DNA of 64,000 bases from Armatimonadota bacterium (GTDB taxonomy: Bacteria > Armatimonadota > Fimbriimonadia > Fimbriimonadales > Fimbriimonadaceae): positions 186,001 through 250,000 of the forward strand of contig JADFMN010000004.1 in assembly GCA_022563855.1 (NCBI GenBank). The letters run 5' to 3'. Positions 1 through 64,000 of this stretch are shown piece by piece. Position 1 is the first letter of the stretch. Every line of letters begins with the position of its first letter. The notes under the pieces are model-generated. The model saw only the letters and a list, made by a program, of their open reading frames with translations, was not told where the DNA came from and searched no databases. The position numbers and the translations under genes were made by a program.

Positions 1-2
1 CC

Positions 3-767
3 AAGGCGCAAATGCGCCGGTTTTTGACCGGCGAAGCCATGCCGGACGAGCTTGTGAGCGACCTGGAAGGCCATTTGAAGGCTTGCCCGGAGTGTATGGC
101 CGATGCGAATCGCCAGCGCGGCGCGCTGAACGCGATGCTGACCGACAAGATAATCGGAGGGAAGCCGACTGCCAAAGCCGTCGTGAAGCCCAAGCCCCAG
201 GGCGTAACCGGCAGGTTTGTCCGGCGCCGATCAGAATCGGGCACGGCTGTCGCGGACAAAGCTGTGGTTGAACCGACCTTGCGGACTCCGCGCGACGTGC
301 TCAACGCACCTGATCGTCAGTTCAAGTCCAAGATCAAGACCAAGGTCAAGAGTTCGACCGCCAAGACGCTCGTGTACAGCTTAGGCCTAGCAGTCGTTCT
401 CGTCCTGATGAGCACCGTTTTCAAGGATCCGACTCGTCTGTTCGGTCCAAAGGCAAACGAAGCCCAAGGCAACACCCCGCCCGCCGTTCAGGGAGAGGAT
501 AACAGCTCTGAGCCGGTGGAGAACGGAAGCACGGTTGAACCCACGGGCGACAGGGCGACGAGCGATTCTGGGGCGAATGACCTCCCGGAAGCGACGTCGA
601 ACTCGCCAGCAGCAGCGGAGAGTTCTGGCGACAATGACTCGTTTCTTGGCAGCGAAGTCATCATAGCGGACTCGATCACGGGCCAGGAAACGGTAATGAT
701 CCCTCCACCCAAGCCAAAGCCGACCGAAGGCACCGGCACGATAAAGGTGTACCTACCGGAAGGCTAG
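3..767 (+). CDS. Anti-sigma-factor-like membrane protein, 5' end outside window
   Basis: The frame is open to the left edge; the first ATG is at 12. Counting from that ATG, H21-x3-C25-x2-C28 in GHLKACPEC matches the second half of a zf-HC2 (zinc-binding anti-sigma) domain. The first Cys of that domain would lie just upstream, so the true start is probably outside the window. A basic linker leads to one membrane segment (about 119-137), followed by a Ser/Glu/Pro-rich, probably disordered extracytoplasmic tail ending in IKVYLPEG. Inferred role: a membrane-anchored anti-sigma factor for an ECF sigma factor encoded to the left. The STN-repeat protein follows 30 bp downstream and is probably co-transcribed. 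Confidence 0.6.
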   Translation, partial: KAQMRRFLTGEAMPDELVSDLEGHLKACPECMADANRQRGALNAMLTDKIIGGKPTAKAVVKPKPQGVTGRFVRRRSESGTAVADKAVVEPTLRTPRDVLNAPDRQFKSKIKTKVKSSTAKTLVYSLGLAVVLVLMSTVFKDPTRLFGPKANEAQGNTPPAVQGEDNSSEPVENGSTVEPTGDRATSDSGANDLPEATSNSPAAAESSGDNDSFLGSEVIIADSITGQETVMIPPPKPKPTEGTGTIKVYLPEG

Positions 768-797
768 CAAAGATTCAGTAAATCCGAGGAAACAAAA

Positions 798-1439
798 ATG
801 CGAAAACTCATCCCGATCATGCTGTTAGCGGCCTCATCGCTCGCCGTCGCTCAAGGCGGAGACCAGAACGAAGCCACCGACGTATCGATTGCTGCCGAGA
901 CAGGCGTGGTTACGATCGCGTCGAAGGGGGCGGACGTGCGAAATGTGCTGTACGACCTGTTCACGCAGAGCAAGAACAACTTCGTGCTCGAGGCGAACAT
1001 CCGGTTCATTCTGTACCTGTCGCTCACCGGCGTCGAGTTCGAAGAGGCTTTGAACATCGTGTGCACCGTGACGAGCCTGGAGTACGAACTCGATAACGGC
1101 ATCTACTTCATTGGAAAGAAGAAAGTCGGTTCAGGTCCGTTGCCCAAACGCGATTCGCGGCCGAAACCGCAGGCAAAGCGTGGAAAATTGACCTCTGCAG
1201 AGCTTCAAAAGCATTTGACAACGAGGTTCATGAGGGCCGACTTGCGCAAGGTTTACGAGTCGTTTTCAGAGCAGACCGGCGTCGAGATCATAGTCGACGC
1301 AAACGTACCGATGTACAAAATCGACGCTTTCCTGATCGATACCTCGCTGGAGTACGCCCTGGACGTCTTGGCTAGAGCCACACAGCTGAAGTACACGCTC
1401 AACGACAACAAGCAGATCGTCATTTCGAAGAAATCCTAA
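798..1439 (+). CDS. Exported protein with two STN/secretin-N-like repeats
   Basis: 213 aa with a signal peptide, cleavage likely after LAVA (residue 18). Two repeats (about 29-104 and 131-213) each follow the pattern of secretin/TonB short N-terminal domains: a strand, then 'DVRNVLYDLF' or 'DLRKVYESFS', a hydrophobic strand, 'FEEALNIV' or 'LEYALDVL', and a final hairpin ending in I.I.KK. Such domains normally precede a secretin pore or a TonB receptor barrel, but here no barrel follows, so the protein stands alone in the periplasm. A good ribosome site (GAGGAAAC) precedes the ATG. It probably works with the upstream anti-sigma-like protein. The exact function is unknown. Confidence 0.6.
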   Translation: MRKLIPIMLLAASSLAVAQGGDQNEATDVSIAAETGVVTIASKGADVRNVLYDLFTQSKNNFVLEANIRFILYLSLTGVEFEEALNIVCTVTSLEYELDNGIYFIGKKKVGSGPLPKRDSRPKPQAKRGKLTSAELQKHLTTRFMRADLRKVYESFSEQTGVEIIVDANVPMYKIDAFLIDTSLEYALDVLARATQLKYTLNDNKQIVISKKS

Positions 1440-1460
1440 AATCCCGTAACGCCAGAGAAG

Positions 1461-1491
1461 CGGCCAACCGCAAGGTTGGCCGTACTCTTTT
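1461..1491 (+). terminator. Rho-independent terminator after the STN protein
   Basis: A perfect 9-bp stem (CGGCCAACC / GGTTGGCCG) closed by a GCAA tetraloop is followed by TACTCTTTT. It lies 21 bp after the stop of the STN-repeat gene. Confidence 0.8.
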
Positions 1492-1597
1492 GTGTCGTTG
1501 GGATGGATCGGATCAAATTGCCAGGCGTCTATTGAATTGGGAGCGGCGAGATGAGAGCTTTTGTCTGTCAAAATGCAGAAGCGGGTTGACGGAGAAC

Positions 1598-2044
1598 ATG
1601 GAAAGCAACGTGCGACGGGTCTGGATTACGGTGATCAAGTGGGTCGCTGTGCCCGCCGTCGTCGCCGCAGTCGGGTTCTTCCTCGTCGGACCGCGAATCG
1701 GCAGGCCTGATTCGAGCGCTGAATCCAGTGGCCCAGCGGTTCGCACGCCAACGCCATCCGACGTGGTCGAGATGGCATTTGAAACTGATGACAGGCCTGC
1801 GCCGCCCAGGATCATAGTGTCTGTGCAGCCGTCGGATCGACTCGACAGCGAGCCGATCGAGGAGATCCCAGGGCCGGACGATCCGGTGCCTCCGCCGCTC
1901 GTGTTCATGGATGACGACGGCGATGAGGCGTCGATTGGGGGAATCGGCAGCGACCCTCCCGACGCCGACGACTCGGACGATGACGCATCAGGCGACGACA
2001 ATGGTGACGATGGCGACGATGGCGACGGCGATCAGGGGAACTGA
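1598..2044 (+). CDS. Small membrane protein with Asp-rich tail
   Basis: 148 aa from the ATG preceded by GGAG; the open frame extends upstream to 1490, but that part looks non-coding. One membrane segment (about 9-30) is followed by a Pro/Glu-rich region. The last 45 residues are a low-complexity Asp/Gly stretch (DDGDDGDGD type). An Asp-rich tail outside the membrane could bind calcium or other cations; this is inference from composition only. The 3' end overlaps the convergent tatD gene by 13 bp. No family was recognised. Confidence 0.5.
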   Translation: MESNVRRVWITVIKWVAVPAVVAAVGFFLVGPRIGRPDSSAESSGPAVRTPTPSDVVEMAFETDDRPAPPRIIVSVQPSDRLDSEPIEEIPGPDDPVPPPLVFMDDDGDEASIGGIGSDPPDADDSDDDASGDDNGDDGDDGDGDQGN

Positions 2045-2799
2045 AAGAAACGCTCGGCGTTCGACGTAGTCAGGTCGGCGCACGACTCCGGCGAGACGCC
2101 CAGCGCCTTCGCTAATTCGTCGTTCACATGCGCGACGTAAGCTGGCTCGTTCGGGTGTCCTCGGTGCGGCTCAGGCGTCAGGTACGGGCTGTCCGTCTCT
2201 ATCAGGATCCGATCGCTGGGAAGGCTCGCTATCAGCGTGCGGAGTTGATCGTTCTTCTTGTATGTGATCGGGCCGTCAACGCCGATATATCCCCCCAAAC
2301 TGATAACGCGCTCTGCGTGCCGCTTTCCTCCGAGAAAGCAATGCAGCAAGTACCGGCCATCTCCTCGGCTTTCGAGCAGATCAAGCAGGTCGTCGTAAGC
2401 GTCGCGGCAGTGGAATACGACGCCGCAGGAGATCCGTTCAGCCAGGTCGAGCTGCGCAATGAGACACTCGTGCTGCTGCTCCCGAGTGGCGTGATCCCAG
2501 TGGTAGTCGAGTCCGACCTCGCCGAGGGCAACGACCTTCGGGTCTGTTAGCCAGGTCTCGATCTGCGCGAGCGTCGAGGGGTCAAAGTTCGCCGCGTACG
2601 ACGGGTGCCAGCCTACTGTGGCGTACACATCGTCGAACTGGTGCGCAATATCGACCGCGCGCTCGCTGCTCGGCATGTCGATGCCGATGACGATCAGCTT
2701 TTCAACACCGGCGCTGCGCGCACGGTCGATCGCAGCTCCGGGGTCTGGAAACGCTTCGCTGTCGTTCAAATGGCAGTGCGTGTCGATGAGCCGCATCAC
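2032..2799 (-). CDS. tatD: TatD family metal-dependent DNase/hydrolase
   Basis: 255 aa, the usual TatD length. N-terminal IDTHCHLND carries the first two metal-binding His. 'GEVGLDYHWD' carries the bridging Glu, FHCRDA and LLHCF the later His residues, and ETDSPYLTPEPHRG the Asp and the family signature near the C-terminus. TatD proteins are cytosolic metal-dependent 3'-5' exonucleases of the amidohydrolase superfamily, with roles in DNA repair or RNA turnover. The second ATG (2796) is an equally possible start. It is transcribed divergently from the gene at 2846. Confidence 0.92.
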   Translation of the reverse strand: MMRLIDTHCHLNDSEAFPDPGAAIDRARSAGVEKLIVIGIDMPSSERAVDIAHQFDDVYATVGWHPSYAANFDPSTLAQIETWLTDPKVVALGEVGLDYHWDHATREQQHECLIAQLDLAERISCGVVFHCRDAYDDLLDLLESRGDGRYLLHCFLGGKRHAERVISLGGYIGVDGPITYKKNDQLRTLIASLPSDRILIETDSPYLTPEPHRGHPNEPAYVAHVNDELAKALGVSPESCADLTTSNAERFFQFP

Positions 2800-2845
2800 A
2801 GGTGGTTTACCTCGGTAGGCGGTTTTTGAAGCCTGGGCGTACCTA

Positions 2846-3760
2846 ATGGCGTATTCTCTTGTTCAGGTGATTCTACGTCGCGACAAGAGATCGAAGAGGC
2901 TGCCGAACCTCACCAAGTACCTGCGGGCCGTGGTCGAAAAGCGGCTGACCAGGTTGGTGCGCGTCTCCACGGCGATCGGCTGTGGGCTGCTTGGGCTCAC
3001 CTCTCCGATTTGCGCCACCCTTGCTTGGCTGATCACTGGCAATTTGGGGATTGCGCTCGTCATGGCTCTCGTCGCGTTTCCGATCAGCGCCGGTCTTTGG
3101 TACTGGATTGACAAGCGGCTGCGGCGGGCCAAGACGCCTGAAGAGGCGAAGCGCATGGAGTCGTGGCGAACTTCGAACAGCATGCTCAACATGGAGAAGC
3201 AGCGGCGGCTGCACAAGTGGCTCGACCCGACAGCATCGCAGATCCTGGAGGCTGGCTCGCACCACTACCACCGCGCGATGACCGGCCTTTCCGGCCAGTA
3301 CTGGAACAGCGAGCGCTTGCCAGCGCACTGGCGCTCGGTCCGCACGCAAGCCCTGGAAGCTGCGGACCAAGCGATGGAGGAGCTTGTACTCATGTGCGCC
3401 GACTGCATGGGTGAGCCGCAGGCGGATCGCGGCCAGCATATTCAGGACGTGCTGTCGGACTTGGCCGACCTGGACTTCGTCGACGTTCTTGGCGGCCTCA
3501 AGGACATCGCTCAGGCAGACTGGACGCGGTACGCTCATCGCAGCCCGAACATGGAGCGAATCTTCAAGCCGGCGCGCTCGATCGCCGAGAGACTCATGAA
3601 GCTGGCAGACGAGATCGACAAGAAATCGGCTGAGATGGCCGAGGAGACTGGCCCGCTGGCGGTGGAGGGAGAAGTGTCAGAGTCGATCGACGTCGTTCTG
3701 AGCGAAATCTCTGCACTGGCGAAGGCCGAGGACGAGTTGCAACAGCGCGTCAAAGACTAA
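2846..3760 (+). CDS. Membrane protein with cytosolic helical domain, unknown
   Basis: 304 aa. A basic N-terminus is followed by two adjacent membrane segments (about 41-65 and 68-88) and a long, charged, mostly helical cytosolic region (about 95-304) rich in Glu, Ala and Arg. The C-terminal part (SIAERLMKLADEIDKKSAEMAEE onward in pattern) looks like coiled coil. No catalytic motif was recognised. The stop overlaps the stop of the convergent HAD gene by 4 bp. The tightly packed context gives no clear functional link. Confidence 0.6.
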   Translation: MAYSLVQVILRRDKRSKRLPNLTKYLRAVVEKRLTRLVRVSTAIGCGLLGLTSPICATLAWLITGNLGIALVMALVAFPISAGLWYWIDKRLRRAKTPEEAKRMESWRTSNSMLNMEKQRRLHKWLDPTASQILEAGSHHYHRAMTGLSGQYWNSERLPAHWRSVRTQALEAADQAMEELVLMCADCMGEPQADRGQHIQDVLSDLADLDFVDVLGGLKDIAQADWTRYAHRSPNMERIFKPARSIAERLMKLADEIDKKSAEMAEETGPLAVEGEVSESIDVVLSEISALAKAEDELQQRVKD

Positions 3761-4506
3761 TCCAGCAGGCCACGCAGGTCGGCGCTGCAACCGGTGCCGC
3801 CCACGGTTTCGTTCGTTACTCCGGACAGCACGAGCCAGGTGTCGCAGCCGGCTGCGCGACCGGAGGCGATGTCGGTCTCGACGCGATCGCCGACAACCAG
3901 AGCGTTCTCCTTCTGGCAGTCGCACGCCTTCAAGATTTGCTCGACCATGCGACCGCTCGGCTTGCCGAGGACCTCTGCGGTGACACCTGCGGAAGTTTCT
4001 ACCGCCGCTACGATCGATCCCGCGCCGGGGCGGACCGCACCGCCTTCGACTGGGTACGTTATATCGCGATTCGTGGCCAACAGCACTGCCCCGGCCAGCA
4101 GGCACTGAAGGGCTCGGTCGAGGATCTCATAGTCGATGTGCCTGCACAGCCCCACGAGAACAACGTCTGCTTTGCCGTCCTCGACGACTGTGAGGCCCGC
4201 TGCTTCGATTGCTTGTGTGAGCGGCGCCTCGCCCACGACGTGCACAGTTCTGTACCCGCGCTCGCGGCAGACCCGCGCCGCGAGCAGTCCGGAGGTGAAG
4301 ACCCACTCTGGACGGCAGGGGATTCCCATTTCGGCCAACTTTTCGCAGACCGCCTCAGGCTCGACGGCAGAACTGTTGGTGAGATACCGCACGAGCGATC
4401 CGCGCTCGACGAGCTGCGCGATCACGTCTGGGGCATGCGGAGCCGGGTCGTTGCCCAGGTACACAGTGCCGTCCAAGTCGAAGATGTACAGTTCGTACTG
4501 CTTCAC
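3757..4506 (-). CDS. HAD-IIA (NagD-like) phosphatase
   Basis: 249 aa from a GTG start whose GTGA overlaps the stop of the upstream polyprenyl synthase gene. The open frame continues upstream, but that part is antisense-like, Arg-rich shadow. Motif I FDLDGT (D10, D12), motif II LTNSS, motif III Lys in LGKPSGRM and motif IV GDRVETDI are all present, and a C2 cap lies between motifs II and III, as in 4-nitrophenylphosphatase/NagD proteins. These are Mg-dependent cytosolic phosphatases of small phosphometabolites. The position as third gene after menG and a prenyl synthase suggests co-expression. The substrate cannot be told. Confidence 0.88.
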   Translation of the reverse strand: MKQYELYIFDLDGTVYLGNDPAPHAPDVIAQLVERGSLVRYLTNSSAVEPEAVCEKLAEMGIPCRPEWVFTSGLLAARVCRERGYRTVHVVGEAPLTQAIEAAGLTVVEDGKADVVLVGLCRHIDYEILDRALQCLLAGAVLLATNRDITYPVEGGAVRPGAGSIVAAVETSAGVTAEVLGKPSGRMVEQILKACDCQKENALVVGDRVETDIASGRAAGCDTWLVLSGVTNETVGGTGCSADLRGLLD

Positions 4507-5516
4507 GCGTCCCGCTCTACGATGTAGTGGGCTACCGACGACAGAAGCTCGCGGTCGGGCGATGTCGGCAACAGGTCTAGCGCAATGACAGATTCGTCGA
4601 CGAAAGTTTGAGCCCGGTCGGCAGCACGCTCGAACACGCCGTGCTTGTCCATCCAAGAGCAGATCGTGTCAACGTCGCTGCTTGACACGGAGTCCCCGAA
4701 ACGCGTCCTTGCGAACTCGGTCTCTTCATCAGTGAGCATCGGGCGCAGCAGAATGAGCGGCAGAGTCGCTTGCCCATCGCGAAAGTCGCTGGCGGCGGGC
4801 TTGCCTGTCTTCGACTCATCGCCCCTGTAGTCGAGCAGATCGTCTGCGATTTGGAACGCCATCCCGACGCGCTGGCCGAACAACCCGATTGCCTCCTCGG
4901 CCTCCTCGCTCGCGGCGGACATTCGCGCGCCAACGCGACAGCACACCTCGATAAAGGCAGCGGTTTTCATTTCAAGGATTTTGAAGTGGTCTTCTTCGTC
5001 CAAGTCGAAGTCGCCGCGCATCTCCAACTCTCTGACCTCGCCCTCAGCCATCTCCACGACGGCCTGGCTCACCATTTGTATGATCTCCAGCGTCGAGTTC
5101 TCGGCGAGCAGCCTCATCGCTTTCGACAGCAGAACGTCGCCGCTGAGTATCGCCGCTGTGTTGCCGTAAATCGCGCTGGCCGTAGGCAGGCCGCGACGGG
5201 TGTCTGAGCCGTCGATCACGTCGTCGTGAACGAGCGTCGCCATGTGGATCATCTCAAGCGCGGCGGCTACGCGGATCATGGCCTCGCTGTCGTACTCGCC
5301 TCCGGTCGCCCTCGCCGCCATTACGGCCAGCGCAGGCCGGAGTCGCTTGCCTCCGCCTTTCAGGGTTTGGCGGCAGCAGGCCTCCACCGACTCGACGTCC
5401 GAACGCATCTCGGATTGGAGCAGATCTTCGACCGTCGCGACGACCTGAAATACCTTTTCAAGAGCGTCGCCAGAGGGCCGCCCTGCGACCGTTTCGAAGA
5501 ACGCGGAAGTTCTCAT
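4503..5516 (-). CDS. Long-chain polyprenyl diphosphate synthase
   Basis: 337 aa, typical for trans-isoprenyl diphosphate synthases. The first Asp-rich motif is DDVID (98-102) followed by DTRRG, the second is DDLLD (225-229), and GKRLRP and the GDVLLSKA region are also conserved. The enzyme chains isopentenyl diphosphate units to make the C35-C50 tail of menaquinone, and polyprenyl phosphates can also serve as sugar carriers. It overlaps menG by ATGA upstream and the HAD gene by GTGA downstream. A methyltransferase gene beside a prenyl synthase gene is also seen in the Bacillus menaquinone (gerC) cluster. Product length cannot be read reliably. Confidence 0.9.
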   Translation of the reverse strand: MRTSAFFETVAGRPSGDALEKVFQVVATVEDLLQSEMRSDVESVEACCRQTLKGGGKRLRPALAVMAARATGGEYDSEAMIRVAAALEMIHMATLVHDDVIDGSDTRRGLPTASAIYGNTAAILSGDVLLSKAMRLLAENSTLEIIQMVSQAVVEMAEGEVRELEMRGDFDLDEEDHFKILEMKTAAFIEVCCRVGARMSAASEEAEEAIGLFGQRVGMAFQIADDLLDYRGDESKTGKPAASDFRDGQATLPLILLRPMLTDEETEFARTRFGDSVSSSDVDTICSWMDKHGVFERAADRAQTFVDESVIALDLLPTSPDRELLSSVAHYIVERDA

Positions 5517-6238
5517 CGCTTGCAGCCCCAGTGCATGCAGACGTTGCCAAGATAGAAATCCCTGTGTTCGACGTGATCGAAGCCAGCCCGCTCCATTGCC
5601 GACTGCATCTCCTCTCTAGATAAGAATCGCTTGGTGCTCTTTGGCAGGTAAGTGTACGCCTCTCCCTTGCCGAACAGCCGACCGACGAGCGGAACGCAGC
5701 GGTGGAACGCAACGTCGCTCAGCCGGGCAAGGATCGGGTTGTGCGGCTGCGCCATGTCAAGCGAGACCATTCGACCCCCCGGCTTCAGCACTCTAGCGAT
5801 CTCCGCGAGAACCGACGAGACGTCCGGAACGTTTCGCAGTCCCCAACCAACGGTCACCACGCTGACGGACCGGGAACAGAGGGGTAGTCGCCCAGCATCG
5901 GCAAGGCCTAGCCACGCCCGCCCTCGCAGCTTCTTGACCGCCCTTTGCAACATTGCCTGGCAGAAGTCGATTCCGATCACGGTGCCGCTCGAGCCCACGG
6001 CGCGGCGCAGCGGGAGCAGGAAGTCGCCGGTGCCGGTGCACAGGTCTAGCGCGGTATCGCCGGTCGCGGGTTGGATTGCAGCCACCGCCTTGCGCCGCCA
6101 TCGCTTGTGCTGCCTCAGCGAGATCAGGCCGTTGAGCAGGTCGTAGCTCGGCGCGATGTCGGCAAACATGGTACGGATAAGTTGCCTCTTGTCGTCGCCC
6201 TCTGCCAACCACGGGGTCGTCTCAGCTTTGCTGCTCAT
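5513..6238 (-). CDS. menG: Demethylmenaquinone methyltransferase
   Basis: 241 aa from the ATG at 6238; a GTG 45 nt upstream would add 15 residues. The SAM-binding motif is LDLCTGTGDF (about 64-73), followed by GIDF and the UbiE/MenG signatures FADIAPSYDLLN, VTVGWGLRN and RVLKPGGR. It performs the final C-methylation that turns demethylmenaquinone into menaquinone. As first gene of the menG / prenyl synthase / HAD operon it links ring methylation with tail synthesis. A TATATT hexamer about 20 nt upstream of the ATG may be its promoter. Confidence 0.92.
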   Translation of the reverse strand: MSSKAETTPWLAEGDDKRQLIRTMFADIAPSYDLLNGLISLRQHKRWRRKAVAAIQPATGDTALDLCTGTGDFLLPLRRAVGSSGTVIGIDFCQAMLQRAVKKLRGRAWLGLADAGRLPLCSRSVSVVTVGWGLRNVPDVSSVLAEIARVLKPGGRMVSLDMAQPHNPILARLSDVAFHRCVPLVGRLFGKGEAYTYLPKSTKRFLSREEMQSAMERAGFDHVEHRDFYLGNVCMHWGCKR

Positions 6239-6307
6239 AGCCTGGGTTATGAAGCTAATATACCGAGATTGCGCCTGAGGCACTGAGTAGCACCTTGAAT
6301 AGGTCCA

Positions 6308-6343
6308 CCGCCCGCACCGGCGAAACGGGCCCGGTGCAGGCGG
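6308..6343 (-). terminator. Strong hairpin after the M36-like protease gene
   Basis: The arms CCGCC-CGCACCGG and CCGGTGC-A-GGCGG can form a 12-bp stem 25 bp beyond the stop of the minus-strand protease gene. There is no long U-run, so it is either a weak terminator or an mRNA-stabilising hairpin. Confidence 0.45.
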
Positions 6344-6367
6344 GGACGGGCAGCCTTGCCGGCCGCG

Positions 6368-8917
6368 CTATTCGCATCGCACGGCTAGGACGCGGAACGC
6401 GTCAATGGCCGCCTCGGTGATCGAATTGTTCGGGTTGTCGGCGGTCGAGAATCGCACCTGGACGGTCGAACTAGGCGTGACGTAGTTGCCCACGATGATC
6501 TCGGCATCGAGCCAAGCGTTCTGCGAGCCGCCGTACATCACGGTTCTGACGAGGGTCCAAGTCGCGCCTCCGTTGTTGGAAATCTCGACGACGAGCGAGT
6601 CATCGCCATCGTCGTTGAAGAACCAGCGCTTGTACTCGATCACGCCGTTCCCGCCGCTGAGGTCGAAAACCGGAGACGTCAGCCTAGTCGGCCCGCCGTC
6701 GACGTCGTTGGTGCCGACCGGTGCGCCTACAGCTGCATTGCCCGTGAACAAGCACATCGACCCAGCGTCGTCAGAGTCGAATCCTGGGTTCGCCATCCGA
6801 CCGTTGAGGAAGGACGCGTTCGGGGCTGCTCGCACCCAGCTGCCGGTCGCCAAGTTGAAGTCCGTGACGGTCCAACCCAGGCTGCGCTCGAACGTGTCGA
6901 AGAAGATCGTTTCGAGCGAGTGGCCGACGATCGACTCCAGCGTTTCGTCTTTTGGCCAGAGGTTTACGCGACCCTGGAAGTCGGCCGCTGAAACGAACCA
7001 CTCGAGCGATGAGCCGCACGGCGGAGTCGGAATCGCGCCGTAGAACCTCGGCGCGACTGGACCGGCGGTGATGCCGTTGGTAAGCTGAAACATCGGCGAT
7101 TCGTTCCAAGTGCCGCGATTCAATCGCCAGTGGAGACGGATCGTAGTCACATCGAGCTGACCGACTCCGTCGCTGATATCGAACACAACCGGTAGGAGGT
7201 TGCCGACCAGATCGAGGTCGATGAATTCAGGAAGGACAGTGACAGGCCTGATCTTGACCCACTCGAGCGGCGGAGCGTCCAGCCCCTTTGCTCCAAAGCC
7301 GTCAGCGATTTCGTCGTAGTGCGGCGTTCCGTTCAAGAGGTCGCCGTCGTCGTCGTCTAAAATGAGAACGTCGATGGTGACGCCCGGGTTGATGCCGGAC
7401 GGGTGCAAGAGAATGCTGTTCAAGTACAGCATGCGCGTATGGGCCAGGGCGGCCGCAGGCCCCATCGTTACGTCGAGCTCGTCCTTGGTCAGCCAGAAGG
7501 CACCGCTGAGAACTTGACCGCACCGATGAACACTGCCGGAACACGGATAGGCAACAGAGTTGTAACTGCTTCGCAGAGCGCCGGTATCTTGTCCGCGAAA
7601 GTCCTCGGCTAAGAGCGGCGTGTTCGATGCTAGCGCAGCTGTAACGTCAGCCATGCCCTCATGGTAGTCGCCGCTCGCTCCGGGGTGTCCCCTGGAGACG
7701 ATGAGGTGACCGTACTCGTGCTGAACGACAGTCGAGTAGGCGGTGTTCGGACATCCTCCTCCCGCCGTGTAGAAGTTGATCGAGCTGCCGTTGAAGTAAG
7801 CGTTGCAGTTGGAGTTGATGTTGACGTTGACGGTGATCGCAAAGTCGACCCCGGGGTACGTCGGCTCGATATCCTTGACGAAGTTGTGGATGAGGGTTGT
7901 GTGCAGGAAACCGTCAACCTGCGCCTGGTTAAACTGCACCCTCGCGGCGTTGAACACAAAGTTGACCGGCCCGGGCGGGGTTACGTTTTGCGACAGCACC
8001 TCGTTTGCGCCAGCCCGATTCACGACCCTGGCCCACGGCCCTTGCAGCCTGGCTTCGACCGTTACGGTCGTGGCTCCGCTGTTGGAGATGGTGAAATCGC
8101 CAAGAAAATCGGTCAGGGCGGAACTGCCTCCAACGACGTTGACCCGCAGGAGCGGCAGCGAGGTCAGCGCTGGAGGGTTGTTCGGCTGGTTCGGCTTCAG
8201 GCCGGGCGTGTGCCATGCGTCGACGTGGCCATTGATGTCGGCGTAACGAATCTCGTCCTTCCAGTCGAGGATTTGTCCTGTCGCGGTGTCCACGTAGGCG
8301 ATCCACCTGGCGGGGTTTGCCAGGTCGTCGCTGGTCAGCGTCACCTTCCACGCTCTGTGGGTAGATGCCTCACCCTGGTAGATCACTAGATACGGGACCG
8401 TTTTTACATCGAGTCCGGGCTTGGCTCTTTGCGCAATTCGCTGGGCGCGCGCCGCGTTGACCTTTAACCCGCCAAGCGGGTTCTGCACCTTCTTTGAGGC
8501 GGAGCTTGCCAGCAGTGCCGAGCTCACTCCGTCGTTGAGAACCAGCACGGTGAGGTAGGCGTCCTCAACTCGCATCGAGTCCAGGTACTGGTCGAAGTAA
8601 ACGGCGGTGAACTTGCCACGCATGACTTGCTGAGTGCCAGCCATGACGAAGTGTCCTTCGCCGGGCTCAAAAACCTCTCCGTACTCGGCGATGAACTCTT
8701 CAGCAGCTTGCTCGGGGGAGAACCCGTAGCCGAAGCGCGCACCGTACACGCGCGACACGCTTTCGCCAGACATGAGGAACTGGATCTTCGGCACGGCTGA
8801 CTTGAGTCTTGCGCGAGCGTGCTCCGCTGCGTCGTCTTGAGCTGCGCAGAGGCCGCAAGCGATCGTTACGGTCGCCAAGCTGATTGCGCGTAGCGCGAAG
8901 AGGTTGTGTCGTGTCAT
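6368..8917 (-). CDS. Secreted M36 (fungalysin-like) metalloprotease
   Basis: 849 aa from the ATG that begins a clear signal peptide (MTRHNLFALR..., cleavage near LCAAQ); the upstream extension of the frame lacks coding character. An FTP-type propeptide (YFDQYLDSMRVEDAYLTV) is followed by the gluzincin zinc site HEYGH (400-404) with the third ligand probably E420 in YHEGMAD. The C-terminal 150 residues (TFERSLGWTV to the end) resemble a jelly-roll/MAM-type adhesion or binding module and contain a FDLSGG motif. It is predicted to be exported, self-processed and to degrade external protein. It is divergent from the gene at 9185. Confidence 0.82.
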   Translation of the reverse strand: MTRHNLFALRAISLATVTIACGLCAAQDDAAEHARARLKSAVPKIQFLMSGESVSRVYGARFGYGFSPEQAAEEFIAEYGEVFEPGEGHFVMAGTQQVMRGKFTAVYFDQYLDSMRVEDAYLTVLVLNDGVSSALLASSASKKVQNPLGGLKVNAARAQRIAQRAKPGLDVKTVPYLVIYQGEASTHRAWKVTLTSDDLANPARWIAYVDTATGQILDWKDEIRYADINGHVDAWHTPGLKPNQPNNPPALTSLPLLRVNVVGGSSALTDFLGDFTISNSGATTVTVEARLQGPWARVVNRAGANEVLSQNVTPPGPVNFVFNAARVQFNQAQVDGFLHTTLIHNFVKDIEPTYPGVDFAITVNVNINSNCNAYFNGSSINFYTAGGGCPNTAYSTVVQHEYGHLIVSRGHPGASGDYHEGMADVTAALASNTPLLAEDFRGQDTGALRSSYNSVAYPCSGSVHRCGQVLSGAFWLTKDELDVTMGPAAALAHTRMLYLNSILLHPSGINPGVTIDVLILDDDDGDLLNGTPHYDEIADGFGAKGLDAPPLEWVKIRPVTVLPEFIDLDLVGNLLPVVFDISDGVGQLDVTTIRLHWRLNRGTWNESPMFQLTNGITAGPVAPRFYGAIPTPPCGSSLEWFVSAADFQGRVNLWPKDETLESIVGHSLETIFFDTFERSLGWTVTDFNLATGSWVRAAPNASFLNGRMANPGFDSDDAGSMCLFTGNAAVGAPVGTNDVDGGPTRLTSPVFDLSGGNGVIEYKRWFFNDDGDDSLVVEISNNGGATWTLVRTVMYGGSQNAWLDAEIIVGNYVTPSSTVQVRFSTADNPNNSITEAAIDAFRVLAVRCE

Positions 8918-9184
8918 TTCCGATGTGCTCCAACTGCCGGTACTACTGGCAGTATCCGCGATGCAAGGACGTTCTGTCGCTTGTTCTGCGTTCATCCACG
9001 CAATTTTGCTGGACAGGGGTTTAACGCCGCGACGCCGGCCGGGTCGCAGACGGAAAGGATCGGATCGTGGACCTGCGGGCAGAATTCCGCTAAAATGCTC
9101 CAGCAGACCCACCGGGGAAGACACCGGTTTAGGCCCTTGCGTATGGACTGTGATGATTCCGCTGATCTTAAACGAGCTCGAACC

Positions 9185-9967
9185 ATGAGATGGGGCGTCG
9201 TCGTCGCTGCGGGAGGACTGGTGCCCGATCCGCTGGCTGGAGCGCTCGGCACCCCTCGCAAGGCGCTGGCCGTGATCAAAGGCAGGACGTCGCTTGCACG
9301 GACGCTGGATGCGATCCGAGACGCAGGCTACGACAACTGCGTGACGGTGAGCGGAGAGGACGTCCGTGACGAGGTCCACTTCGGAAAACTAGTGACCGAG
9401 GGCGACTCGCAGATCGAAAACGTGCGCATTGCCACCGAGGCGCTCGGTCCTGCCGACGCAGTCCTGTTCTTGCCCGCCGATGCACCGCTGCTCACGGCTG
9501 ATAGCCTAACTCAGTTCGTGGCGGCAGTCGAGGGCCGGCGCGACGAAGAGCAGGTGCGATGGTTCGCTGCCGGCCTGTGCGAGCACAAGCAGTTTAGCGC
9601 CAAGTACCCCGGCTTTCCGATTCATCCGATTCGCCTGCGGGACGGGGCGTTCGTGTCCGGCGCACTGTACGCTGCGTCTCCGGCGGGCTTTTTGCACGCG
9701 GTCAACGAGATCGACCGGTTCGCACGATCGCGCAAGAGCCAGTTGGCGATGCTCTGGAAGCTGGGCCCGTGGGCGGTCATCTGTTATCTGATGCATCGCA
9801 TATCGATCGCCGATGCCGAGCGCCGGGTGGGCGGCCTGATGGGCGGGCAGGCGATGATCATCACCGGCTGCGACCCGTGCATGGTCGCCGATATCGACGA
9901 CGTGGCGACTTACGATGAGATCCGAGTTATCGCAAACCTCACGGACTCCATAGCAGGCGAGGAGTAG
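9185..9967 (+). CDS. MobA-like nucleotidyltransferase domain protein
   Basis: 260 aa from the ATG of MRWGVVVAAGGL; the open frame upstream is non-coding. N-terminal VVAAGG and TPRKAL fit the nucleotide-binding loop and conserved Lys of NTP-transferase (MobA/GlmU-like) folds, and LPADAPLL fits the metal-binding Asp motif (D.PLL). The C-terminal half (RKSQLAMLWKLG onward) is less typical. It probably transfers a nucleotidyl group to a sugar phosphate or cofactor. Only 3 bp separate it from the rhamnosidase gene, so they form one operon, which hints at sugar metabolism. Confidence 0.75.
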   Translation: MRWGVVVAAGGLVPDPLAGALGTPRKALAVIKGRTSLARTLDAIRDAGYDNCVTVSGEDVRDEVHFGKLVTEGDSQIENVRIATEALGPADAVLFLPADAPLLTADSLTQFVAAVEGRRDEEQVRWFAAGLCEHKQFSAKYPGFPIHPIRLRDGAFVSGALYAASPAGFLHAVNEIDRFARSRKSQLAMLWKLGPWAVICYLMHRISIADAERRVGGLMGGQAMIITGCDPCMVADIDDVATYDEIRVIANLTDSIAGEE

Positions 9968-9970
9968 CCG

Positions 9971-12124
9971 ATGTCTGGGCTGCAGGGCGCTTGGGGCGCA
10001 AAGTGGATCGGATACACGCAACATCCGGCGGGCGACGCTGGCGTCTTCGTCTTTCGGCGCACACTGCTCTGCCGTGCCGCGGTGCCGAGACTGCCGATTC
10101 GCGTCAGCGCCGACCAGCGGTACAAGCTGTACGTCAACGGTCGGTTCGTCGGCGAAGGCCCGCAGCGCGGGGACCTCCAACACTGGCACTACGAAAGCTA
10201 CGATCTGGCCCCGTTTCTGCGAGACGGGGGGAACACGATCGTCGCGCTGGTGTGGAACTTTGGGCGGTACGCACCCATGGCACAGCATTCGGCGCGACTG
10301 GGCTTCGTGCTGAGCGGTGGCGACGTTTCGACTCCAGAGGATTGGCAGGTCGTCAAGGTCCCTGGCTGGGGTTTTGACATGCTACACAGCCTAGTCGGGC
10401 CGTTCTACATCGACGTCGGCCCCGGCGAGATCATCGACGCAAGGGACATACCGGCCGAGCTTGCGTCCGGCGAGGAGTGCGGGCTGGACTGGAAGGAGCC
10501 GAACGAGATATGCGAAGCCGTCGAACGAGGCGGCGGAGGCGGTGGCACGCCTTGGATGCTCGTGCCGCGGAGTATTCCGGCTATGCGCCGCGAACCGTTT
10601 GGTGGCACGATCTCCGTCTGCGACATCGCCTCGGGCGAGCGTGCCGCGTTTCAGTCGGAGAAGATTCGCCCAGGTGAGCCGCTGCTCTTGGATTTTGGCG
10701 AGTTGCTGAACGCCTATCCTAGTTTCAAGTTCAGCGGGGTCACCGGTACGCAAGTCTCGGTCACCTATACGGAGGCGCTTGTTGGGCAAGACGGCGCGAA
10801 GGGCAACAGGAGCGAGTTCGTTGGCAAGACCGTCTCCGGGTACCAGGACAAGTTTGTTTTCGACGGTGACGTTCGAGCCTTTGCTCCGCTGTGGTGGAGG
10901 ACGTTTCGGTACGTACAGATCGAATCAGACGGGCAGGCCGAGCTACTGGGCGTGACGGCGAATGAGACGGGGTATCCGCTGTCCGTTGCTGGCAGTTTCG
11001 AGTCCGATCATCCGAGCACGAAAGACATCTGGGAGGTCGCGGTTCGCACGGTTGAGCGATGCGCTGGCGAGACGTATTTCGACTGCCCGTACTATGAGCA
11101 GCTTCAGTACGCGGGGGACGCGAGGATCCAGGCGCTGATCGGCTACTACCTCTCCAAGGATCGCGCTCTCCAGCGAAACGCCGTCGAACAGATCTCATGG
11201 TCGCAGATGCCCGACGGCCTCATGCAGAGCCGGTACCCGAGTCGGCAGCCACAGGTAATCCCGCCGTTCAGCCTCTGGTGGATCATGATGCTGTACGACC
11301 AGTGGCTGTACGACCGAGTTCGGATTCCGTCGCGAATGATCGAGCAGGCGCACGAAGTGCTCGGAGCGTGGGACCGACTGATCGAGGGGAATCAAGACGA
11401 AGCGTTTTGGACGTTCGCGGACTGGGTTCCGGAGTGGAAATGGGGCGAGCCACCGGGACGCGCGCGCTCATCGGTGCATCTGTTTACCAAATGGATGGCC
11501 GAGGCGGCGCTCGCGCGGATCGAAGGCGCGGAGCATCGGCTTCGTGCTATCCGTCACTCATTGCAAACTGCCGACCGCTCGGAGGCTGGGCTGGCGTTCC
11601 ACCCGCAAGACCCGGCCCGCCAGCCGAGCGAACACGCGGCAGCAGTGTTCCGCATCGCGCAATCGATCGCCGGGATGACTCCCGACCCGTGGCCGGCGAA
11701 AGCCCTTGAGGGTGGCGCTCACAGCACGTACTACTTCAGCTACTACAACCACATCGCCCAGCGACCGGCGGACTACGTCGCCGAGCTGGGGCCCTGGGAG
11801 GAGATGGTCAAGAACGGATTGAGTACGTTTGCTGAAGGCCCGGAGCCAGCCCGCTCTGACTGCCACGCCTGGTCGGCACACCCGATCCTCGGGTTTTTCC
11901 AGATCGTCGCCGGGGTGACGAGCATCGAAGAGGGCTGGAGAAAGGCGCGGATCGCACCCCGTTCCGGCCGCCTCAGGGCCTTTCGAGCATCGATACCGCA
12001 CCCCGACGGCGAACTCGTTGTGAGCCTCTCTGACGGCCGGCTCGAAGTCTGCTGTCCCGTGCCTGCGACCGTTGTTTGGGCTGATGAAGAGCGCGAAATT
12101 GAACCTGGCAAGTACAGTTTCTAA
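9971..12124 (+). CDS. GH78-like alpha-L-rhamnosidase, cytosolic
   Basis: 717 aa, no signal peptide. An N-terminal lectin-like jelly roll (YKLYVNGRFVGEGPQRGD) and a second beta domain are followed by an (alpha/alpha)6 barrel. DCPYYEQLQYAGDAR (from D371) is the family's catalytic-acid region; WVPEWKWG and ARSDCHAWSAHP near the C-terminus are also conserved. GH78 enzymes remove terminal L-rhamnose by inversion. Lack of a signal peptide suggests it acts on imported oligosaccharides or glycosides. It is second in an operon with the nucleotidyltransferase-like gene. Confidence 0.85.
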   Translation: MSGLQGAWGAKWIGYTQHPAGDAGVFVFRRTLLCRAAVPRLPIRVSADQRYKLYVNGRFVGEGPQRGDLQHWHYESYDLAPFLRDGGNTIVALVWNFGRYAPMAQHSARLGFVLSGGDVSTPEDWQVVKVPGWGFDMLHSLVGPFYIDVGPGEIIDARDIPAELASGEECGLDWKEPNEICEAVERGGGGGGTPWMLVPRSIPAMRREPFGGTISVCDIASGERAAFQSEKIRPGEPLLLDFGELLNAYPSFKFSGVTGTQVSVTYTEALVGQDGAKGNRSEFVGKTVSGYQDKFVFDGDVRAFAPLWWRTFRYVQIESDGQAELLGVTANETGYPLSVAGSFESDHPSTKDIWEVAVRTVERCAGETYFDCPYYEQLQYAGDARIQALIGYYLSKDRALQRNAVEQISWSQMPDGLMQSRYPSRQPQVIPPFSLWWIMMLYDQWLYDRVRIPSRMIEQAHEVLGAWDRLIEGNQDEAFWTFADWVPEWKWGEPPGRARSSVHLFTKWMAEAALARIEGAEHRLRAIRHSLQTADRSEAGLAFHPQDPARQPSEHAAAVFRIAQSIAGMTPDPWPAKALEGGAHSTYYFSYYNHIAQRPADYVAELGPWEEMVKNGLSTFAEGPEPARSDCHAWSAHPILGFFQIVAGVTSIEEGWRKARIAPRSGRLRAFRASIPHPDGELVVSLSDGRLEVCCPVPATVVWADEEREIEPGKYSF

Positions 12125-12189
12125 GAAAACTGGCAACCAAACGTGTGAAACCTGGCGTCTAGGGCGGAACGAACGGGACAGGGTGGCAA

Positions 12190-12209
12190 GCGCCCAGCAC
12201 AAAGGGCGC
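12190..12209 (+). other. Hairpin between rhamnosidase and small exported protein
   Basis: GCGCCC and GGGCGC flank an 8-nt loop, 65 bp after the rhamnosidase stop and 16 bp before the AGGAGG ribosome site of the next gene. It may be a leader hairpin or a weak terminator. Confidence 0.35.
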
Positions 12210-12239
12210 CAGTATCCAACTCACAGGAGGTACTGACCC

Positions 12240-12566
12240 ATGAAGAAACTCGCCCTAATCTCCCTTGCAATCTCAATCGCCGCCATCGCTTTCGCCGACT
12301 TCCCACGTGAGCACGTCATCGGAAAGTGGCTCTTGAACGGCACTAACAAGAGCACGACTTGGACCTTCAAGAAGGACGACACGTTCGCCTTCAAGGGGCC
12401 TGCCACTTCGTCGAAAGGCAAGTGGTCAACGGACGGCTCGTACGTGAAAGTCGTCTGGACAGAGATCGACGGAAAGGCCGTCAAGGAGGGGACCGTCAAA
12501 ACGAAGTACAAGCTCAACGACGACGGGTCGCTCCAGATTGATAGATTCGTCTATCGCAAGAAGTAG
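12240..12566 (+). CDS. Small exported lipocalin-like protein
   Basis: 108 aa with a signal peptide (MKKLALISLAISIAAIAFA). The mature part (GKWLLNG..., TWTFKKDDTFAFKG, KGKWSTDGSYVKVVW) has the repeating W-strand pattern seen in small lipocalin-like or 'DUF' beta-barrel proteins that start with a G-x-W motif. A perfect AGGAGG lies 9 nt upstream of the ATG, one of the strongest ribosome sites in the window, suggesting high expression. Ligand and role are unknown. Confidence 0.65.
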   Translation: MKKLALISLAISIAAIAFADFPREHVIGKWLLNGTNKSTTWTFKKDDTFAFKGPATSSKGKWSTDGSYVKVVWTEIDGKAVKEGTVKTKYKLNDDGSLQIDRFVYRKK

Positions 12567-12594
12567 CCTTGCTAGTGTGGTCGTGTCTTAAGTT

Positions 12595-13314
12595 TCACGG
12601 CCGCACTTTCGTTCGTTCGCCGAAGCCGGCCGGGTAGTAGCGGTACGTCAGGATCGCGTCCCTGTCGGACTTCTTGCGGTCGAGCTTTAGATACGCGCCG
12701 TTCGCGCCGACCTCCCAGCCCCAGTCCGGCTTGGCCTCGATCGGAACGAAGACGATCTCGCCGTCGTACTTGACGCTCATCCGGAACTGCTCAAGAGCCT
12801 GGCGCTGGTCAATATCCATCACCCGGTATCCAATGAGCCGTTCCTCTCGGTCGATCCCGCTCTTGCCGACGGGGAGGCTGAACTTCAGCCTGAGCGAATG
12901 CGTTGCGAGCCGTTTGACAGTCACGCGGTAAGTGAACTCATACAGCCCGATCTGCCCCTTTTCCGGGAGGGCGTACCGGGTCTTCAGATCGACCGGCAGC
13001 ACCTCATCGTCGCTCCACAGCGCGATTACCGGGATGTTCTGTCCGAAGCCACTCCTGTACGCTTCGAAAGCGACGACCAGATCGACCTCGCCTTCGACCT
13101 TCGCGGTGTTTTTGAACAAGCTCAGAGACTCGAACGACGAGAAGTCCTTGCCTAGCTTGACGGTCATGGAGTGCAGCGTCATGTGGGTGCGGACCTTCTC
13201 GCCGTCTTCGTTGGCGACTGCGGTAAGGCGCGGCATGAGCGGATAGACCAGCTCGGCGTCTGCGGGGACGTTCTTCGGTGTTTGGGCGAGTACCAGTGCG
13301 AATGCTGCGATCAT
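12595..13314 (-). CDS. Exported protein of unknown function
   Basis: 239 aa with a short hydrophobic N-terminus (MIAAFALVLAQT) that is a likely signal peptide. The rest is a beta-rich globular domain with no recognised motif (for example FRMSVKYDGEIVFVPIEAKPDWGW in pattern, given here only as description). It starts 33 bp after ribH on the same strand, so it is probably co-transcribed, although no functional tie to riboflavin synthesis is evident. Confidence 0.55.
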   Translation of the reverse strand: MIAAFALVLAQTPKNVPADAELVYPLMPRLTAVANEDGEKVRTHMTLHSMTVKLGKDFSSFESLSLFKNTAKVEGEVDLVVAFEAYRSGFGQNIPVIALWSDDEVLPVDLKTRYALPEKGQIGLYEFTYRVTVKRLATHSLRLKFSLPVGKSGIDREERLIGYRVMDIDQRQALEQFRMSVKYDGEIVFVPIEAKPDWGWEVGANGAYLKLDRKKSDRDAILTYRYYPAGFGERTKVRP

Positions 13315-13347
13315 TTGATTGTCCCAGAGCTTTAACGGATACCGAGT

Positions 13348-13812
13348 CTACTTGCTTCGGAGCGCGTCGAGCACGCTGAGCATTTCGACTGCGGCGAGCG
13401 CTGCCTCGCGGCCCTTGTTGCCGAGCTTCATGCCGGCTCGCTCGATAGCCTGTTCCTGCGATTCCGGCGTCAGGATGCCCCACGAGATTGGCGTCTTGGT
13501 CTCGACCTGTAGCTTCATCAGTGCGGAGCTGACGTCTTCGGCGAGCATTTCGGCGTGCGCGGTCGCCCCTTGCAGGATCGTCCCGAGGGCGATCACGGCG
13601 TCGACTTGGTCGTTTTCGATCAGCGCTTGGACGGTGACCGGTATCTCCCACGTGCCGGGGATCTTTACGACCATCACCTCCGGGTCGCCGTGGGTCTTCA
13701 GCTCGTCCAGCGCCCCGTCGAGCAGCATCTGGTTGACGTACTCGTTCCAGCGGCAGACGACGATGCCCACCCGCTTTCCCGACGCATCCCTGTTGCCGCC
13801 GATGGTCTTCAT
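13348..13812 (-). CDS. ribH: 6,7-dimethyl-8-ribityllumazine synthase
   Basis: 154 aa, the normal length. Family features are RWNEYVNQMLLDGALDEL, the substrate loop IPGTWEIPV, the ALGTILQGATAHAE segment (counterpart of the GxVIRGxTxHFxYV motif) and PISWGILT. It condenses 5-amino-6-ribitylaminouracil with 3,4-dihydroxy-2-butanone 4-phosphate in riboflavin synthesis and usually forms a 60-mer or pentamer. No other rib genes are in the window. A CATAAT hexamer 8 nt upstream of the ATG suggests a leaderless transcript. Confidence 0.93.
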   Translation of the reverse strand: MKTIGGNRDASGKRVGIVVCRWNEYVNQMLLDGALDELKTHGDPEVMVVKIPGTWEIPVTVQALIENDQVDAVIALGTILQGATAHAEMLAEDVSSALMKLQVETKTPISWGILTPESQEQAIERAGMKLGNKGREAALAAVEMLSVLDALRSK

Positions 13813-13820
13813 CCGCTTCG

Positions 13821-13826
13821 ATTATG
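13821..13826 (-). promoter_or_regulatory. -10-like hexamer, leaderless ribH
   Basis: CATAAT on the minus strand, 8 nt before the ribH ATG. There is no Shine-Dalgarno sequence. It is part of the recurring leaderless pattern. Confidence 0.5.
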
Positions 13827-13849
13827 GCTCTTCTGTGGTTGCGAGAGGA

Positions 13850-13879
13850 TTCAGCGATCTGCGACCGTTCCTGTATACT
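13850..13879 (+). promoter_or_regulatory. Possible promoter of the gene at 13902
   Basis: TATACT at 13874-13879 preceded by TG, with a weak TTCAGC 18 nt further upstream. The predicted leader is about 17 nt. Confidence 0.4.
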
Positions 13880-13901
13880 GTGGGACTGAAGGTGGTTGCA
13901 T

Positions 13902-14846
13902 ATGCTTACAGCCTTACTCTTGCCTGTGGCACTCTCGCTGAGCGGCCCGTCCATTAGTGTTCTGCAAGATCAGCAGGCTAACGGAGTTCACCTGGCTGTC
14001 TACGACCTGATGACTGGCGAGTTAATCAGTGAGTCTGTCGAATTGCCGATCAAGGAGCCAGGTGCGGTGCGCACTCTAACGGTCTCTCCGGACGGACATA
14101 CAGCAGTAGTAACCCAGTCGACATCTGCCTTCGATCCGCCGATCCGCCTCGTTGCGTTCGACGTGAAAGAAGGTCGTCACATAATGACCGATCTGGTAGA
14201 CGTTATCGTTGGATTCACGGATTTCGTGTGGTCAAGTAATACATCCGTTCGTTGGATGCGGCACGACTTGTACCCGGATGCTGATGAGATTAGAGCAATA
14301 TATCACTCGGTTTTCAAGGATAAGAATGGCCAATGGGCTTCTAGCGGCCGAATCTTGAATACTGCAGAAAGGCAGACGCAAGAGCGTCGTGCACTGTTAG
14401 TCGCTACAGCAGCGAGGATGGCGTGGGATATGGACTGGCAGTACCACGTCGGCGAATCATCAGGAATCACCCCGTTCAGCCCGGAAATCTATGGCATGGA
14501 CGGATTGCACAGAGGGACGGGTGCTATGGCCGATGCGGGCCAGACTTTCGCCTGCTTCGACAGCAACATGGCGATCGAGCCAAAGAAAGCGAGCGTCAAC
14601 ACGTATTGGTCGGGTCGAGAGAAGAAGATCACACTCGAAATCGGCGACATGATTGCGGTTCACATGGAGCTTCAATCACCGTTCATCGTCATCACTCTCG
14701 CTGATCGCGACGACTATGTCGTCACCCGCTACGAAATGGGCTACCGTTATGTAACCGACATGCGCGCCACGAAGGTGCAGGTCTACTCGCTTGAGACAGG
14801 TGAGAAGGTTTTCGAGTTAGCGGGATCCGCTGCATTTATCAAGTGA
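13902..14846 (+). CDS. Exported beta-propeller-like protein, unknown
   Basis: 314 aa from ATG (a TTG two codons upstream is also possible). A signal peptide (MLTALLLPVALSLSG) is followed by repeating beta hairpins such as HLAVYDLMTGELI, LTVSPDGHTAVVT and VQVYSLETGEKVFEL, which resemble PD40/WD-like propeller blades but are too few for a full propeller. The gene cut off at the right edge (63648) has a similar pattern, so the two may be distant paralogues. AT content is higher than in the neighbours. No enzyme motif was seen. Confidence 0.55.
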   Translation: MLTALLLPVALSLSGPSISVLQDQQANGVHLAVYDLMTGELISESVELPIKEPGAVRTLTVSPDGHTAVVTQSTSAFDPPIRLVAFDVKEGRHIMTDLVDVIVGFTDFVWSSNTSVRWMRHDLYPDADEIRAIYHSVFKDKNGQWASSGRILNTAERQTQERRALLVATAARMAWDMDWQYHVGESSGITPFSPEIYGMDGLHRGTGAMADAGQTFACFDSNMAIEPKKASVNTYWSGREKKITLEIGDMIAVHMELQSPFIVITLADRDDYVVTRYEMGYRYVTDMRATKVQVYSLETGEKVFELAGSAAFIK

Positions 14847-14867
14847 TTCGAAGTCAGTTCATCCCGC

Positions 14868-14962
14868 TGTAGCCGCATCCTTTAGGTTGCGTCCGGGGGC
14901 GTTCGGCACGGTCCACATGTGAAAGCGCCAGGCGAGCGCGCAAGCTGAAGCATGCGGCTACA
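14868..14962. repeat. 95-bp element with 24-bp imperfect terminal inverted repeats
   Basis: TGTAGCCGCAT at the left end and its exact complement at the right end extend inward to 24 bp with 3 mismatches. The centre (about 47 bp) is GC-rich. The size and architecture resemble a MITE or a long REP element. It sits in the 200-bp gap between convergent genes; GACCCT/TTGACCC short repeats follow at 14995-15020. Confidence 0.6.
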
Positions 14963-15048
14963 ATTCCTTTCTGCCCGGTCGGACTGGTCCGGGTTTGACC
15001 CTCGACCCTTGACCCTCAAACCTTTCGCCACTCGGGACTCAAACCGGA

Positions 15049-15711
15049 TCACCGCTTGATCGCCAGCAACAACCCGTCGCGGATCGGGAGGAGCGTGGTG
15101 TCCCATTTCGGGCTCTGCGTCAGCATCTGCGTGAACTTGAGGATTGCGGCGGTCTCGGGGTCGTCGTCTCCGGTGAGCACTCGCCCGCCCCAAATCGCGT
15201 TGTCGGTGATGAATCCGCCCCCAGTCCGCAGCCGCTGCTCGACGACCTCCACAGTGTCCGGGTACCCCACCTTGTCGATGTCGTTGAAGACCAGGTCGAA
15301 CTGCGTGTCGTAACCCTTGAACGCGGCTACCGCCTCCCCGACCGTATAGTTGATCATCGTCTGGGCGTTCTGGCCGGAGTCCGTCGCCGGGAACCCCATC
15401 GCAGCCAGATGCTTGCGGGCCATCGCGGACAGTTCCTCGTCCCAGACGACGTGGTGCACTACGCCGCCGCCGTTCTCGTTGACAGCCCGAGCGAACCACG
15501 CCGTCGAATACCCGAACCCCGAACCAAGTTCGAAGACTGCTGTGGCGCCGAGCATCTTGGCGACCATGTAGCAGAACTGGCCCGAGGCCGGACCGACGAT
15601 CGGGAAGTCGTTCTCAGCCGCGTACGCCTCCATCTTCTGAAGCTCGGGATGCCGTTCGGGCACGAGGCCGTCCAGGTACGGCTTCAGGTCGGCGTACGGG
15701 AACTCAGGCAT
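15049..15711 (-). CDS. SAM-dependent O-methyltransferase (family 3 type)
   Basis: 220 aa from the ATG of MPEFPYADLKPYLD; the longer frame upstream overlaps the divergent gene. SAM motif VFELGSGFGYSTAWFA, then FDLVFNDIDKVGYPD and GGGFITDNAIWGG match class-I O-methyltransferases related to caffeoyl-CoA/catechol O-methyltransferases, which use a divalent metal bound by Asp/Asn in these two segments. The substrate is unknown. It is divergent from the GlcF-like gene, with starts 40 bp apart. Confidence 0.85.
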   Translation of the reverse strand: MPEFPYADLKPYLDGLVPERHPELQKMEAYAAENDFPIVGPASGQFCYMVAKMLGATAVFELGSGFGYSTAWFARAVNENGGGVVHHVVWDEELSAMARKHLAAMGFPATDSGQNAQTMINYTVGEAVAAFKGYDTQFDLVFNDIDKVGYPDTVEVVEQRLRTGGGFITDNAIWGGRVLTGDDDPETAAILKFTQMLTQSPKWDTTLLPIRDGLLLAIKR

Positions 15712-15735
15712 GGGCCGGAGAATACCGGACACAGA

Positions 15736-15741
15736 TACAAT
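15736..15741 (+). promoter_or_regulatory. -10-like hexamer, leaderless glcF-like gene
   Basis: TACAAT lies 10 nt before the ATG at 15752 (the alternative ATG at 15740 overlaps it). No Shine-Dalgarno sequence. Confidence 0.5.
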
Positions 15742-15751
15742 GGGCTGGCGC

Positions 15752-16951
15752 ATGAAGTCCCTCTCCGACCTGACCAGCCAGTGCATCCGATGCGGGTTCT
15801 GCCTTGAGGCGTGCCCGACGTTCGTGATCACCGGGCGCGAGACGGAGTCGCCGCGTGGACGGATCTACCTCGCCCGCAGCGCCGACGAGGGTTTGATCGC
15901 ATGGAGCGACGTCAAGCAGGCGATCGACACGTGCCTCGGCTGCCGGGCGTGCGAGCCAGCTTGCCCGAGCGGCGTGAAGTACGGCCAGATTCTCGAACTC
16001 GCGAGGGAGAAGATCGACCAAGGGCCAGCGGTGAAGAAGCTGCTCGACGGCCTGAGCGACCCGAAGACGTTTCGCAGGCAGGTGGCGCTGGCGAAGCTGT
16101 GGCCTGGTAGTCGCCTGCCTGGTCTGCTGAGCCGCCAGTTGACGGACGAACCCCCGCAGGCTCGGCTTCCCAAAGTATCGACCAGGCAGCAGTGGCCCGA
16201 GCTTGAGGATGCGACGCTGCCGGACTTGACAGGCGAAGTGTATCTTCTCGAGGGTTGCGCGATGCGCGTGCTGTACCCGGGCGTGCACGACGCAACCCGT
16301 CGCCTCCTCAGGCGTGTTGGGCTCATGGTTAGGGAGACAGAAGCAGGTTGCTGCGGCGCGCTGCACGCTCACAGCGGGTTCATCGACGACGCCAAGGCAA
16401 GGGCCACCAAGCTGATCGAGGATATGCCGGACGACCTGCCTGTCATCGTCAACTCAGCCGGTTGCGGAAGCGCGATGAAGGAGTACGGCGAGCTGGTCGG
16501 TGACGCGGGATCAGCGTTCTCGGAGAGGGTCTTTGACCCTACCGAGTTCTTGGCGGAGCTCGGTCTGGCAAGCACCTTGGCAAAGTCGCGCGGCATACGG
16601 GCGAGAGTTACGTACCACGACGCGTGCCACCTCGCCCACGGGCAGCTTATCAAAGACGCGCCGCGCCAACTGATTCAAGCCGTTCCGCAGGTGGAGTTCG
16701 TTGAGCTGCACGAGAGCGATATGTGCTGCGGGAGCGCCGGGGTGTACAACCTCACCCAGCCGACGTACGCGCGCGCGCTGCTGGATCGCAAGTGGGAGAA
16801 CGTCGAGGCTTCGCGCGCTGACATCGTCGTTACCGGCAACCCAGGGTGCCACTCATGGATCGAGCAGGCGAGCGACGAGAACGGCGCCAGGGTCAAGGTG
16901 CTGCACACGCTGGAGTTGTTGGAGTCGTCGTTCTCGGGTCTCACGCAATGA
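15752..16951 (+). CDS. glcF: GlcF-like 4Fe-4S oxidoreductase subunit
   Basis: 399 aa. Two ferredoxin 4Fe-4S motifs lie near the N-terminus (CIRCGFCLEACP and CLGCRACEPACPSG), followed by two cysteine-rich CCG domains ending in CCGALHAHSG and CCGSAGVYN. This is the layout of the iron-sulfur subunit of glycolate oxidase (GlcF) and of related lactate and heterodisulfide-reductase-like proteins. It passes electrons from the FAD subunit (GlcD) to the quinone pool at the membrane. No glcD or glcE lies beside it, so partners must be elsewhere. I chose the ATG at 15752 because 15740 would sit in the -10 hexamer. Confidence 0.88.
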   Translation: MKSLSDLTSQCIRCGFCLEACPTFVITGRETESPRGRIYLARSADEGLIAWSDVKQAIDTCLGCRACEPACPSGVKYGQILELAREKIDQGPAVKKLLDGLSDPKTFRRQVALAKLWPGSRLPGLLSRQLTDEPPQARLPKVSTRQQWPELEDATLPDLTGEVYLLEGCAMRVLYPGVHDATRRLLRRVGLMVRETEAGCCGALHAHSGFIDDAKARATKLIEDMPDDLPVIVNSAGCGSAMKEYGELVGDAGSAFSERVFDPTEFLAELGLASTLAKSRGIRARVTYHDACHLAHGQLIKDAPRQLIQAVPQVEFVELHESDMCCGSAGVYNLTQPTYARALLDRKWENVEASRADIVVTGNPGCHSWIEQASDENGARVKVLHTLELLESSFSGLTQ

Positions 16952-17030
16952 ACAATGCACCGGGAGGGCAAGCGTCCCCGCGAGCCGCGGGTGCAGGACA
17001 GTCTCACTCTCGACTTCCCCGTCGACGGTC

Positions 17031-17277
17031 GTCCTCCTGGGCAACCTTAGCTGCTGGGTAATCCTTGCAAGCAGTCCCGAGCTGAACCCCCTCCCTAGCC
17101 CTCCCCTCAGGAGGAGAGGGGATTCCTTCCAACCATGGAGGGCCGTCCTCCTGGGCGACCAAAGCTGCTGGGTAATCCTTGCAAGCTGTCCTCGACCGAA
17201 CCCCCTCCCTAGCCCTCCCCCAGGGGAGAGGGGATTCCTGCCAACCATGGAGGGCCGTCCTACTGGGCGACGTTAGC
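17031..17277. repeat. Tandem 112-114-bp intergenic repeat (2 copies plus a partial third)
   Basis: Units begin at 17031, 17145 and 17257 with GTCCTCCTGGGC or a near match, followed by GCTGGGTAATCCTTGCAAG and a CCCTCCCTAGCCCTCCCC stretch facing GGAGAGGGGATTCC. The rest of the 16952-17468 gap holds no gene. Parts of the unit recur at 37.6, 43.1, 44.8 and 61.0 kb. Confidence 0.8.
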
Positions 17278-17395
17278 TCATGCACGCGACGTACGATTTG
17301 ACCAATAACTCGTGAACCGACGCACGGCCTGCCTAGCGGGACAGACCGTGGCACCCGAACTAGGGGCGGAAGAACAGTCGGTGTAAGCTAGTGCA

Positions 17396-17440
17396 GACGC
17401 AACAAATCCGCCCCGGATGCGTATTCAAGAATGTTGCGTC
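17396..17440 (+). promoter_or_regulatory. Nested inverted repeats upstream of folE2
   Basis: GACGCAACA (17396-17404) and its exact complement TGTTGCGTC (17432-17440) enclose a second small hairpin ATCCG-CCC-CGGAT. It lies 29-73 nt before the folE2 ATG, so it could be an operator or a structured mRNA leader. It does not match a riboswitch I know. Confidence 0.4.
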
Positions 17441-17468
17441 GATTCGGACCGAACCAGCGAAAAACGCG

Positions 17469-18263
17469 ATGCTAGACGAACAGAACGAACAGACGAGTCT
17501 TCCGGACGTCCAGAAGACGGAGGACCTTCGCAACATTCCGATCGACAAGGTCGGCGTGCGGAAGGTTCGTTTCCCGATCGAGGTTCTAGACCGCGCCGAC
17601 GAGCGGCAGCACACGATCGGGAACTTCACGCTCACCGTCGATCTGCCCAGCCACTTCAAGGGCACGCACATGAGCCGGTTCCTAGAGGTTCTGGGCGAGC
17701 ACGGCAGGGAGATCAGCGTCCACGCGCTGCCGAATCTGCTGCAGACACTCAAGGAGCGGCTGCACGCCGAGAGCGCACACTTAGAAGTCCGGTTCCCGTT
17801 CTTTATGTCCAAAGCGGCCCCGGTCACGGGCAAGAAGGGGATGATGGAGTACGAGTGCGGCTTCGACGCGGAGATCAACAGCGCTTACGAGGTCGTGATG
17901 GTCCTGCGCGTGCCGGTCACGACGCTGTGTCCGTGCAGCAAGGAGATCGCTGACCGGGGAGCTCACAACCAGCGCGGCTGGGTAACGGTGCGCGTCCGCA
18001 CGAACGATCACGTTTGGCTCGAAGAGATCATTGAGACGATCGAAGCGGCCGCTTCGTGCGCGCTGTATCCGGTGCTGAAGCGGCCAGACGAAAAGTGGGT
18101 GACGGAGAAGGCGTACGACAACCCGCGATTCGTCGAGGACATGGTGCGCGAGATCGCGCTCGCCTTCGACGCCGACGGACGGTACGATTCGTACGAAATC
18201 GAGGTGGAGAACGAGGAGTCGATTCACGCACACAACGCCTACGCCTACTTGAAGCGACCTTGA
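17469..18263 (+). CDS. folE2: GTP cyclohydrolase I, type IB
   Basis: 264 aa from the ATG at 17469 (the frame is open from 17391). FolE2 signatures include the N-terminal RNIPIDKVGVRKVRFPI, the active-site Cys/Glu region, LRVPVTTLCPCSKEI and GAHNQRG, and the terminal SIHAHNAYAY. It turns GTP into 7,8-dihydroneopterin triphosphate for folate and/or queuosine synthesis. Type IB enzymes can use metals other than zinc and are often controlled by zinc supply. An inverted-repeat structure lies in its upstream region. No other folate or queuosine gene is adjacent. Confidence 0.93.
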   Translation: MLDEQNEQTSLPDVQKTEDLRNIPIDKVGVRKVRFPIEVLDRADERQHTIGNFTLTVDLPSHFKGTHMSRFLEVLGEHGREISVHALPNLLQTLKERLHAESAHLEVRFPFFMSKAAPVTGKKGMMEYECGFDAEINSAYEVVMVLRVPVTTLCPCSKEIADRGAHNQRGWVTVRVRTNDHVWLEEIIETIEAAASCALYPVLKRPDEKWVTEKAYDNPRFVEDMVREIALAFDADGRYDSYEIEVENEESIHAHNAYAYLKRP

Positions 18264-18334
18264 AAACGGGCCGCAGTCGATGAAACTCGGCTAAACTAGC
18301 GTCGTTAGAACCTTTGGGAGGGGTCGGCTAAATC

Positions 18335-18925
18335 ATGGACGTTGAATGGGGGAGCCTGAGCCCGTATGTCAAGGGTGTGCTGTTGGGTGGCGTCATCGGC
18401 GCCGCTCTGTTCCTGGTCGCGTCTTTCTTGCTGCACCCCGGGTTCCCGGGGGACGTTACTTGGTCGCCGCACATGATGACGATGATCAAAGTGGGCGCGC
18501 TGGTCGGCGCGGTCTCTGGCCCTGCGTTCGTGGGCGCGCTGCGATTGGTGGATGCGCGGTCTGGCCCCTCGCGGCTCCGGATACTCGCCGAGCGCCGTGA
18601 TCGGAGCGTGGTCTCGAAGTTGGCCGTGCAGGTCGTTCGCGGGGACGAGACCCAGGCATGGCACGCTGTCGCTCTTCTGGCGAACTACTGCGACCCTTAC
18701 ATCACGACGAGGATGTTGCATCTTCTGCTTGCGCGGCTTCAGTCGGAGACCGTTGAGACCTCCGATCGGATGGCGCTTGCTCGGCACGCGATCGGTTGTG
18801 TGCTGGCGACCGAGCGGGAGGCGAACATCGCAGTCCTAGATGACTTCGCAAAGGATATTACGACGGAGGTCGGCATACAGATGCGCCGCTTGATCTCGGA
18901 TCGCGAGAACGTCACGCTGAAGTAG
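18335..18925 (+). CDS. Membrane protein of unknown function
   Basis: 196 aa with two membrane segments (about 12-33 and 48-70) and a helical cytosolic domain (75-196) whose paired helices (AWHAVALLANYC, ALARHAIGCVLATE) resemble HEAT/ARM-like packing. A GGGAGGGG ribosome site precedes the ATG, and TAAACT at 18292 is a candidate -10 element, giving a leader of about 30 nt. No family was recognised. Confidence 0.55.
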   Translation: MDVEWGSLSPYVKGVLLGGVIGAALFLVASFLLHPGFPGDVTWSPHMMTMIKVGALVGAVSGPAFVGALRLVDARSGPSRLRILAERRDRSVVSKLAVQVVRGDETQAWHAVALLANYCDPYITTRMLHLLLARLQSETVETSDRMALARHAIGCVLATEREANIAVLDDFAKDITTEVGIQMRRLISDRENVTLK

Positions 18926-18963
18926 TTGCCGCCTGCTGCCCGATCCGATGATATGATGAATGA

Positions 18964-19195
18964 GTGGGCAAAGAGACGCACGAGTACACGAACGGCGAGC
19001 TGACGGTCGTCTGGAAACCCAAGCTGTGCATCCACTCAGGCAACTGCGCCCGAGGTTTACCGGGTGTGTTCAAGCCCAAGGGATGTACCGTGGATTCAGA
19101 TGGAGAACGCGAGCACGGAGGAGATCGAGGCGCAGGTCGGTCGCTGTCCGTCTGGGGCTCTGAGCTGTCATCGGGTCGAAGAGAATGAGGACTGA
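18964..19195 (+). pseudogene. YjdI-type 4Fe-4S mini-ferredoxin split by a +1 frameshift
   Basis: From GTG 18964 the frame reads TVVWKPKLCIHSGNC and RGLPGVFKPKG, the first half of a YjdI/Fer4_19 protein. At about 19083-19091 the reading frame must shift by one base to continue as WIQMENASTEEIEAQV, GRCPSGAL and SCHRVEENED, the expected second half, with stop at 19193-19195. The joined product would be about 76 aa, the usual length. One surplus base (near the G at 19090) explains the break. It may be a true lesion, a sequencing error or recoding. The 3' end overlaps the next start by 11 bp. Confidence 0.75.
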
Positions 19196-20555
19196 GCCGA
19201 ACAAGAAAGGAAAGAGGAGGATTTGGTGGGTTGTCGCTGCAACGCTGACGGTTTTCCTGTTCGTCAGCTTTGTGTTCGATCCGTTTGGCAGCATGGGGTT
19301 GAAGGGCGAGCTTGCCAAGGCGAGGGCGGCTGGTTTCCCCGTTGAGCCGGAAGACATCTTTCTCGATTCTGCCCCACGGGACAAGGACAACGCAGCTCTG
19401 CTGTTCGATCAGATGGTTAGTATTGTCGAGTCTTCACGCGGTTTATTGTACGGGGAGGATTTGCACGTCCGAGCCGTCATCGCTGGCTACGACGACTTTG
19501 ATATCGAAGAAGTGAATAAGTACTTCGAAGCGATTGTGGAGCTTCTTCTCTTAGCTGAACTGGCCGCCGAACTGCCCGAGTACCGAGCCTACAAGGACTG
19601 GTCGAACCCAGTCATAATCTTGATTCCCGAGTTTGCTATAGCCAAGCAAGTCTCCAAAGCACTTGCCGTGCGCGCAATGCTTAGTTTGGAAGACGGCGAA
19701 GTCGATGCTGCGCTCGTCGACCTGCGCCGGATGCTGCAAATCGCGAACCACATGGATCAGTCCGGCTTCTGGATCGGACACCTGGTTGCGATTGCAATTA
19801 GATCGATTTATACCGACGCAATCGAGTACACGGCTGCGCTGCCAGAAGCAAGCGGTGCTTTTGTAGATGGTGCTCTCAGCCAACTCGAATACTGGCCGAG
19901 GAGAACTGACTGGAGTCAGACGTTGAGATCGGAGGCGTATTCGGGTGTTTGGATTCCCCAGAATATGGAGCAATTGGCAGGGGCGGGATATGGCTTCTTT
20001 TGGGCCTGGAGAGATGGTATCCCCGGTGACGAGGGCGAATGGGAGGATGCCTCTGTAAGGTTGCAATCGACGCAGTCCAAGGCAACGCAGCTGACGCTGA
20101 AGCACTGGATCGAGATTCTGAACACCTACGATCAAGACGACGACGAACTGATCACCTGGGCACGTGGGATCGACGACTTGCTTCCGAGCGGAACGGGCTT
20201 CTGGCACGGCGCGGAAGCTCTCGTACGTTTCTTCTCGATCGAAATGGAATGGCTCGCCACGAGCGAAGTCAGGATGAGAGCCAGACGCGAGGTCTTGAAA
20301 TCGTCTCTCGAAGCTCTGCTCGCGATGCGGAATAGCGCCCAAGACCCTTTCGAGAACATCGGCCTTGATCCGTTCACGGGTGCAAGTCTGTTGTACAAGA
20401 AGACGAAAGACGGCTTTGTGATATACAGCGTCGGCGAGGACAGCGTAGATGATGGTGGTCAAGCTGTTCGAACATCGGGCCACAGCGATATCGTGTTTGA
20501 ATACCCAAAGAAGCGAAAGCCAGCCCCACCCGATTTCTACACGAATGGGTTTTAG
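19185..20555 (+). CDS. Membrane-anchored protein of unknown function (paralogue of 43217-44512)
   Basis: 456 aa with a basic N-terminus and one membrane segment (about 13-34), then a large helical extracytoplasmic domain. The segment after the membrane (ELAKARAAGFPVEPEDIF followed by a D-x-DNAA pattern) matches the same region of the gene at 43217 (ALARAESLGVPIYTKQLY then DDENAW), so the two are paralogues. Alternating Leu/Ala helices with paired residues suggest a TPR-like fold. The stop codon lies inside the left 47-bp repeat that borders the Panacea module. Confidence 0.6.
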   Translation: MRTEPNKKGKRRIWWVVAATLTVFLFVSFVFDPFGSMGLKGELAKARAAGFPVEPEDIFLDSAPRDKDNAALLFDQMVSIVESSRGLLYGEDLHVRAVIAGYDDFDIEEVNKYFEAIVELLLLAELAAELPEYRAYKDWSNPVIILIPEFAIAKQVSKALAVRAMLSLEDGEVDAALVDLRRMLQIANHMDQSGFWIGHLVAIAIRSIYTDAIEYTAALPEASGAFVDGALSQLEYWPRRTDWSQTLRSEAYSGVWIPQNMEQLAGAGYGFFWAWRDGIPGDEGEWEDASVRLQSTQSKATQLTLKHWIEILNTYDQDDDELITWARGIDDLLPSGTGFWHGAEALVRFFSIEMEWLATSEVRMRARREVLKSSLEALLAMRNSAQDPFENIGLDPFTGASLLYKKTKDGFVIYSVGEDSVDDGGQAVRTSGHSDIVFEYPKKRKPAPPDFYTNGF

Positions 20556-20599
20556 CGCTTGTTCGCAGCCCCGGTGCCAGCCATCGCCAGCGCGCGGCG
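20553..20599. repeat. Left 47-bp direct repeat (displaced copy of M55 gene 3' end)
   Basis: It matches 21512-21558 at 44 of 47 positions. Read on the minus strand it still encodes the last residues of the peptidase (RRALAMAGTGAANKR, then TAA), with only silent changes and one Asn-to-Lys change relative to the functional copy. It marks one border of the Panacea module. Confidence 0.8.
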
Positions 20600-20626
20600 A
20601 TGAAGGTCGGCATCAAGAAGAAGACC

Positions 20627-20893
20627 TCACTCCGTATCCTCATCCAGTTGGTCTGCTTCGATCAGATCGAAAAACAGGACTCGGTTTCGATCGACGATGA
20701 CAAGGAGCGACGCAATCGGTTGTCCGCCGATGTGTTCGACCGTGATTTCGTGAACGTCGTAAATGTCGTTGACCGGCTCGCACTCGCTGGCAAAGAACTC
20801 GCACTCCCGCTGTATCAGCTCGGCGCAGATCGGGTCAGCCGATCGCAGGTCAGCAAGCTTGCTTAGGAACCGGTCGGTGTAGTCAGACGTCAA
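20627..20893 (-). CDS. Small acidic protein coupled to the Panacea gene (putative toxin)
   Basis: 88 aa, starting at a TTG that overlaps the TGA stop of the Panacea-domain gene as TTGA, so translation is probably coupled. The N-terminal half is helical, the C-terminal half beta-rich (EITVEHIGGQPIASLLVIV), and the protein is acidic with a DQLDEDTE tail. It resembles no family I know. In Panacea systems (PanA) the partner gene next to the antitoxin encodes a toxin of widely varying type (PanT), so this is the natural toxin candidate by position. It lies wholly inside the repeat-bounded module. Confidence 0.55.
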   Translation of the reverse strand: MTSDYTDRFLSKLADLRSADPICAELIQRECEFFASECEPVNDIYDVHEITVEHIGGQPIASLLVIVDRNRVLFFDLIEADQLDEDTE

Positions 20894-21423
20894 ACGATGC
20901 CTTGGGCTTTCAGCGATTCCTCGGCATAGTCGAGCATCTCTCCGGACGCTTTGGATGACTTGATCAGATATGGATACTTGAGAAGCTCCTCGTCGATGAC
21001 CTTGTCAGGCTCAGTCCAGCGCCAAGCTGGTATTCCGTGGCTCAGTTCGCTGACGCCGTCGGCCGTATGACCGCTGACAATTCCGATGGCCATCTGCAGT
21101 AGATTGACCTCCTCGTCCGAGAACACAGAAAGGTCCGGTTTTCTGTGTGCCACGACGCGCTTCATGGTCCTGTTGTGAACAGGTATCTCCAAGATGGACA
21201 GAAACTCGTGTTCATCGATGATTCTGTGAGCATCGACCGGAACTGGCCCTTTTTCGAACCGGAGGTACTTCCACCTTGTTACTGTTTCGCCGAGAGTAGA
21301 TTTTGCGAGGATATCGGCGATGATCAGAGCCTTGTACATCTTGGTCATACCGAAGCGCGGTAGCTCAGCACATTCGCGCGCTAGGTAGATGATCGACTCT
21401 TCCAGTCGCTTCGCATTGCTCAT
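20890..21423 (-). CDS. Panacea (SocA/GepA-like) domain protein, putative antitoxin
   Basis: 177 aa. The Panacea pattern is visible: helical N-terminus, TKMYKALIIADILAK, a short WKYLRFEKGPVPVD segment holding the conserved GPVP, a later FSDEEVNLLQMAIGIV helix, and SELSHGIPAWRWTEP near the end. Known members include SocA of Caulobacter (a protease adaptor) and the PanA antitoxins that neutralise many unrelated toxins. It is the first gene of a two-gene operon with its own extended -10 promoter and lies inside the 959-bp repeat-bounded insert. Confidence 0.8.
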   Translation of the reverse strand: MSNAKRLEESIIYLARECAELPRFGMTKMYKALIIADILAKSTLGETVTRWKYLRFEKGPVPVDAHRIIDEHEFLSILEIPVHNRTMKRVVAHRKPDLSVFSDEEVNLLQMAIGIVSGHTADGVSELSHGIPAWRWTEPDKVIDEELLKYPYLIKSSKASGEMLDYAEESLKAQGIV

Positions 21424-21466
21424 GATTTCTTCTCTTCAAGACTGATTTCGTACCCGCTACGCTTCT

Positions 21467-21475
21467 ATTGTATCA
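21467..21475 (-). promoter_or_regulatory. Extended -10 promoter of the Panacea operon
   Basis: TGATACAAT on the minus strand fits an extended -10 (TGnTATAAT with one change), about 43 nt before the ATG. No good -35 was seen, as is common with extended -10 promoters. Confidence 0.5.
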
Positions 21476-21510
21476 GAAACAGTAGACATTCGGCGCACGC
21501 CATCGGCGGC

Positions 21511-22347
21511 CTAGCGGTTGTTCGCAGCCCCGGTGCCGGCCATCGCCAGGGCGCGGCGGGTGGCGATGTGGACGGTGGGCCAGTCGTCGGCGGTGAACTC
21601 GATTGCGTAGGCGTCGAGCCGCGTCCAGCCGAGCATCTGGCAGGCGACGTCGCACTCTTCGGTGCGGTTGAACTCGATCTTGACGGTCACCGGCTCGGTC
21701 GGCTTCCAAGGTTTGATTGCAGAAGTCGTCGCCACCTTCGCCGCTTCCTCGATCAGTGGCCCAGTCTCAGATGGGTGCAGAAGCCGGCCCATGTACCGCC
21801 CGAGCCCTTCCTTCACGGCGGCAGTATGCAAACCCTGAACCACGGTCGATGCCTCGGCGCAACCAGCCTGATCGCTACTGACCATCACGACGGGAACGCC
21901 GCAGACGCCGGCCGTCGCGACGCTCATCGCGATCTCCCCCGAGGGCACGTCGTTGATCCAGTACCGGTGCACGTTCCCGCTGATCGTATGCTCCATGATT
22001 CCGTGCAGCGTGCCCGCCATCCCGTGATATCCGACGAGCATGGCGCAGTCGAATCCACCGTCGACCCCTTCCATCATCCCGAGCACGCCAGACCCAGCGC
22101 CAGAGATCAGCTCGACGCCATCTTCGAGATCTGGAACGAGGAGGTTTTTTCCGCCGCCGTGGCTGTCCTTCACAACCACACGGTTAGCGCCGGCAGCGCG
22201 CGCGCCGCGCACAGCGGCGTTCACGTCGTGGGTCATCATCTTGCGGGCGTGCGGCCAGTCATAGTGCTCACTGCTAGGGCCTCCAGCCTGGCCCCAGGTG
22301 ACGACGCCGGTCACGCCCTCGATGTCGGCGGAGATGAAGACCTTCAT
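21511..22347 (-). CDS. M55 family D-aminopeptidase (DppA-like)
   Basis: 278 aa. N-terminal ISADIEGVTGVV carries the D-x-E zinc ligands; VVKDSHGGG, LVGYHGMAG and MEHTISG carry the further His and Glu residues expected in DppA. DppA is a zinc-dependent decameric peptidase that releases D-amino acids from short peptides, probably during cell-wall peptide recycling. The start is ATG with a TAGAAT hexamer 7 nt upstream (leaderless pattern). Its last 15 codons are duplicated 959 bp away, beyond the Panacea module. Confidence 0.92.
   Translation of the reverse strand: MKVFISADIEGVTGVVTWGQAGGPSSEHYDWPHARKMMTHDVNAAVRGARAAGANRVVVKDSHGGGKNLLVPDLEDGVELISGAGSGVLGMMEGVDGGFDCAMLVGYHGMAGTLHGIMEHTISGNVHRYWINDVPSGEIAMSVATAGVCGVPVVMVSSDQAGCAEASTVVQGLHTAAVKEGLGRYMGRLLHPSETGPLIEEAAKVATTSAIKPWKPTEPVTVKIEFNRTEECDVACQMLGWTRLDAYAIEFTADDWPTVHIATRRALAMAGTGAANNR
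21512..21558. repeat. Right 47-bp direct repeat (functional M55 gene 3' end)
   Basis: This copy is the real 3' end of the M55 peptidase gene including its TAG stop. Its partner is at 20553-20599; the two starts are 959 bp apart. Confidence 0.8.
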
Positions 22348-22354
22348 GCCGCCG

Positions 22355-22360
22355 ATTCTA
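22355..22360 (-). promoter_or_regulatory. -10-like hexamer, leaderless M55 gene
   Basis: TAGAAT on the minus strand, 7 nt before the ATG at 22347. No Shine-Dalgarno sequence. Confidence 0.45.
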
Positions 22361-22367
22361 CTAGGGG

Positions 22368-22553
22368 CTAGAAGTCGTTTTCCGCCTCGAACGCTTCTTT
22401 CTTCTCGGCGATGTCTATGGCCTGGTCCTTGGACCTCATCCCGCTTTGGAACGCATTCGCGCCTTCGTCGGCAGCCTCAACGGCGGCGCCACAGCCGGTC
22501 ATCGCTACGGCGAGACCCAGCAAAACTGCTAGGAGTGTGGTTTTCTGCTTCAT
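22368..22553 (-). CDS. Small lipoprotein
   Basis: 61 aa from the ATG at 22553, preceded by AGGA at 7 nt; the longer upstream frame overlaps the previous gene's end and is not credible. A signal peptide ends in a lipobox (AVAMTGC), giving a mature acidic peptide of about 42 residues anchored by lipid. It has no recognised motif. It starts 28 bp after the gene at 22582 on the same strand, so the two are probably one operon. Confidence 0.65.
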   Translation of the reverse strand: MKQKTTLLAVLLGLAVAMTGCGAAVEAADEGANAFQSGMRSKDQAIDIAEKKEAFEAENDF

Positions 22554-22581
22554 GGAGACGTCCTGCCTCGGTATTCCACGA

Positions 22582-23025
22582 TTAGCGGGGCAGGAGGACA
22601 AACCTCTCGATTCGCCACTCGTCTTGCGACATAGCGCGTCGGCCCGCGGTGAACTCGAGGCGAACGGTCTCCTCTTCGAACTCGACGTCGGCAACCAGGT
22701 CTGTAAGGTGCCACTTCATGTCGGCACGGTCGATCACCTTCGAACTCTCCGGGGTGAACGCTCCGACCTCGACCAGCTCTCCGTACTGCTCCTGCCACTC
22801 GCGGAACTGCTCTTCGCTGGCGCCTTGCTTGACAGACAGGGTTCCAAGCTCGTACAGCGTTTGCCAATCCCAGCCGCCGAGGATCTTAGGCGTGACCTCG
22901 CTGGCGAACTCGCCGCCCAATCTCTGGATGCTCCGGTGAGAGTACAGCCAAATGCCGTACGTGCCCGCCAACGGAAAGAACAACAGGAATGCGATCGTGA
23001 CAATAACCCAGGGCCGTCTCTTCAT
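22582..23025 (-). CDS. Single-pass membrane protein, unknown
   Basis: 147 aa. N-terminal membrane anchor (about 6-28) with a short basic start, followed by an extracytoplasmic domain of mixed alpha/beta character (GGEFASEVTPKILGGWDWQ; FEEETVRLEFTAG). Probable operon with the downstream small lipoprotein. A CATAAT hexamer lies 12 nt before the ATG. No homologue was recognised. Confidence 0.55.
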   Translation of the reverse strand: MKRRPWVIVTIAFLLFFPLAGTYGIWLYSHRSIQRLGGEFASEVTPKILGGWDWQTLYELGTLSVKQGASEEQFREWQEQYGELVEVGAFTPESSKVIDRADMKWHLTDLVADVEFEEETVRLEFTAGRRAMSQDEWRIERFVLLPR

Positions 23026-23052
23026 TCCGATGGCTTCATTATGCCGCGCGGG

Positions 23053-23733
23053 TCAGCTCGCTCCAGGACCGACAACCATGTCCCACACCACGGATTGGAT
23101 GATCCACAGGCACGCGGCCATTGCAACTCGAACGAGCACGGCGGCAACGCCGCGCAAGCCCGGAAGCGGCACGCGGAACAGCAGATACGTCACGAATATC
23201 TGGGCGCCGAGAAGGCCCATGTTGTTGATCGGACTTCTCGGCAAATCCTGAAGCTGGAAGAGGGCGTCGCGCTGAACCTCGAGCGCTCGCACCAACTCGA
23301 TCCAGCATAGCGACGCCCCAACGCCGCTGGCTATGACCGGTACGACGCTCACGGCGGACTTCCAGCGCGTGACGAGCCACAGGAACATCGAAAGCAGGAT
23401 CAGCCCATCGAGCGCCATGGCCGCGCGGTGGAATACAAGGACGCCCGGGGTAGAGAAGTAGTAGCTGTGCGCCGTCTGGATCTGGGCGGTGGCTCCGAGC
23501 ATCTTGATCTCGCTGGCCAGCAGCACCGTGCAGCACAGCGCGATGATCCAGTCGGCAGCGCCAGGCCCGTCGTAATCCCACTCTCGAACGGTGACTTTCA
23601 ACACAGGTGTGCTCAGGAGAAGTTCGGTGTCTGGCGCCCATTGTGCATCAAATGCGGAACCGCGCTCAGGTCTCCTTGCGTTCTGACTGGAAGGCCCGCG
23701 TGAAACGCGGCATAATCCCTTAGAATTGGTCAC
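23053..23733 (-). CDS. Polytopic membrane protein, unknown
   Basis: 226 aa if started at the GTG at 23733, which overlaps the divergent J-domain gene by 8 bp; the first 45 residues are polar and may not all be translated. About five hydrophobic segments follow (near residues 62-80, 100-122, 127-147, 170-187 and 195-215). No motif was found. The downstream membrane protein and lipoprotein genes are on the same strand with short gaps. Confidence 0.5.
   Translation of the reverse strand: MTNSKGLCRVSRGPSSQNARRPERGSAFDAQWAPDTELLLSTPVLKVTVREWDYDGPGAADWIIALCCTVLLASEIKMLGATAQIQTAHSYYFSTPGVLVFHRAAMALDGLILLSMFLWLVTRWKSAVSVVPVIASGVGASLCWIELVRALEVQRDALFQLQDLPRSPINNMGLLGAQIFVTYLLFRVPLPGLRGVAAVLVRVAMAACLWIIQSVVWDMVVGPGAS
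23711..23716 (+). promoter_or_regulatory. -10-like hexamer before the J-domain/WD40 gene
   Basis: CATAAT 9 nt upstream of the TTG start. No Shine-Dalgarno sequence. Confidence 0.4.
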
Positions 23734-24883
23734 ACATTATCAGATACTGGGCGTGTCGGCGAAGGCACTAGTAGAAGCGGTGCGCGACGCGTACCGTGGG
23801 CTCGCTCGCGAGTTCCATCCAGATGTGAACTCCGATCCCTTGGCGCACGAGCGAATGGCCGAGATCAACGCTGCGTTTGAGGTCTTGAGCGACCCCGTGC
23901 GCCGCATGGAGTACGACTACTCCATCGGCCAGCCAGTGACCCTCGACCCGAAGCAGGGGGTCTACGGTGAGGTGCGGCCGGGGTTTGTGCAGCTCAGACT
24001 GCTTCATCGGCATCGCCAGCACAGAACGCCTGTATATTCAGCTGCCTACGACCCGGCGCAGAATCGGCTTGTCACCAGTTCGTTCGACAACGTTGTGCGG
24101 TGGTGGAACTCCGGCAGTTCTAGCGTTGAGCGATCGATCAGGCTGACGGGCGGTGTGGTGAACGCCATCCAGCCCGGTCGAGGCGATGTGCTTGTCGCCA
24201 CCGGATCGACGGAGCAATCGCTGTTCTGTTGGCTCGTCGAAGGCGGAGAGGTCTCGAGCTGGCGCGTCTCGCCGAACTCCTGGGTTTGCACCTCCGTTCC
24301 ATCGCCGGACGGCAAGAGCTTGGCTGTCGGCTCGATCGATCGCGTGCTGCGAGTGTTCGGCGTAAGAGATTCGCAGATCCAGTTCACCTCGTTCGGTCAC
24401 GCGGACTCAGTGACGGCGTTGGCTTGGTCCCAGGACTCGAGTCTGCTGGCATCGGGCTCTGCGGATGCGTCGGTTCGCGTTTGGTGCGGTCGGACTGGGG
24501 CTGAGATGTTGAGGCTGGACAACGTGCGGTCGGCCGTGACGGCGGTCGCGATCAGCTCGGACAAGCGCTGGGTTGCGGTCGCCGCAGTGGATTTCTCGGT
24601 TCGCGTCTTCGACTTGCGCTCAGGTGATCTGCGGCATAAGTTCTTCGGGCATACCAAGCCGATCGAGTCTCTGGCGTTTCACCCTGGCAACTGGTTGCTG
24701 GCCAGCGCAAGCAGGGACGGGAGCCTCGGTCTGTGGAACGTTGAGAAAGGGATCGGTCACGGCCAAATACGCGCATCTCACCAAGCGCTCCTGAGCCTGG
24801 CTTTCCGGAACGACGGCAGGCAGATCGTTTCGGGCGGCCTAGACAAAGTGCTGCGTATTTGGGCGGTCGGATCGCCAGACTAG
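23726..24883 (+). CDS. J-domain protein fused to a WD40 propeller
   Basis: 385 aa from a TTG start (no other start would keep the J domain whole). Residues 4-66 are a DnaJ domain: HYQILGV, helix II, the HPD triad in REFHPDVN, and FEVLSDPVRRMEYD. It lacks the G/F, zinc-finger and C-terminal parts of DnaJ. From about 95 on there are about seven WD40-type blades (LASGSADASVRVW, LASASRDGSLGLW, IVSGGLDKVLRIW). The J domain would stimulate DnaK ATPase; the propeller probably binds clients or a scaffold, so it may recruit DnaK to a specific partner. Its stop overlaps the convergent Lon-N gene by 4 bp. Confidence 0.88.
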   Translation: MVTHYQILGVSAKALVEAVRDAYRGLAREFHPDVNSDPLAHERMAEINAAFEVLSDPVRRMEYDYSIGQPVTLDPKQGVYGEVRPGFVQLRLLHRHRQHRTPVYSAAYDPAQNRLVTSSFDNVVRWWNSGSSSVERSIRLTGGVVNAIQPGRGDVLVATGSTEQSLFCWLVEGGEVSSWRVSPNSWVCTSVPSPDGKSLAVGSIDRVLRVFGVRDSQIQFTSFGHADSVTALAWSQDSSLLASGSADASVRVWCGRTGAEMLRLDNVRSAVTAVAISSDKRWVAVAAVDFSVRVFDLRSGDLRHKFFGHTKPIESLAFHPGNWLLASASRDGSLGLWNVEKGIGHGQIRASHQALLSLAFRNDGRQIVSGGLDKVLRIWAVGSPD

Positions 24884-25551
24884 TTTGGGCTCACCCACTC
24901 GCTGACCATGTCGCTGGTCAGCTTGAAGTAGCCTGGCTCTGAGAGTTCGCTCGTGTGTTCCTGCAAGATCGGGATGAGTTCGGCGATGCGCTCCAACGTG
25001 TCGGTCGTTTCAAGCAGCAGTTGCTTGGCGAGGTTCTCGATTCTCAGAAAGTTGGCGATGACGAACGAAAGCGCAACCGGGTCTTCAGGAAGGTGAACCT
25101 CCTCCCGCGGCGCGTCGATCTGCTGAAGGTACGAAATAACGAATTGGTCGGCGCATTCGCGCAATCTACTGGTCAGGGCGATGGCGCGGGGCGAGTCCTC
25201 CAATTCCGATTCCATGACGGCTTCTGTATGCCCGACGAGGTGCGATCCAGACTCGTTGATGCTTCGTATTCTAAATCGCTCCCCGCCTCGGATCACAACG
25301 TTCATTCCGCCGTCCGGATAGGACTCCACGCTTGCAATCAGACCAGCAGTCCCGACGAGGTACGTGGCCGTCTTTCCATGAGAACTGGCCTGAGAGCGCG
25401 ATAGGACGACGCCAATCGCTAGTCTTTGTTGCTGACATTCGTGGATCAGCAGCTTACAGCTACTGTCGCCAATGTGGAGCCGCATCGTCGCATACGGAAA
25501 CAGAACATCATCGAGCGGCAGTAGCGGTAGGCCGTCTGATAGCTTCGTCAC
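24880..25551 (-). CDS. Lon N-terminal (LON substrate-binding) domain protein
   Basis: 223 aa. LPLLPLDDVLFPYATMRLHI and IGVVL with the later GxNVVIRGGERFRI match the beta part of the Lon N-terminal domain, followed by an all-helical part (about 110-205). There is no AAA+ or protease domain. Stand-alone LON-domain proteins are common in bacteria, and their role is poorly known (possible substrate handling). The start is GTG with a CATAAT hexamer 6 nt upstream. Confidence 0.85.
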   Translation of the reverse strand: MTKLSDGLPLLPLDDVLFPYATMRLHIGDSSCKLLIHECQQQRLAIGVVLSRSQASSHGKTATYLVGTAGLIASVESYPDGGMNVVIRGGERFRIRSINESGSHLVGHTEAVMESELEDSPRAIALTSRLRECADQFVISYLQQIDAPREEVHLPEDPVALSFVIANFLRIENLAKQLLLETTDTLERIAELIPILQEHTSELSEPGYFKLTSDMVSEWVSPN

Positions 25552-25557
25552 GCAGCC

Positions 25558-25563
25558 ATTATG
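25558..25563 (-). promoter_or_regulatory. -10-like hexamer, leaderless LON-domain gene
   Basis: CATAAT on the minus strand, 6 nt before the GTG start. No Shine-Dalgarno sequence. Confidence 0.4.
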
Positions 25564-25688
25564 ACTGGCAGTTGTACGAGGATCAGCTCAGTTCGGCCTG
25601 AATACAGGGCCAATTTTTCGGGCTCAGGCCGCAGGCGCAGGTATTCTCATTCGGGCGATGCCGCCCTTTCTTTTTGACAGGCTAAAGA

Positions 25689-27416
25689 ATGGCGATTCAG
25701 ACGAGCAGTGGTGAAGATTTGGACGACTTGAAACCGGAACTAGAGCGACTAAAGGCAGAGGTCGAACGACTCAGAGGCGAGAACTTCGTTCTTAGGGGTT
25801 CCAGCGATGATGTCACTGGAGAAGTGCCGAAGGCGATTCCGGCGGAAAGTGCGACCGAGGTCGCCCCGATTCAGGAGGGCGAGATCGCCTTGCGGCGATT
25901 GGTCCAGCGAATCGCCATGATCCTTCAGGCCGAGAAGATCGCGATCATGTTTTATGACCGCGAGTCGGGCCAACTGATCGGAATTCCTCCTGCTTACGGC
26001 ATCGACGAAGAGCGCCTGCCGATGTTCAAGGTCCGGGCGACCCAAGGTGTATCGGGCGAGGTGTTTCGTGAAGGCGAGCCGGTGATTTTCCACAACGCCA
26101 CCACCGATCCTCGGACGAAGAAGGACTTGGTCTCGCTGATGCACATCGACAACGGCATCACGGTGCCGTTGGTCATCGAGCGGCGAGACGAGGAGAATCG
26201 GGTCATCGAACGCCGGACGATCGGAGTGCTGCATGCGTGGAACAAGCGCCACGGCGAGGACTTCAACGACGAGGACGTGCGGCTGCTCGAGCGGATGGCC
26301 CGAAACGTCGGTTCCATCATCGCCAATCAGCAACTGTACAAGGAGATCGTCGAAGAGCGCGAGGAGCTGCTCCAGACCTTTGAGTCGATCACTTCTGGTC
26401 TGATTCTGGTTTCGCCCGAGGGGAAGATCAATCAGATCAACGCCTCGGCGCGACGCATGTTTCGGTATGGGCCTGAGGCGGCGGGTCAACCTTACGATTC
26501 CGTTTTCACCGACTCGGAGTTGCTGGAGTTTATCAAAGGAGGGTTGGAAGGTGCCGAACAGGGGGCCGTTGAGTTCTTGACGACGATCGGCGGCGTGGAG
26601 CGCGACTTCATGATTCAGGGCGCCGGAGTGCAGAATGAGGACGGCAAGACGCTGGGTTACGTTGTGATCCTCAATGACGTGACCGAACAGAAGAACCTGG
26701 ATCGGATGAAGAGCTCCTTCGTCGCGATGGCGTCGCACGAACTTCGGACGCCGTTGACCGCAGTGAAGGGCTTCATCAGCACGCTGCTCATTCACGATGA
26801 CTTTGAACCAGTCGAGCGCCGCGAGTTCTATCAGATCATCGATCACGAGTGCGATCGGCTGACAAGGCTGATCAACGACTTGCTCAACACGGCGAGAATC
26901 GAAGCCAACGAAAGCCTGAAGCCGAATTACACGCGAGTAAACATAGAGGAGTTGATCGAGAAGGTCGTCATCATTCAAAAGCAGACGGCTCACCGGCACA
27001 ACGTGTACCACCAAATCTCTGCGGACCTGCCAAAGGTGATCGGTGATGAGGACAAGCTGGATCAGATTCTGACGAACCTCGTCAGCAACGCGATCAAGTA
27101 CTCGCCTGACGGCGGCGATGTTGTTATCTCGGCGCAAGTTGACGGCGACGATATGTTGATATGTGTGGAGGACTCGGGAATCGGCATTCCGGACAGCCAC
27201 TTGCCGCGCGTGTTCGACAAGTTCCACCGTGTCAATAACGAGGACAACCGAATGATTTACGGAACCGGTCTCGGTCTGTTCTTGGTGAAGCACCTGGTCG
27301 AGAAGTTGCACCTTGGAAAGATCTGGGTTGAGTCGGAAGTCGGGAAAGGGTCTAAGTTCTGGTTCCGGTTTCCTATCGAATTGGACGTCGAAAAGGGGAA
27401 GGAGCAGAACGAATAG
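25689..27416 (+). CDS. Soluble sensor histidine kinase (GAF-PAS-HisKA-HATPase)
   Basis: 575 aa, no membrane segment. An N-terminal coiled coil (LKPELERLKAEVERLRGE) is followed by a GAF domain (about 65-218), a PAS domain (about 225-335), a HisKA dimerisation helix with the phospho-acceptor H350 in ASHELRTPL, and an HATPase domain with NLVSNAIKYSPDG, DSGIGIP and GTGLGLFLVK. It autophosphorylates in response to a cytosolic ligand or redox cue. No response regulator is next to it, so the partner is elsewhere. The downstream HAD gene overlaps its stop codon. Confidence 0.93.
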   Translation: MAIQTSSGEDLDDLKPELERLKAEVERLRGENFVLRGSSDDVTGEVPKAIPAESATEVAPIQEGEIALRRLVQRIAMILQAEKIAIMFYDRESGQLIGIPPAYGIDEERLPMFKVRATQGVSGEVFREGEPVIFHNATTDPRTKKDLVSLMHIDNGITVPLVIERRDEENRVIERRTIGVLHAWNKRHGEDFNDEDVRLLERMARNVGSIIANQQLYKEIVEEREELLQTFESITSGLILVSPEGKINQINASARRMFRYGPEAAGQPYDSVFTDSELLEFIKGGLEGAEQGAVEFLTTIGGVERDFMIQGAGVQNEDGKTLGYVVILNDVTEQKNLDRMKSSFVAMASHELRTPLTAVKGFISTLLIHDDFEPVERREFYQIIDHECDRLTRLINDLLNTARIEANESLKPNYTRVNIEELIEKVVIIQKQTAHRHNVYHQISADLPKVIGDEDKLDQILTNLVSNAIKYSPDGGDVVISAQVDGDDMLICVEDSGIGIPDSHLPRVFDKFHRVNNEDNRMIYGTGLGLFLVKHLVEKLHLGKIWVESEVGKGSKFWFRFPIELDVEKGKEQNE

Positions 27417-28108
27417 CAGAAGTCAAGGCGCTCATATTTGACTTTGACGGGCTGATCTGCGATACCGAGACGCCCGAGTTCGACTCGTGGAGCGGTGAGT
27501 TTGAAGCGCACGGCGTCGAACTTTCCTTGCACGAATGGATTCAGTGCGTGGGCGGCGGCCTCGACGCCTGGGACGCGTTCGATCACCTGCAGTCTCTGGT
27601 CGGCGCTCGGCTTGACCGCGAGCTTGTGGATTCGAGTAGGCGCGGCCGATTCAACGAGCTGATCGGAGCGTTTGGCGTGCTGCCGGGCGTCGCCGAGCTG
27701 TTGTCAAGCGCCGAGGCCGAGGGTGTGCTCGTCGCGATCGCCTCCAGCTCGACCTCGGTCTGGGTCGATGGTCATTTGCAGCGGTTGCGGCTCGATGGGC
27801 TGTTTCCCGTCGTGATCACGCGAGACCAGGCGGGCGCTGCGAAGCCTGACCCAGCCGTGTACCTAAAAGCTTGCGAGGGACTCGGCGTTCTTCCAAGCGA
27901 GGCGGTCGCGCTTGAGGACTCCGCGAACGGGGTCGAATCGGCGAAGCGCGCCGGGTTGAGCGTGATCGCCGTGCCAAATCGCATCACGGAACGGTTCGAC
28001 CTGTCAAAGGCAGACCTGGTTGTTCCGTCGCTGGCGGACATCAGCCTTGAGCGGGTGCGCGACGTGCACGCTAGTCGATCTTTGCTAACTCGCTCTTCAG
28101 GGTGTTGA
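27413..28108 (+). CDS. HAD-IA phosphatase (beta-phosphoglucomutase-like), apparent AUA start
   Basis: 231 aa if started at ATA 27413. The catalytic motif I (ALIFDFDGLICDTE) lies at the very N-terminus, so any start at the first normal codon downstream (TTG 27527) would delete the nucleophile Asp. No ATG, GTG or TTG lies in frame just upstream. The ATA overlaps the kinase stop (ATAG) and has a well-placed AAGGAG at 27399-27404. Motif II ASSST, motif III KPDP and motif IV EDSANGV are intact. A cap domain lies between I and II as in sugar-phosphate phosphatases and mutases. Its 3' end overlaps the convergent pgi gene by 38 bp. Confidence 0.75.
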   Translation: MAEVKALIFDFDGLICDTETPEFDSWSGEFEAHGVELSLHEWIQCVGGGLDAWDAFDHLQSLVGARLDRELVDSSRRGRFNELIGAFGVLPGVAELLSSAEAEGVLVAIASSSTSVWVDGHLQRLRLDGLFPVVITRDQAGAAKPDPAVYLKACEGLGVLPSEAVALEDSANGVESAKRAGLSVIAVPNRITERFDLSKADLVVPSLADISLERVRDVHASRSLLTRSSGC

Positions 28109-29132
28109 TAGAGTCGATGCTCTCCGGATCGACGCCGTTGAGCGAGGCAAGGTACAGCGAAACGAAGTCTCCCATATAGGTCAGGCTCAGCGCTTTTTCT
28201 AGCAGCGTGCCCCCTATCGCTTGCGCCGAGTGAACTGAGGTCGTCTTGGCGATCAGTTGCGCCGTGACGCGGGCCCGAGCGCGCATTTTCTCGCTCTCCG
28301 TGCCATCTTCCAGCATGATCGTCGTCCAGCGATCGACTCCCTGTCCGTCTGCCTTGACCCAGCCGAGAATCTCGTTGTGGCAAAGCTCAGGGAACGCGTT
28401 TGCGAACGCCATGTTCTTGGCGTTTTCGTTGATCTGCCCCTTCCAACGATTTGCGACGATGGCCTGCCAAGATCCCAGTCCATATAACAGTCCGACGCTT
28501 CGATGCAACGAGCGCGCTATCTGCTTCGCGGTGTTATCGGACTCCGGGGGTTCTACGCCCCACAGCTTGGCGCCTTCGTCGAGCGCACGGAACGCTGCGT
28601 CGAACGGTAGATTCGACAGTAGGTCGAGCTGAACGCACGCCGATGCGACGGGCACGAAAAGGTAGCCGAGGGCCGTTCGCGGAGGCTGTCCCCCAGGGAC
28701 TTTGATCACCTCGTCCCCGCAGGCCGACGCACGCTCGGCCAGTTCGCCTCCGCTCGTGATCGCGATCACACGAGCCCCGCGACCCTTGGCCGCGTCGTAC
28801 GCCGCAAGCGTCTCCTCGGTGTTGCCCGAGTAGCTGACGGCGAAGAGCAAGCTTCGGCGATCGACGAATTTTGGGAGGTCGTACTCGCGATTCACCGAGA
28901 ACGGAACGGTTCCGTCCGCCTCAAAAAGAACCTTAGTCAGATCTCCGCCTGCAGCGCTGCCGCCGAGCCCAGCGAGTACCACGACGTTCGGCTGTTGCTT
29001 GAGCGGCTCGATCGAAGTCGCCAGCGCGATCTCGAGCGCCTCCCGGCATTGGTCAGGAAATTTCTCGGCCAGGCGGAGCATTCCGCCCGGATCGAGGCGC
29101 TCAACGGTTGCCCGGTCATCCAGCGACTGCAT
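28071..29132 (-). CDS. Bifunctional phosphoglucose/phosphomannose isomerase
   Basis: 353 aa, the length of the SIS-domain PGI/PMI family rather than the 550-aa classic Pgi. GLGGSAAGGD, AVSYSGNTEETL and IAITSGGELAE mark the first SIS domain; QINENAKNMAFANAFPELCHNEI holds the conserved catalytic Glu and His of the family. It interconverts glucose-6-P, fructose-6-P and mannose-6-P in the cytosol. It follows ssb by 9 bp and so may be transcribed with rpsF-ssb. Confidence 0.9.
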   Translation of the reverse strand: MQSLDDRATVERLDPGGMLRLAEKFPDQCREALEIALATSIEPLKQQPNVVVLAGLGGSAAGGDLTKVLFEADGTVPFSVNREYDLPKFVDRRSLLFAVSYSGNTEETLAAYDAAKGRGARVIAITSGGELAERASACGDEVIKVPGGQPPRTALGYLFVPVASACVQLDLLSNLPFDAAFRALDEGAKLWGVEPPESDNTAKQIARSLHRSVGLLYGLGSWQAIVANRWKGQINENAKNMAFANAFPELCHNEILGWVKADGQGVDRWTTIMLEDGTESEKMRARARVTAQLIAKTTSVHSAQAIGGTLLEKALSLTYMGDFVSLYLASLNGVDPESIDSINTLKSELAKID

Positions 29133-29141
29133 GGCAGACGC

Positions 29142-29564
29142 CTAGTCGTCGGCGAACGGATCGTACTCGTCTTCGGACGCAGAGACCGCCACGGGCTCAG
29201 GCTCGCCGCCGCCCCCGCGCTGGCTGGCGCCGTCGTCGTCGCGCGGGCGGTCAAGCGCTTGCACGATCTCGGCGACGACCTCCACTACCTCGCGGTTCAC
29301 GCCTTCCTTCGTCGTGTACTTTCGCGACTGGATTCGACCGTCTATGGCGACCAATCGGCCCTTGGTCAGGTAGTTCGCCACGAACTCCGCAGACTTGCCC
29401 CAGGCAGTTACTCTGAAAAAGTCTGCGTCAGGGCCCCCGTCCTGCGGCTTGAACCGCTTGGTGACGGCGAGGCCGAAATCGGTCACGCTCTTACCCGTGG
29501 TGGTTGTCCTTAGCTCGGGGTCGCGCGTCAGGCGACCGACCAAGACGACTCTGTTGATGAACAT
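29142..29564 (-). CDS. ssb: Single-stranded DNA-binding protein
   Basis: 140 aa. OB-fold (about 1-105) with MFINRVVLVGRLTRDPE, DFFRVTAWGKSAEFV, and the loop KGRLVAIDGRIQSRKY. A flexible Gly/Glu-rich linker leads to the acidic tip DPFADD, the partner-binding tail of bacterial SSB (usually DDDIPF; here the order is changed but a hydrophobic-acidic tip remains). It coats single-stranded DNA in replication and repair. It follows rpsF by 7 bp, the standard arrangement. Confidence 0.95.
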   Translation of the reverse strand: MFINRVVLVGRLTRDPELRTTTTGKSVTDFGLAVTKRFKPQDGGPDADFFRVTAWGKSAEFVANYLTKGRLVAIDGRIQSRKYTTKEGVNREVVEVVAEIVQALDRPRDDDGASQRGGGGEPEPVAVSASEDEYDPFADD

Positions 29565-29571
29565 GCTTCTA

Positions 29572-29865
29572 TTAATCCTCCCTCGAGAAAATCCGATGGC
29601 GAACTACATCGTCACTGATGCCCAGAAGGCGTGCCAACTCCTTCGGAACCTGGGTGTCGCACTCAAATTCCATCAGGATGTAGTTGCCTTCTGTCAGGTC
29701 GTCGATTTCAAACGCTAGCTTGCGCTTGTCCCACTTTTTCGCAGAGTCGACTGACCCGCCGTTGGTCTCGACGACCTGCTTGAAGCGGTCGGCGATCTCC
29801 TGCACTTGATCGTCGGTCAAGCTGGGCTTGACGATGTAAAAGGCCTCGTATTTTGCCGTATTCAT
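29572..29865 (-). CDS. rpsF: Ribosomal protein S6
   Basis: 97 aa from the ATG of MNTAKYEAFYIVKPSL (a 9-residue upstream extension is possible but not needed). The S6 fold is evident in YEAFYIVKP, AKKWDKRKLAFEI and GNYILMEFE. S6 binds S18 on the 30S platform. The usual rpsF-ssb-rpsR-rplI operon is broken here: pgi/pmi follows ssb, and rpsR and rplI are not in the window. A hairpin lies in the leader. Confidence 0.95.
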   Translation of the reverse strand: MNTAKYEAFYIVKPSLTDDQVQEIADRFKQVVETNGGSVDSAKKWDKRKLAFEIDDLTEGNYILMEFECDTQVPKELARLLGISDDVVRHRIFSRED

Positions 29866-29888
29866 TGCTCTCTCTGGTCTCAAACTCA

Positions 29889-29910
29889 GCACCGCCTCGA
29901 AGGGCGGTGC
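29889..29910 (-). promoter_or_regulatory. Leader hairpin upstream of rpsF
   Basis: A perfect 8-bp stem (GCACCGCC / GGCGGTGC) with a 6-nt loop, 24-45 nt before the rpsF ATG. Position fits an autoregulatory r-protein leader, but I could not match the known S6:S18 motif with confidence. Confidence 0.45.
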
Positions 29911-30038
29911 AGAGAGCTCGTTTGCAGTCGAAGATGATACCAGGAAGATCCGTGGGCCATAGGTCGATTACTTGGAACTACTGGAGCCACCAGGCCGTAG
30001 GGACGTGAGAGACGAGTCAGTCTCGGAGAAAATGATCG

Positions 30039-31682
30039 ATGTTGATTAAGCATAGGATTCGAGTGGGAATCGCGGCTCTGGCAGTTGCCGCCATAGCAGG
30101 AATAGGCGCAAACGTCGCCCTTGGCAGCGCGACGCAAGCCTTGGCCAAGGAGGGCCAAGAGAAGACTGCGAAGGCAGTGTGCTCGCTGGACGGCAAGGCG
30201 AAGCGTTTTGAAAACGCCGAGGCCGCAAAGGTCTTCGCCTGGCTCCGCGAAAACGGGGTTCGTCTCGCCATCGAGGACGAGCACATCTATACTGGCGCTC
30301 TGCTCACCCTCGCACTGGACACCGGCAAGCCAGCAACGGCAGTGGCAAAGTTGGCGAGCGCCCTGCACCTCCAGCCGACCAAGCGCGGAGAGTACTACGC
30401 TCTAGTCCGCGGCATCGGGTCCGAGTCGGCCTCGGAAACGCTCGGCGGAGAGGACTTTGCGCGCGGTTACGACCAGGAGAACCCTTGGCGGGCTTGGATC
30501 GAGCAGCAGCGCAAAGGTGAGGATGGCGACCAGAGATGGCGTATCTACTCAGACGATGAAGAAATTGACATCGAAGTACTGATGCAGGAGTTCGAGGGCT
30601 TCGACTTCGATTTCGAGTTTGACTTTGACTTCGACGTCGATGACTTCATGCAGGAGCACGGCGACTTCGACTTCGACTTTGACTTCGAGGACTTCATGGA
30701 GGAGCACGGTGGCTTCGACTTCGACTTTGACTTCGAGGACTTCATGGAGGAACACGGTGGCTTCGACTTCGACTTTGACTTTGACTTCGATGAGATGTTC
30801 GACAGCGAGTTCATGTCGGAGTGGGAGTCTGCAGACGGGACGTTCGGGTTCCTGCAGTCGAGCGACCAGGTCGCCAAGAGATTGCAAGAGGCGAACGAGA
30901 AGATGAAGAACAAGCTCTCCAAGGAACAGATTGCGGAGCTCGCCGAAATTCTGTCGGAGATGCCTCACCTCATGGTCGTGCCACAGATGGGCCGTCTTGG
31001 CAGGGGACTCGAGCTCGGCGAACTCAGAGAACTGATGGGCGAGCGCGGCGAGCTCTTGAAACGGCTAGAACTAGGTGCTGGCGAACGTAGCGAACTCTTG
31101 AAGAGACTCAAAGAGGGCGGTGGCGCACGGGGCATAATCCTTGGGCGCGACGGTCAGATGCTTGAATTGAAGCATCTCGAGGAAATGCAAGGTGACGTGT
31201 CCAAGGCGATGGCTGAGGCCATGAAGCACCTGAAGCTGCACCTGGGCGAGCGCGGCGAGATGAGCAAGGAGATCGAGCGTGCGATGAAGGCACATGTAGA
31301 GGCGCTAAAAAACCTCTACGGCGAAGAGGGCGCTATGAAGCTCGATGTTGAGCGCGCGATGAAGGCCCGCGAAGAGGCGATGAAGGAGCTCAAGAGGCAC
31401 TTCGGCGAGGGCGGCGACTTCAGCAAGCGGATGGAGAAGATGCAAGCCGAGCTCAAAGAGAAGATGGCTGGCGTCGCGATCAAGCTTGAGAACCTGAAGG
31501 AGTTCATGAAGAGCCTGACCCCCGAGCAGAGGAAGCTCGCCAAGGAGCAAGGCTATCTCAAGCTCTCAGACCTGACCAAAGAGCAGCGAAAGCTGCTCGG
31601 CGGTTTTGACGATCGTGACGAGCTGCACATGAAGTTCAGGATCGATGACGAAACGATCGTCATCAAAGGCGACGGTAAATAG
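30039..31682 (+). CDS. Exported protein with (Phe-Asp)n tandem repeats and long charged helices
   Basis: 547 aa. A hydrophobic N-terminus (about 9-28) is a likely signal or anchor. Residues 45-140 form a small globular domain with one Cys. Residues about 187-255 contain alternating F-D runs (FDFDFDF) in 16-residue units separated by EDFMEEHGG. Residues 285-510 are highly charged, mostly helical Glu/Lys/Leu-rich segments (ERGELLKRL, RAMKAHVEALKNL), and the protein ends with a DDETIVIKG strand. In a beta strand one face would be all Phe and the other all Asp, so the block could self-assemble or bind cations. No known family was recognised. A terminator follows. Confidence 0.6.
   Translation: MLIKHRIRVGIAALAVAAIAGIGANVALGSATQALAKEGQEKTAKAVCSLDGKAKRFENAEAAKVFAWLRENGVRLAIEDEHIYTGALLTLALDTGKPATAVAKLASALHLQPTKRGEYYALVRGIGSESASETLGGEDFARGYDQENPWRAWIEQQRKGEDGDQRWRIYSDDEEIDIEVLMQEFEGFDFDFEFDFDFDVDDFMQEHGDFDFDFDFEDFMEEHGGFDFDFDFEDFMEEHGGFDFDFDFDFDEMFDSEFMSEWESADGTFGFLQSSDQVAKRLQEANEKMKNKLSKEQIAELAEILSEMPHLMVVPQMGRLGRGLELGELRELMGERGELLKRLELGAGERSELLKRLKEGGGARGIILGRDGQMLELKHLEEMQGDVSKAMAEAMKHLKLHLGERGEMSKEIERAMKAHVEALKNLYGEEGAMKLDVERAMKAREEAMKELKRHFGEGGDFSKRMEKMQAELKEKMAGVAIKLENLKEFMKSLTPEQRKLAKEQGYLKLSDLTKEQRKLLGGFDDRDELHMKFRIDDETIVIKGDGK
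30642..30785 (+). repeat. Three 48-bp tandem repeats inside the Phe-Asp protein gene
   Basis: Units start at 30642, 30690 and 30738 with GACTTCATG(C/G)AGGA, each followed by CTTCGACTTCGACTTTGA-type DNA. The third unit is extended by extra F-D codons. The copies differ at only a few bases. Confidence 0.85.
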
Positions 31683-31713
31683 GCTTCGAATCCATTAGCA
31701 AATCCACGAGTAG

Positions 31714-31744
31714 CGGGGGCGTCGAAAGGCGCTCCCGTTCTTTT
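31714..31744 (+). terminator. Terminator of the Phe-Asp protein gene
   Basis: An 8-bp stem (CGGGGGCG / CGCTCCCG, one G-T pair) with an 8-nt loop is followed by TTCTTTT. It overlaps the stop of the convergent HD gene by 2 bp. Confidence 0.75.
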
Positions 31745-32435
31745 ACTCCAAATGGGTGCCGTTGACGGTGAGTCCGAAGTCGTAGCCAACGAAGGTCGCC
31801 GCGCGCCGGCACATCACCATGCGGCTAATGAAGATCTCGAAATACTCCATCACCGACGCGAATTTTGTGTCGATCTCCAGCCTGAGCGAGATGCGCTTCT
31901 TCTCGTTGTTCATTTCGACCCGGCTCTTCTGCACCGCGAAGTTGACCCTGTCGTGAATGTCGAACGTCTCCCGCAGCGGGTTCTGAACGCGGGAGCTGTG
32001 GACGTCGCTCTTGTCGGCGATGATGACTGCGGCGGACATGACGCTCACGGCCTCGCCGTACGCCTCCTCGTGATTGCCGATCGCACCAAGGATCGGGGCG
32101 ATCTCCTGCGGCGGCATGCCCATCTTGTCCAGTATGCGAAACGCTATGTTCGCGCCTGACGAGGGGTGGTTTTCGCGGCTGATGACGTTTCCGATATCGT
32201 GCAGGTAGGCGGCGATCATTCCGAGCTCGATGTCCCTTTGCGGAGCGCCGAGGTTCTCCATGATGTAACGCGTGATGCTGCTGACGATGCCGACGTGTCG
32301 GTGTCCGTGCTCGGTGTAGCCCATCGACATCATGACTGCGTTCGCGCCGACGATCAGCTCCTGCACCCTGTCGTTCGCCTTGACGTCCTTGAGCGTGACT
32401 GGCGCGGCGGCTTGGGTCTCGGTTTTGTCGGGCAT
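31743..32435 (-). CDS. HD-domain phosphohydrolase
   Basis: 230 aa. The first His is in EHGHRHVG, the HD doublet in AYLHDIGN, with later GNHEEAYG and the C-terminal Asp region (IIADKSDVHSSRV). This fits a metal-dependent HD hydrolase of nucleotides or phosphodiesters. The C-terminal 60 residues form a beta-sheet region of unknown use. A TATACT hexamer lies 8 nt before the ATG, fitting a leaderless transcript. Confidence 0.82.
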   Translation of the reverse strand: MPDKTETQAAAPVTLKDVKANDRVQELIVGANAVMMSMGYTEHGHRHVGIVSSITRYIMENLGAPQRDIELGMIAAYLHDIGNVISRENHPSSGANIAFRILDKMGMPPQEIAPILGAIGNHEEAYGEAVSVMSAAVIIADKSDVHSSRVQNPLRETFDIHDRVNFAVQKSRVEMNNEKKRISLRLEIDTKFASVMEYFEIFISRMVMCRRAATFVGYDFGLTVNGTHLE

Positions 32436-32443
32436 CGCGTTAC

Positions 32444-32449
32444 AGTATA
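32444..32449 (-). promoter_or_regulatory. -10-like hexamer, leaderless HD gene
   Basis: TATACT on the minus strand, 8 nt before the ATG at 32435. No Shine-Dalgarno sequence. Confidence 0.5.
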
Positions 32450-32453
32450 GGCT

Positions 32454-33371
32454 TTACGGCTGTACGTACGGCGCGACGCGGCCATCTTCAATGAGATCGA
32501 GCCAGAACGTCAACCCGTACTCGCCGTCGAACGCTTGTATGCGCGGAAGCCAGTGCAGATCGCGCTCCGGGTCGCCGGGGGAGGGAGCCGGTCCAGCCCC
32601 GACCTTTACGGCAGCTTCGTGTCTGACGACGGTTCCGTCCAGCTCAAATTCTACGAGGAGTTCGTGGTTCTCGGGCCGGATTCCAAACGGCAGACTCAAG
32701 AACCTCGGCTCAGACCCCAGCGATCGTATGTACTCCTGAGCCTCAGAGAGTTCGGCCATGATCTCGACCTCCGTCAACTTGCGGAGGTTGGGGTGCCGGA
32801 TGGTGTGAGGCTGGATTTCGCAGCCCCAAGCTAGAAGCTGATCGACCTTCTTCTGGCCGTCCGCACCGAAAGGACCGTTCTTGAGTACAAAGAACGTTCC
32901 GCGCACCGGGAAGTCGGGATGCTCCTCTGCGAACTGACGCCAAATCCCGACCCCGCACTCTGGATCGATGGAGCCGTCTTCGAGATACCGAAACTGATCT
33001 CTGTTCGAGTCGTCCCACGTCAAGATCACCGGCGACGCGCCCGGCGGCAGATCCATTGCGTCGTCTGCGTACTCAGCGAGCGTCACCGGCCGAAATCCTA
33101 GATCGTATAGTCGTTGCAGGTCGCCCCTGAAGTTCTCGATGGATCGCTTGTAAGAGCCCTCTTGCTCTCCGATGTGGTGGTACATCACGATGAGCACCTT
33201 GCCGTCCTCGTTGCCGGGTCTATCGGTGATCCTCTCGATCACCTCCTCTTCTGCTGGCGGCTCGACGACAGAGTTCGATGGGGAAGGGTTATCAGGCTTC
33301 CCGGAGCAGCCCACCAGGAGGCAGACGAGCAACGCAGCCAACATCGCGCAAAGGGTGCGGGTCTTCTCCAT
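32454..33371 (-). CDS. Lipoprotein polysaccharide deacetylase
   Basis: 305 aa with a lipoprotein signal (lipobox LLVGCSG). The NodB/CE4 fold is indicated by VLIVMYHHIG, the metal-binding Asp pair in ILTWDDS, FFVL, and EIQPHTIRHPNL with the two metal His (H-x3-H). These Zn-dependent enzymes remove acetyl groups from cell-wall or surface polysaccharides, acting at the membrane surface. A Pro/Glu-rich linker follows the lipobox. It is divergent from serS, 73 bp away. Confidence 0.87.
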   Translation of the reverse strand: MEKTRTLCAMLAALLVCLLVGCSGKPDNPSPSNSVVEPPAEEEVIERITDRPGNEDGKVLIVMYHHIGEQEGSYKRSIENFRGDLQRLYDLGFRPVTLAEYADDAMDLPPGASPVILTWDDSNRDQFRYLEDGSIDPECGVGIWRQFAEEHPDFPVRGTFFVLKNGPFGADGQKKVDQLLAWGCEIQPHTIRHPNLRKLTEVEIMAELSEAQEYIRSLGSEPRFLSLPFGIRPENHELLVEFELDGTVVRHEAAVKVGAGPAPSPGDPERDLHWLPRIQAFDGEYGLTFWLDLIEDGRVAPYVQP

Positions 33372-33444
33372 GATCTTACTGTCAGACCATTATCCACTAG
33401 TTCGCAGCGCGGGCTGTGCAGGTTCAAAAAGGTACAGTCAATCC

Positions 33445-34722
33445 ATGCTCGACCGCCAGCTCATCCGGCACGATCCTGAGATCGTGCGCGCAGGCGCTTT
33501 GCGGAAGGGCATTGAAGCGCCGATCGACCAGTTCCAACTGGCTGACGCGGCTTGGCGCGCCAACACGCACGAGCTCAACGAGCGGCAGGCGGAGATGAAC
33601 CGGGTGAGCAAGTCGATCGGGCAGCTGTTCTCCGAAGGCAAGAAAAACGAGGCTGCGACCGCGCGCGAAGAGGCTCAGAACCTCAAACAGCAAATCCAGA
33701 ATCTGGAGGAAAAGGGCCGCGAGCTGGAGTCCGAATTGCGAGCGATCGAGCTGGCGTTTCCTAATCTGCCGCACGAATCGGTGCCGGATGGGAGCGAGCC
33801 GGAGGAGAACGTCGTGATCAGAGAGTGGGGCGAGAAGCCGTGCTTCGACGAACGCCCGGTGCCGCACTTTGAGATCGCGGAGGAGCTGAAGCTGATCGAC
33901 TTCGACCGCGCGTCGAAGGTTAGCGGCAGCGGATTCGCCATTTACACGGGGCTCGGCGCCAAGCTTGTGCGGTCGCTGTACTGCTGGATGTTGGACTTCA
34001 ACGTGCGCGAGAGCGGATACACTGAGGTGCTCCCGCCATTTCTCGTGCACACGGACTCGATGATCGGTACGGGCAACTTGCCAAAGTTCAAAGACGAGCT
34101 GTACAAGGCGACCGACGACCTGTGGCTCATCCCGACCGGCGAGGTGCCGGTCACAAACATGTACCGCGACGAAGTGTTCGACGGAGCGGACTTGCCGGTC
34201 AAGCACTGCGCTTACACAGCTTGCTTCCGGCGCGAATCTGGAGCGGCGGGCCGGCTTACTCGCGGCATTCTGAGGATGCACCAGTTCGACAAGGTTGAAC
34301 TGGTGAAGTTCGTTCTGCCAGAGACCAGCTACGACGCCCTGGAGCGGCTCGTTGCGGACGCTGAGAAGCTGTTGCAGGCGCTCGGTCTGCACTATCACGT
34401 GCTTCTGCTGTGCGCCGGAGATATGGGCGAGAAGAGTACGAAATGCTACGACCTTGAGCTGTGGTCTCCGGGCGAAGACCGGTTTCTCGAGATTTCGAGC
34501 TGCGCCAACTTTGAAGCGTTTCAGGCCAGGCGTGCGAACATACGGTTTCGGCGCGGCCAGGGCGAAAAGCCGGAGTTCGTCCACATCCTGAACGGATCGG
34601 CACTGGCCGTCCCGCGACTGATGGTGGCGATCTTGGAGACGAATCAACTCGCCAGCGGCGACGTGGTGATTCCGGAGCCGCTGCGGCCGTATATGGGTAC
34701 GGACGTCATCGAGAAGCCGTAG
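33445..34722 (+). CDS. serS: Serine--tRNA ligase
   Basis: 425 aa from the ATG of MLDRQLIRHDPEIV; the open frame upstream is non-coding. The N-terminal tRNA-binding coiled-coil arm spans about 30-105. Class-II motifs include motif 2 TACFRRESGAAG, then LRMHQFDKVELV, EISSCANFEAFQARR and motif 3 LNGSALAVPRLMVAILE. It charges tRNA-Ser (and tRNA-Sec when present) with serine in the cytosol. A TACAGT hexamer lies 6 nt before the ATG. Confidence 0.96.
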   Translation: MLDRQLIRHDPEIVRAGALRKGIEAPIDQFQLADAAWRANTHELNERQAEMNRVSKSIGQLFSEGKKNEAATAREEAQNLKQQIQNLEEKGRELESELRAIELAFPNLPHESVPDGSEPEENVVIREWGEKPCFDERPVPHFEIAEELKLIDFDRASKVSGSGFAIYTGLGAKLVRSLYCWMLDFNVRESGYTEVLPPFLVHTDSMIGTGNLPKFKDELYKATDDLWLIPTGEVPVTNMYRDEVFDGADLPVKHCAYTACFRRESGAAGRLTRGILRMHQFDKVELVKFVLPETSYDALERLVADAEKLLQALGLHYHVLLLCAGDMGEKSTKCYDLELWSPGEDRFLEISSCANFEAFQARRANIRFRRGQGEKPEFVHILNGSALAVPRLMVAILETNQLASGDVVIPEPLRPYMGTDVIEKP

Positions 34723-34738
34723 CGCCGGATAAGAGGTC

Positions 34739-36097
34739 ATGCCAAACAATCCTCCCGCAAAATGCAAACTTCCGGAGCTTTCTGGCTGGGGTAGGTTTCC
34801 GCGCGTCGAGCAGACGGTGGTGAGGCCGGAAAAGGCTGCGCAGCTCGCCTACCAAAGCGGCAAGACGCTGGCTCGCGGTCAGGGCAGGAGCTACGGGGAT
34901 GCTGCGCTGAACTCGGAGGGGGTCGTGCTGCTGACCGAGCGCTTGAACCGGTTCTTGGAGTTCGACGAAAAGACGGGAGTGCTTCAGGCTGAGGCGGGCG
35001 CGACGTTGGAACGCGTGCTCGAGGCGATGGTGCCGCGCGGGTGGTTCCTGCCAGTCACGCCCGGAACGAAGTTCTGTTCGCTAGGCGGATGCGTCGCTAC
35101 CGACGTTCACGGAAAGAACCACCATCGCGACGGCCCGTTCAGCAACTTCGTCCGCGAGATCGAGCTTGTGCTGCCAGGCGGCGAGACCGTGAAGTGCTCG
35201 CGTGAAGAGAGGGCCGATCTTTATTGGGCGACCGTTGGCGGCATGGGGCTGACCGGAGTGATTTCAACCGTCACCTTGCAGTTGAAGAAAATCGAAACGG
35301 CGTATATGAAGGTCAATCATCGGCAGGCCGCGAATCTCGACGTCGTGTTCAATCTCCTCCAGACGCCCGCGTGCGACGATGTGTACAGCGTGTGCTGGCT
35401 CGACTGCCTAGCCAAAGGGAAGCACCTGGGACGCGGCGTGCTGATGACCGCGCACCACGCGAAGCGATCCGAGATTCCGCTGATGACGCGAGATGCCCTG
35501 AAGCCGAAATTCAGGAGGCAAAGGAGGATCAAGCGAGATTGGCCGACGATTTACCTGAACCGTTTCACCGTCGGGCTGTTCAACGCCCTCTACTACCGGG
35601 TTCAAGGCCGGCGCGGCGAGTTCCACGTTGACTACGATCGGTTCTTCTATCCGCTGGATGCCGTCAACGATTGGAACCGCATGTACGGGAAGGCAGGGTT
35701 CGTGCAGTATCAGTTCGTCGTTCCGACAGAAAGGGCGCGAGAGGCGGTCCGCAAGGCGATGCTGCTGATCTCCAAGTTCAAGCGGGCGTCGTTTCTCGCA
35801 GTGTTGAAGCGGTTTGGCCCCGCCGGCAAGGGGCTACTCTCGTTCCCGGCCGAGGGGTACACGCTCGCGGTCGACCTGCCGGTGTGCAACGCCCTGCCTA
35901 AGTTGCTCAAGCGCCTCGACGAGATCGTTCTAGAGTACGGCGGTCGCGTCTATCTGGCAAAGGACGCATGTCTGCCCGTGCCGGCGTTCAAGGCGATGTA
36001 TCCCAAGCTCGACGAGTTTCTCAAGGTGAAGAGGGAGGTCGATCCTGAGAACCGGTTCAGTTCAGACTTGGCTCGCCGTTTGGAGATCGCGCCTTGA
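34739..36097 (+). CDS. DprE1-like FAD oxidase
   Basis: 452 aa. Strong likeness to decaprenylphosphoryl-ribose oxidase DprE1: ARGQGRSYGDAALN, the HGKNHH FAD-linked motif, WATVGGMGLTGVI, FFYPLDAVNDWNRMYG, GFVQYQFVVPTE, and the end MYPKLDEFLKVKREVDP. DprE1 oxidises the C2-OH of decaprenylphosphoryl-ribose in making the D-arabinose donor. The active-site Cys that benzothiazinones bind in mycobacteria is Ala here (about A377, in TLAVDLP), while the Lys in LAKDA is kept. It overlaps the DprE2-like gene by TTGA. Confidence 0.87.
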   Translation: MPNNPPAKCKLPELSGWGRFPRVEQTVVRPEKAAQLAYQSGKTLARGQGRSYGDAALNSEGVVLLTERLNRFLEFDEKTGVLQAEAGATLERVLEAMVPRGWFLPVTPGTKFCSLGGCVATDVHGKNHHRDGPFSNFVREIELVLPGGETVKCSREERADLYWATVGGMGLTGVISTVTLQLKKIETAYMKVNHRQAANLDVVFNLLQTPACDDVYSVCWLDCLAKGKHLGRGVLMTAHHAKRSEIPLMTRDALKPKFRRQRRIKRDWPTIYLNRFTVGLFNALYYRVQGRRGEFHVDYDRFFYPLDAVNDWNRMYGKAGFVQYQFVVPTERAREAVRKAMLLISKFKRASFLAVLKRFGPAGKGLLSFPAEGYTLAVDLPVCNALPKLLKRLDEIVLEYGGRVYLAKDACLPVPAFKAMYPKLDEFLKVKREVDPENRFSSDLARRLEIAP

Positions 36098-36837
36098 CGT
36101 CAAATCCCGTGCTCGTGATCGGTGCGACGTCTGCAATCGCGCGCGCGGTGGCCGAAGAGTTCGCGAGCCGCGGTTACAATCTGTACTTGGCCGGTAGAGA
36201 CTTGCCTGAGCTGTGGCGTCTTGCCAGCGACTTCGAGATCAGACACGGAGTCAGCGTGCAGGTCGGAGTCGTCGATGCCGAGGACTTCGCAGCGCACGGC
36301 GAGTTCGTGAAACACGTTATCAAGAGGGCCGGCGGCCTAGCGGGCGTGGTCGTCGCGCTCGGCTACCTCGGCGATCAGTCGGCTGTCGAGAAAGATCCGA
36401 GGGACTGCGTGGACGTAGTCACGCGGAATTACTCGGGCGGGATGTCTCTGTTGCTGCACTTGGCCAATCACTTTGAAGAGACCAGAACGGGGTTCGTCAT
36501 CGGCATTTCGAGCATCGCTGGCGACCGCGGCCGAGTCAAGAACTACGTTTACGGATCGGCGAAAGCCGGCATGAGCGCGTTCTTGCAAGGGTTGCGAGCT
36601 CGGCTCCACAAGGTCGGCGTCCACGTGATGACCGTCAAGCCCGGCTTCGTCGACACCTCCATGACGTACGGCATGGACGGCCTCATGATGCTGGCGACTC
36701 CAGAGGACGTAGGCAAGCAGATCGTGCGGGCGCTCGAACGGCGAAAGGACATCGCGTACGTACCTGGGATTTGGAAGTGGGTCATGCTCGCCGTCCGCAC
36801 GATTCCGGAACGCATCTTCAAAAAGATGAAGTTCTAG
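36094..36837 (+). CDS. DprE2-like short-chain reductase
   Basis: 247 aa from a TTG start that overlaps the dprE1-like stop (TTGA). Rossmann motif VIGATSAIARAVAEEFA, catalytic Ser in GISSIAG, Y-x3-K in YGSAKAG, and VKPGFVDT. The terminal VRTIPERIFKKMKF matches the DprE2 end. DprE2 reduces the 2-keto intermediate made by DprE1 to decaprenylphosphoryl-arabinose, so the pair likely makes a polyprenyl-phosphate arabinose or related epimerised sugar. Function outside Actinobacteria is an inference from sequence. Confidence 0.85.
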   Translation: MTSNPVLVIGATSAIARAVAEEFASRGYNLYLAGRDLPELWRLASDFEIRHGVSVQVGVVDAEDFAAHGEFVKHVIKRAGGLAGVVVALGYLGDQSAVEKDPRDCVDVVTRNYSGGMSLLLHLANHFEETRTGFVIGISSIAGDRGRVKNYVYGSAKAGMSAFLQGLRARLHKVGVHVMTVKPGFVDTSMTYGMDGLMMLATPEDVGKQIVRALERRKDIAYVPGIWKWVMLAVRTIPERIFKKMKF

Positions 36838-36853
36838 GGAGGAAGTTCGGGGG

Positions 36854-36943
36854 TTCGGAAAACTGCAAACTGCCGACTGCCGACTGAGAACTGTGTTCGG
36901 GTTGGTTCGGTTTGGAGTGCGCGGACGAGTCCGCGCTATCTAT
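36854..36943. repeat. Dispersed TTCGG/ACTGC element with hairpin tail
   Basis: TTCGGAAAACTGC, ACTGCC repeats, GAGAACTGTGTTCGGGTTGG, then GGAGTGCGCGG and its complement TCCGCGC. The first 52 bp recur inverted at 61168-61226, and the GGAGTGCGCGG hairpin tail recurs at 41786. The 36838-37035 gap otherwise holds only the promoter of the next gene. Confidence 0.75.
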
Positions 36944-36985
36944 AGTGCCAGTCGCTGGGGCACTGATTAGCCTACACGCTTCGCT

Positions 36986-37023
36986 TTGAACGCCCCAAGT
37001 CAGTCACGAGTAGAATTCGTGAC
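36986..37023 (+). promoter_or_regulatory. Promoter with overlapping operator palindrome
   Basis: TTGAAC (36986-36991) and TAGAAT (37011-37016) resemble -35 and -10 boxes with a long 19-bp spacer. TAGAAT is enclosed by the 7-bp inverted repeat GTCACGA/TCGTGAC (37003-37023), the layout of a repressor operator. GAGGAT (37025-37030) is the ribosome site. Confidence 0.5.
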
Positions 37024-37035
37024 CGAGGATATGCC

Positions 37036-37578
37036 ATGAAAGATCTCGAAGAACTTGCAGTAGCGATTTCGCAAGTGAATATAGCGTCTGATCGGGTCGC
37101 TTCGATCATCGGAAGACCCGCCTTGCGTGGGCACATTGGTGAGTTCATCGCTTCCAAGGTGTTCAATATACAGCTTCATGAGTCCGCTGCACATAAGGGC
37201 TCAGACGGAGTACTTTTAGACGGTGTGCTCGCAGGAAGCACTGTCAACGTGAAGTTCTATGGCCAACACGATGGCCTGCTTGACATGAGCGAAGATGCGC
37301 TCCCTGACGTATTCCTTGTGCTGACTGGTCCCAAAGGGTCCGCCGCTTCAAGCTCTGGACAGGTCAGACCAATCTGTATCGAGCACCTCTTCCTTATACC
37401 GGGGACGGAAGCACTGGCCGACGCTAAGTCTCGAAATGTATTGATTGGCGTCACAACGAGCTTTCCAAATGCGTTCTGGGACGAACGCGAGGTCTATCCA
37501 ATGAGTCGTTCAAAGGAGCTCAACCTCACTCAAGATCAGATACCGTTGCTGAAACTGTTCTCGTTCAAGCCTTCATAG
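37036..37578 (+). CDS. Orphan PD-(D/E)xK nuclease-like protein
   Basis: 180 aa. A helix with GHIGEFIASKVF is followed by KGSDGVLL and STVNVKFYG: the spaced E...D...V-x-K pattern with flanking strands fits the catalytic core of PD-(D/E)xK nucleases, and the following helix and strand (ALPDVFLVLTG) also fit. No methylase or helicase neighbours exist. It has its own palindrome-embedded promoter and is bordered by repeat elements on both sides, suggesting an acquired gene. It may be a stand-alone restriction or repair nuclease; the assignment rests on pattern only. Confidence 0.55.
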   Translation: MKDLEELAVAISQVNIASDRVASIIGRPALRGHIGEFIASKVFNIQLHESAAHKGSDGVLLDGVLAGSTVNVKFYGQHDGLLDMSEDALPDVFLVLTGPKGSAASSSGQVRPICIEHLFLIPGTEALADAKSRNVLIGVTTSFPNAFWDEREVYPMSRSKELNLTQDQIPLLKLFSFKPS

Positions 37579-37605
37579 CGGCGTGCGCCACGGTCACGCC
37601 CGTAT

Positions 37606-37671
37606 CCCTCCCCCGGCCTGCAGCCTGACACTGGTCGCATGCCTTCGTGGCCGGGGGAGGATAGGAGGGGG
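37606..37671. repeat. Dispersed inverted-repeat element (CCTCCCCCGGCC type)
   Basis: Perfect 12-bp arms CCTCCCCCGGCC (37607-37618) and GGCCGGGGGAGG (37649-37660), followed by ATAGGAGGGGG. A close copy is at 60960-61023, and related palindromes are at 17.1 and 43.1 kb. Confidence 0.7.
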
Positions 37672-37730
37672 CAGGCGATATCTCAGATTTCAAATCTCAG
37701 ATGTCGGGCTCGAAGTCTGTCGCTTGCTGA

Positions 37731-37760
37731 AGCTAAGGTCGCACAGGAGGACGACCCTCC
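37731..37760 (-). repeat. Dispersed GTCGTCCTCCTG element
   Basis: On the minus strand GGAGGGTCGTCCTCCTG then GCGACCTTAGCT. Other copies: 44811-44850 (+), 61077-61109 (-), and within 17031-17277 (+). Confidence 0.65.
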
Positions 37761-37833
37761 ATCTCACGAGCGCAAACCTCTAGGTCAATCAGAACGCCTT
37801 GCAACTATTGCAAGCAGCACCCCGAATTCGCGC

Positions 37834-37839
37834 TAAACT
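37834..37839 (+). promoter_or_regulatory. -10-like hexamer, leaderless aminotransferase gene
   Basis: TAAACT 9 nt before the ATG at 37849. TTGCAA occurs twice upstream (37799-37804, 37808-37813) as a possible -35 or operator. Confidence 0.45.
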
Positions 37840-37848
37840 ACTATCGTT

Positions 37849-39123
37849 ATGCTCACACGGCGCGAACTGTTGATATCTGGCATGGTGACCGCTGCGTTCA
37901 GGGACGACACGCTCGACTTGGTGGCGAAGGCGGTTAGCTGGGCCGACAAAGACGCGGTGATCAGCGCGCAGGACGAGGACTTCTGGGCGAAGATTCAGTC
38001 GGCGTTTACCCAAGACCGCAACCTGATCAACTTCAACAACGGCGGCGTCTGCCCGTCGCCGCGGATCGTGAACGAGGCGCTCAGGCGACAGATTGAGTAC
38101 TCCAACCAGGCTCCGGCCTACCATATGTGGAAGCATTTGGAACCGGAGGTAGAGCATGTGCGACTTCGGCTGGCACGGCACTTTGGGTGCGACAAGGACG
38201 AGATGGCGATCACACGCAACGCGAGCGAGGCGCTGGAGATATCCCTGCTTGGCATCGACCTCGAACCTGGCGACGAGATATTGACGACAGACCAGGACTA
38301 CGGCCGGATGATCAACACGATCAAGCAGCGCGAGCGACGAGAGGGCATCAAGCTGGTGCAGGTCAGCTTTCCGACCGTGCCGAACAGCCTGCAAGAGCTG
38401 GTCGACGCGATCGAGAGCGGCATCACGAGCCGCACGAAAGTCATTCTGATCTGCCACGTGATCAACCTGACGGGGCAGATTTGGCCGGTGAAGGCGGTCT
38501 GTGAGCTGGGGCGCAGTCGCGGAATCCCGGTCATCGTGGACGGCGCACACGCGTTTGCACAGTTCCCGTTCGAGCGCGACGACCTGGGCTGCGAATACTA
38601 CGGAACGTCGCTGCACAAGTGGCTGATGGCGCCGATCGGCACCGGCTTTCTGTACGTGAAGCGCGACAAGATCAAGGACCTCTGGCCGCTGACGCCTGCG
38701 ACCGAGGAGCAGGACGACGATATCAGAAAGTTCGAGGAGATCGGCACGCACCCGGCGGCGAACCACAACGCGATCGGCGAGGCGCTGACGTTCCACGAGA
38801 TGATCGGCGCGGAGCGAAAGGCCGCGCGATTGCGCTATCTGCGCACAAGATGGATCGACAAGATAGCGGAGGAGAAGAACGTCCGGTTCAACACGAACCT
38901 ATCCGACGAGCACTCGTGCGGGATCACCAACGTCGAGATACTTGGCCTAGATCAGGGAGAGATCGCGGCTTGGCTGCTGAAGGAGTACGGGATTTTCTGC
39001 ACGACGATCAACCACAAGCAGTACCAAGGCCTACGCATCACGCCGAACGTCTACACCACCCTCAGCGAGATCGACCTGTTCGCCGAGGCGATGCTCAAAG
39101 CGTGTCGCGAAGGGATCGGCTAG
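37849..39123 (+). CDS. Class V aminotransferase-like PLP enzyme (isopenicillin N epimerase type)
   Basis: 424 aa with a twin-arginine-like N-terminus (LTRRELLISG), though a full signal is not convincing. FNNGGVCPSP, ITRNASEALE, CHVINLTGQIWPV, IVDGAHAFAQ and the PLP Lys (about K257) in GTSLHKWL are typical of the isopenicillin N epimerase/cysteine desulfurase-like group of fold-type I enzymes. The substrate is unknown. It is convergent with the dioxygenase gene, with 2 bp between stops. Confidence 0.87.
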   Translation: MLTRRELLISGMVTAAFRDDTLDLVAKAVSWADKDAVISAQDEDFWAKIQSAFTQDRNLINFNNGGVCPSPRIVNEALRRQIEYSNQAPAYHMWKHLEPEVEHVRLRLARHFGCDKDEMAITRNASEALEISLLGIDLEPGDEILTTDQDYGRMINTIKQRERREGIKLVQVSFPTVPNSLQELVDAIESGITSRTKVILICHVINLTGQIWPVKAVCELGRSRGIPVIVDGAHAFAQFPFERDDLGCEYYGTSLHKWLMAPIGTGFLYVKRDKIKDLWPLTPATEEQDDDIRKFEEIGTHPAANHNAIGEALTFHEMIGAERKAARLRYLRTRWIDKIAEEKNVRFNTNLSDEHSCGITNVEILGLDQGEIAAWLLKEYGIFCTTINHKQYQGLRITPNVYTTLSEIDLFAEAMLKACREGIG

Positions 39124-39125
39124 GG

Positions 39126-39917
39126 CTAGATCTCCGGCGTTGCGCCGACGACGATGTCGAAGATCACTTCGATCTCGCCCAGCTTGGAGTTCTCAGAAGG
39201 CTTGAACGAGCGCAGGACTAGTTCGCGCAGCTCGGGGTCCCGCACGGAGCGGAGAACGCCATCCCGGGCGGTCATACGGTGGTCGCGGTCGATGATCTGG
39301 GTCGCGAGCCGCCTGTGCCCTTTGCGATCGACCGCAATGTGGATGTGCGGCGTGCGGTTGGCGTAGGGGACCGGTCGGATCGTGCGGAAGCGGTACTCGC
39401 CCTTCGAGTCCGTCTCGAACCGCCCGTACCCCTGGAAGTTCGAGTCGCGGTTCTGGAAATTGCTCGAGGAGGGCACTAAGTAGGCGCCCCGCGAGTCGGT
39501 CTGCCAGAGGTGGACTTCTGCGTTCGGGACCGGTTCGCCGTTCTTTGTAAGAACCTTGCCGCGCAGGTTGAGGATTTCTCCGAGCGCGTCTATCGTACTG
39601 TCGCCCAGCCTGACGAGGTCGTTGTCCTTGTCGAGCGGCATGTAGCGGTACGGGAAGAACGGCCCTTCGGTGAGGTGGGGTGTGAGCCGCAGTTCGTCTG
39701 TCAGCGCCTCGCGCACAAGGGGGTCGTCGAGCATCTCGCCCGCGACGCGGTAGGCCAGCTCCGGATCGGTCAGCAGTTGGGCGGCTACGCTCTTAGCGCC
39801 GACGATGCCGGCGCCGAAGAGTGCGACTCGCAGGAGAAACTGCCTGCGGGTGGCTCGGTCTTGCTCAGTCAGGCGGAGCGCCTTCTGGCCGGGCTCATAG
39901 GGGAAGTCAGACGGCAT
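39126..39917 (-). CDS. Exported intradiol ring-cleavage dioxygenase-like protein
   Basis: 263 aa from the ATG of MPSDFPYEPG (18 residues more are possible). A twin-arginine segment (ATRRQFLLRVALFGAGIVG) suggests Tat export. The core matches intradiol dioxygenases: TEGPFFPY, LRGKVLTKNGEPVPNAEVHLWQ, GEYRFRTIRPVPY and RTPHIHIAV, giving the 2-Tyr/2-His non-haem Fe(III) site. These enzymes open catechol-type rings. An exported form may act on plant or humic phenols, or could be a relic in another reaction. Confidence 0.87.
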   Translation of the reverse strand: MPSDFPYEPGQKALRLTEQDRATRRQFLLRVALFGAGIVGAKSVAAQLLTDPELAYRVAGEMLDDPLVREALTDELRLTPHLTEGPFFPYRYMPLDKDNDLVRLGDSTIDALGEILNLRGKVLTKNGEPVPNAEVHLWQTDSRGAYLVPSSSNFQNRDSNFQGYGRFETDSKGEYRFRTIRPVPYANRTPHIHIAVDRKGHRRLATQIIDRDHRMTARDGVLRSVRDPELRELVLRSFKPSENSKLGEIEVIFDIVVGATPEI

Positions 39918-40155
39918 AGCGGCCTCTCTTGGCGATACTGGCTGAGACGCCGCGGGGTTCCGGTTGTTCAATACGTTCGCAAGGCGCAGGTAGACTATCG
40001 TTTCGAGTTCCCGGCGCGGAAGCTCGATGGTTTAGGATCCAGGCGGCACCGACCAGCAGTTGCCCTCGTGCCGTGGGGCATCGGATGGCCTGGGCGGTTC
40101 GTCGCAACTCAATGGGTGCGTGTTGCAGAGCGCACTCAAAGGAAGTGTAACGCCG

Positions 40156-41766
40156 ATGATGCGTGTTGTATTCCTGGTCACTTCGCTTGTCAGCCTCGGG
40201 CTGATTCTAGCGCTCGCGTTCAACTACCCGTGGGTGTGGTGGTTCATGCTCCTGGTCGGGCCGTACGTTCTGATCGGAATTCACGACATGGTCCAGCGCG
40301 ACCATTCGCTGTTGCGCAACTACCCCGTGATCGGCCACGGGCGGTACGTGATGGAACTGGTGCGGCCGGAGATCCAGCAATACTTCGTGGAGTCGAACCT
40401 CGACGGCCGGCCGTTCAGCCGCAACGAACGGTCGATCGTCTACCAGCGCGCCAAGGGCGTCATCGACACGATGCCGTTCGGCACCCAGTTCGACACCTAT
40501 GTGCACGGGTACGAGTGGATGAACCACTCGCTCGACCCGGCGACGCCGCTCCCCGAGGAGCCGCGCGTGATGGTCGGCGAGGGCCGATGCTCCAAGCCTT
40601 ACGCTTGCAGCCGGTTCAACATCAGCGCGCTGAGCTACGGCTCGCTCTCCCTGCGCGCGATCCAGGCGCTCAACAAGGGCGCGGCCGAGGGCGGGTTCTG
40701 CCACAACACAGGCGAGGGCGGGATCAGCCCGCACCACCTGAGCCACGGTGGAGACCTCATTTGGCAGGTAGGCACGGGCTATTTCGGCTGCCGGAGCGCG
40801 GACGGCGGTTTCGACGCGGAGAAGTTCAAGGAGAACGCCTCCCGGGAGAGCGTGAAGATGATCGAGATCAAGCTTTCGCAGGGTGCGAAGCCGGCGCACG
40901 GCGGCCTCCTGCCAGCGAAGAAGGTGACGCAAGAGATCGCGGATATCCGGGGCGTACCGAAGGGCGAACGCGTCGTCTCGCCGTCGACGCACAGCGAGTT
41001 CTCCAACCCGCTAGAGATGCTGGAGTTCATTGAGCACCTGCGCGAGCTGAGCGGCGGCAAGCCTGTGGGCATCAAGATCTGCATCGGCCAGCCCGAGGAG
41101 TTCGTCGCGGTCGTCAAGGCGATGCGCGAAACTGGAAAGGTGCCGGACTTCATCACAATCGACGGCAGCGAGGGTGGCACGGGCGCGGCGCCGTTCGAGT
41201 TCTCCAACTCGATCGGGATGCCGCTGCGTGACGCGATCGCCTTCGCGAACAACGTGCTGATGGGCGCCGGCGTGCGCGACCAGTTGAAGATCTTCGCCAG
41301 CGGCAAGATCATCACCGGGTTCCACATGTTCCGCGTGATGGCGCTCGGTGCGGACGTGTGCCTGTGCGCGCGCGGCATGATGTTCGCGCTCGGCTGCATC
41401 CAGGCGAGACGGTGCAACCACAACGACTGCCCGGTCGGAGTCGCAACGACGGACCCGAAGCTCGACAAGGCGATCAACGTCGGCGACAAAGGGCAGCGGG
41501 TCGCGAACTACCACGCGAAGACCGTGCACTCGTTCCTTGAGATCCTGGCGGCAGCGGGGCTGACCGCGCCAGAGCAGATCAGGCCGGAGCACATCTTCCG
41601 GCGAGTGGACGAGACGCGGTGTCTGCGGTACTCCGAGTTGTACGAGTGGATCGCGCGGGGCGCGCTGGCGGCCGGGAGCGGCCCGCAGACGTGGCAGGCG
41701 ATGTGGGACTACGCCAAGACCGACCGGTTCTGCCACCCACCCGAGGTCGTGGGGTCTGTGCACTAG
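40156..41766 (+). CDS. FMN-binding glutamate synthase-like membrane protein
   Basis: 536 aa from MMRVVFLV, with a GGAAG ribosome site; two hydrophobic segments at the N-terminus (about 3-20 and 23-43) anchor it. The rest is the FMN-binding TIM barrel of glutamate synthase: CHNTGEGGISPHHL, GQGAKP-type loops, ITIDGSEGGTGAAP, ASGKI, and the 3Fe-4S cysteines in GCIQARRCNHNDCPVGV. It lacks the amidotransferase and GXGXG domains of GltB. Stand-alone copies of this type are widespread but of uncertain reaction. Confidence 0.88.
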   Translation: MMRVVFLVTSLVSLGLILALAFNYPWVWWFMLLVGPYVLIGIHDMVQRDHSLLRNYPVIGHGRYVMELVRPEIQQYFVESNLDGRPFSRNERSIVYQRAKGVIDTMPFGTQFDTYVHGYEWMNHSLDPATPLPEEPRVMVGEGRCSKPYACSRFNISALSYGSLSLRAIQALNKGAAEGGFCHNTGEGGISPHHLSHGGDLIWQVGTGYFGCRSADGGFDAEKFKENASRESVKMIEIKLSQGAKPAHGGLLPAKKVTQEIADIRGVPKGERVVSPSTHSEFSNPLEMLEFIEHLRELSGGKPVGIKICIGQPEEFVAVVKAMRETGKVPDFITIDGSEGGTGAAPFEFSNSIGMPLRDAIAFANNVLMGAGVRDQLKIFASGKIITGFHMFRVMALGADVCLCARGMMFALGCIQARRCNHNDCPVGVATTDPKLDKAINVGDKGQRVANYHAKTVHSFLEILAAAGLTAPEQIRPEHIFRRVDETRCLRYSELYEWIARGALAAGSGPQTWQAMWDYAKTDRFCHPPEVVGSVH

Positions 41767-41890
41767 CGGTTGGTTTTGTTCGGTTTTGGAGTGCGCGGGC
41801 TTGAGCGCGCTTTGCCTTCGAGCAGCTTGAGGCGCCTTCTAGGCGGGTAGTCGCACGGACAGACCCTCCGGGCCTGACCGTGGCACACGA
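41767..41890. repeat. Intergenic repeat cluster
   Basis: A TTCGGTTTTGGAGTGCGCGG element (second copy near 36907) is followed by GACCGTGGCACACGA (other copies near 17344 and 45665). No gene is seen in the 41767-41935 gap. Confidence 0.6.
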
Positions 41891-41922
41891 TCAATCGAGC
41901 GACCAAACCACCCGGCGCGCAG

Positions 41923-41928
41923 TAAACT
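41923..41928 (+). promoter_or_regulatory. -10-like hexamer, leaderless GH172 gene
   Basis: TAAACT 7 nt before the ATG at 41936. No Shine-Dalgarno sequence. Confidence 0.5.
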
Positions 41929-41935
41929 GCCCGTC

Positions 41936-43063
41936 ATGCAATCAGGCTTAAGCGGACTCCTGAAGATCGTCGATGCGAAGTCGAGGCGGATCAGCAGCTA
42001 CGACCGGAGCGGGGGGAACGCGGACTACATCAAGTTCAAGAAGGGCGAGACAGCTGTGCTCGCCGAGATGGACGGCGCGGGGATCGTCAAGCACATCTGG
42101 GTCACGATCAGCAGCAAGGACGAGATGGCGCGGCGAAACCTCGTGCTGCGCATGTACTGGGACGGGCAGGAGCACCCGAGCGTCGAGGCGCCGATCGGCG
42201 ACTTCTTCGGGCAGGGGTGGGGCATGAAGTACAACTTCATCAGCCTGCCGCTCGCAGCCGCGCCGAAGGAGGGGAACGCGCTCGTCTGCTACTTCTCGAT
42301 GCCGTACGGAAACGGTGCGAAGATCACGGTCGAGAACCAGGGGCCGGAGGACGTCGACGCGTTCTACTACTACATCGACTACGAGGAGCACGCTTCGATC
42401 GGCGACGACGTGCCGCGGTTCTGCGCTTGGTACAACCAGGAGCTGACCACTCCCGAGGGCGGCGTCGAGAACGAGTGGGGCATCTTCGGCGACACTCCGA
42501 AGAACCCATCGGACGCTGCGAACTATCTGTTCTGCGAGTGCGAGGGGACGGGGCACTACGTCGGCGTGAACTACTACGTCCAGAACCCCGGGCCGGTGTG
42601 GTACGGGGAGGGCGACGACATGTTCGTGATCGACGGCGAGTCGTGGCCTTGCTCGTTGCACGGTACCGGGACGGAGGACTACTTCAACCAGTCGTGGTGC
42701 CCCGACGAGCATTACTGCCACCCGTATTTCGGGATCGCCTACGCGCCGGGGCGGGGCAACGACGACCCGCGTTTCGGCTGGATCGGGAAGACGCACAACT
42801 ACCGGTTCCACATCGAGGACCCGGTGCGGTTCCGGTCTTCTTTGAGGGCTTCGATCGAGCACGGCCACGCTAACTGCCTGACTTTGGGTCTGTCTTCTGT
42901 GGCGTACTGGTATCAGACGATGCCTTCGAAGGAGTTTCCTGCTCTTCCGTCTGCAGAAAAGCGCAAGCCACTGCAGGAGGTCGGAGTGGTCGAGGTCCAC
43001 CGGTGGCGCGAGGCCTGGCGGCAGTCGAAGGGCGGCGGCAGCCCGTGGGGCACTGAGAAGTAG
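41936..43063 (+). CDS. GH172 (DUF2961) glycoside hydrolase
   Basis: 375 aa, no signal peptide. Family features are the N-terminal ISSYDRSGGNADY, GAGIVKHIWVTI, PIGDFFGQGWG, YYYIDYEEH and GTGTEDYFNQSWC, the last two holding the acidic residues expected in the active site. Characterised GH172 enzymes act on difructose dianhydride/alpha-fructofuranosides and on D-arabinan (exo-alpha-D-arabinofuranosidase). Presence 5 kb from a DprE1/DprE2-like pair makes a D-arabinose-type substrate an attractive guess, but that is inference. Confidence 0.85.
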   Translation: MQSGLSGLLKIVDAKSRRISSYDRSGGNADYIKFKKGETAVLAEMDGAGIVKHIWVTISSKDEMARRNLVLRMYWDGQEHPSVEAPIGDFFGQGWGMKYNFISLPLAAAPKEGNALVCYFSMPYGNGAKITVENQGPEDVDAFYYYIDYEEHASIGDDVPRFCAWYNQELTTPEGGVENEWGIFGDTPKNPSDAANYLFCECEGTGHYVGVNYYVQNPGPVWYGEGDDMFVIDGESWPCSLHGTGTEDYFNQSWCPDEHYCHPYFGIAYAPGRGNDDPRFGWIGKTHNYRFHIEDPVRFRSSLRASIEHGHANCLTLGLSSVAYWYQTMPSKEFPALPSAEKRKPLQEVGVVEVHRWREAWRQSKGGGSPWGTEK

Positions 43064-43075
43064 GCGTACATGCCC

Positions 43076-43099
43076 CCTCTCCCAATGCATTGGGAGAGG
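43076..43099. repeat. Perfect 24-bp palindrome
   Basis: CCTCTCCCAATG and its exact complement meet without a spacer, 12 bp after the GH172 stop. Related to the C/G-rich dispersed elements. Confidence 0.75.
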
Positions 43100-43125
43100 A
43101 GCGGATTCACATTCCCCCTCCCTAA

Positions 43126-43151
43126 CCCTCCCCCTAGGCCTAGGGGGAGGG
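43126..43151. repeat. Perfect 26-bp palindrome
   Basis: CCCTCCCCCTAGG and its exact complement meet without a spacer. A TCCTTCGATCCGCTCAGG element follows at 43174, with other copies at 44774 and 60876. Confidence 0.75.
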
Positions 43152-43216
43152 GACTTAGACGCCGTGTCGCGGGATCCTTCGATCCGCTCAGGACGACGTG
43201 CCACCCTCCACTCCGC

Positions 43217-44512
43217 CTACTCAGGTTGGTCGAACTTCAAAGTAACCGGGTCGAGATCGGGGGCGGTCACGGTAATACTGAACCCGCCTTCGTACATCAA
43301 GAACTCGAATTCAGCTCCATCAATTAGTTTCGACTGCCACTTCGCGCCGTCGTCCAGCGAGACAGACCCTGTGGCGATTTCGAACGCTTTTTGGTAAAGC
43401 TCGCCGACCATCGCACGCCGAGCTATTAGTCTGTACGGCCCGATAGTAAGCGACGCATCGAACAAGCCGAGATGGTCCATGATTTCGTAAAAACCATAAG
43501 GGAACCCCTGAGCCACCCAATCAGTCGGATGCTCGACGAACTTCGTATATTGCTCGTCGTTCTTCACGTAGTCCTCTACTCTCGAACTGAGCTTTTCATA
43601 AAAGTCACACGCTGCCTGAATACCCAATATCTCGAACTTTCTCGCCGCACTCGCTGACAATGACGAGCCTTCTATTTTCCCCGCTAGAGAGTGCATGTCT
43701 ATGTCGTCAATATTTTTTCTGAACTGGTTCCCATTCTTGTTCTCGTCACTCACCATTCGCATTGAATCCAGAAACAGGACGATCTCTTGCTCGTAAAGCG
43801 TCTTCAGATCGATCGGCTGGAACAAGGCGTCTAAGACAGACTCTAACTGAGACTTGTGATCTTCTGAGATCGCGTGACTACCGTGACGTATCACCTCAGA
43901 TGCGATTGTTTTTTGTGTGCCCAGCCAGGCGATTACGGTCGTCAGACTGCGCTCCGACCCTAAAAGAGCGGATATTCGATTTGCAGAGTTCAAGTCGTCG
44001 ATCGAGCCTGCGACATCGTCGTTAAAGAGCCTATACCGAGCGCGGACGCAAAGGGCGGTTACGGCTTGCTTGCTCGAGCCCAGGTCGGACATCAACATCG
44101 CCACGCCTCGCTCCCAGTCTCGGCCAACAACGTACTTCTCTTTCAACATCAGTAGCTGAACTTGTTGATAGATCGGCTCGAACTGCTGGATCGCGACTGC
44201 TGCGCCTGCCAAGAACTCGTCTCTGTCACTTATCCTCGAAAACTCCGAAGCGGATGGCCAGTTGTCACTGTTCTCATCGTACAGCCGATCTATCTCGTTG
44301 ATTTCGACCCAAGCGTTCTCATCGTCGAGGATCGGGCTCTCGTACAGTTGCTTGGTGTAAATGGGGACTCCGAGCGACTCGGCCCGGGCGAGGGCGGTGG
44401 CGAGCCTTGTTTTATTGCGTTCTTCTTCTTTGAGGTTGCTGAACGCCCACAACCCGACGACGAGAAGTACCGCCGCCAGGAAACCGCCGATGACCCACTT
44501 GCGTGCCCCCAT
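43217..44512 (-). CDS. Membrane-anchored protein of unknown function (paralogue of 19185-20555)
   Basis: 431 aa. One N-terminal membrane segment (about 7-25), then a long helical domain. The segment ALARAESLGVPIYTKQLY...DDENAW parallels the gene at 19185 in the same place, and both end in a short beta hairpin (FEFLMYEGGFSITV here). It is relatively AT-rich. A TATCAT hexamer lies 6 nt before the ATG. No catalytic motif was seen. Confidence 0.6.
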   Translation of the reverse strand: MGARKWVIGGFLAAVLLVVGLWAFSNLKEEERNKTRLATALARAESLGVPIYTKQLYESPILDDENAWVEINEIDRLYDENSDNWPSASEFSRISDRDEFLAGAAVAIQQFEPIYQQVQLLMLKEKYVVGRDWERGVAMLMSDLGSSKQAVTALCVRARYRLFNDDVAGSIDDLNSANRISALLGSERSLTTVIAWLGTQKTIASEVIRHGSHAISEDHKSQLESVLDALFQPIDLKTLYEQEIVLFLDSMRMVSDENKNGNQFRKNIDDIDMHSLAGKIEGSSLSASAARKFEILGIQAACDFYEKLSSRVEDYVKNDEQYTKFVEHPTDWVAQGFPYGFYEIMDHLGLFDASLTIGPYRLIARRAMVGELYQKAFEIATGSVSLDDGAKWQSKLIDGAEFEFLMYEGGFSITVTAPDLDPVTLKFDQPE

Positions 44513-44540
44513 GCTTCGATGATATCAGAAGAAGGTGCGG

Positions 44541-44900
44541 GGTGTCCCAGGTTTAATGTCCCAAGTTTAATGTCCCAAGTCCCGAGGGGAATTGTGGGCG
44601 GCTCGGGAGCTCGGCGGTTCGGGTTGGCTTGGGGCACGCAATTAAGGAGGTCGTTTCCGACAGCTCTTCTCCCGCTCCTGTGGTTTTCGGTAGTTGAGCG
44701 CGTCGGTGAGTGGGAGAGGTTAGGTGAGGGCATCGGAGTGCCTTGGACTAAGAGTCCAAAGGCCTGGATGCGGTCCTTCGATCCGCTCAGGATGACGTCG
44801 GCGCTCCGACGGAGGGTCGTCCTCCTGGGCGACCTCGGCTTTCGCTGGACGGCTAAGATGGCGTTCGGTCAGTTGCAAGCGCGGTGTCGCAGGAGCGCCA
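44541..44900. repeat. Repeat-filled intergenic region
   Basis: The 434-bp gap 44513-44946 contains TTTAATGTCCCAAG short repeats (44541-44586), a TTCGGGTTGG stretch, the TCCTTCGATCCGCTCAGG element (44774), the GTCGTCCTCCTGGGCGACC element (44811-44850) and one copy of a 22-bp GCGCGGTGTCGCAGG repeat (44879-44900) that recurs at 45409-45430. No credible gene. Confidence 0.7.
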
Positions 44901-44935
44901 CCCTCCGATGCGGCAAGGCAAACCCTCCCATATTC

Positions 44936-44941
44936 CATAAT
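44936..44941 (+). promoter_or_regulatory. -10-like hexamer, leaderless SLOG gene
   Basis: CATAAT 5 nt before the ATG at 44947. No Shine-Dalgarno sequence. Confidence 0.45.
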
Positions 44942-44946
44942 CCGGC

Positions 44947-45399
44947 ATGGTCAGGTTGATCGCCGTCGTGGGCGCGGGCGACTGCAGCGCGGAGGAGGCG
45001 AAGATCGCCGAGGAGGTCGGTCGCTTGCTGGCGGAGGCAGGCTACGGCGTTGTCTCGGGTGGCCTCGGAGGCGTGATGGAGGCCGCGTGCAAGGGGTGCA
45101 AGCAGGCCGGAGGGACGACGGTAGGAATCCTTCCCGGAAGCGACCGAAACGAAGCCAATCAGTGGGTAGACATCCGCGTTCCGACCGGAATGGAAGAGGC
45201 GAGGAACGCGCTGGTCGCCAAGGCCGGCGAGGCGATGATCGCGGTCGGCGGCGAGTACGGAACGCTGAGCGAGATCGCGTTCGCTCTGAAGCTCGGCAAG
45301 ACCGTCGTCGGCCTGGGATCGTGGGATCTCGGATCGGATCGGATCGTGCAGGCAAGCAGCGCGGTCGAGGCGGTCAAGACAGCACTGGCCAGCCGGTAG
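44947..45399 (+). CDS. SLOG/TIGR00725-like nucleotide-binding protein
   Basis: 150 aa. A Rossmann-like fold with IAVVGAGDCSAEEAKIAEEV, VVSGGLGGVMEAACKGC, TVGILPG and the MIAVGGEYGTLSEIAFA segment matches small SLOG/LOG-like proteins of the TIGR00725 group. LOG proteins release cytokinin bases from nucleotides, and SLOG domains bind nucleotide ligands in several systems. The role of this group is not established. A 22-bp direct repeat (GCGCGGTGTCGCAGG...) borders it on both sides, 530 bp apart. Confidence 0.8.
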   Translation: MVRLIAVVGAGDCSAEEAKIAEEVGRLLAEAGYGVVSGGLGGVMEAACKGCKQAGGTTVGILPGSDRNEANQWVDIRVPTGMEEARNALVAKAGEAMIAVGGEYGTLSEIAFALKLGKTVVGLGSWDLGSDRIVQASSAVEAVKTALASR

Positions 45400-45778
45400 C
45401 AACAGCGTGCGCGGTGTCGCAGGAACGCCATCGTCCATGTCGTCTCTGGGAGGGCGAGCGTCCTCGCGAGCCGCGCGGATGCTCACGGGCTATCGCGCCG
45501 TTCGCCGGCATCGACAGAGCGACGCCCTCCATTGATTGCGATAGGTGCGCTGGCTATAGCCTGCCGAGCAAACCGGCTCCTTCGATCCTTCTACAAGCTC
45601 AGGACAGGCTGAGCTCAGGAGAAGTCGCTGCAGTCGCAAAAACTCGGACAAACCCTCATGGCATGACCGTGGCACACGGGGATCGGTTCGGAGGTTCGGG
45701 GGTTCGGTGATTGAGGAGTTGAAATCTGAAATCTAAGATCTGAGAACTGAAAACTGACTATGGCACACGACGCGACGG
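45400..45778. repeat. Repeat-filled intergenic region
   Basis: The gap contains the second 22-bp GCGCGGTGTCGCAGG copy (45409-45430), a CTTCTACAAGCTCAGGACAG REP-like stretch (45588), GACCGTGGCACACG (45665), GGTTCGG repeats (45680-45710) and AAATCTGAAATCTAAGATCT / GAACTGAAAACTGA stretches (45722-45758). No credible gene. Confidence 0.7.
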
Positions 45779-46012
45779 TCACACCGCCTGATCCAGCGCC
45801 GCCATGATGCGGGCTAGTAAACCTGCTGGGAGATCGACGATCGCCAGTTTGCTTCGCACACAGTCCAGGTACTCGCGCTCGGTCGCGAACGCACGCGAGC
45901 AGGGGTCGCAGTTTGCAAGATGTTGACCGACAACGACCATCTCTTCAGCGGAGAGCTCGTTATCCAGATAGCTCATCAGTCGAGCCCTGATCTGCTGGCA
46001 GTCTGCGATCAT
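45779..46012 (-). CDS. Stand-alone zf-HC2 anti-sigma-like protein
   Basis: 77 aa. C5 near the N-terminus, then YLDNELSAEE and H31-x3-C35-x2-C38 (HLANCDPC) make a complete zinc-binding anti-sigma (ZAS) domain, with a helical tail but no membrane segment. Such small proteins hold an ECF sigma factor in the cytosol. No sigma gene is next to it; the nearest divergent genes are for copper handling, so a metal-stress regulon is possible but unproven. Confidence 0.8.
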   Translation of the reverse strand: MIADCQQIRARLMSYLDNELSAEEMVVVGQHLANCDPCSRAFATEREYLDCVRSKLAIVDLPAGLLARIMAALDQAV

Positions 46013-46119
46013 TCCGAGAGCAAAAAGGACTGGGCCATACCGATTAGTTCCCGGGAAGAGGGCCGTTAGGCTGCATCAGGGAGTCAAAATAGGTGTGTGC
46101 GGATTGTGAATAGTAGGTT

Positions 46120-46512
46120 ATGGACGTACCTGAGGTAGTGGTTTTGGCGATGGGCGGCCTAGCGGTCGCTGGGATCGTCTGGTACTTCTTTCTTGGTGAA
46201 AAGACCAAGAGCACGGCGGTGGTCGCCGCAGCAGGCTACCAGGAAGCCACGGTCACGATTAGCGGTGGCTACGACCCGGCGGTCATCGAATTCGAGGCTG
46301 GCACTCCGGCTAGGCTTCACTTCTTCCGCGACGAAGATGACTCGTGTTCTGAGCAGGTTTTGATACCTAAATATGGACTTAGCCGATTCTTGCCGCCACA
46401 CGAGACCACAACGATCGAGTTCGTTCCCGACGAGGTCGGGCGGTTTCCGTTCCACTGCGGCATGAACATGATGCGGGGCGAAATCGTAGTTAGAGGCAGG
46501 GACGATGGCTGA
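46120..46512 (+). CDS. Membrane-anchored cupredoxin-like protein
   Basis: 130 aa. One N-terminal membrane segment (about 6-23) is followed by a cupredoxin domain with Cys in DSCSEQV and the C-terminal [12 protein letters not shown] loop that usually holds the copper ligands (Cys, His, Met). The gene overlaps copA by 8 bp, so the two are translated together. It likely holds or passes copper at the outer face of the membrane, delivering to or receiving from the exporter. Confidence 0.85.
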
Positions 46513-48943
46513 GAGCCAGCAGAAGATCAGCCTGCCGGTGACCGGCATGTCTTGCGCGGCGTGCGCCAGTCGGACCGAGAAGAACTTGAGGCGCGCGGCA
46601 GGCGTTTCCGACGCGAGCGTCAATTTTGCCACTAAGAACGCGACGGTCTCTTACGATCCGGGTGTGACGAGCACGCAGCAGATCGTAGATGCGATCAGGA
46701 CGACCGGTTTCGATACCGCCGGAATAAAACAGGGCGAGATCGCAGCGAGCGATGCGGGAGCGGTGGAGGCCGTTCGAGCGATCCCCGGAGTGTTGGCGGC
46801 GAGCCAGGCGAACGGCTTCGTGTCGGTCGAATACCTCGGGCCAGTGATCGGCATCGACGAAATCACATCGGTTCTGCAGCGCAAAGGCATTGACGCAACT
46901 GCGGACGACGAGGCCGACGACGAAGACTGGGAGCAGAAGGCGAGGGCCGCCGAAATCGCGGACCTCAAGGGCCGTCTTTTGGTCGCGGCGATGTTGGGGA
47001 TTCCCGTCTTGCTCATCGCGATGTTGCCGCACGTGTTGCCAGAGACGATGCTGCTGCACAACCTCCTCGAGGACGTGGGATTCGACTGGATACAACTCGT
47101 GTTCACGCTGCCGATTCTCGTCTACTCGGGCAAGTCGTTCTTCGTGGGGGCTTGGAAGTCGTTCATGCACCGTGCCGCGGACATGAACACGCTCGTGGCG
47201 CTCGGCACTGGCGCAGCGTTCGTTTACAGCGCCGCTGCAGTTGTGTTCCCGTATGCGGTCGACCCTATCACCGGGCGAGCACCGGTTTACTTCGAAGCGG
47301 CTGCGGTGATCATCGCACTCGTTCTGTTAGGGCGATTGATGGAGGTCAAGGCCAAGTCGCAGACAGGCGAGTCGATCAGAGCGTTGATGGGCCTGCAGGC
47401 CGTGACAGCGCGAGTCGTGCGAGACGGTGAGACAAGAGATGTCCCGATCGATCAAGTGCGGCTCAGCGAGTCGGTCATCGTGCGGCCTGGTGAACGGATT
47501 GCAGTAGATGGAGTCATCACAGAGGGTACGACGGCAGTCGACGAGTCGATGCTGACCGGCGAGAGCATGCCTGTCAGCAAGGTCGTGGGCGACAGCGTGT
47601 TCGGCGCGACGGTCAACGGCACCGGCTCGATCACGGTCGAGGTCACCAAGATCGGTCGCGACACTGCGTTGCAGCGGATCATCAAGCTGGTGCAGGACGC
47701 CCAGGGCAGCAAGGCGCCGATCCAGAGGCTTGCGGACGTCATCAGCGGCGTGTTCGTGCCGATCGTGATGATCGTCGCAGTGGTCACGTTTGCCGTATGG
47801 TTTGTTTCAGCGCCCACGGACGTCAGGCTCAGCCAGGCGCTCGTCGCCTCAGTTGCAGTGCTGATCATTGCGTGCCCTTGCGCGCTCGGCCTTGCGACGC
47901 CGACCGCGATCATGGTCGGGACTGGAAGAGCCGCACGGATGGGCGTGCTCATCAAGGGCGGCGAGAGTTTGGAGACTGCCCAGGGCATCAGCGTCGTTAT
48001 TCTCGACAAGACCGGCACGATCACGGCGGGCAAGCCGACGTTGACGGCAGTGGTGCCGACAAACCGTTGGAGCGAGGAAGACCTGCTTGCGATGGTCGCG
48101 TCCGCCGAAGCAAAGTCGGAGCACCCGCTCGGCCAGGCGATCGTCGACGGCGCGATGGAGCGAGGGATTCAGCTGAAGAACGCTACGGACTTTCAGTCGA
48201 TTACCGGTCGCGGCTTGAGCGCGATGGTCGATGGTTGCGAAGTCTTGGCCGGAAACAAACTGTTGATGAGCGAGCGCGGCATCGACACGTCGGCGCTCGA
48301 CGCTCAGATGGCAGAGCTGGCAGGCCGAGCCGAGACGCCGATGCTCGTCGCACTGGCGGGCGAGCTTGCGGGGCTCGTCTCTGTCACGGACCCGATCAAG
48401 AAGGGTTCCAAGAGCGCGATCCAAGAATTGAAGGACATGGGCGTGGCCGTCGTGATGATCACGGGCGACAACCAGCGCACTGCCGACGCCGTCGCGCGAG
48501 AAGCGGGCATCGACCGCGTGCTCGCCGAGGTGCTGCCAGAGCACAAGGCCCGCGAGGTCAAGAAGCTGCAAGGCGAAGGACGCATTGTGGCGATGGTCGG
48601 CGACGGCATCAACGATGCTCCCGCCTTGGCGCAGGCGGACGTCGGCATCGCGATCGGGACGGGCACCGACGTCGCGATGGAGGCCAGCGACATCACCCTG
48701 ATGCGCAGCGATCTGCACGGCGTCGTTCAGGCGATCCGCCTTTCGCGCGGGACGATGCGCACGATCAAACAGAATCTGTTCTTCGCGTTCTTCTATAACA
48801 CGCTGGGAATTCCCCTTGCTGCGGGAGTTCTGTATCCGGTGTTCGGAATGCTGCTTTCGCCGATCTTCGCAAGCGCCGCGATGGCGCTGAGCAGCGTGTC
48901 GGTCGTGACGAACAGTCTGCGCCTCCGCAAGTCACGGCTGTAG
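46505..48943 (+). CDS. copA: Copper-exporting P1B-type ATPase
   Basis: 812 aa. N-terminal HMA domain with GMSCAAC (C17, C20); a second HMA-like domain (about 80-135) keeps the fold pattern but lacks the Cys pair. The transmembrane copper site is CPC (457-459) in [11 protein letters not shown], followed by the phosphorylated Asp (about 501) in [21 protein letters not shown] and [11 protein letters not shown], and the terminal TM pair with [11 protein letters not shown] and [15 protein letters not shown]. It pumps Cu(I) out of the cytosol. It is coupled to the cupredoxin gene. Confidence 0.95.
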
Positions 48944-48948
48944 GCCGG

Positions 48949-48954
48949 TATATT
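48949..48954 (+). promoter_or_regulatory. -10-like hexamer, leaderless 5'-nucleotidase gene
   Basis: TATATT 10 nt before the ATG at 48965. No Shine-Dalgarno sequence. Confidence 0.45.
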
Positions 48955-48964
48955 AACGGTCACC

Positions 48965-50608
48965 ATGTTCGCACGCCGTGTGACGTTCTCTCTGGCGCTG
49001 TTCTTGGGCCTCTTTGGGCAATGCCTCGCTCAAGGTTTTTCGCTAACGATCTTGCACACGAACGACATGCACGCGCACATGGATGCAACGCGCCTTAACG
49101 GCGTCATGTACGGCGGCTATGCGCGCCAGGCGACGTTGGTCAAGCGTATAAGAAGCAAGGTTGGCAATGTATTGCTGCTGAATGGCGGTGATACGTTTCA
49201 AGGGACGATCTACTTCAACGCGTACGAGGGCCTGAGTGACCTGGCATTCATGAACTACGTCGGCTACGACGCTATGGCGGCGGGCAACCATGAGTTCGAT
49301 CGCGGCCCGTCGGTGCTCGCTGCGTTTATCAGATTGATGAACTTTCCGATGCTGGCCGCGAACATAAACATCAGCCGCGACGAGCACCTGCGCGGGCTCA
49401 TCGGCAAGTCGACGACGATAAAAGTCGGCGGTCAGACGATCGGGATCGTTGGAGCGGTCACTCCGTCTTTGCACGCGATCAGTTCGCCGGGAGAGGACGT
49501 CAAAATGCTCGACATCCTCGCTTCGACGCAAGCTGAGATCGATAGGCTGCGCGCGGACGGCATCAACAAGATCGTGATGGTGTCGCACGTCGGCTACAGC
49601 TCGGAGGTCTGGCTGGCGCAGCAGCTCAAGGGCATCGACGTGATCGTCGGCGGACACTCCCACACGCTGCTCGGATCGATGGACGGATCGTCCGAGGGCG
49701 CGCGCCCGTATCCAACCCGCGTTACGAACGCCGAAGGCGACACGGCGCTGGTCGTACAGGCTTACCAGTGGGGGATGATCTTGGGGCGGCTCAACGTCGA
49801 GTTTGACAAGGAGGGCCGAGTCACCAGCTGGAGCGGGGGACCGATCCCGATCACCGAGGATATCCCTGAAGACCCGGTCGCCAAGTCGATGATCGCCGCG
49901 TTCACCAAACCGGTCGAGGAGTTGAAGAACCGCATCGTCGGGGAGACGACCGTGACGCTGGATCGCGACGGCCAGTCCGTCAAGGGGTCTGTCATGTCGG
50001 AGCTGGTCGCCGACTCACAGTACGAAGCGACCAAGAGCATGGGCGTCGTCGCCGCGTTCATAAACTCCGGCGGTGTGAGAACGGCGCTCGAGCCTGGGGG
50101 TATCTCTTACGGCGATGCGATAACCGTTCAGCCGTTCAACAACACGCTGGTCGTGATCGAGCTGACCGGGGCGGAGATCAAGGCGTCGCTCGAGCACGGA
50201 GTCGGCAACGGAGCAGGTGGGCACGGCGGCTTCCTCACGCCGTCTACCGGCACGAGCTACACAGTCGACCACTCGCAGCCCCTTGGCCAGCGAATATCCA
50301 GAATCATCATTGGCGGCGAAGCGCTCGATCTCAACAAGAGCTACAAGGTTGCGATCAACAACTTCACGGTTGGCGGGGGCGATGCGCACGAAGTGCTGAA
50401 GAACGCCAAAGGGCAGCGGTTCGACACAGGCCTGCTCGACATCGACGCACTGGTCGAGTACATCAGAAATCACTCGCCGCTCGACCGCGGACCGGCGAGC
50501 CGAGTCACGATCAAGACGAGCGCTGGCGCTGAAACGTGTGGCGATGATCTCGCGTTTCAAGTCCCGATCTCCTGCGCATCTGGCGGAGCCTTGCGCCGGC
50601 CAGCATAG
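48965..50608 (+). CDS. Secreted 5'-nucleotidase (UshA-like)
   Basis: 547 aa with a signal peptide (cleavage near CLAQG). The metallophosphatase half has HTNDMHAHMD, NGGDTFQGT, GNHEFDRG, VSHVG and GGHSHT, the five metal-site motifs. The C-terminal substrate-binding half has FINSGGVRTALEPG and TVQPFNNTLVV. Such enzymes take phosphate from nucleotides or UDP-sugars in the periplasm. The C-terminus has two Cys that may form a disulfide. Confidence 0.92.
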   Translation: MFARRVTFSLALFLGLFGQCLAQGFSLTILHTNDMHAHMDATRLNGVMYGGYARQATLVKRIRSKVGNVLLLNGGDTFQGTIYFNAYEGLSDLAFMNYVGYDAMAAGNHEFDRGPSVLAAFIRLMNFPMLAANINISRDEHLRGLIGKSTTIKVGGQTIGIVGAVTPSLHAISSPGEDVKMLDILASTQAEIDRLRADGINKIVMVSHVGYSSEVWLAQQLKGIDVIVGGHSHTLLGSMDGSSEGARPYPTRVTNAEGDTALVVQAYQWGMILGRLNVEFDKEGRVTSWSGGPIPITEDIPEDPVAKSMIAAFTKPVEELKNRIVGETTVTLDRDGQSVKGSVMSELVADSQYEATKSMGVVAAFINSGGVRTALEPGGISYGDAITVQPFNNTLVVIELTGAEIKASLEHGVGNGAGGHGGFLTPSTGTSYTVDHSQPLGQRISRIIIGGEALDLNKSYKVAINNFTVGGGDAHEVLKNAKGQRFDTGLLDIDALVEYIRNHSPLDRGPASRVTIKTSAGAETCGDDLAFQVPISCASGGALRRPA

Positions 50609-50753
50609 CAGCGCGCACAAATGCGTCGACCGCTCCACCGTCGTCTGGTTGCCGTCTGCCTTCGGCGTCAGCGCGAGGACAATCGGCGACTAGTTGGCGA
50701 CAACCTGGCGACCACCAGACGCCGCTCCTCCCGAAACGGGTAAGACTGTCGGC

Positions 50754-53516
50754 ATGAACAGCGTTCGCCTGTCCACCGTCCTCGCGCTCGTCGCGCTAGC
50801 TTGTCTAGCCCTGCCGCAAGAGGAAGCCGCGCCGCGCAAGCGCGGCCTGCTACCCAGCGAGTATGGCCAGTGGGAGAGGCTCGGCCAGACCGACATCTCG
50901 CCGAACGGCAGTTGGACGTTCTCTGTGATCAGCAAGGTCGACGGCGACCCGCGCATCGTGATCAAGGCGAGCGACGGCCCCGAGACGTGGACGCTCGACA
51001 CCGCCAGCCGCGCCGTGTTCAGCGACGATTCGAACTGGCTAGTCTATACGATGGTCGTGCCCAAGGAGGAGGCCGACAAGTTCCGCCAAGAAAAAAAGCC
51101 GGTCAAGAACAAGATGGGAGTCCACAACCTGGAGAGCGGCACGGCGCTTGTATTCGACGACGTGCAGCGCTGGCAGATGTTGAAGGACAGCAACCTCGTA
51201 CTCGTCCACCGTTACGCGGCGGAAGGGAGCGAGGGCGGCGGTGATTTTGAGATATTCAACCTGGAGGACGGCGGTTCGATGCCGTTCGGCAACGTGCGTT
51301 CGTTCTTCGCTCACCCCGACGGCGACCTCGTCGCGATCCATACGGTCTCGGCGGCTGGCAACGAGGGTGTGCAAGTGATCAACACGTCTTCCTGGCGGGT
51401 TCACACAGTGGCTTGGGCGGACAACCACTTCCGCGACGTAGTGTGGGCCGAAGACACGGACTCGCTCGCGTTCCTCACTGGCAAGGAGCACGATGACAAA
51501 GATGGCGACTGGAACATCGTAGTCCTGGCGAGCGGCTTCACGGACGATGAGCCCGATCAGATCCTGTTCGTGCCGGAGCAGATCGAGGGCTTCGCTGATG
51601 GTCAGCGCATCTCTGATCTTGCCGGCCTGTTAATCTCTCGCGACGGTTCGTCGGTGGTCTTCGGGACGCAGGAGTGGAAGGACAAGGAGAAGGACAAGCC
51701 GAAGCCTGACGAGGTGGCGGGGGTCGAGATCTGGCACACGAACGACCCCATCGTCGTGCCGCGACAGGCGCGCACGGCCGGCCAGGACAGGGCACGCTCG
51801 GTCCGCTGGGCCTGGCGACCTGCCGAAGGCGACCCGGTGCGCTTCGCCGACCCGGAGCTCAACCGCGTCAGGATCAGCCCCGACCACGATTTCGCCGTCG
51901 CGTTCGACCCTCGGCCACATGCGTCCGCTGTTCAGGTCAACGGGATACAGTACGTCGACGTTGTCGTGATCGACATGGCGACCGGCGGGAGCCGGATAAT
52001 GCTGGAGAAGAGCGCCGCCAACATGGGCGGGTCGGGCGCCGCGTCGATCTCGCTTTCGCCGGAGGGCCAGTACGCGGCTTTTTTCGACGGCGAAGACTGG
52101 TGGATCGAAGACCTCACCTCGGCTGAGAGGAGAAACGTCACCGATCAGTTCGATGCACGGTTCGATCGGCGACTGTACGACGGCACGGCGCCCGTCAATC
52201 CTGCAGCATCTTTCCCTGTGTGGTTCGAAGAAGACGCGCGCGTTGTCATCCACAATGACTTCGACGCTTTCTCGATCGATCCAGCAACCGGCGAAGGAAA
52301 GCGTCTGACGGATGGCGAATCCGAAGACGTCCGGTATCGCCTGATGGACGTCGGCATGAACGAAGAGGGCCTGACCGTCGGCGATCCGATGTTCTTCAAC
52401 GTCTTCGACACAGAGACGAAGGGCTCCGGCTTCTGGCGACTCGATGAGGACGGTAGCGCGCAGATGCTCATGTTCCAGGACGCGAGAATGAGCTGGGCGG
52501 CGAAGTCCGACGACACCGACCGCGTGCTGTTCAGCATGCAGACGTGGGAGCGGTCGCCAGGGACCTTCCTGACCAACCTCGTCTTCAGCGCGGTGAAACA
52601 GATCCAAGAGACCAATCCACAGCAGGAGAAGTACCGCTGGGGCAAGGCCGAACTGGTTCAGTACGAGGCGATCGACCAGGAGTTGCAGGGCGTCCTGATT
52701 TACCCTGCGGACTACACGCCCGGCTTGCGCTATCCGATGGTGACGTATATCTATGAGCGCCTCTCCGACGGTCTGCATCGGTATCTCGCACCTGGCAACA
52801 CCAGCCCGTACGACATGCAGCACTTCAGCCAAGCCGGCTACTTCGTTCTGATGCCCGACATCGCTTATCGAGACAGAAACCCTGGCCTTGGCGCGCTCGA
52901 GTGCATCGAGGCGGCGGTGCAGGCGGTGCTCGATAAGAAAGTCGGCGTCCACCCAGACCGCATCGGTCTGACCGGGCACAGCTGGGGCGGATACGAGACG
53001 GTGTTCCTCGCGACCCACTCCAAAATGTTCTCCGCCTACGTCGCCGGTGCGCCGCTCACTGAACTGCTGTCGATGTACAACAGCTTCTACTGGAACACCG
53101 GCAACTCGAACCAGGTGATCTTCGAGATCTCGCAGGGGCGCATGGGGGTGCCTTGGTGGGAGGACCTCGACACGTACATCGCGAACTCTCCGCTTTTTCA
53201 CGCGGGCAACATCGACGCGCCGATGCTCGTCGAGGTCGGGACAGTTGACGGCGCGGTCGACTGGCACCAGGGGCAGTACCTCTACCAGACCCTGCGCCGA
53301 ATGGGCAAGAACATGGTGATGCTGGTCTACGAGGGCGAGAACCACGGCCTGCGACAGCCAGCGAACCGGAAGGACTACGCCAAACGCGCGCGGCACTTCT
53401 TCGACGTGTACCTAAAGGGCATCGAGCCGGAGAAGTGGGTCACCGAGGGCGTCCCGTTCATCAAGCTCGGCGAGGAGCTGAAGCCGCCGAAAAAGGACGA
53501 CGGAGGCACTCAGTGA
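50754..53516 (+). CDS. Exported S9 family prolyl oligopeptidase-like protein
   Basis: 920 aa from MNSVRLSTVLALV (signal peptide, cleavage near LALPQE); the upstream frame to 50694 is not needed. A long N-terminal TolB/propeller region (about 50-620) is followed by an alpha/beta hydrolase with GHSWGG (S743), the Asp in EVGTVDGAVDWHQG and His in YEGENHGL. S9 peptidases cut short peptides after Pro or other residues. A C-terminal KKDDGGTQ tail is hydrophilic. An SD-like signal is weak; TAAGAC lies 7 nt upstream of the ATG. Confidence 0.9.
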   Translation: MNSVRLSTVLALVALACLALPQEEAAPRKRGLLPSEYGQWERLGQTDISPNGSWTFSVISKVDGDPRIVIKASDGPETWTLDTASRAVFSDDSNWLVYTMVVPKEEADKFRQEKKPVKNKMGVHNLESGTALVFDDVQRWQMLKDSNLVLVHRYAAEGSEGGGDFEIFNLEDGGSMPFGNVRSFFAHPDGDLVAIHTVSAAGNEGVQVINTSSWRVHTVAWADNHFRDVVWAEDTDSLAFLTGKEHDDKDGDWNIVVLASGFTDDEPDQILFVPEQIEGFADGQRISDLAGLLISRDGSSVVFGTQEWKDKEKDKPKPDEVAGVEIWHTNDPIVVPRQARTAGQDRARSVRWAWRPAEGDPVRFADPELNRVRISPDHDFAVAFDPRPHASAVQVNGIQYVDVVVIDMATGGSRIMLEKSAANMGGSGAASISLSPEGQYAAFFDGEDWWIEDLTSAERRNVTDQFDARFDRRLYDGTAPVNPAASFPVWFEEDARVVIHNDFDAFSIDPATGEGKRLTDGESEDVRYRLMDVGMNEEGLTVGDPMFFNVFDTETKGSGFWRLDEDGSAQMLMFQDARMSWAAKSDDTDRVLFSMQTWERSPGTFLTNLVFSAVKQIQETNPQQEKYRWGKAELVQYEAIDQELQGVLIYPADYTPGLRYPMVTYIYERLSDGLHRYLAPGNTSPYDMQHFSQAGYFVLMPDIAYRDRNPGLGALECIEAAVQAVLDKKVGVHPDRIGLTGHSWGGYETVFLATHSKMFSAYVAGAPLTELLSMYNSFYWNTGNSNQVIFEISQGRMGVPWWEDLDTYIANSPLFHAGNIDAPMLVEVGTVDGAVDWHQGQYLYQTLRRMGKNMVMLVYEGENHGLRQPANRKDYAKRARHFFDVYLKGIEPEKWVTEGVPFIKLGEELKPPKKDDGGTQ

Positions 53517-53598
53517 CCGTCTCCTACGCCGATTCAACAATGGCCGTCGCGACCCCGCACGCAGTAACATCGCGACTGGAGAGGTGCTTGCAGGCAAT

Positions 53599-55266
53599 AT
53601 GACGGAACCTACAAACGATCCAGCGAGCAAGACGACCGCGAAACTTTTCGTCGAGTGCTTGGAAAGCGAGGGTGTGGAGTTCATTTTCGGCATCCCCGGG
53701 GAGGAAAACCTCCATGTCATGGACGCGCTGCGAGACAGCCCGATCAAGTTCGTCACGGTGCGCCATGAGCAAGGCGCGGCGTTCATGGCGGACGTCTACG
53801 GAAGGCTGACCGGACGCCCAGGAGTGTGCCTTGCGACGCTCGGCCCTGGCGCGACCAACCTCGTCACCGGCTTCGCGGACGCCAACATGGACTACGCTCC
53901 GATCGTAGGCATCGCCGGCCAGGGCGCGACGACGCGCAAGCACAAGGAGAGCCACCAGATCCTCGATCTCGTCAAGCTCTTCGAGCCGATCTCGAAGTAC
54001 AGCGTCGAGATCGTCGAGCCGGAAGTCGTCCCGGAGGTCGTCCGCAAGGCGTTCAAGGACGCCCAGGCCGAAAAGCCGGGCGGCGCGTTCATCAGTCTCC
54101 CTGAAAACGTCGCTGGCGCTCCCGCCCCAGAAGGTGCAAGGCCTCTCAAGCGCCAAAGCCCGACAGCGCCCTATCCGTCCCCCGAAAAGGTCGAACAGGC
54201 GGCCAAAGTGATCTCCGAGGCGCGTTATCCGATCATCATGGCGGGGAACGGCGTCGTTCGAGGGCGTGCTTCGGACGCCTTGGTGCGGTTCGCCGAGAAA
54301 CTCAACATCCCTGTGGCGCAGACGTTCATGGCCAAGGGCTGTATCCCGTTCTCGCACCCGTTGAGCCTCGGCACCGTAGGCCTTCAGGCGCACGACGTCG
54401 TCGGCTGCGGCTTCGACCGCGCGGACGTCGTTGTCTGCGTCGGGTTCGACATGGTGGAGTACCAGCCCAGCCTTTGGCACGCGAACGCAGACAAGAAGAT
54501 CGTCCACATCGCCCCGACGTATGCCGAGGTCGACGCCCATTACATCTTGGAGGTCGGTGTCATCGGCGACATCGCGCCGACGCTCGACCAAATCGCGGAG
54601 CAAGCAACGCCGAACGACTCATCGAAGGTCGCGACATTGCGCCAGGCGATCGTCGAAGAGCTCGCCGAGTTCGCCGACGACACTGCGTTTCCCATTAAGC
54701 CCCAACGCATCATCCATGACACGCGGAAGGCCCTCGGCGACGACGACATCCTGATCTCAGACGTCGGCGCGCACAAGATGTGGGTCGCCAGGCTCTACCA
54801 CGCCGCGAGGCCCAACACGTGCATCATCTCAAACGGGTTCGCCTCGATGGGTATCGCCCTGCCGGGCGCGCTGGCCGCAAAGTTCGCATTCCCCGACCGC
54901 AAGGTGCTCGCCGTCACAGGCGATGCGGGTTTCCTGATGAACTCGCAGGAGATCGAGACGGCGCTACGTCACGACCTGGCGTTCGTCGTGACGGTTTGGA
55001 ACGACTCGGAGTACGGCCTCATCAAGTGGCACCAGGAACGGCGGTTCGGGCGGTCGGGAGACGTCGATTTTTCCAACCCGGACTTCGTCAAGTACGCCGA
55101 GTCTTTCGGAGCAAAGGGGTATCGGGTCGAGACAGCCGATGAGTTGTTCCCGACCCTCGAGCGCGCGTTCCGGGACGAGACCGTCGTGATCGTCGACGTC
55201 CCCGTCGACTACAGCGAGAACATGAGACTCACCGAAAAGCTCGGGCAGCTCGTCTGCCCCATCTGA
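53599..55266 (+). CDS. TPP-dependent acetolactate synthase-like enzyme
   Basis: 555 aa from the ATG of MTEPTNDPAS. N-terminal FGIPGEENLHVMDAL and the catalytic Glu in VRHEQGAAFMADVYGR, GPGATNLV, and the C-terminal TPP motif GDAGFLMNSQEIETALRH...N show the acetolactate synthase/pyruvate decarboxylase family. It resembles catabolic AlsS-type enzymes more than IlvB, and no small regulatory subunit is nearby. Its stop shares bases with the ALDH start (TGATG), so the two act together, perhaps in making or oxidising an alpha-keto-acid-derived aldehyde. Confidence 0.88.
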   Translation: MTEPTNDPASKTTAKLFVECLESEGVEFIFGIPGEENLHVMDALRDSPIKFVTVRHEQGAAFMADVYGRLTGRPGVCLATLGPGATNLVTGFADANMDYAPIVGIAGQGATTRKHKESHQILDLVKLFEPISKYSVEIVEPEVVPEVVRKAFKDAQAEKPGGAFISLPENVAGAPAPEGARPLKRQSPTAPYPSPEKVEQAAKVISEARYPIIMAGNGVVRGRASDALVRFAEKLNIPVAQTFMAKGCIPFSHPLSLGTVGLQAHDVVGCGFDRADVVVCVGFDMVEYQPSLWHANADKKIVHIAPTYAEVDAHYILEVGVIGDIAPTLDQIAEQATPNDSSKVATLRQAIVEELAEFADDTAFPIKPQRIIHDTRKALGDDDILISDVGAHKMWVARLYHAARPNTCIISNGFASMGIALPGALAAKFAFPDRKVLAVTGDAGFLMNSQEIETALRHDLAFVVTVWNDSEYGLIKWHQERRFGRSGDVDFSNPDFVKYAESFGAKGYRVETADELFPTLERAFRDETVVIVDVPVDYSENMRLTEKLGQLVCPI

Positions 55267-56708
55267 TGGAAAAGCACATGCATTACGCAGTCCGAGTGCC
55301 GGGCGCCAAGAAGAGCGGGACGTTGGAGGTCGCCTCGCCGTACGACGGCAGCCTCGTCGCGACTGTCGAAACGATCGACGCAAACGGCGCGGAACAGGCG
55401 CTCAAGAACGCGGACGCGCTCTTCAGAAACCGGAGAGCGTGGGTTCCCGCGCACGAACGCGCCGCAATTCTGGAGCGCACCGCCGAGTTGATGCAGGAGC
55501 GGTCCGAGGACCTCGTCCGAATCGCGGTACAGGAGGGCGGCAAGCCGCTCGTCGACACGCGCATCGAGATGGCGAGGGCGATCGATGGCATCAAGAACTG
55601 CGTGCAGTGCATGAGGGCCGTGCACGGCGAAGAAGTCCCCATGCGGCTCAACCCCGCTTCCGCGAACAGGGTCGCGTTCACCCGCAGGGAGCCGATCGGC
55701 GTCGTTGTCGCCGTCAGCGCGTTCAACCATCCGATCAACCTCATCGTGCACCAGGTCGGCCCTGCCGTCGCAAGCGGCTGTCCCGTTATCGTCAAACCTG
55801 CCCACGAAACGCCTGCCTCGTGTTTCGAGCTTGCGAACATTCTGCAAGAGGCGGGACTGCCGGAAGGCTGGTGCCAGGCGGTCGCGGTCGACGACCACTC
55901 GGTCGCGGAAAAGCTTGTGACCGACCCGCGCGTCGCGTTTTTTAGCTTCGTCGGCAGTGCGGCGGTCGGATGGACCCTCAGGTCGAAGCTCGCCCCTGGT
56001 ACCCGGTGCGCCCTGGAACACGGGGGTGCCGCGCCGGTCATCGTCGCCGCAGACGCCGACCTTGACGATGCGCTTCCGCTCCTGGCAAAGGGCGGCTTCT
56101 ATCACGCGGGACAGGTCTGCGTCTCGGTCCAGCGCGTGTTCGCACACCGCTCCGTTGCAGACCGTGTCGCAGAGGGCCTTGCAGGCCTCGCCTCCAAGCT
56201 TAAGACCGGAGACCCGCTGGAACCGGACACCGATGTCGGGCCGCTCATCAGGCAACGCGAGGTCGAACGTATAGCGCAGTGGGTCGAAGAGGCCGTTTCA
56301 GGCGGCGCGACGCTCGCGACCGGTGGCAAGAAGCTCTCGGACTCCCTCTATGCGCCGACCGTCTTGGTCGAACCGCCCGAGGACGCTTCGGTCAGTCAGA
56401 AGGAGATCTTCGGGCCGGTCGTGTGCGTCTACCCGTACGACGAGATCGAAGACGCGATCGCGCGTGCCAACGCACTGCCGTTCGCGTTCCAGGCGTCGGT
56501 GATGTGCAAAGACATCGACGTGGCCATGCGCGCCTACAATGGCCTGGCGGCGTCGGCCGTGATGGTGAACGACCACACGGCGTTCAGAGTCGACTGGATG
56601 CCGTTCGCGGGCCTGCGGCAGTCAGGGTACGGAACCGGAGGCATCCCCTACACCTACCGCGACATGCAGATTGAAAAACTGTTGGTCGTCAGGTCGAAGT
56701 CGCTGTAG
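55266..56708 (+). CDS. NAD(P)-dependent aldehyde dehydrogenase
   Basis: 480 aa. SAFNHPINLIVHQVGPA, the Rossmann-loop FVGSAAVG, the catalytic Glu in LEHGGAAPV, the nucleophile Cys in AGQVCVSVQR, and the C-terminal EIFGPVVCV are all intact. The start overlaps the stop of the TPP enzyme by one base (TGATG), so the two form a coupled pair. The paired enzymes suggest the aldehyde made by one is oxidised by the other. The substrate is unknown. Confidence 0.92.
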   Translation: MEKHMHYAVRVPGAKKSGTLEVASPYDGSLVATVETIDANGAEQALKNADALFRNRRAWVPAHERAAILERTAELMQERSEDLVRIAVQEGGKPLVDTRIEMARAIDGIKNCVQCMRAVHGEEVPMRLNPASANRVAFTRREPIGVVVAVSAFNHPINLIVHQVGPAVASGCPVIVKPAHETPASCFELANILQEAGLPEGWCQAVAVDDHSVAEKLVTDPRVAFFSFVGSAAVGWTLRSKLAPGTRCALEHGGAAPVIVAADADLDDALPLLAKGGFYHAGQVCVSVQRVFAHRSVADRVAEGLAGLASKLKTGDPLEPDTDVGPLIRQREVERIAQWVEEAVSGGATLATGGKKLSDSLYAPTVLVEPPEDASVSQKEIFGPVVCVYPYDEIEDAIARANALPFAFQASVMCKDIDVAMRAYNGLAASAVMVNDHTAFRVDWMPFAGLRQSGYGTGGIPYTYRDMQIEKLLVVRSKSL

Positions 56709-56743
56709 CGCAGATCTCAGGCGACGACGCCATCACGAATCAA

Positions 56744-56772
56744 GTCGGAGCTGGACGGCGTTCCAGCCCCGA
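56744..56772 (+). terminator. Hairpin after the TPP enzyme/ALDH operon
   Basis: GTCGG-AG-CTGGA and TCCAG-CC-CCGAC form a 10-bp stem with a 2 x 2 mismatch and a 6-nt loop, followed by ACTTATTC. A weak terminator between convergent genes. Confidence 0.5.
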
Positions 56773-56828
56773 CACTTATTCACAGCGGCCATGCATCGCA
56801 CGCCGGACTTTGGATCTGCCCTACAGGC

Positions 56829-57338
56829 TTAATTGTCTTTCTTGGGCCGCGGGTCCTTCAGGGTCACGCTGACTTTCTTCGCAGCGTCGACGATGCTGGC
56901 CAGCATCGTCTTGCCCTTCTTGTCGAACGTGATTCTGAGGTTGCCGTCTTTGTCAAGGTTGCTAACCTTCGTGACGCCCTTGAGCTTCAAGATCGCCTCA
57001 CGGGCGTTCTTGATGGCGCCCTTGCTGCCGGTCGCGTGGAGAACGAGGGTCGCGTCGAAGTTCGGACCGGACTCCCTCACGGTGCCGATCAACTCTTGCA
57101 GCGACACTTTTTTCGAGTCGAACTTGAGGCGCGCCAACTTTGTTTCGATGCTTACATTGAGGTCAAGGATCGGCTTGATCGTAGCGATGCCAGACTGCAC
57201 CGCGCTCGAGCACCCGCCTCAGGTCATGCCCGTCACAGCGAGCGTGACCGGTTGCAGCTTCAGTTCGGCGTTCGTGGCCGACCAGGCCGTGGCCACGGTC
57301 AGCGCGGCCAATGCGGTTACGATTGTTCTTGTCTTCAT
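56829..57338 (-). CDS. Exported heavy-metal-associated (HMA) protein with in-frame TGA at the metal-site Cys: probable selenoprotein
   Basis: 169 aa including the TGA residue, from ATG 57338 with a signal peptide (KTRTIVTALAALTVATAWSA). The frame is TLAVTGMT-TGA-GGCSSAVQSGIATIKP: the TGA (57219-57221, residue 40) stands exactly where the first Cys of GMTCxxC is expected, and C43 is kept. The downstream coding sequence is intact to the TAA at 56829. A second HMA-like domain (about residues 102-160) lacks the Cys pair. A SECIS-like hairpin begins 15 nt after the TGA. The best reading is Sec at residue 40, giving a U-x-x-C metal or redox site. Pseudogene or a base error (TGA for TGC/TGT) cannot be excluded from sequence alone. 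Confidence 0.75.
57184..57203 (-). promoter_or_regulatory. SECIS-like hairpin downstream of the in-frame TGA
   Basis: On the minus strand GCGGTGC and GCATCGC form a 7-bp stem (one G-T pair) around the loop AGTCTG, starting 15 nt after the TGA. The first two loop bases include a G, and the apex TGCAGTCTGGCA resembles the E. coli fdhF apex TGCAGGTCTGCA. Position and shape fit bacterial SECIS rules. Confidence 0.6.
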
Positions 57339-57479
57339 TATGTTATCCAGTCTACATTCGTAACGGTCTGTAACGCGCGACAGTTTCGCAAAATCTGCGC
57401 CAACGGCAGTTTGGCGGCAGCGTCAGGGATTCTGCCGGGTCCGCAGCAGCCTGAAATCGGTTCCTTTGCAACCAGTATG

Positions 57480-57485
57480 TATACT
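57480..57485 (+). promoter_or_regulatory. -10-like hexamer, leaderless amidohydrolase gene
   Basis: TATACT 8 nt before the ATG at 57494. No Shine-Dalgarno sequence. Confidence 0.5.
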
Positions 57486-57493
57486 AGCCAACC

Positions 57494-60400
57494 ATGAGAG
57501 GAATATTCCGTTTCGCAATGCTCGCACTAGCGTCGGCGCTGGTGTGCGCGGGCTTCGCCCAAGAGGAAGAGGTCAAGCCGGATAAGCTGAAAGAGGATCT
57601 CCCACTGCAGGGCACGGAGACCATCGAGTTCACGACCGACGAGGTCACTTGGATGTCGCTCGACGTCTCGCCCGACGGCAGCACGATCGTGTTCGACTTG
57701 CTAGGGGACCTTTACACACTGCCGATCATGGGCGGCGAGGCCAGGAAGATCGTGGGCGGGATTTCGTTCGAAGGCCAGCCACGGTTCTCTCCCGACGGCG
57801 AGAAGATCGTGTTCACCAGCGACCGCAGCGGCGCAGACAACGTCTGGATCGCAGACGCAGACGGCGACAACGCCAAAGCGCTCACCAAGGGGCGCAACAG
57901 CCATTACTTTTCTCCTGACTGGACGCCCGATGGCAAGTACATCGTCGTTTCCAAAATGATAAGAGGCCAAGTCTCGGTGACAATGCTCGTTCCGACCCTT
58001 CGCATGTACCACGTCGACGGCGGCAGCGGCCTGACGCTGAGCAGCCAGGCCTCAGGATCCGGCGGCTTCTCTCGGCAGTTTCAGATGGGAGCGGTCGCAT
58101 CGCCCGACGGCAGGTATGTGTACTTCGCGTTCCACAACGGTCGCCCTAGGCGCAACGCCATGTTCCCAATCTGGCAGGTCTCTCGCTACGACCTCAGAAC
58201 CGGCGACACCCAGCGATTGACGAACGCGCAGGGCAGCGCGATGCGGCCCGCAATCTCTCCCGATGGAGAGCACATGGTTTACGCGACGCGGTTTGAGACG
58301 CAGACTGGTCTGCGCGTCCGCAATCTCGTGACGCACGAGGAGAGATGGCTCGCCTACCCCGTCACTCGCGACGACCAGGAGTCGGTCGCCAGCCGCGACA
58401 CGTACCCCGGCTACTCCTTCATGCCCGACGGCAAGTCGCTGATCGTGCCGGTCAACGGCAAGATAGCCCGCATCGACTTCAAGTCCGGCAAGATGACCGA
58501 CATCCCTTTCACGGCGAAAGTTTCTGTGAAGGTCAACCCGACGGTCCACTTCGATTACAAGGTCGAGAGCGGCGATCAGGTCACCGCGCGGCTGGTCCGC
58601 TGGGCGAAGCTTTCGCCGAGCGGTACACAGGTCGCGTTCACAGCTTTCAACAAGCTCTGGGTTCAGGATCTGCCGTCCGGCGAGCCGAAGCGGTTGACCC
58701 AAAGCGAAGGCGTTGGCGAGTTCATGCCGGCGTGGACTCCGGACGGCAAGGAGATCGTGTACGTCACGTGGAGCGGCAACGGCGGCAGCGTGATGAAGGT
58801 GAGCGCGGACGGCGGTACGCCAATGAAGCTCACGCACACAGACGCGTACTACTCCGACCCCGCCGTGACTCTCGACGGAAAGAGGATCGTGTTCACAATG
58901 GGCAACGCCATCGACCACATGTTCTCGATCGAGCCGGATGGCAGGCGCGACGGAATCCTGCCCGAGACCGGGGACGAAGAGATCGGCGGGTTCGGCGGCG
59001 GAATGGGCCGCGAGCTGGTATGGATGCCGATCTACGGCGGAAGGCCGACGACCATCGGCCCGGCGCGCGGCTCGTCGCCGCATTTTGTAAAAGATCAACC
59101 TGAGCGCGTGTACCTGACTTCGCGCGGAAGCCTGACCTCGGTTCGCTTCGACGGGCTCGACCGAAAGACGCATCTAACCGTCTCAGCCTCGACAGGCGGC
59201 GGCGGAGGTGGACGCGGCGGAGGAGGCGGGGAGGCCGTCATCATCTCGCCGGACGGAGGCTTTGCGTTCGTCAGCGCGGCGGGGAGGCACTACATCGTCA
59301 CGATTCCGCCTTCGGGAGATCAGACGCTGAGCTTCTCGCTCCCCGGCGGCCCCGCTCCGGTCAAGAAGATGTCCGAGCACGGCGGCGACTACCTCGGTTG
59401 GTCATCGGACGGACGGTCGGTCACTTGGTCGTGGGGCGCGACGTTCTACATCCAGGACGTGAAGAGCGACGAGCCGCACGAGACGCCGATCAAAGTCACG
59501 ATGCCGCGCGCGAAGCCAGAAGGCACGGTCGTTCTCTCCGGCGCGCGCCTCGTCACCATGAACGGTGACGAGGTCATCGAGAGCGGCGACATCGTCGTCA
59601 CCGACAACCGCATCGTCGCGGTCGGCCCGAAAGGAACGGTCGCCAAGCCGGCCGGCGCGAAAGTCATCGACGTCACCGGCAAGACGATCATTCCAGGCTT
59701 CGTCGATATTCACGCCCACCTGCGCCCGCCGCGCAACGTGCTGCAGCTGCAGAACTGGTCGTACCTGGCCAACCTCGCTTACGGGGTCACGACCACGCGC
59801 GACCCGCAGAGCGGCTCGACCGACGTGTTCTCCTACATGGACCTGATGGACACCGGCCAGATGATCGGCCCGCGCATCTTTTCGACGGGCCCCGGCGTGT
59901 TCTCGCGCTCGGGTTTGACGGACAAGGACGCGGCATTTCGCTACATCAAACGGTACCGCGACGCGTATAACAGCCAGACGCTGAAGCAGTACATGTCCGG
60001 CGACCGAATCGTGCGCCAGTGGATCGCGATGGCTTGCCGCGAGTACAGCATTACGCCGACCACCGAAGGCGGGCTCGACCTAAAGCTCAACCTCACGCAC
60101 ATGTTCGACGGCTACAGCGGCCACGAGCACTCGCTGCCGGTGCATCCGCTCTACAAGGACGTGACCGAGTTCGTCGCGCGCACGAAGACGTTCTACACGC
60201 CGACGCTCTTGGTTGCTTACGGGGCGCCGTGGACTGAGAACTACTTCTATCAGCACACCGACGTGCACGGCAACATGAAGCTGCGCCGGTTCGTGCCGCA
60301 CGCTCTGCTCGACGGAATGACACGCCGCCGGGGCCAGTGGTTCTTGCCTGAAGAGTACGGGCACGAGGGGATCGCGCGGGGGCTGCGCGACGTGGTTCGC

Positions 60401-60760
60401 GCTGGCGGTCGCGTGGGGCTGGGGTCGCACGGCCAGTTGCAGGGCCTCGGCGCGCACTGGGAGATCTGGGCGATGCAGAGCGGGGGCATGACCGAGCACG
60501 AGGCGCTCAAGTGCGCCACGATCTTTGGCGCTGAGGCGATCGGCCTTATAAGCGACCTCGGCTCTCTTGAGGCGGGAAAGCTCGCCGACCTGATCGTGCT
60601 GGACGAGAACCCGCTCGACGACATACGAAACACGAACACGATCCGCTACGTGATGAAGAACGGCGAGCTGTTCTTCGGGGACACGCTCGACCAGATCTGG
60701 CCGGTTCGCAAGATGCTGCCGAAGATGTTCTGGCAAGACCTCGATCCGCCGACGGATTAG
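57494..60760 (+). CDS. Exported TolB-propeller amidohydrolase
   Basis: 1088 aa. Signal peptide (cleavage near AGFAQ). A large TolB/PD40-type propeller region (about 50-670) with repeated SPDG motifs (LDVSPDGSTIVFD, RFSPDGEKIVFTS, WTPDGKEIVYV) is followed by an amidohydrolase barrel starting GTVVLSGARLVTMNG, with the metal-binding FVDIHAH (H740, H742) and C-terminal GAEAIGLISDLGSLEAGKLADLIVLDENPL. A Gly-rich stretch (GGGGGGRGGGGGE) lies near 570. Such fused proteins are known in several phyla; the substrate is undetermined. Confidence 0.9.
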   Translation: MRGIFRFAMLALASALVCAGFAQEEEVKPDKLKEDLPLQGTETIEFTTDEVTWMSLDVSPDGSTIVFDLLGDLYTLPIMGGEARKIVGGISFEGQPRFSPDGEKIVFTSDRSGADNVWIADADGDNAKALTKGRNSHYFSPDWTPDGKYIVVSKMIRGQVSVTMLVPTLRMYHVDGGSGLTLSSQASGSGGFSRQFQMGAVASPDGRYVYFAFHNGRPRRNAMFPIWQVSRYDLRTGDTQRLTNAQGSAMRPAISPDGEHMVYATRFETQTGLRVRNLVTHEERWLAYPVTRDDQESVASRDTYPGYSFMPDGKSLIVPVNGKIARIDFKSGKMTDIPFTAKVSVKVNPTVHFDYKVESGDQVTARLVRWAKLSPSGTQVAFTAFNKLWVQDLPSGEPKRLTQSEGVGEFMPAWTPDGKEIVYVTWSGNGGSVMKVSADGGTPMKLTHTDAYYSDPAVTLDGKRIVFTMGNAIDHMFSIEPDGRRDGILPETGDEEIGGFGGGMGRELVWMPIYGGRPTTIGPARGSSPHFVKDQPERVYLTSRGSLTSVRFDGLDRKTHLTVSASTGGGGGGRGGGGGEAVIISPDGGFAFVSAAGRHYIVTIPPSGDQTLSFSLPGGPAPVKKMSEHGGDYLGWSSDGRSVTWSWGATFYIQDVKSDEPHETPIKVTMPRAKPEGTVVLSGARLVTMNGDEVIESGDIVVTDNRIVAVGPKGTVAKPAGAKVIDVTGKTIIPGFVDIHAHLRPPRNVLQLQNWSYLANLAYGVTTTRDPQSGSTDVFSYMDLMDTGQMIGPRIFSTGPGVFSRSGLTDKDAAFRYIKRYRDAYNSQTLKQYMSGDRIVRQWIAMACREYSITPTTEGGLDLKLNLTHMFDGYSGHEHSLPVHPLYKDVTEFVARTKTFYTPTLLVAYGAPWTENYFYQHTDVHGNMKLRRFVPHALLDGMTRRRGQWFLPEEYGHEGIARGLRDVVRAGGRVGLGSHGQLQGLGAHWEIWAMQSGGMTEHEALKCATIFGAEAIGLISDLGSLEAGKLADLIVLDENPLDDIRNTNTIRYVMKNGELFFGDTLDQIWPVRKMLPKMFWQDLDPPTD

Positions 60761-60811
60761 CGGGTCGCACCGGAACCCCCATCCCTCAACACTGCGAGTG
60801 TTGAGGGTTTT

Positions 60812-60862
60812 GTTCGGGTTTGTTCGGATTTGTTCGGATTGGTTCGGGTTGGTTCGGATTGG
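60812..60862 (+). repeat. TTCGG(A/G)TTGG-type hexa/octamer array
   Basis: Repeated GTTCGG units (TTTGTTCGGGTTTGTTCGG then GGTTCGGATTGG) in plus orientation. The opposite orientation appears at 61223-61310. It is part of the 666-bp gap 60761-61426, which has no credible gene. Confidence 0.75.
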
Positions 60863-60871
60863 GAGGGCGAG

Positions 60872-61109
60872 CACGTCATCCTGAGTGGATCGAAGGACCT
60901 CGCGAGCCGGTGTTCCACGGTCGGACTCGCAGGAATTGTCCGCGCGCTTGCTCGGAATCCCTCCCCCGGCCTATTGCTTGACGTTCGCAACAAACTCTCG
61001 TGGTCGGGGGAGGTTAGGAGGGGGCCGGAACAACCTTGCGATTCTCGTGTCTGGAATTTGACGTTCGTCGCTCGCGAAAGCTAAGGTCGCCCGGGAGGAC
61101 GACGCTCCA
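60872..61109. repeat. Three dispersed repeat elements in series
   Basis: CACGTCATCCTGAGTGGATC at 60872-60900 (reverse of the 43174/44774 element), CCTCCCCCGGCC...GGTCGGGGGAGGTTAGGAGG at 60960-61023 (copy of 37606-37671), and the GTCGTCC element in reverse at 61077-61109 (copy of 44811-44850). Confidence 0.7.
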
Positions 61110-61116
61110 CTGGGAA

Positions 61117-61165
61117 GGTGCGAGGTGCGAGGTGCGAGGTGCGAGGTGCGAGGTGCGAGGTGCGG
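61117..61165 (+). repeat. Seven tandem copies of the 7-mer GGTGCGA
   Basis: Six exact units and a final GGTGCGG. It is a pure heptamer array, so copy number is likely variable. Confidence 0.9.
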
Positions 61166-61167
61166 AA

Positions 61168-61310
61168 CCAACCCGAACACAGTTCTCAGTTGGCTGTTGG
61201 CAGTTGGCAGTTGGCAGTTTTCCGAACCAACCCGAACGAACCCGAACCAACCCGAACCAACCCGAACCAATCCGAACGAACCTGATCGAACCCGATCGAA
61301 CCCGAACCCC
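61168..61310 (-). repeat. Inverted copy of the ACTGC/TTCGG element with CCGAAC array
   Basis: 61168-61226 is the reverse complement of 36854-36905 with a few extra 7-mer units (GGCAGTT). It continues as (A)ACCCGAACCA units to 61310, in the opposite orientation to the array at 60812-60862. Confidence 0.75.
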
Positions 61311-61426
61311 CGATCCGCTAGTTCATTCGGCGCACGACTGAACGATTCTGCTCTAGCTCGACACTGATCTTCTAGCTATCAGGCCATCAAGCTCGTCTTG
61401 CCGGCCTGGAGCGAGGTTTGATCAGT

Positions 61427-62350
61427 ATGAAAAAAGCTCATTGGCTGCCGTTGGCAGCGCTAGCGGTTCTCTTGGTCGGTTGTGGCGCGGAAGGGTATGA
61501 CTCGGCGGAAGTATCGAGGTCCCTACCAGATAGTGATATGGCCCAGTCCGGCGGAGGTGGGTACAGTTTCGACGACTCTGGACTAGAGTTGACCATGGGG
61601 GCGCCGAACGACAGCGGGGGGGATATTCCTCCCCTGGCACAAATGACCACGGCCAGCATGGCTCAGCAGCTGCGGCAGATCATCCGCAACGGGGATATCA
61701 GCTTGAGAGTCGACGACGTGCGGAAGACCGCGCGACAGATCACGGATATGGTCGTCCAGGGCGGCGGATACGTTCAGTCGACGAAGACGAACGACGTCGC
61801 TGGGGACAACCCGACGGTCGACATGACGATTCGCGTCGTTTCGAGCGGCTTCGACGACGCGATGATGACGCTCGAGGAGATGGGCGTTCTGCTTGAACAG
61901 TCTTCGAACACGAAAGACGTGACGTCGCAGCTCATCGACCTCGGCGTACGGGTGAAGACCTTGACGGCCAAAGAGGACACGTTCCGCGAGATGCTGCGCA
62001 ACGCGCGCACCACGAGCGACATCATCTCGCTGCAAGAGCGGCTGACGCAGGTTCGCACCGAGATCGAGCGGATGGAGGCGCAGCGCAAGTCCCTGAGTGC
62101 GCTCGCGACACTCTCGACCATCGAGGTCCACCTCTCTGAGAACGCGACGATTCCTGTCGTCGCCAGCGACCCGAACTGGTTCGGCCAGAACTTCGCCGCC
62201 GCCTCGACGTCGTTCATGGGCATCGGTCGCGGGCTCGTCAGCATGCTGACTTGGCTGGTCGTGTTCAGCCCGATCTGGCTCACCCCGATCTTGGTCGGCG
62301 CGTGGGCGTGGAAGCGATTCGGCAAGCGGATTCCTCCGGTAACCCACTAA
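61427..62350 (+). CDS. DUF4349 lipoprotein (tandem paralogue 1)
   Basis: 307 aa from the ATG of MKKAHWLPLA, with a lipobox (VLLVGCG). DUF4349 features: IRNGDISLRVDDV near 87, VQGGGYVQS, the long helical coiled coil (about 155-225) with TSDIISLQERLTQVRTEIERMEAQRK, and STIEVHLSEN. A C-terminal membrane segment (about 270-295) is followed by a basic end. It is 201 bp upstream of its paralogue. DUF4349 proteins are membrane proteins of unclear role; the coiled coil suggests oligomerisation. A strong hairpin follows. Confidence 0.87.
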   Translation: MKKAHWLPLAALAVLLVGCGAEGYDSAEVSRSLPDSDMAQSGGGGYSFDDSGLELTMGAPNDSGGDIPPLAQMTTASMAQQLRQIIRNGDISLRVDDVRKTARQITDMVVQGGGYVQSTKTNDVAGDNPTVDMTIRVVSSGFDDAMMTLEEMGVLLEQSSNTKDVTSQLIDLGVRVKTLTAKEDTFREMLRNARTTSDIISLQERLTQVRTEIERMEAQRKSLSALATLSTIEVHLSENATIPVVASDPNWFGQNFAAASTSFMGIGRGLVSMLTWLVVFSPIWLTPILVGAWAWKRFGKRIPPVTH

Positions 62351-62361
62351 GGGCGAGATTC

Positions 62362-62390
62362 GCGCGGCCCGGTAACGGGCCGCGCTTCTC
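62362..62390 (+). terminator. Terminator hairpin after first DUF4349 gene
   Basis: A perfect 10-bp stem (GCGCGGCCCG / CGGGCCGCGC) with a GTAA loop, followed by TTCTC. Very stable, with a short T-rich tail. Confidence 0.7.
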
Positions 62391-62449
62391 ATGCCTCAGG
62401 ACGGGTTTGCCACAAGTCTGGGCGACAACAAGCTACGTCCTGAGGCATG
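62390..62449. repeat. 14-bp perfect inverted repeat between DUF4349 genes
   Basis: CATGCCTCAGGACG (62390-62403) and its exact complement CGTCCTGAGGCATG (62436-62449) enclose 32 bp. It may be a structured RNA element or a remnant of a mobile element. Confidence 0.6.
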
Positions 62450-62551
62450 GAACTCTTTTCTCCTCCTTCTACGGTTTTCAAGGTTCAGGGAGAGTTTTTC
62501 GGCACGGCGCGCGAAATTGTTCTGTAGAATCAAGTGTGAGGGTCTTGAACC

Positions 62552-63562
62552 ATGAAAAAAGTACCGTGGGGGTTAATTGCAGTTTCCGTTTTCGCCGTAG
62601 TCGTTATTGTGGCGATTTTCTTTCCAGTATTCGCGCAGTCGAAGGTGAGCGCGAGTAATTCGATGGCGATATCGAGCCGGGCCGCCGATAATTCACCGGA
62701 GTTCAATACGATGGCTGGAGCGCCTGAAGATGCAACCGTGTCTGGCGACTTCCTCGGCTATAGTCGCGGGAGTCCGGCCGTGGTGACTGGGGGCACAGGC
62801 GGCGGATCAGGTTCAAGCCAGTCTGTACCTCCGTTGACAGAGATGTCGACGGCGTCCATGGCCGAGCAACAGCGGCAGGTCATCCGCAACGGGGAGATCA
62901 GCGTGCGCGTCCCGGACGTCGAAGAGGCTGAGAGCAAGATCACCGACATGGTCATCAAAGGCGGAGGGTACGTCGAAAGCTCGTCGACCGACCTGCCGGC
63001 CGACAACCGCACGATCGACATGACGATCCGGGTCGTGGCAGACGGCTTCGACGGTGCGATGCAGCAGTTGGCGGCTCTCGGCATCAAGCTCAGTTCGAAC
63101 TCCAGCACGCAAGACGTGACGGCGCAGCTCATCGACCTCGAAGTAAGAGCGAGGACGCTGACGGCGAAAGAGGACACGTTCCGAGAGATGCTGCGCACCA
63201 GCCGGACCACGAGCGACATCATCTCGCTGCAAGAGCGGCTGACGCAGGTTCGCACCGAAATCGAGCGGATGGAGGCTCAGCGCAAGTCCCTGAGCACGCT
63301 CGCAACGCTCTCGACGATCGAAGTTCACCTGACCGAGAACGCGACGGTTCCGGTCGTCGCGAGCGACCCCAACTGGTTCGGCGAGACGTTCGCATCCTCG
63401 GCGACCACGTTCGTCGGCGCTTCGCGCAGGTTGGTGACTGCGGTTCTTTGGATCGTGGGCGTCGCGCCGTACTGGGGCATCCCGCTCATAGCCGGCGTCT
63501 GGCTTTGGAAAAGGCACAACGGAGCTGCTGCGTCAACGCCCGAGCAGTCAGGCCGCGATTAA
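62552..63562 (+). CDS. DUF4349 protein with prepilin-like N-terminus (tandem paralogue 2)
   Basis: 336 aa. It is close to the previous gene from residue about 107 on (IRNGEISVRVPDV, TSDIISLQERLTQVRTEIER, STIEVHLTEN), with nearly the same DNA in the coiled-coil part. Its N-terminus differs: no lipobox but the hydrophobic segment VVIVAIFFPVFAQSK, the pattern common after the cleaved Gly in Armatimonadota prepilin-like proteins, here without a preceding G-F cleavage site. A C-terminal membrane segment is near 295-318. TAGAAT at 62525 with GAGGG gives a normal leader. Confidence 0.85.
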   Translation: MKKVPWGLIAVSVFAVVVIVAIFFPVFAQSKVSASNSMAISSRAADNSPEFNTMAGAPEDATVSGDFLGYSRGSPAVVTGGTGGGSGSSQSVPPLTEMSTASMAEQQRQVIRNGEISVRVPDVEEAESKITDMVIKGGGYVESSSTDLPADNRTIDMTIRVVADGFDGAMQQLAALGIKLSSNSSTQDVTAQLIDLEVRARTLTAKEDTFREMLRTSRTTSDIISLQERLTQVRTEIERMEAQRKSLSTLATLSTIEVHLTENATVPVVASDPNWFGETFASSATTFVGASRRLVTAVLWIVGVAPYWGIPLIAGVWLWKRHNGAAASTPEQSGRD

Positions 63563-63647
63563 CTTGCTTGAGCGTCCTGGGATGCTGTTCGCCGCTATTG
63601 ACACAGCGGGCCGGAAGTATTGCGTAATCAGATGAAAGGTGCTTGAA

Positions 63648-64000
63648 ATGAAGTACATCCTATACGTCCTGGTCTTCACGAATCAGCACGGCCTAGAACT
63701 TCGACGATTAGATATCGATGGAGCGACAATAACGAGGAATCCGGTTACGCGAGAAATCCCGTCTCTGCTGGGCGAGAACGCCGTCTTGAGTGGTATACCA
63801 CTCACTCTTGGGTCGCCGAGTCCGTTAGAAGACCCATATTCATTTGCCACGTCGCAGATGGTGGCCAGCAAGGATGGGCGTTATCTGGTGATGACGCAGA
63901 TCAGACGTGAAGGCAAGACATCTGCGGCTCTCATCGATTGGGAAGAAGGAACTTACCGCTCGTTACCACAGGTTTATCACACTCTCCACTCATTCACGGA
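63648..64000 (+). CDS. Propeller-like protein, 3' end outside window
   Basis: Starts at an ATG with AAAGGTG 7 nt upstream and stays open to the right edge (117 codons). LELRRLDIDGATI, MVASKDGRYLVMTQI and AALIDWEEGTYRSL give the strand-turn-strand pattern of PD40/WD-type blades, similar to the gene at 13902, but no signal peptide is evident. AT-rich compared with its neighbours. Function unknown. Confidence 0.55.
   Translation, partial: MKYILYVLVFTNQHGLELRRLDIDGATITRNPVTREIPSLLGENAVLSGIPLTLGSPSPLEDPYSFATSQMVASKDGRYLVMTQIRREGKTSAALIDWEEGTYRSLPQVYHTLHSFT

Follow-up and report, generated by a model that had tools for sequence, protein, structure and literature searches.

The gene at positions 30039..31682 (forward strand) of the window, that is, the whole 64,000-nucleotide stretch of DNA that was analysed, encodes a predicted exported protein of 547 residues in which a known docking domain, found within an unnamed family, is accompanied by an unusual lineage-specific repeat. 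The gene was recognised as an open reading frame with homologues in the order. The family, which combines an STN domain with a conserved C-terminal domain, is previously uncharacterised and order-wide. In detail, a profile of the C-terminal domain retrieved members from 64 of the 113 genomes of the order and from six genomes elsewhere in the phylum, nearly always as one copy, and the sequence-only reading, which knew of no family like this, is corrected on this point. An uncharacterised family is thus exposed in more than half of the order's genomes, with an STN docking domain, a C-terminal domain without counterpart in Pfam or among solved structures, and a spacer which repeatedly invents new repeats. 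The repeat of the window protein, made of alternating Phe and Asp residues (FD), is a natural counterpart of a peptide created de novo in materials science.

The explanation that is preferred here, tentatively and at somewhat less than even confidence, is that the repeat expanded in one lineage, within the linker of an envelope protein with an STN domain. The end domains would dock, and the FD segment would be conditionally sticky. The architecture and homology of the protein, its repeat and the coding constraint are well supported by the data, and it is export, docking and the behaviour of the repeat that are inferred.

The gene, its surroundings and its family

A likely ribosome-binding site, GGAGA, was read from the sequence at 30025..30029 (forward strand), 9 bases 5' of the ATG. 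Residues 1-37 (30039..30149, forward strand) resemble a signal peptide when inspected by eye, with KHRIR, a hydrophobic core and ALA followed by KE, and hydrophobic leaders also start the homologues. Downstream, a hairpin of 12 pairs resembling an intrinsic terminator and followed by CTTTTACTCC is located at 31712..31739 (forward strand; z -4.6), suggesting that transcription ends there.

The neighboring gene on the 5' side (29572-29892) is rpsF and the one on the 3' side (31743-32435) encodes an HD domain, both as judged by sequence. As both are on the opposite strand, the gene stands alone, and its genomic neighbors give no pointer to an operon, partner or pathway. It also has no match in the plasmid collection. 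In several genera the gene adjoins the same PGI-like/ssb/rpsF or HD-domain/deacetylase genes, and this conservation of housekeeping neighbors supports orthology.

A search with the protein alone showed homologues in 24 of 61 genomes, and a scan for distant homologues with a tighter alignment gave six loci. The named contigs with family members are labelled Armatimonadetes and Fimbriimonadaceae. The family is also carried by two contigs labelled as Methanoregulaceae archaeon and Herminiimonas MAGs (L085 and L087), which are probably mis-binned or mislabelled, since the family they carry is one of Armatimonadota. In one genus (g5; genomes G005 and G034, loci L011/L100 and L020/L099) the C-terminal domain is kept and most of the STN domain seems to have been lost. 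No paper joining Armatimonadetes and the STN domain was found in the literature collection searched.

The Phe-Asp repeat and its spacer

The FD repeat region comprises residues 188-251 (30600..30791, forward strand), as determined by Tandem Repeats Finder, its anatomy and codon analysis. A first FD block (residues 188-193) precedes three units of 16 residues (48 bp) with the consensus FDFDFDF(E/V)DFM(E/Q)EHG(G/D). On the forward strand, unit 1, FDFDFDVDDFMQEHGD, covers residues 194-209 (30618..30665) and unit 2, FDFDFDFEDFMEEHGG, residues 210-225 (30666..30713), followed by unit 3 (residues 226-241, 30714..30761), which is again FDFDFDFEDFMEEHGG and lies one silent base from unit 2. The terminal run, (FD)5, at residues 242-251 (30762..30791, forward strand), equals the core of a designed gelling peptide.

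The open reading frame and its 48-bp repeat are as the sequence-only reading had described them. A 48-bp period was found independently by Tandem Repeats Finder (3.5 copies, 91% matches, 30614-30781), and the 14 occurrences of FDF compare with a mean of 0.18 over 10,000 shuffles, none of which gave more than 4. The number of copies carries the uncertainty of a draft assembly. Of residues 187-256, 31 are acidic and 23 are Phe, and basic residues are absent. When the repeat alone was compared with the PDB, a single weak hit family was obtained (E 0.043).

The 36 Phe and Asp codons of the four runs differ from (TTCGAC)n nine times. Some of these differences (TTT codons) were copied by duplication, so that the independent events are fewer, roughly seven, and a P-value for them serves only as a guide, but their direction is clear. 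All nine are at codon position 3; eight are synonymous and one replaces D by E. On the evidence of these codons the alternation of Phe and Asp looks selected.

The search for homologues of variable repeat number, which had been suggested beforehand, was productive. The orthologue of the sibling species has a single FD run (QDFDFDFDFEM) at the corresponding place, and the window species has four. In this gene, FD runs are confined to the window genome and the sibling across the order's 113 genomes. Every homologue examined outside the genus is without them; by the criterion of the sequence-only reading, homologues lacking the repeat, it does not form the core of this protein.

The uniqueness of the FD motif was examined by DNA pattern. 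(FD)3F was found in 5 of the order's 113 genomes. Only in G000 and G001 does a main open reading frame translate it as FD, both times in this gene; in G003 and G019 the longest open reading frame is on the opposite strand. (FD)4 was found in 2 of 291 genomes of the phylum, and the second case (G076) is a Val-Glu repeat read in antisense. In viral contigs FD runs are placed within unrelated proteins (26 of the 80 loci examined), and short FD runs alone are therefore not diagnostic.

Residues 275-476 (30861..31466, forward strand) form a charged, variable region that is predicted to be helical with low confidence (AlphaFold2 pLDDT <50 for most of it). The length of the spacer and its repeat content vary among the homologues. 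Spacer self-matches over 20 residues, with 12 to 20 identities, occur in 17 of the 29 proteins measured, and shuffles reach 10 at most. The repeat usually differs by genus, for instance KLHKEGAFKFTPEQIEKMKA in the sibling species, QEAMKARDMNPEMQKKIESA in G040 and EHMKALQGLKLDEKH in G095. The FD repeat is best read as one lineage-specific expansion within this fast-changing spacer.

Elsewhere in the window, short tandem repeats are clustered at 60809-61308 (TTTGTTCGGA x5, AGGTGCG x7, CAGTTGG and CCGAACCAAC x8.7), and a unit of 114 bp is present in about 2 copies (91%) at 17030-17271.

The main rival explanation is that the FD repeat is a neutral or nearly neutral product of slippage in a disordered spacer, in which only the length and acidity would matter and the alternation would serve no function of its own. 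It is a serious possibility, though ranked below the preferred one. The spacers of different genera do differ in length and motif, unrelated repeats are present in many members, and the homologues examined outside the genus do without FD runs. Disorder is also what AlphaFold2 predicts, and the single base between units 2 and 3 fits slippage as well. However, nine third-position departures, eight of them silent, are not expected of free drift, and the alternation is common to the sibling species; both weaken the neutral explanation. The same third-position bias weakens pure hexanucleotide slippage.

Possible association of the Phe-Asp segment

The preferred explanation, a repeat expansion in the linker of a docking envelope protein, can be outlined as follows. 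The gene would encode an exported, single-gene envelope protein composed of an STN/N0 domain, a fast-evolving spacer and a C-terminal domain of helix hairpin and beta hairpin. In this genus an FDFDFDF segment, amphipathic and anionic, would have arisen in the spacer, and in the window species it would have been lengthened by tandem duplication of the 48-bp unit, the alternation being kept by selection. Both end domains would anchor the protein to envelope partners. The FD segment would act as a flexible, strongly acidic and sticky tether, disordered at low calcium, and neutralisation of its Asp faces by divalent cations or protons may lead to self-association via stacked Phe faces.

The likeness to self-assembling amphipathic peptides, which had been noticed from the sequence, proved apt. 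Residues 242-251 are the designed (Phe-Asp)5 core. The designed peptide is a random coil in solution and turns into beta-sheet with Ca2+, and gels made from it are sensitive to pH and calcium (PMC9078708). The window protein has exactly (Phe-Asp)5 at these residues and three more FD runs upstream. On the other hand, the designed peptide is a free molecule with Pro caps that is used at high concentration (PMC9078708), whereas the FD runs of the window protein are natural, short, flanked by Gly or Glu and internal to a protein of 547 residues.

The strand form that had been envisaged for the repeat does not appear in the structure prediction: AlphaFold2 gives coil and short helices at DFMEEH, with no strands and with very low confidence. 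AlphaFold2 cannot model ion-induced assembly; the prediction is compatible with strands induced by ions and is neither proof nor disproof of assembly. Based on the identity of residues 242-251 with the designed (FD)5, an ion-switched association is plausible, and so is a conditional self-assembly of the FD segment, which can be checked with one synthetic peptide (GGFDFDFDFEDFMEEHGGFDFDFDFDFDEM). A more elaborate form of this idea is improbable at present. It supposes that the gene encodes a natural beta-sheet module which gels under the control of calcium or pH, held between the secretin-type docking domain and the new C-terminal domain, and that the repeat number tunes the strength of association among the envelope proteins.

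The terminal domains

Residues 48-126 (30180..30416, forward strand) comprise an STN or secretin N0-type domain, as determined by a held-out HMM, a profile and an AlphaFold2 model. Pfam STN matched 8 of 24 family members (best 3.4e-7) and gave no match on the window protein alone. A held-out family HMM, from which the window protein and its sibling had been left out, recognised the STN domain with an E value of 6e-12, and the family profile against the PDB matched the N0 domain of PilQ (4ar0, 3.9e-8). FecR_C of Pfam was matched by four family members.

In the AlphaFold2 model, calculated from seven input sequences, residues 45-125 have a pLDDT of about 70-85 and show the beta-alpha-beta-beta-alpha-beta fold of STN type. 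The best structural match is the signalling domain of PupR (Z 8.8, rmsd 2.1 A over 73 residues); domains of PilQ, XcpQ, FpvA and PupA were also matched, those of secretins and transducers with Z 5.5-7.4. In the sequence-only reading, the protein outside the repeat consisted of long charged helices. This holds in part, but not for residues 48-126 and 481-547, which are conserved folded domains.

STN/N0 domains serve as docking modules onto a partner protein in secretins, TonB-dependent transducers and FecR-type regulators. By its similarity in profile and fold to the STN/secretin N0 group (PF07660; PilQ N0 4ar0; PupR, FecR_C), the domain of residues 48-126 may have a docking role in this protein too. 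Unlike secretins, transducers and FecR, however, the window protein is without a secretin channel, a TonB barrel or an anti-sigma domain, and its STN domain is connected to a spacer with repeats and to a C-terminal domain that has no name, in a manner different from the known STN systems. In detail, Pfam found no secretin channel domain in the protein and no plug or beta-barrel of a TonB-dependent transducer, the remainder being helical or disordered in the model. The layout also departs from the FecR type, as only the leader precedes the STN domain and the neighbors are housekeeping genes, with no ECF sigma gene among them.

These features bear on a second rival explanation, which sees the protein as a relative of the FecR/TonB-transducer systems with a signalling or regulatory role; its STN domain would sense the condition of a partner in the outer membrane, and the remainder would pass the signal on. 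The best fold match being a cell-surface signalling domain (PupR), the four members with FecR_C and the fusion of the C-terminal domain to an M56/BlaR1 sensor peptidase in one genome are in its favor. Yet the adjoining genes, rpsF and the HD-domain gene, include no sigma factor, receptor or regulator, and neither an inner-membrane nor an anti-sigma domain was found in the protein, which makes a signalling role unlikely.

Further STN-bearing proteins are encoded close by and in the same genome. A small exported protein of 213 aa (window 798-1439, forward strand) seems to consist only of two tandem STN domains (Pfam STN 1.8e-7, FecR_C 5.6e-6). About 13 others (L204-L216; 650-890 aa) include true secretins and exported paralogues without Pfam matches, some of them clustered (C8:69-76 kb, C12:33-36 kb and C2:341-344 kb). 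Exported proteins of 600-770 residues in this genome (L204, L206 and L209 are examples) have a signal-like leader and an STN-type N terminus according to the family profile, and towards their C terminus they have LTxx(Q/R)-like stretches in common with the window protein. They differ in their large middle part without Pfam match, in their several clustered copies and in having no FD repeat.

The conserved C-terminal domain is located at residues 481-547 (31479..31679, forward strand), where SLTPEQ...GYLKLSDLTKEQRKLLG is followed by a beta hairpin; in the fuller form, SLTPEQRKLAKEQGYLKLSDLTKEQRKLLG precedes the hairpin. It extends over ~65 residues with the pattern SLTPxQ...GYL..DLTxxQ...LG, and Q497, G505, L507, L512 and Q516 are the same in all 24 members compared. 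This domain too was detected by the held-out HMM, with an E value of 6e-25, and its pLDDT, taken in blocks of ten, is about 64-92 in AlphaFold2. Nothing above threshold was found for it in Pfam or the PDB. Taken within the whole-protein model, it had no match by Foldseek or VIA-align.

The domain contains two LTxxQ motifs in a helical hairpin, and in this, as well as in its predicted export, it resembles the Spy/CpxP LTXXQ proteins (PF07813). A Spy/CpxP-like periplasmic chaperone or stress protein, in which LTxxQ and the charged helices would cradle clients and the FD runs would be client-like or client-binding, is the least probable explanation: Pfam LTXXQ does match, but only weakly (best 0.0022) and in 3 of 26 members over about 20 positions, the window protein scores 18.5 bits against a Pfam cutoff of 24.3, its motifs are only about 20 residues apart and followed by an extra beta hairpin, and no solved Spy/CpxP chain was matched.

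The fused form of the C-terminal domain (L091, G017:C2 about 282.8 kb) is found in one genome, where the domain comes after the M56/BlaR1 sensor peptidase (Pfam match 9.8e-32) in a single frame of 721 residues.
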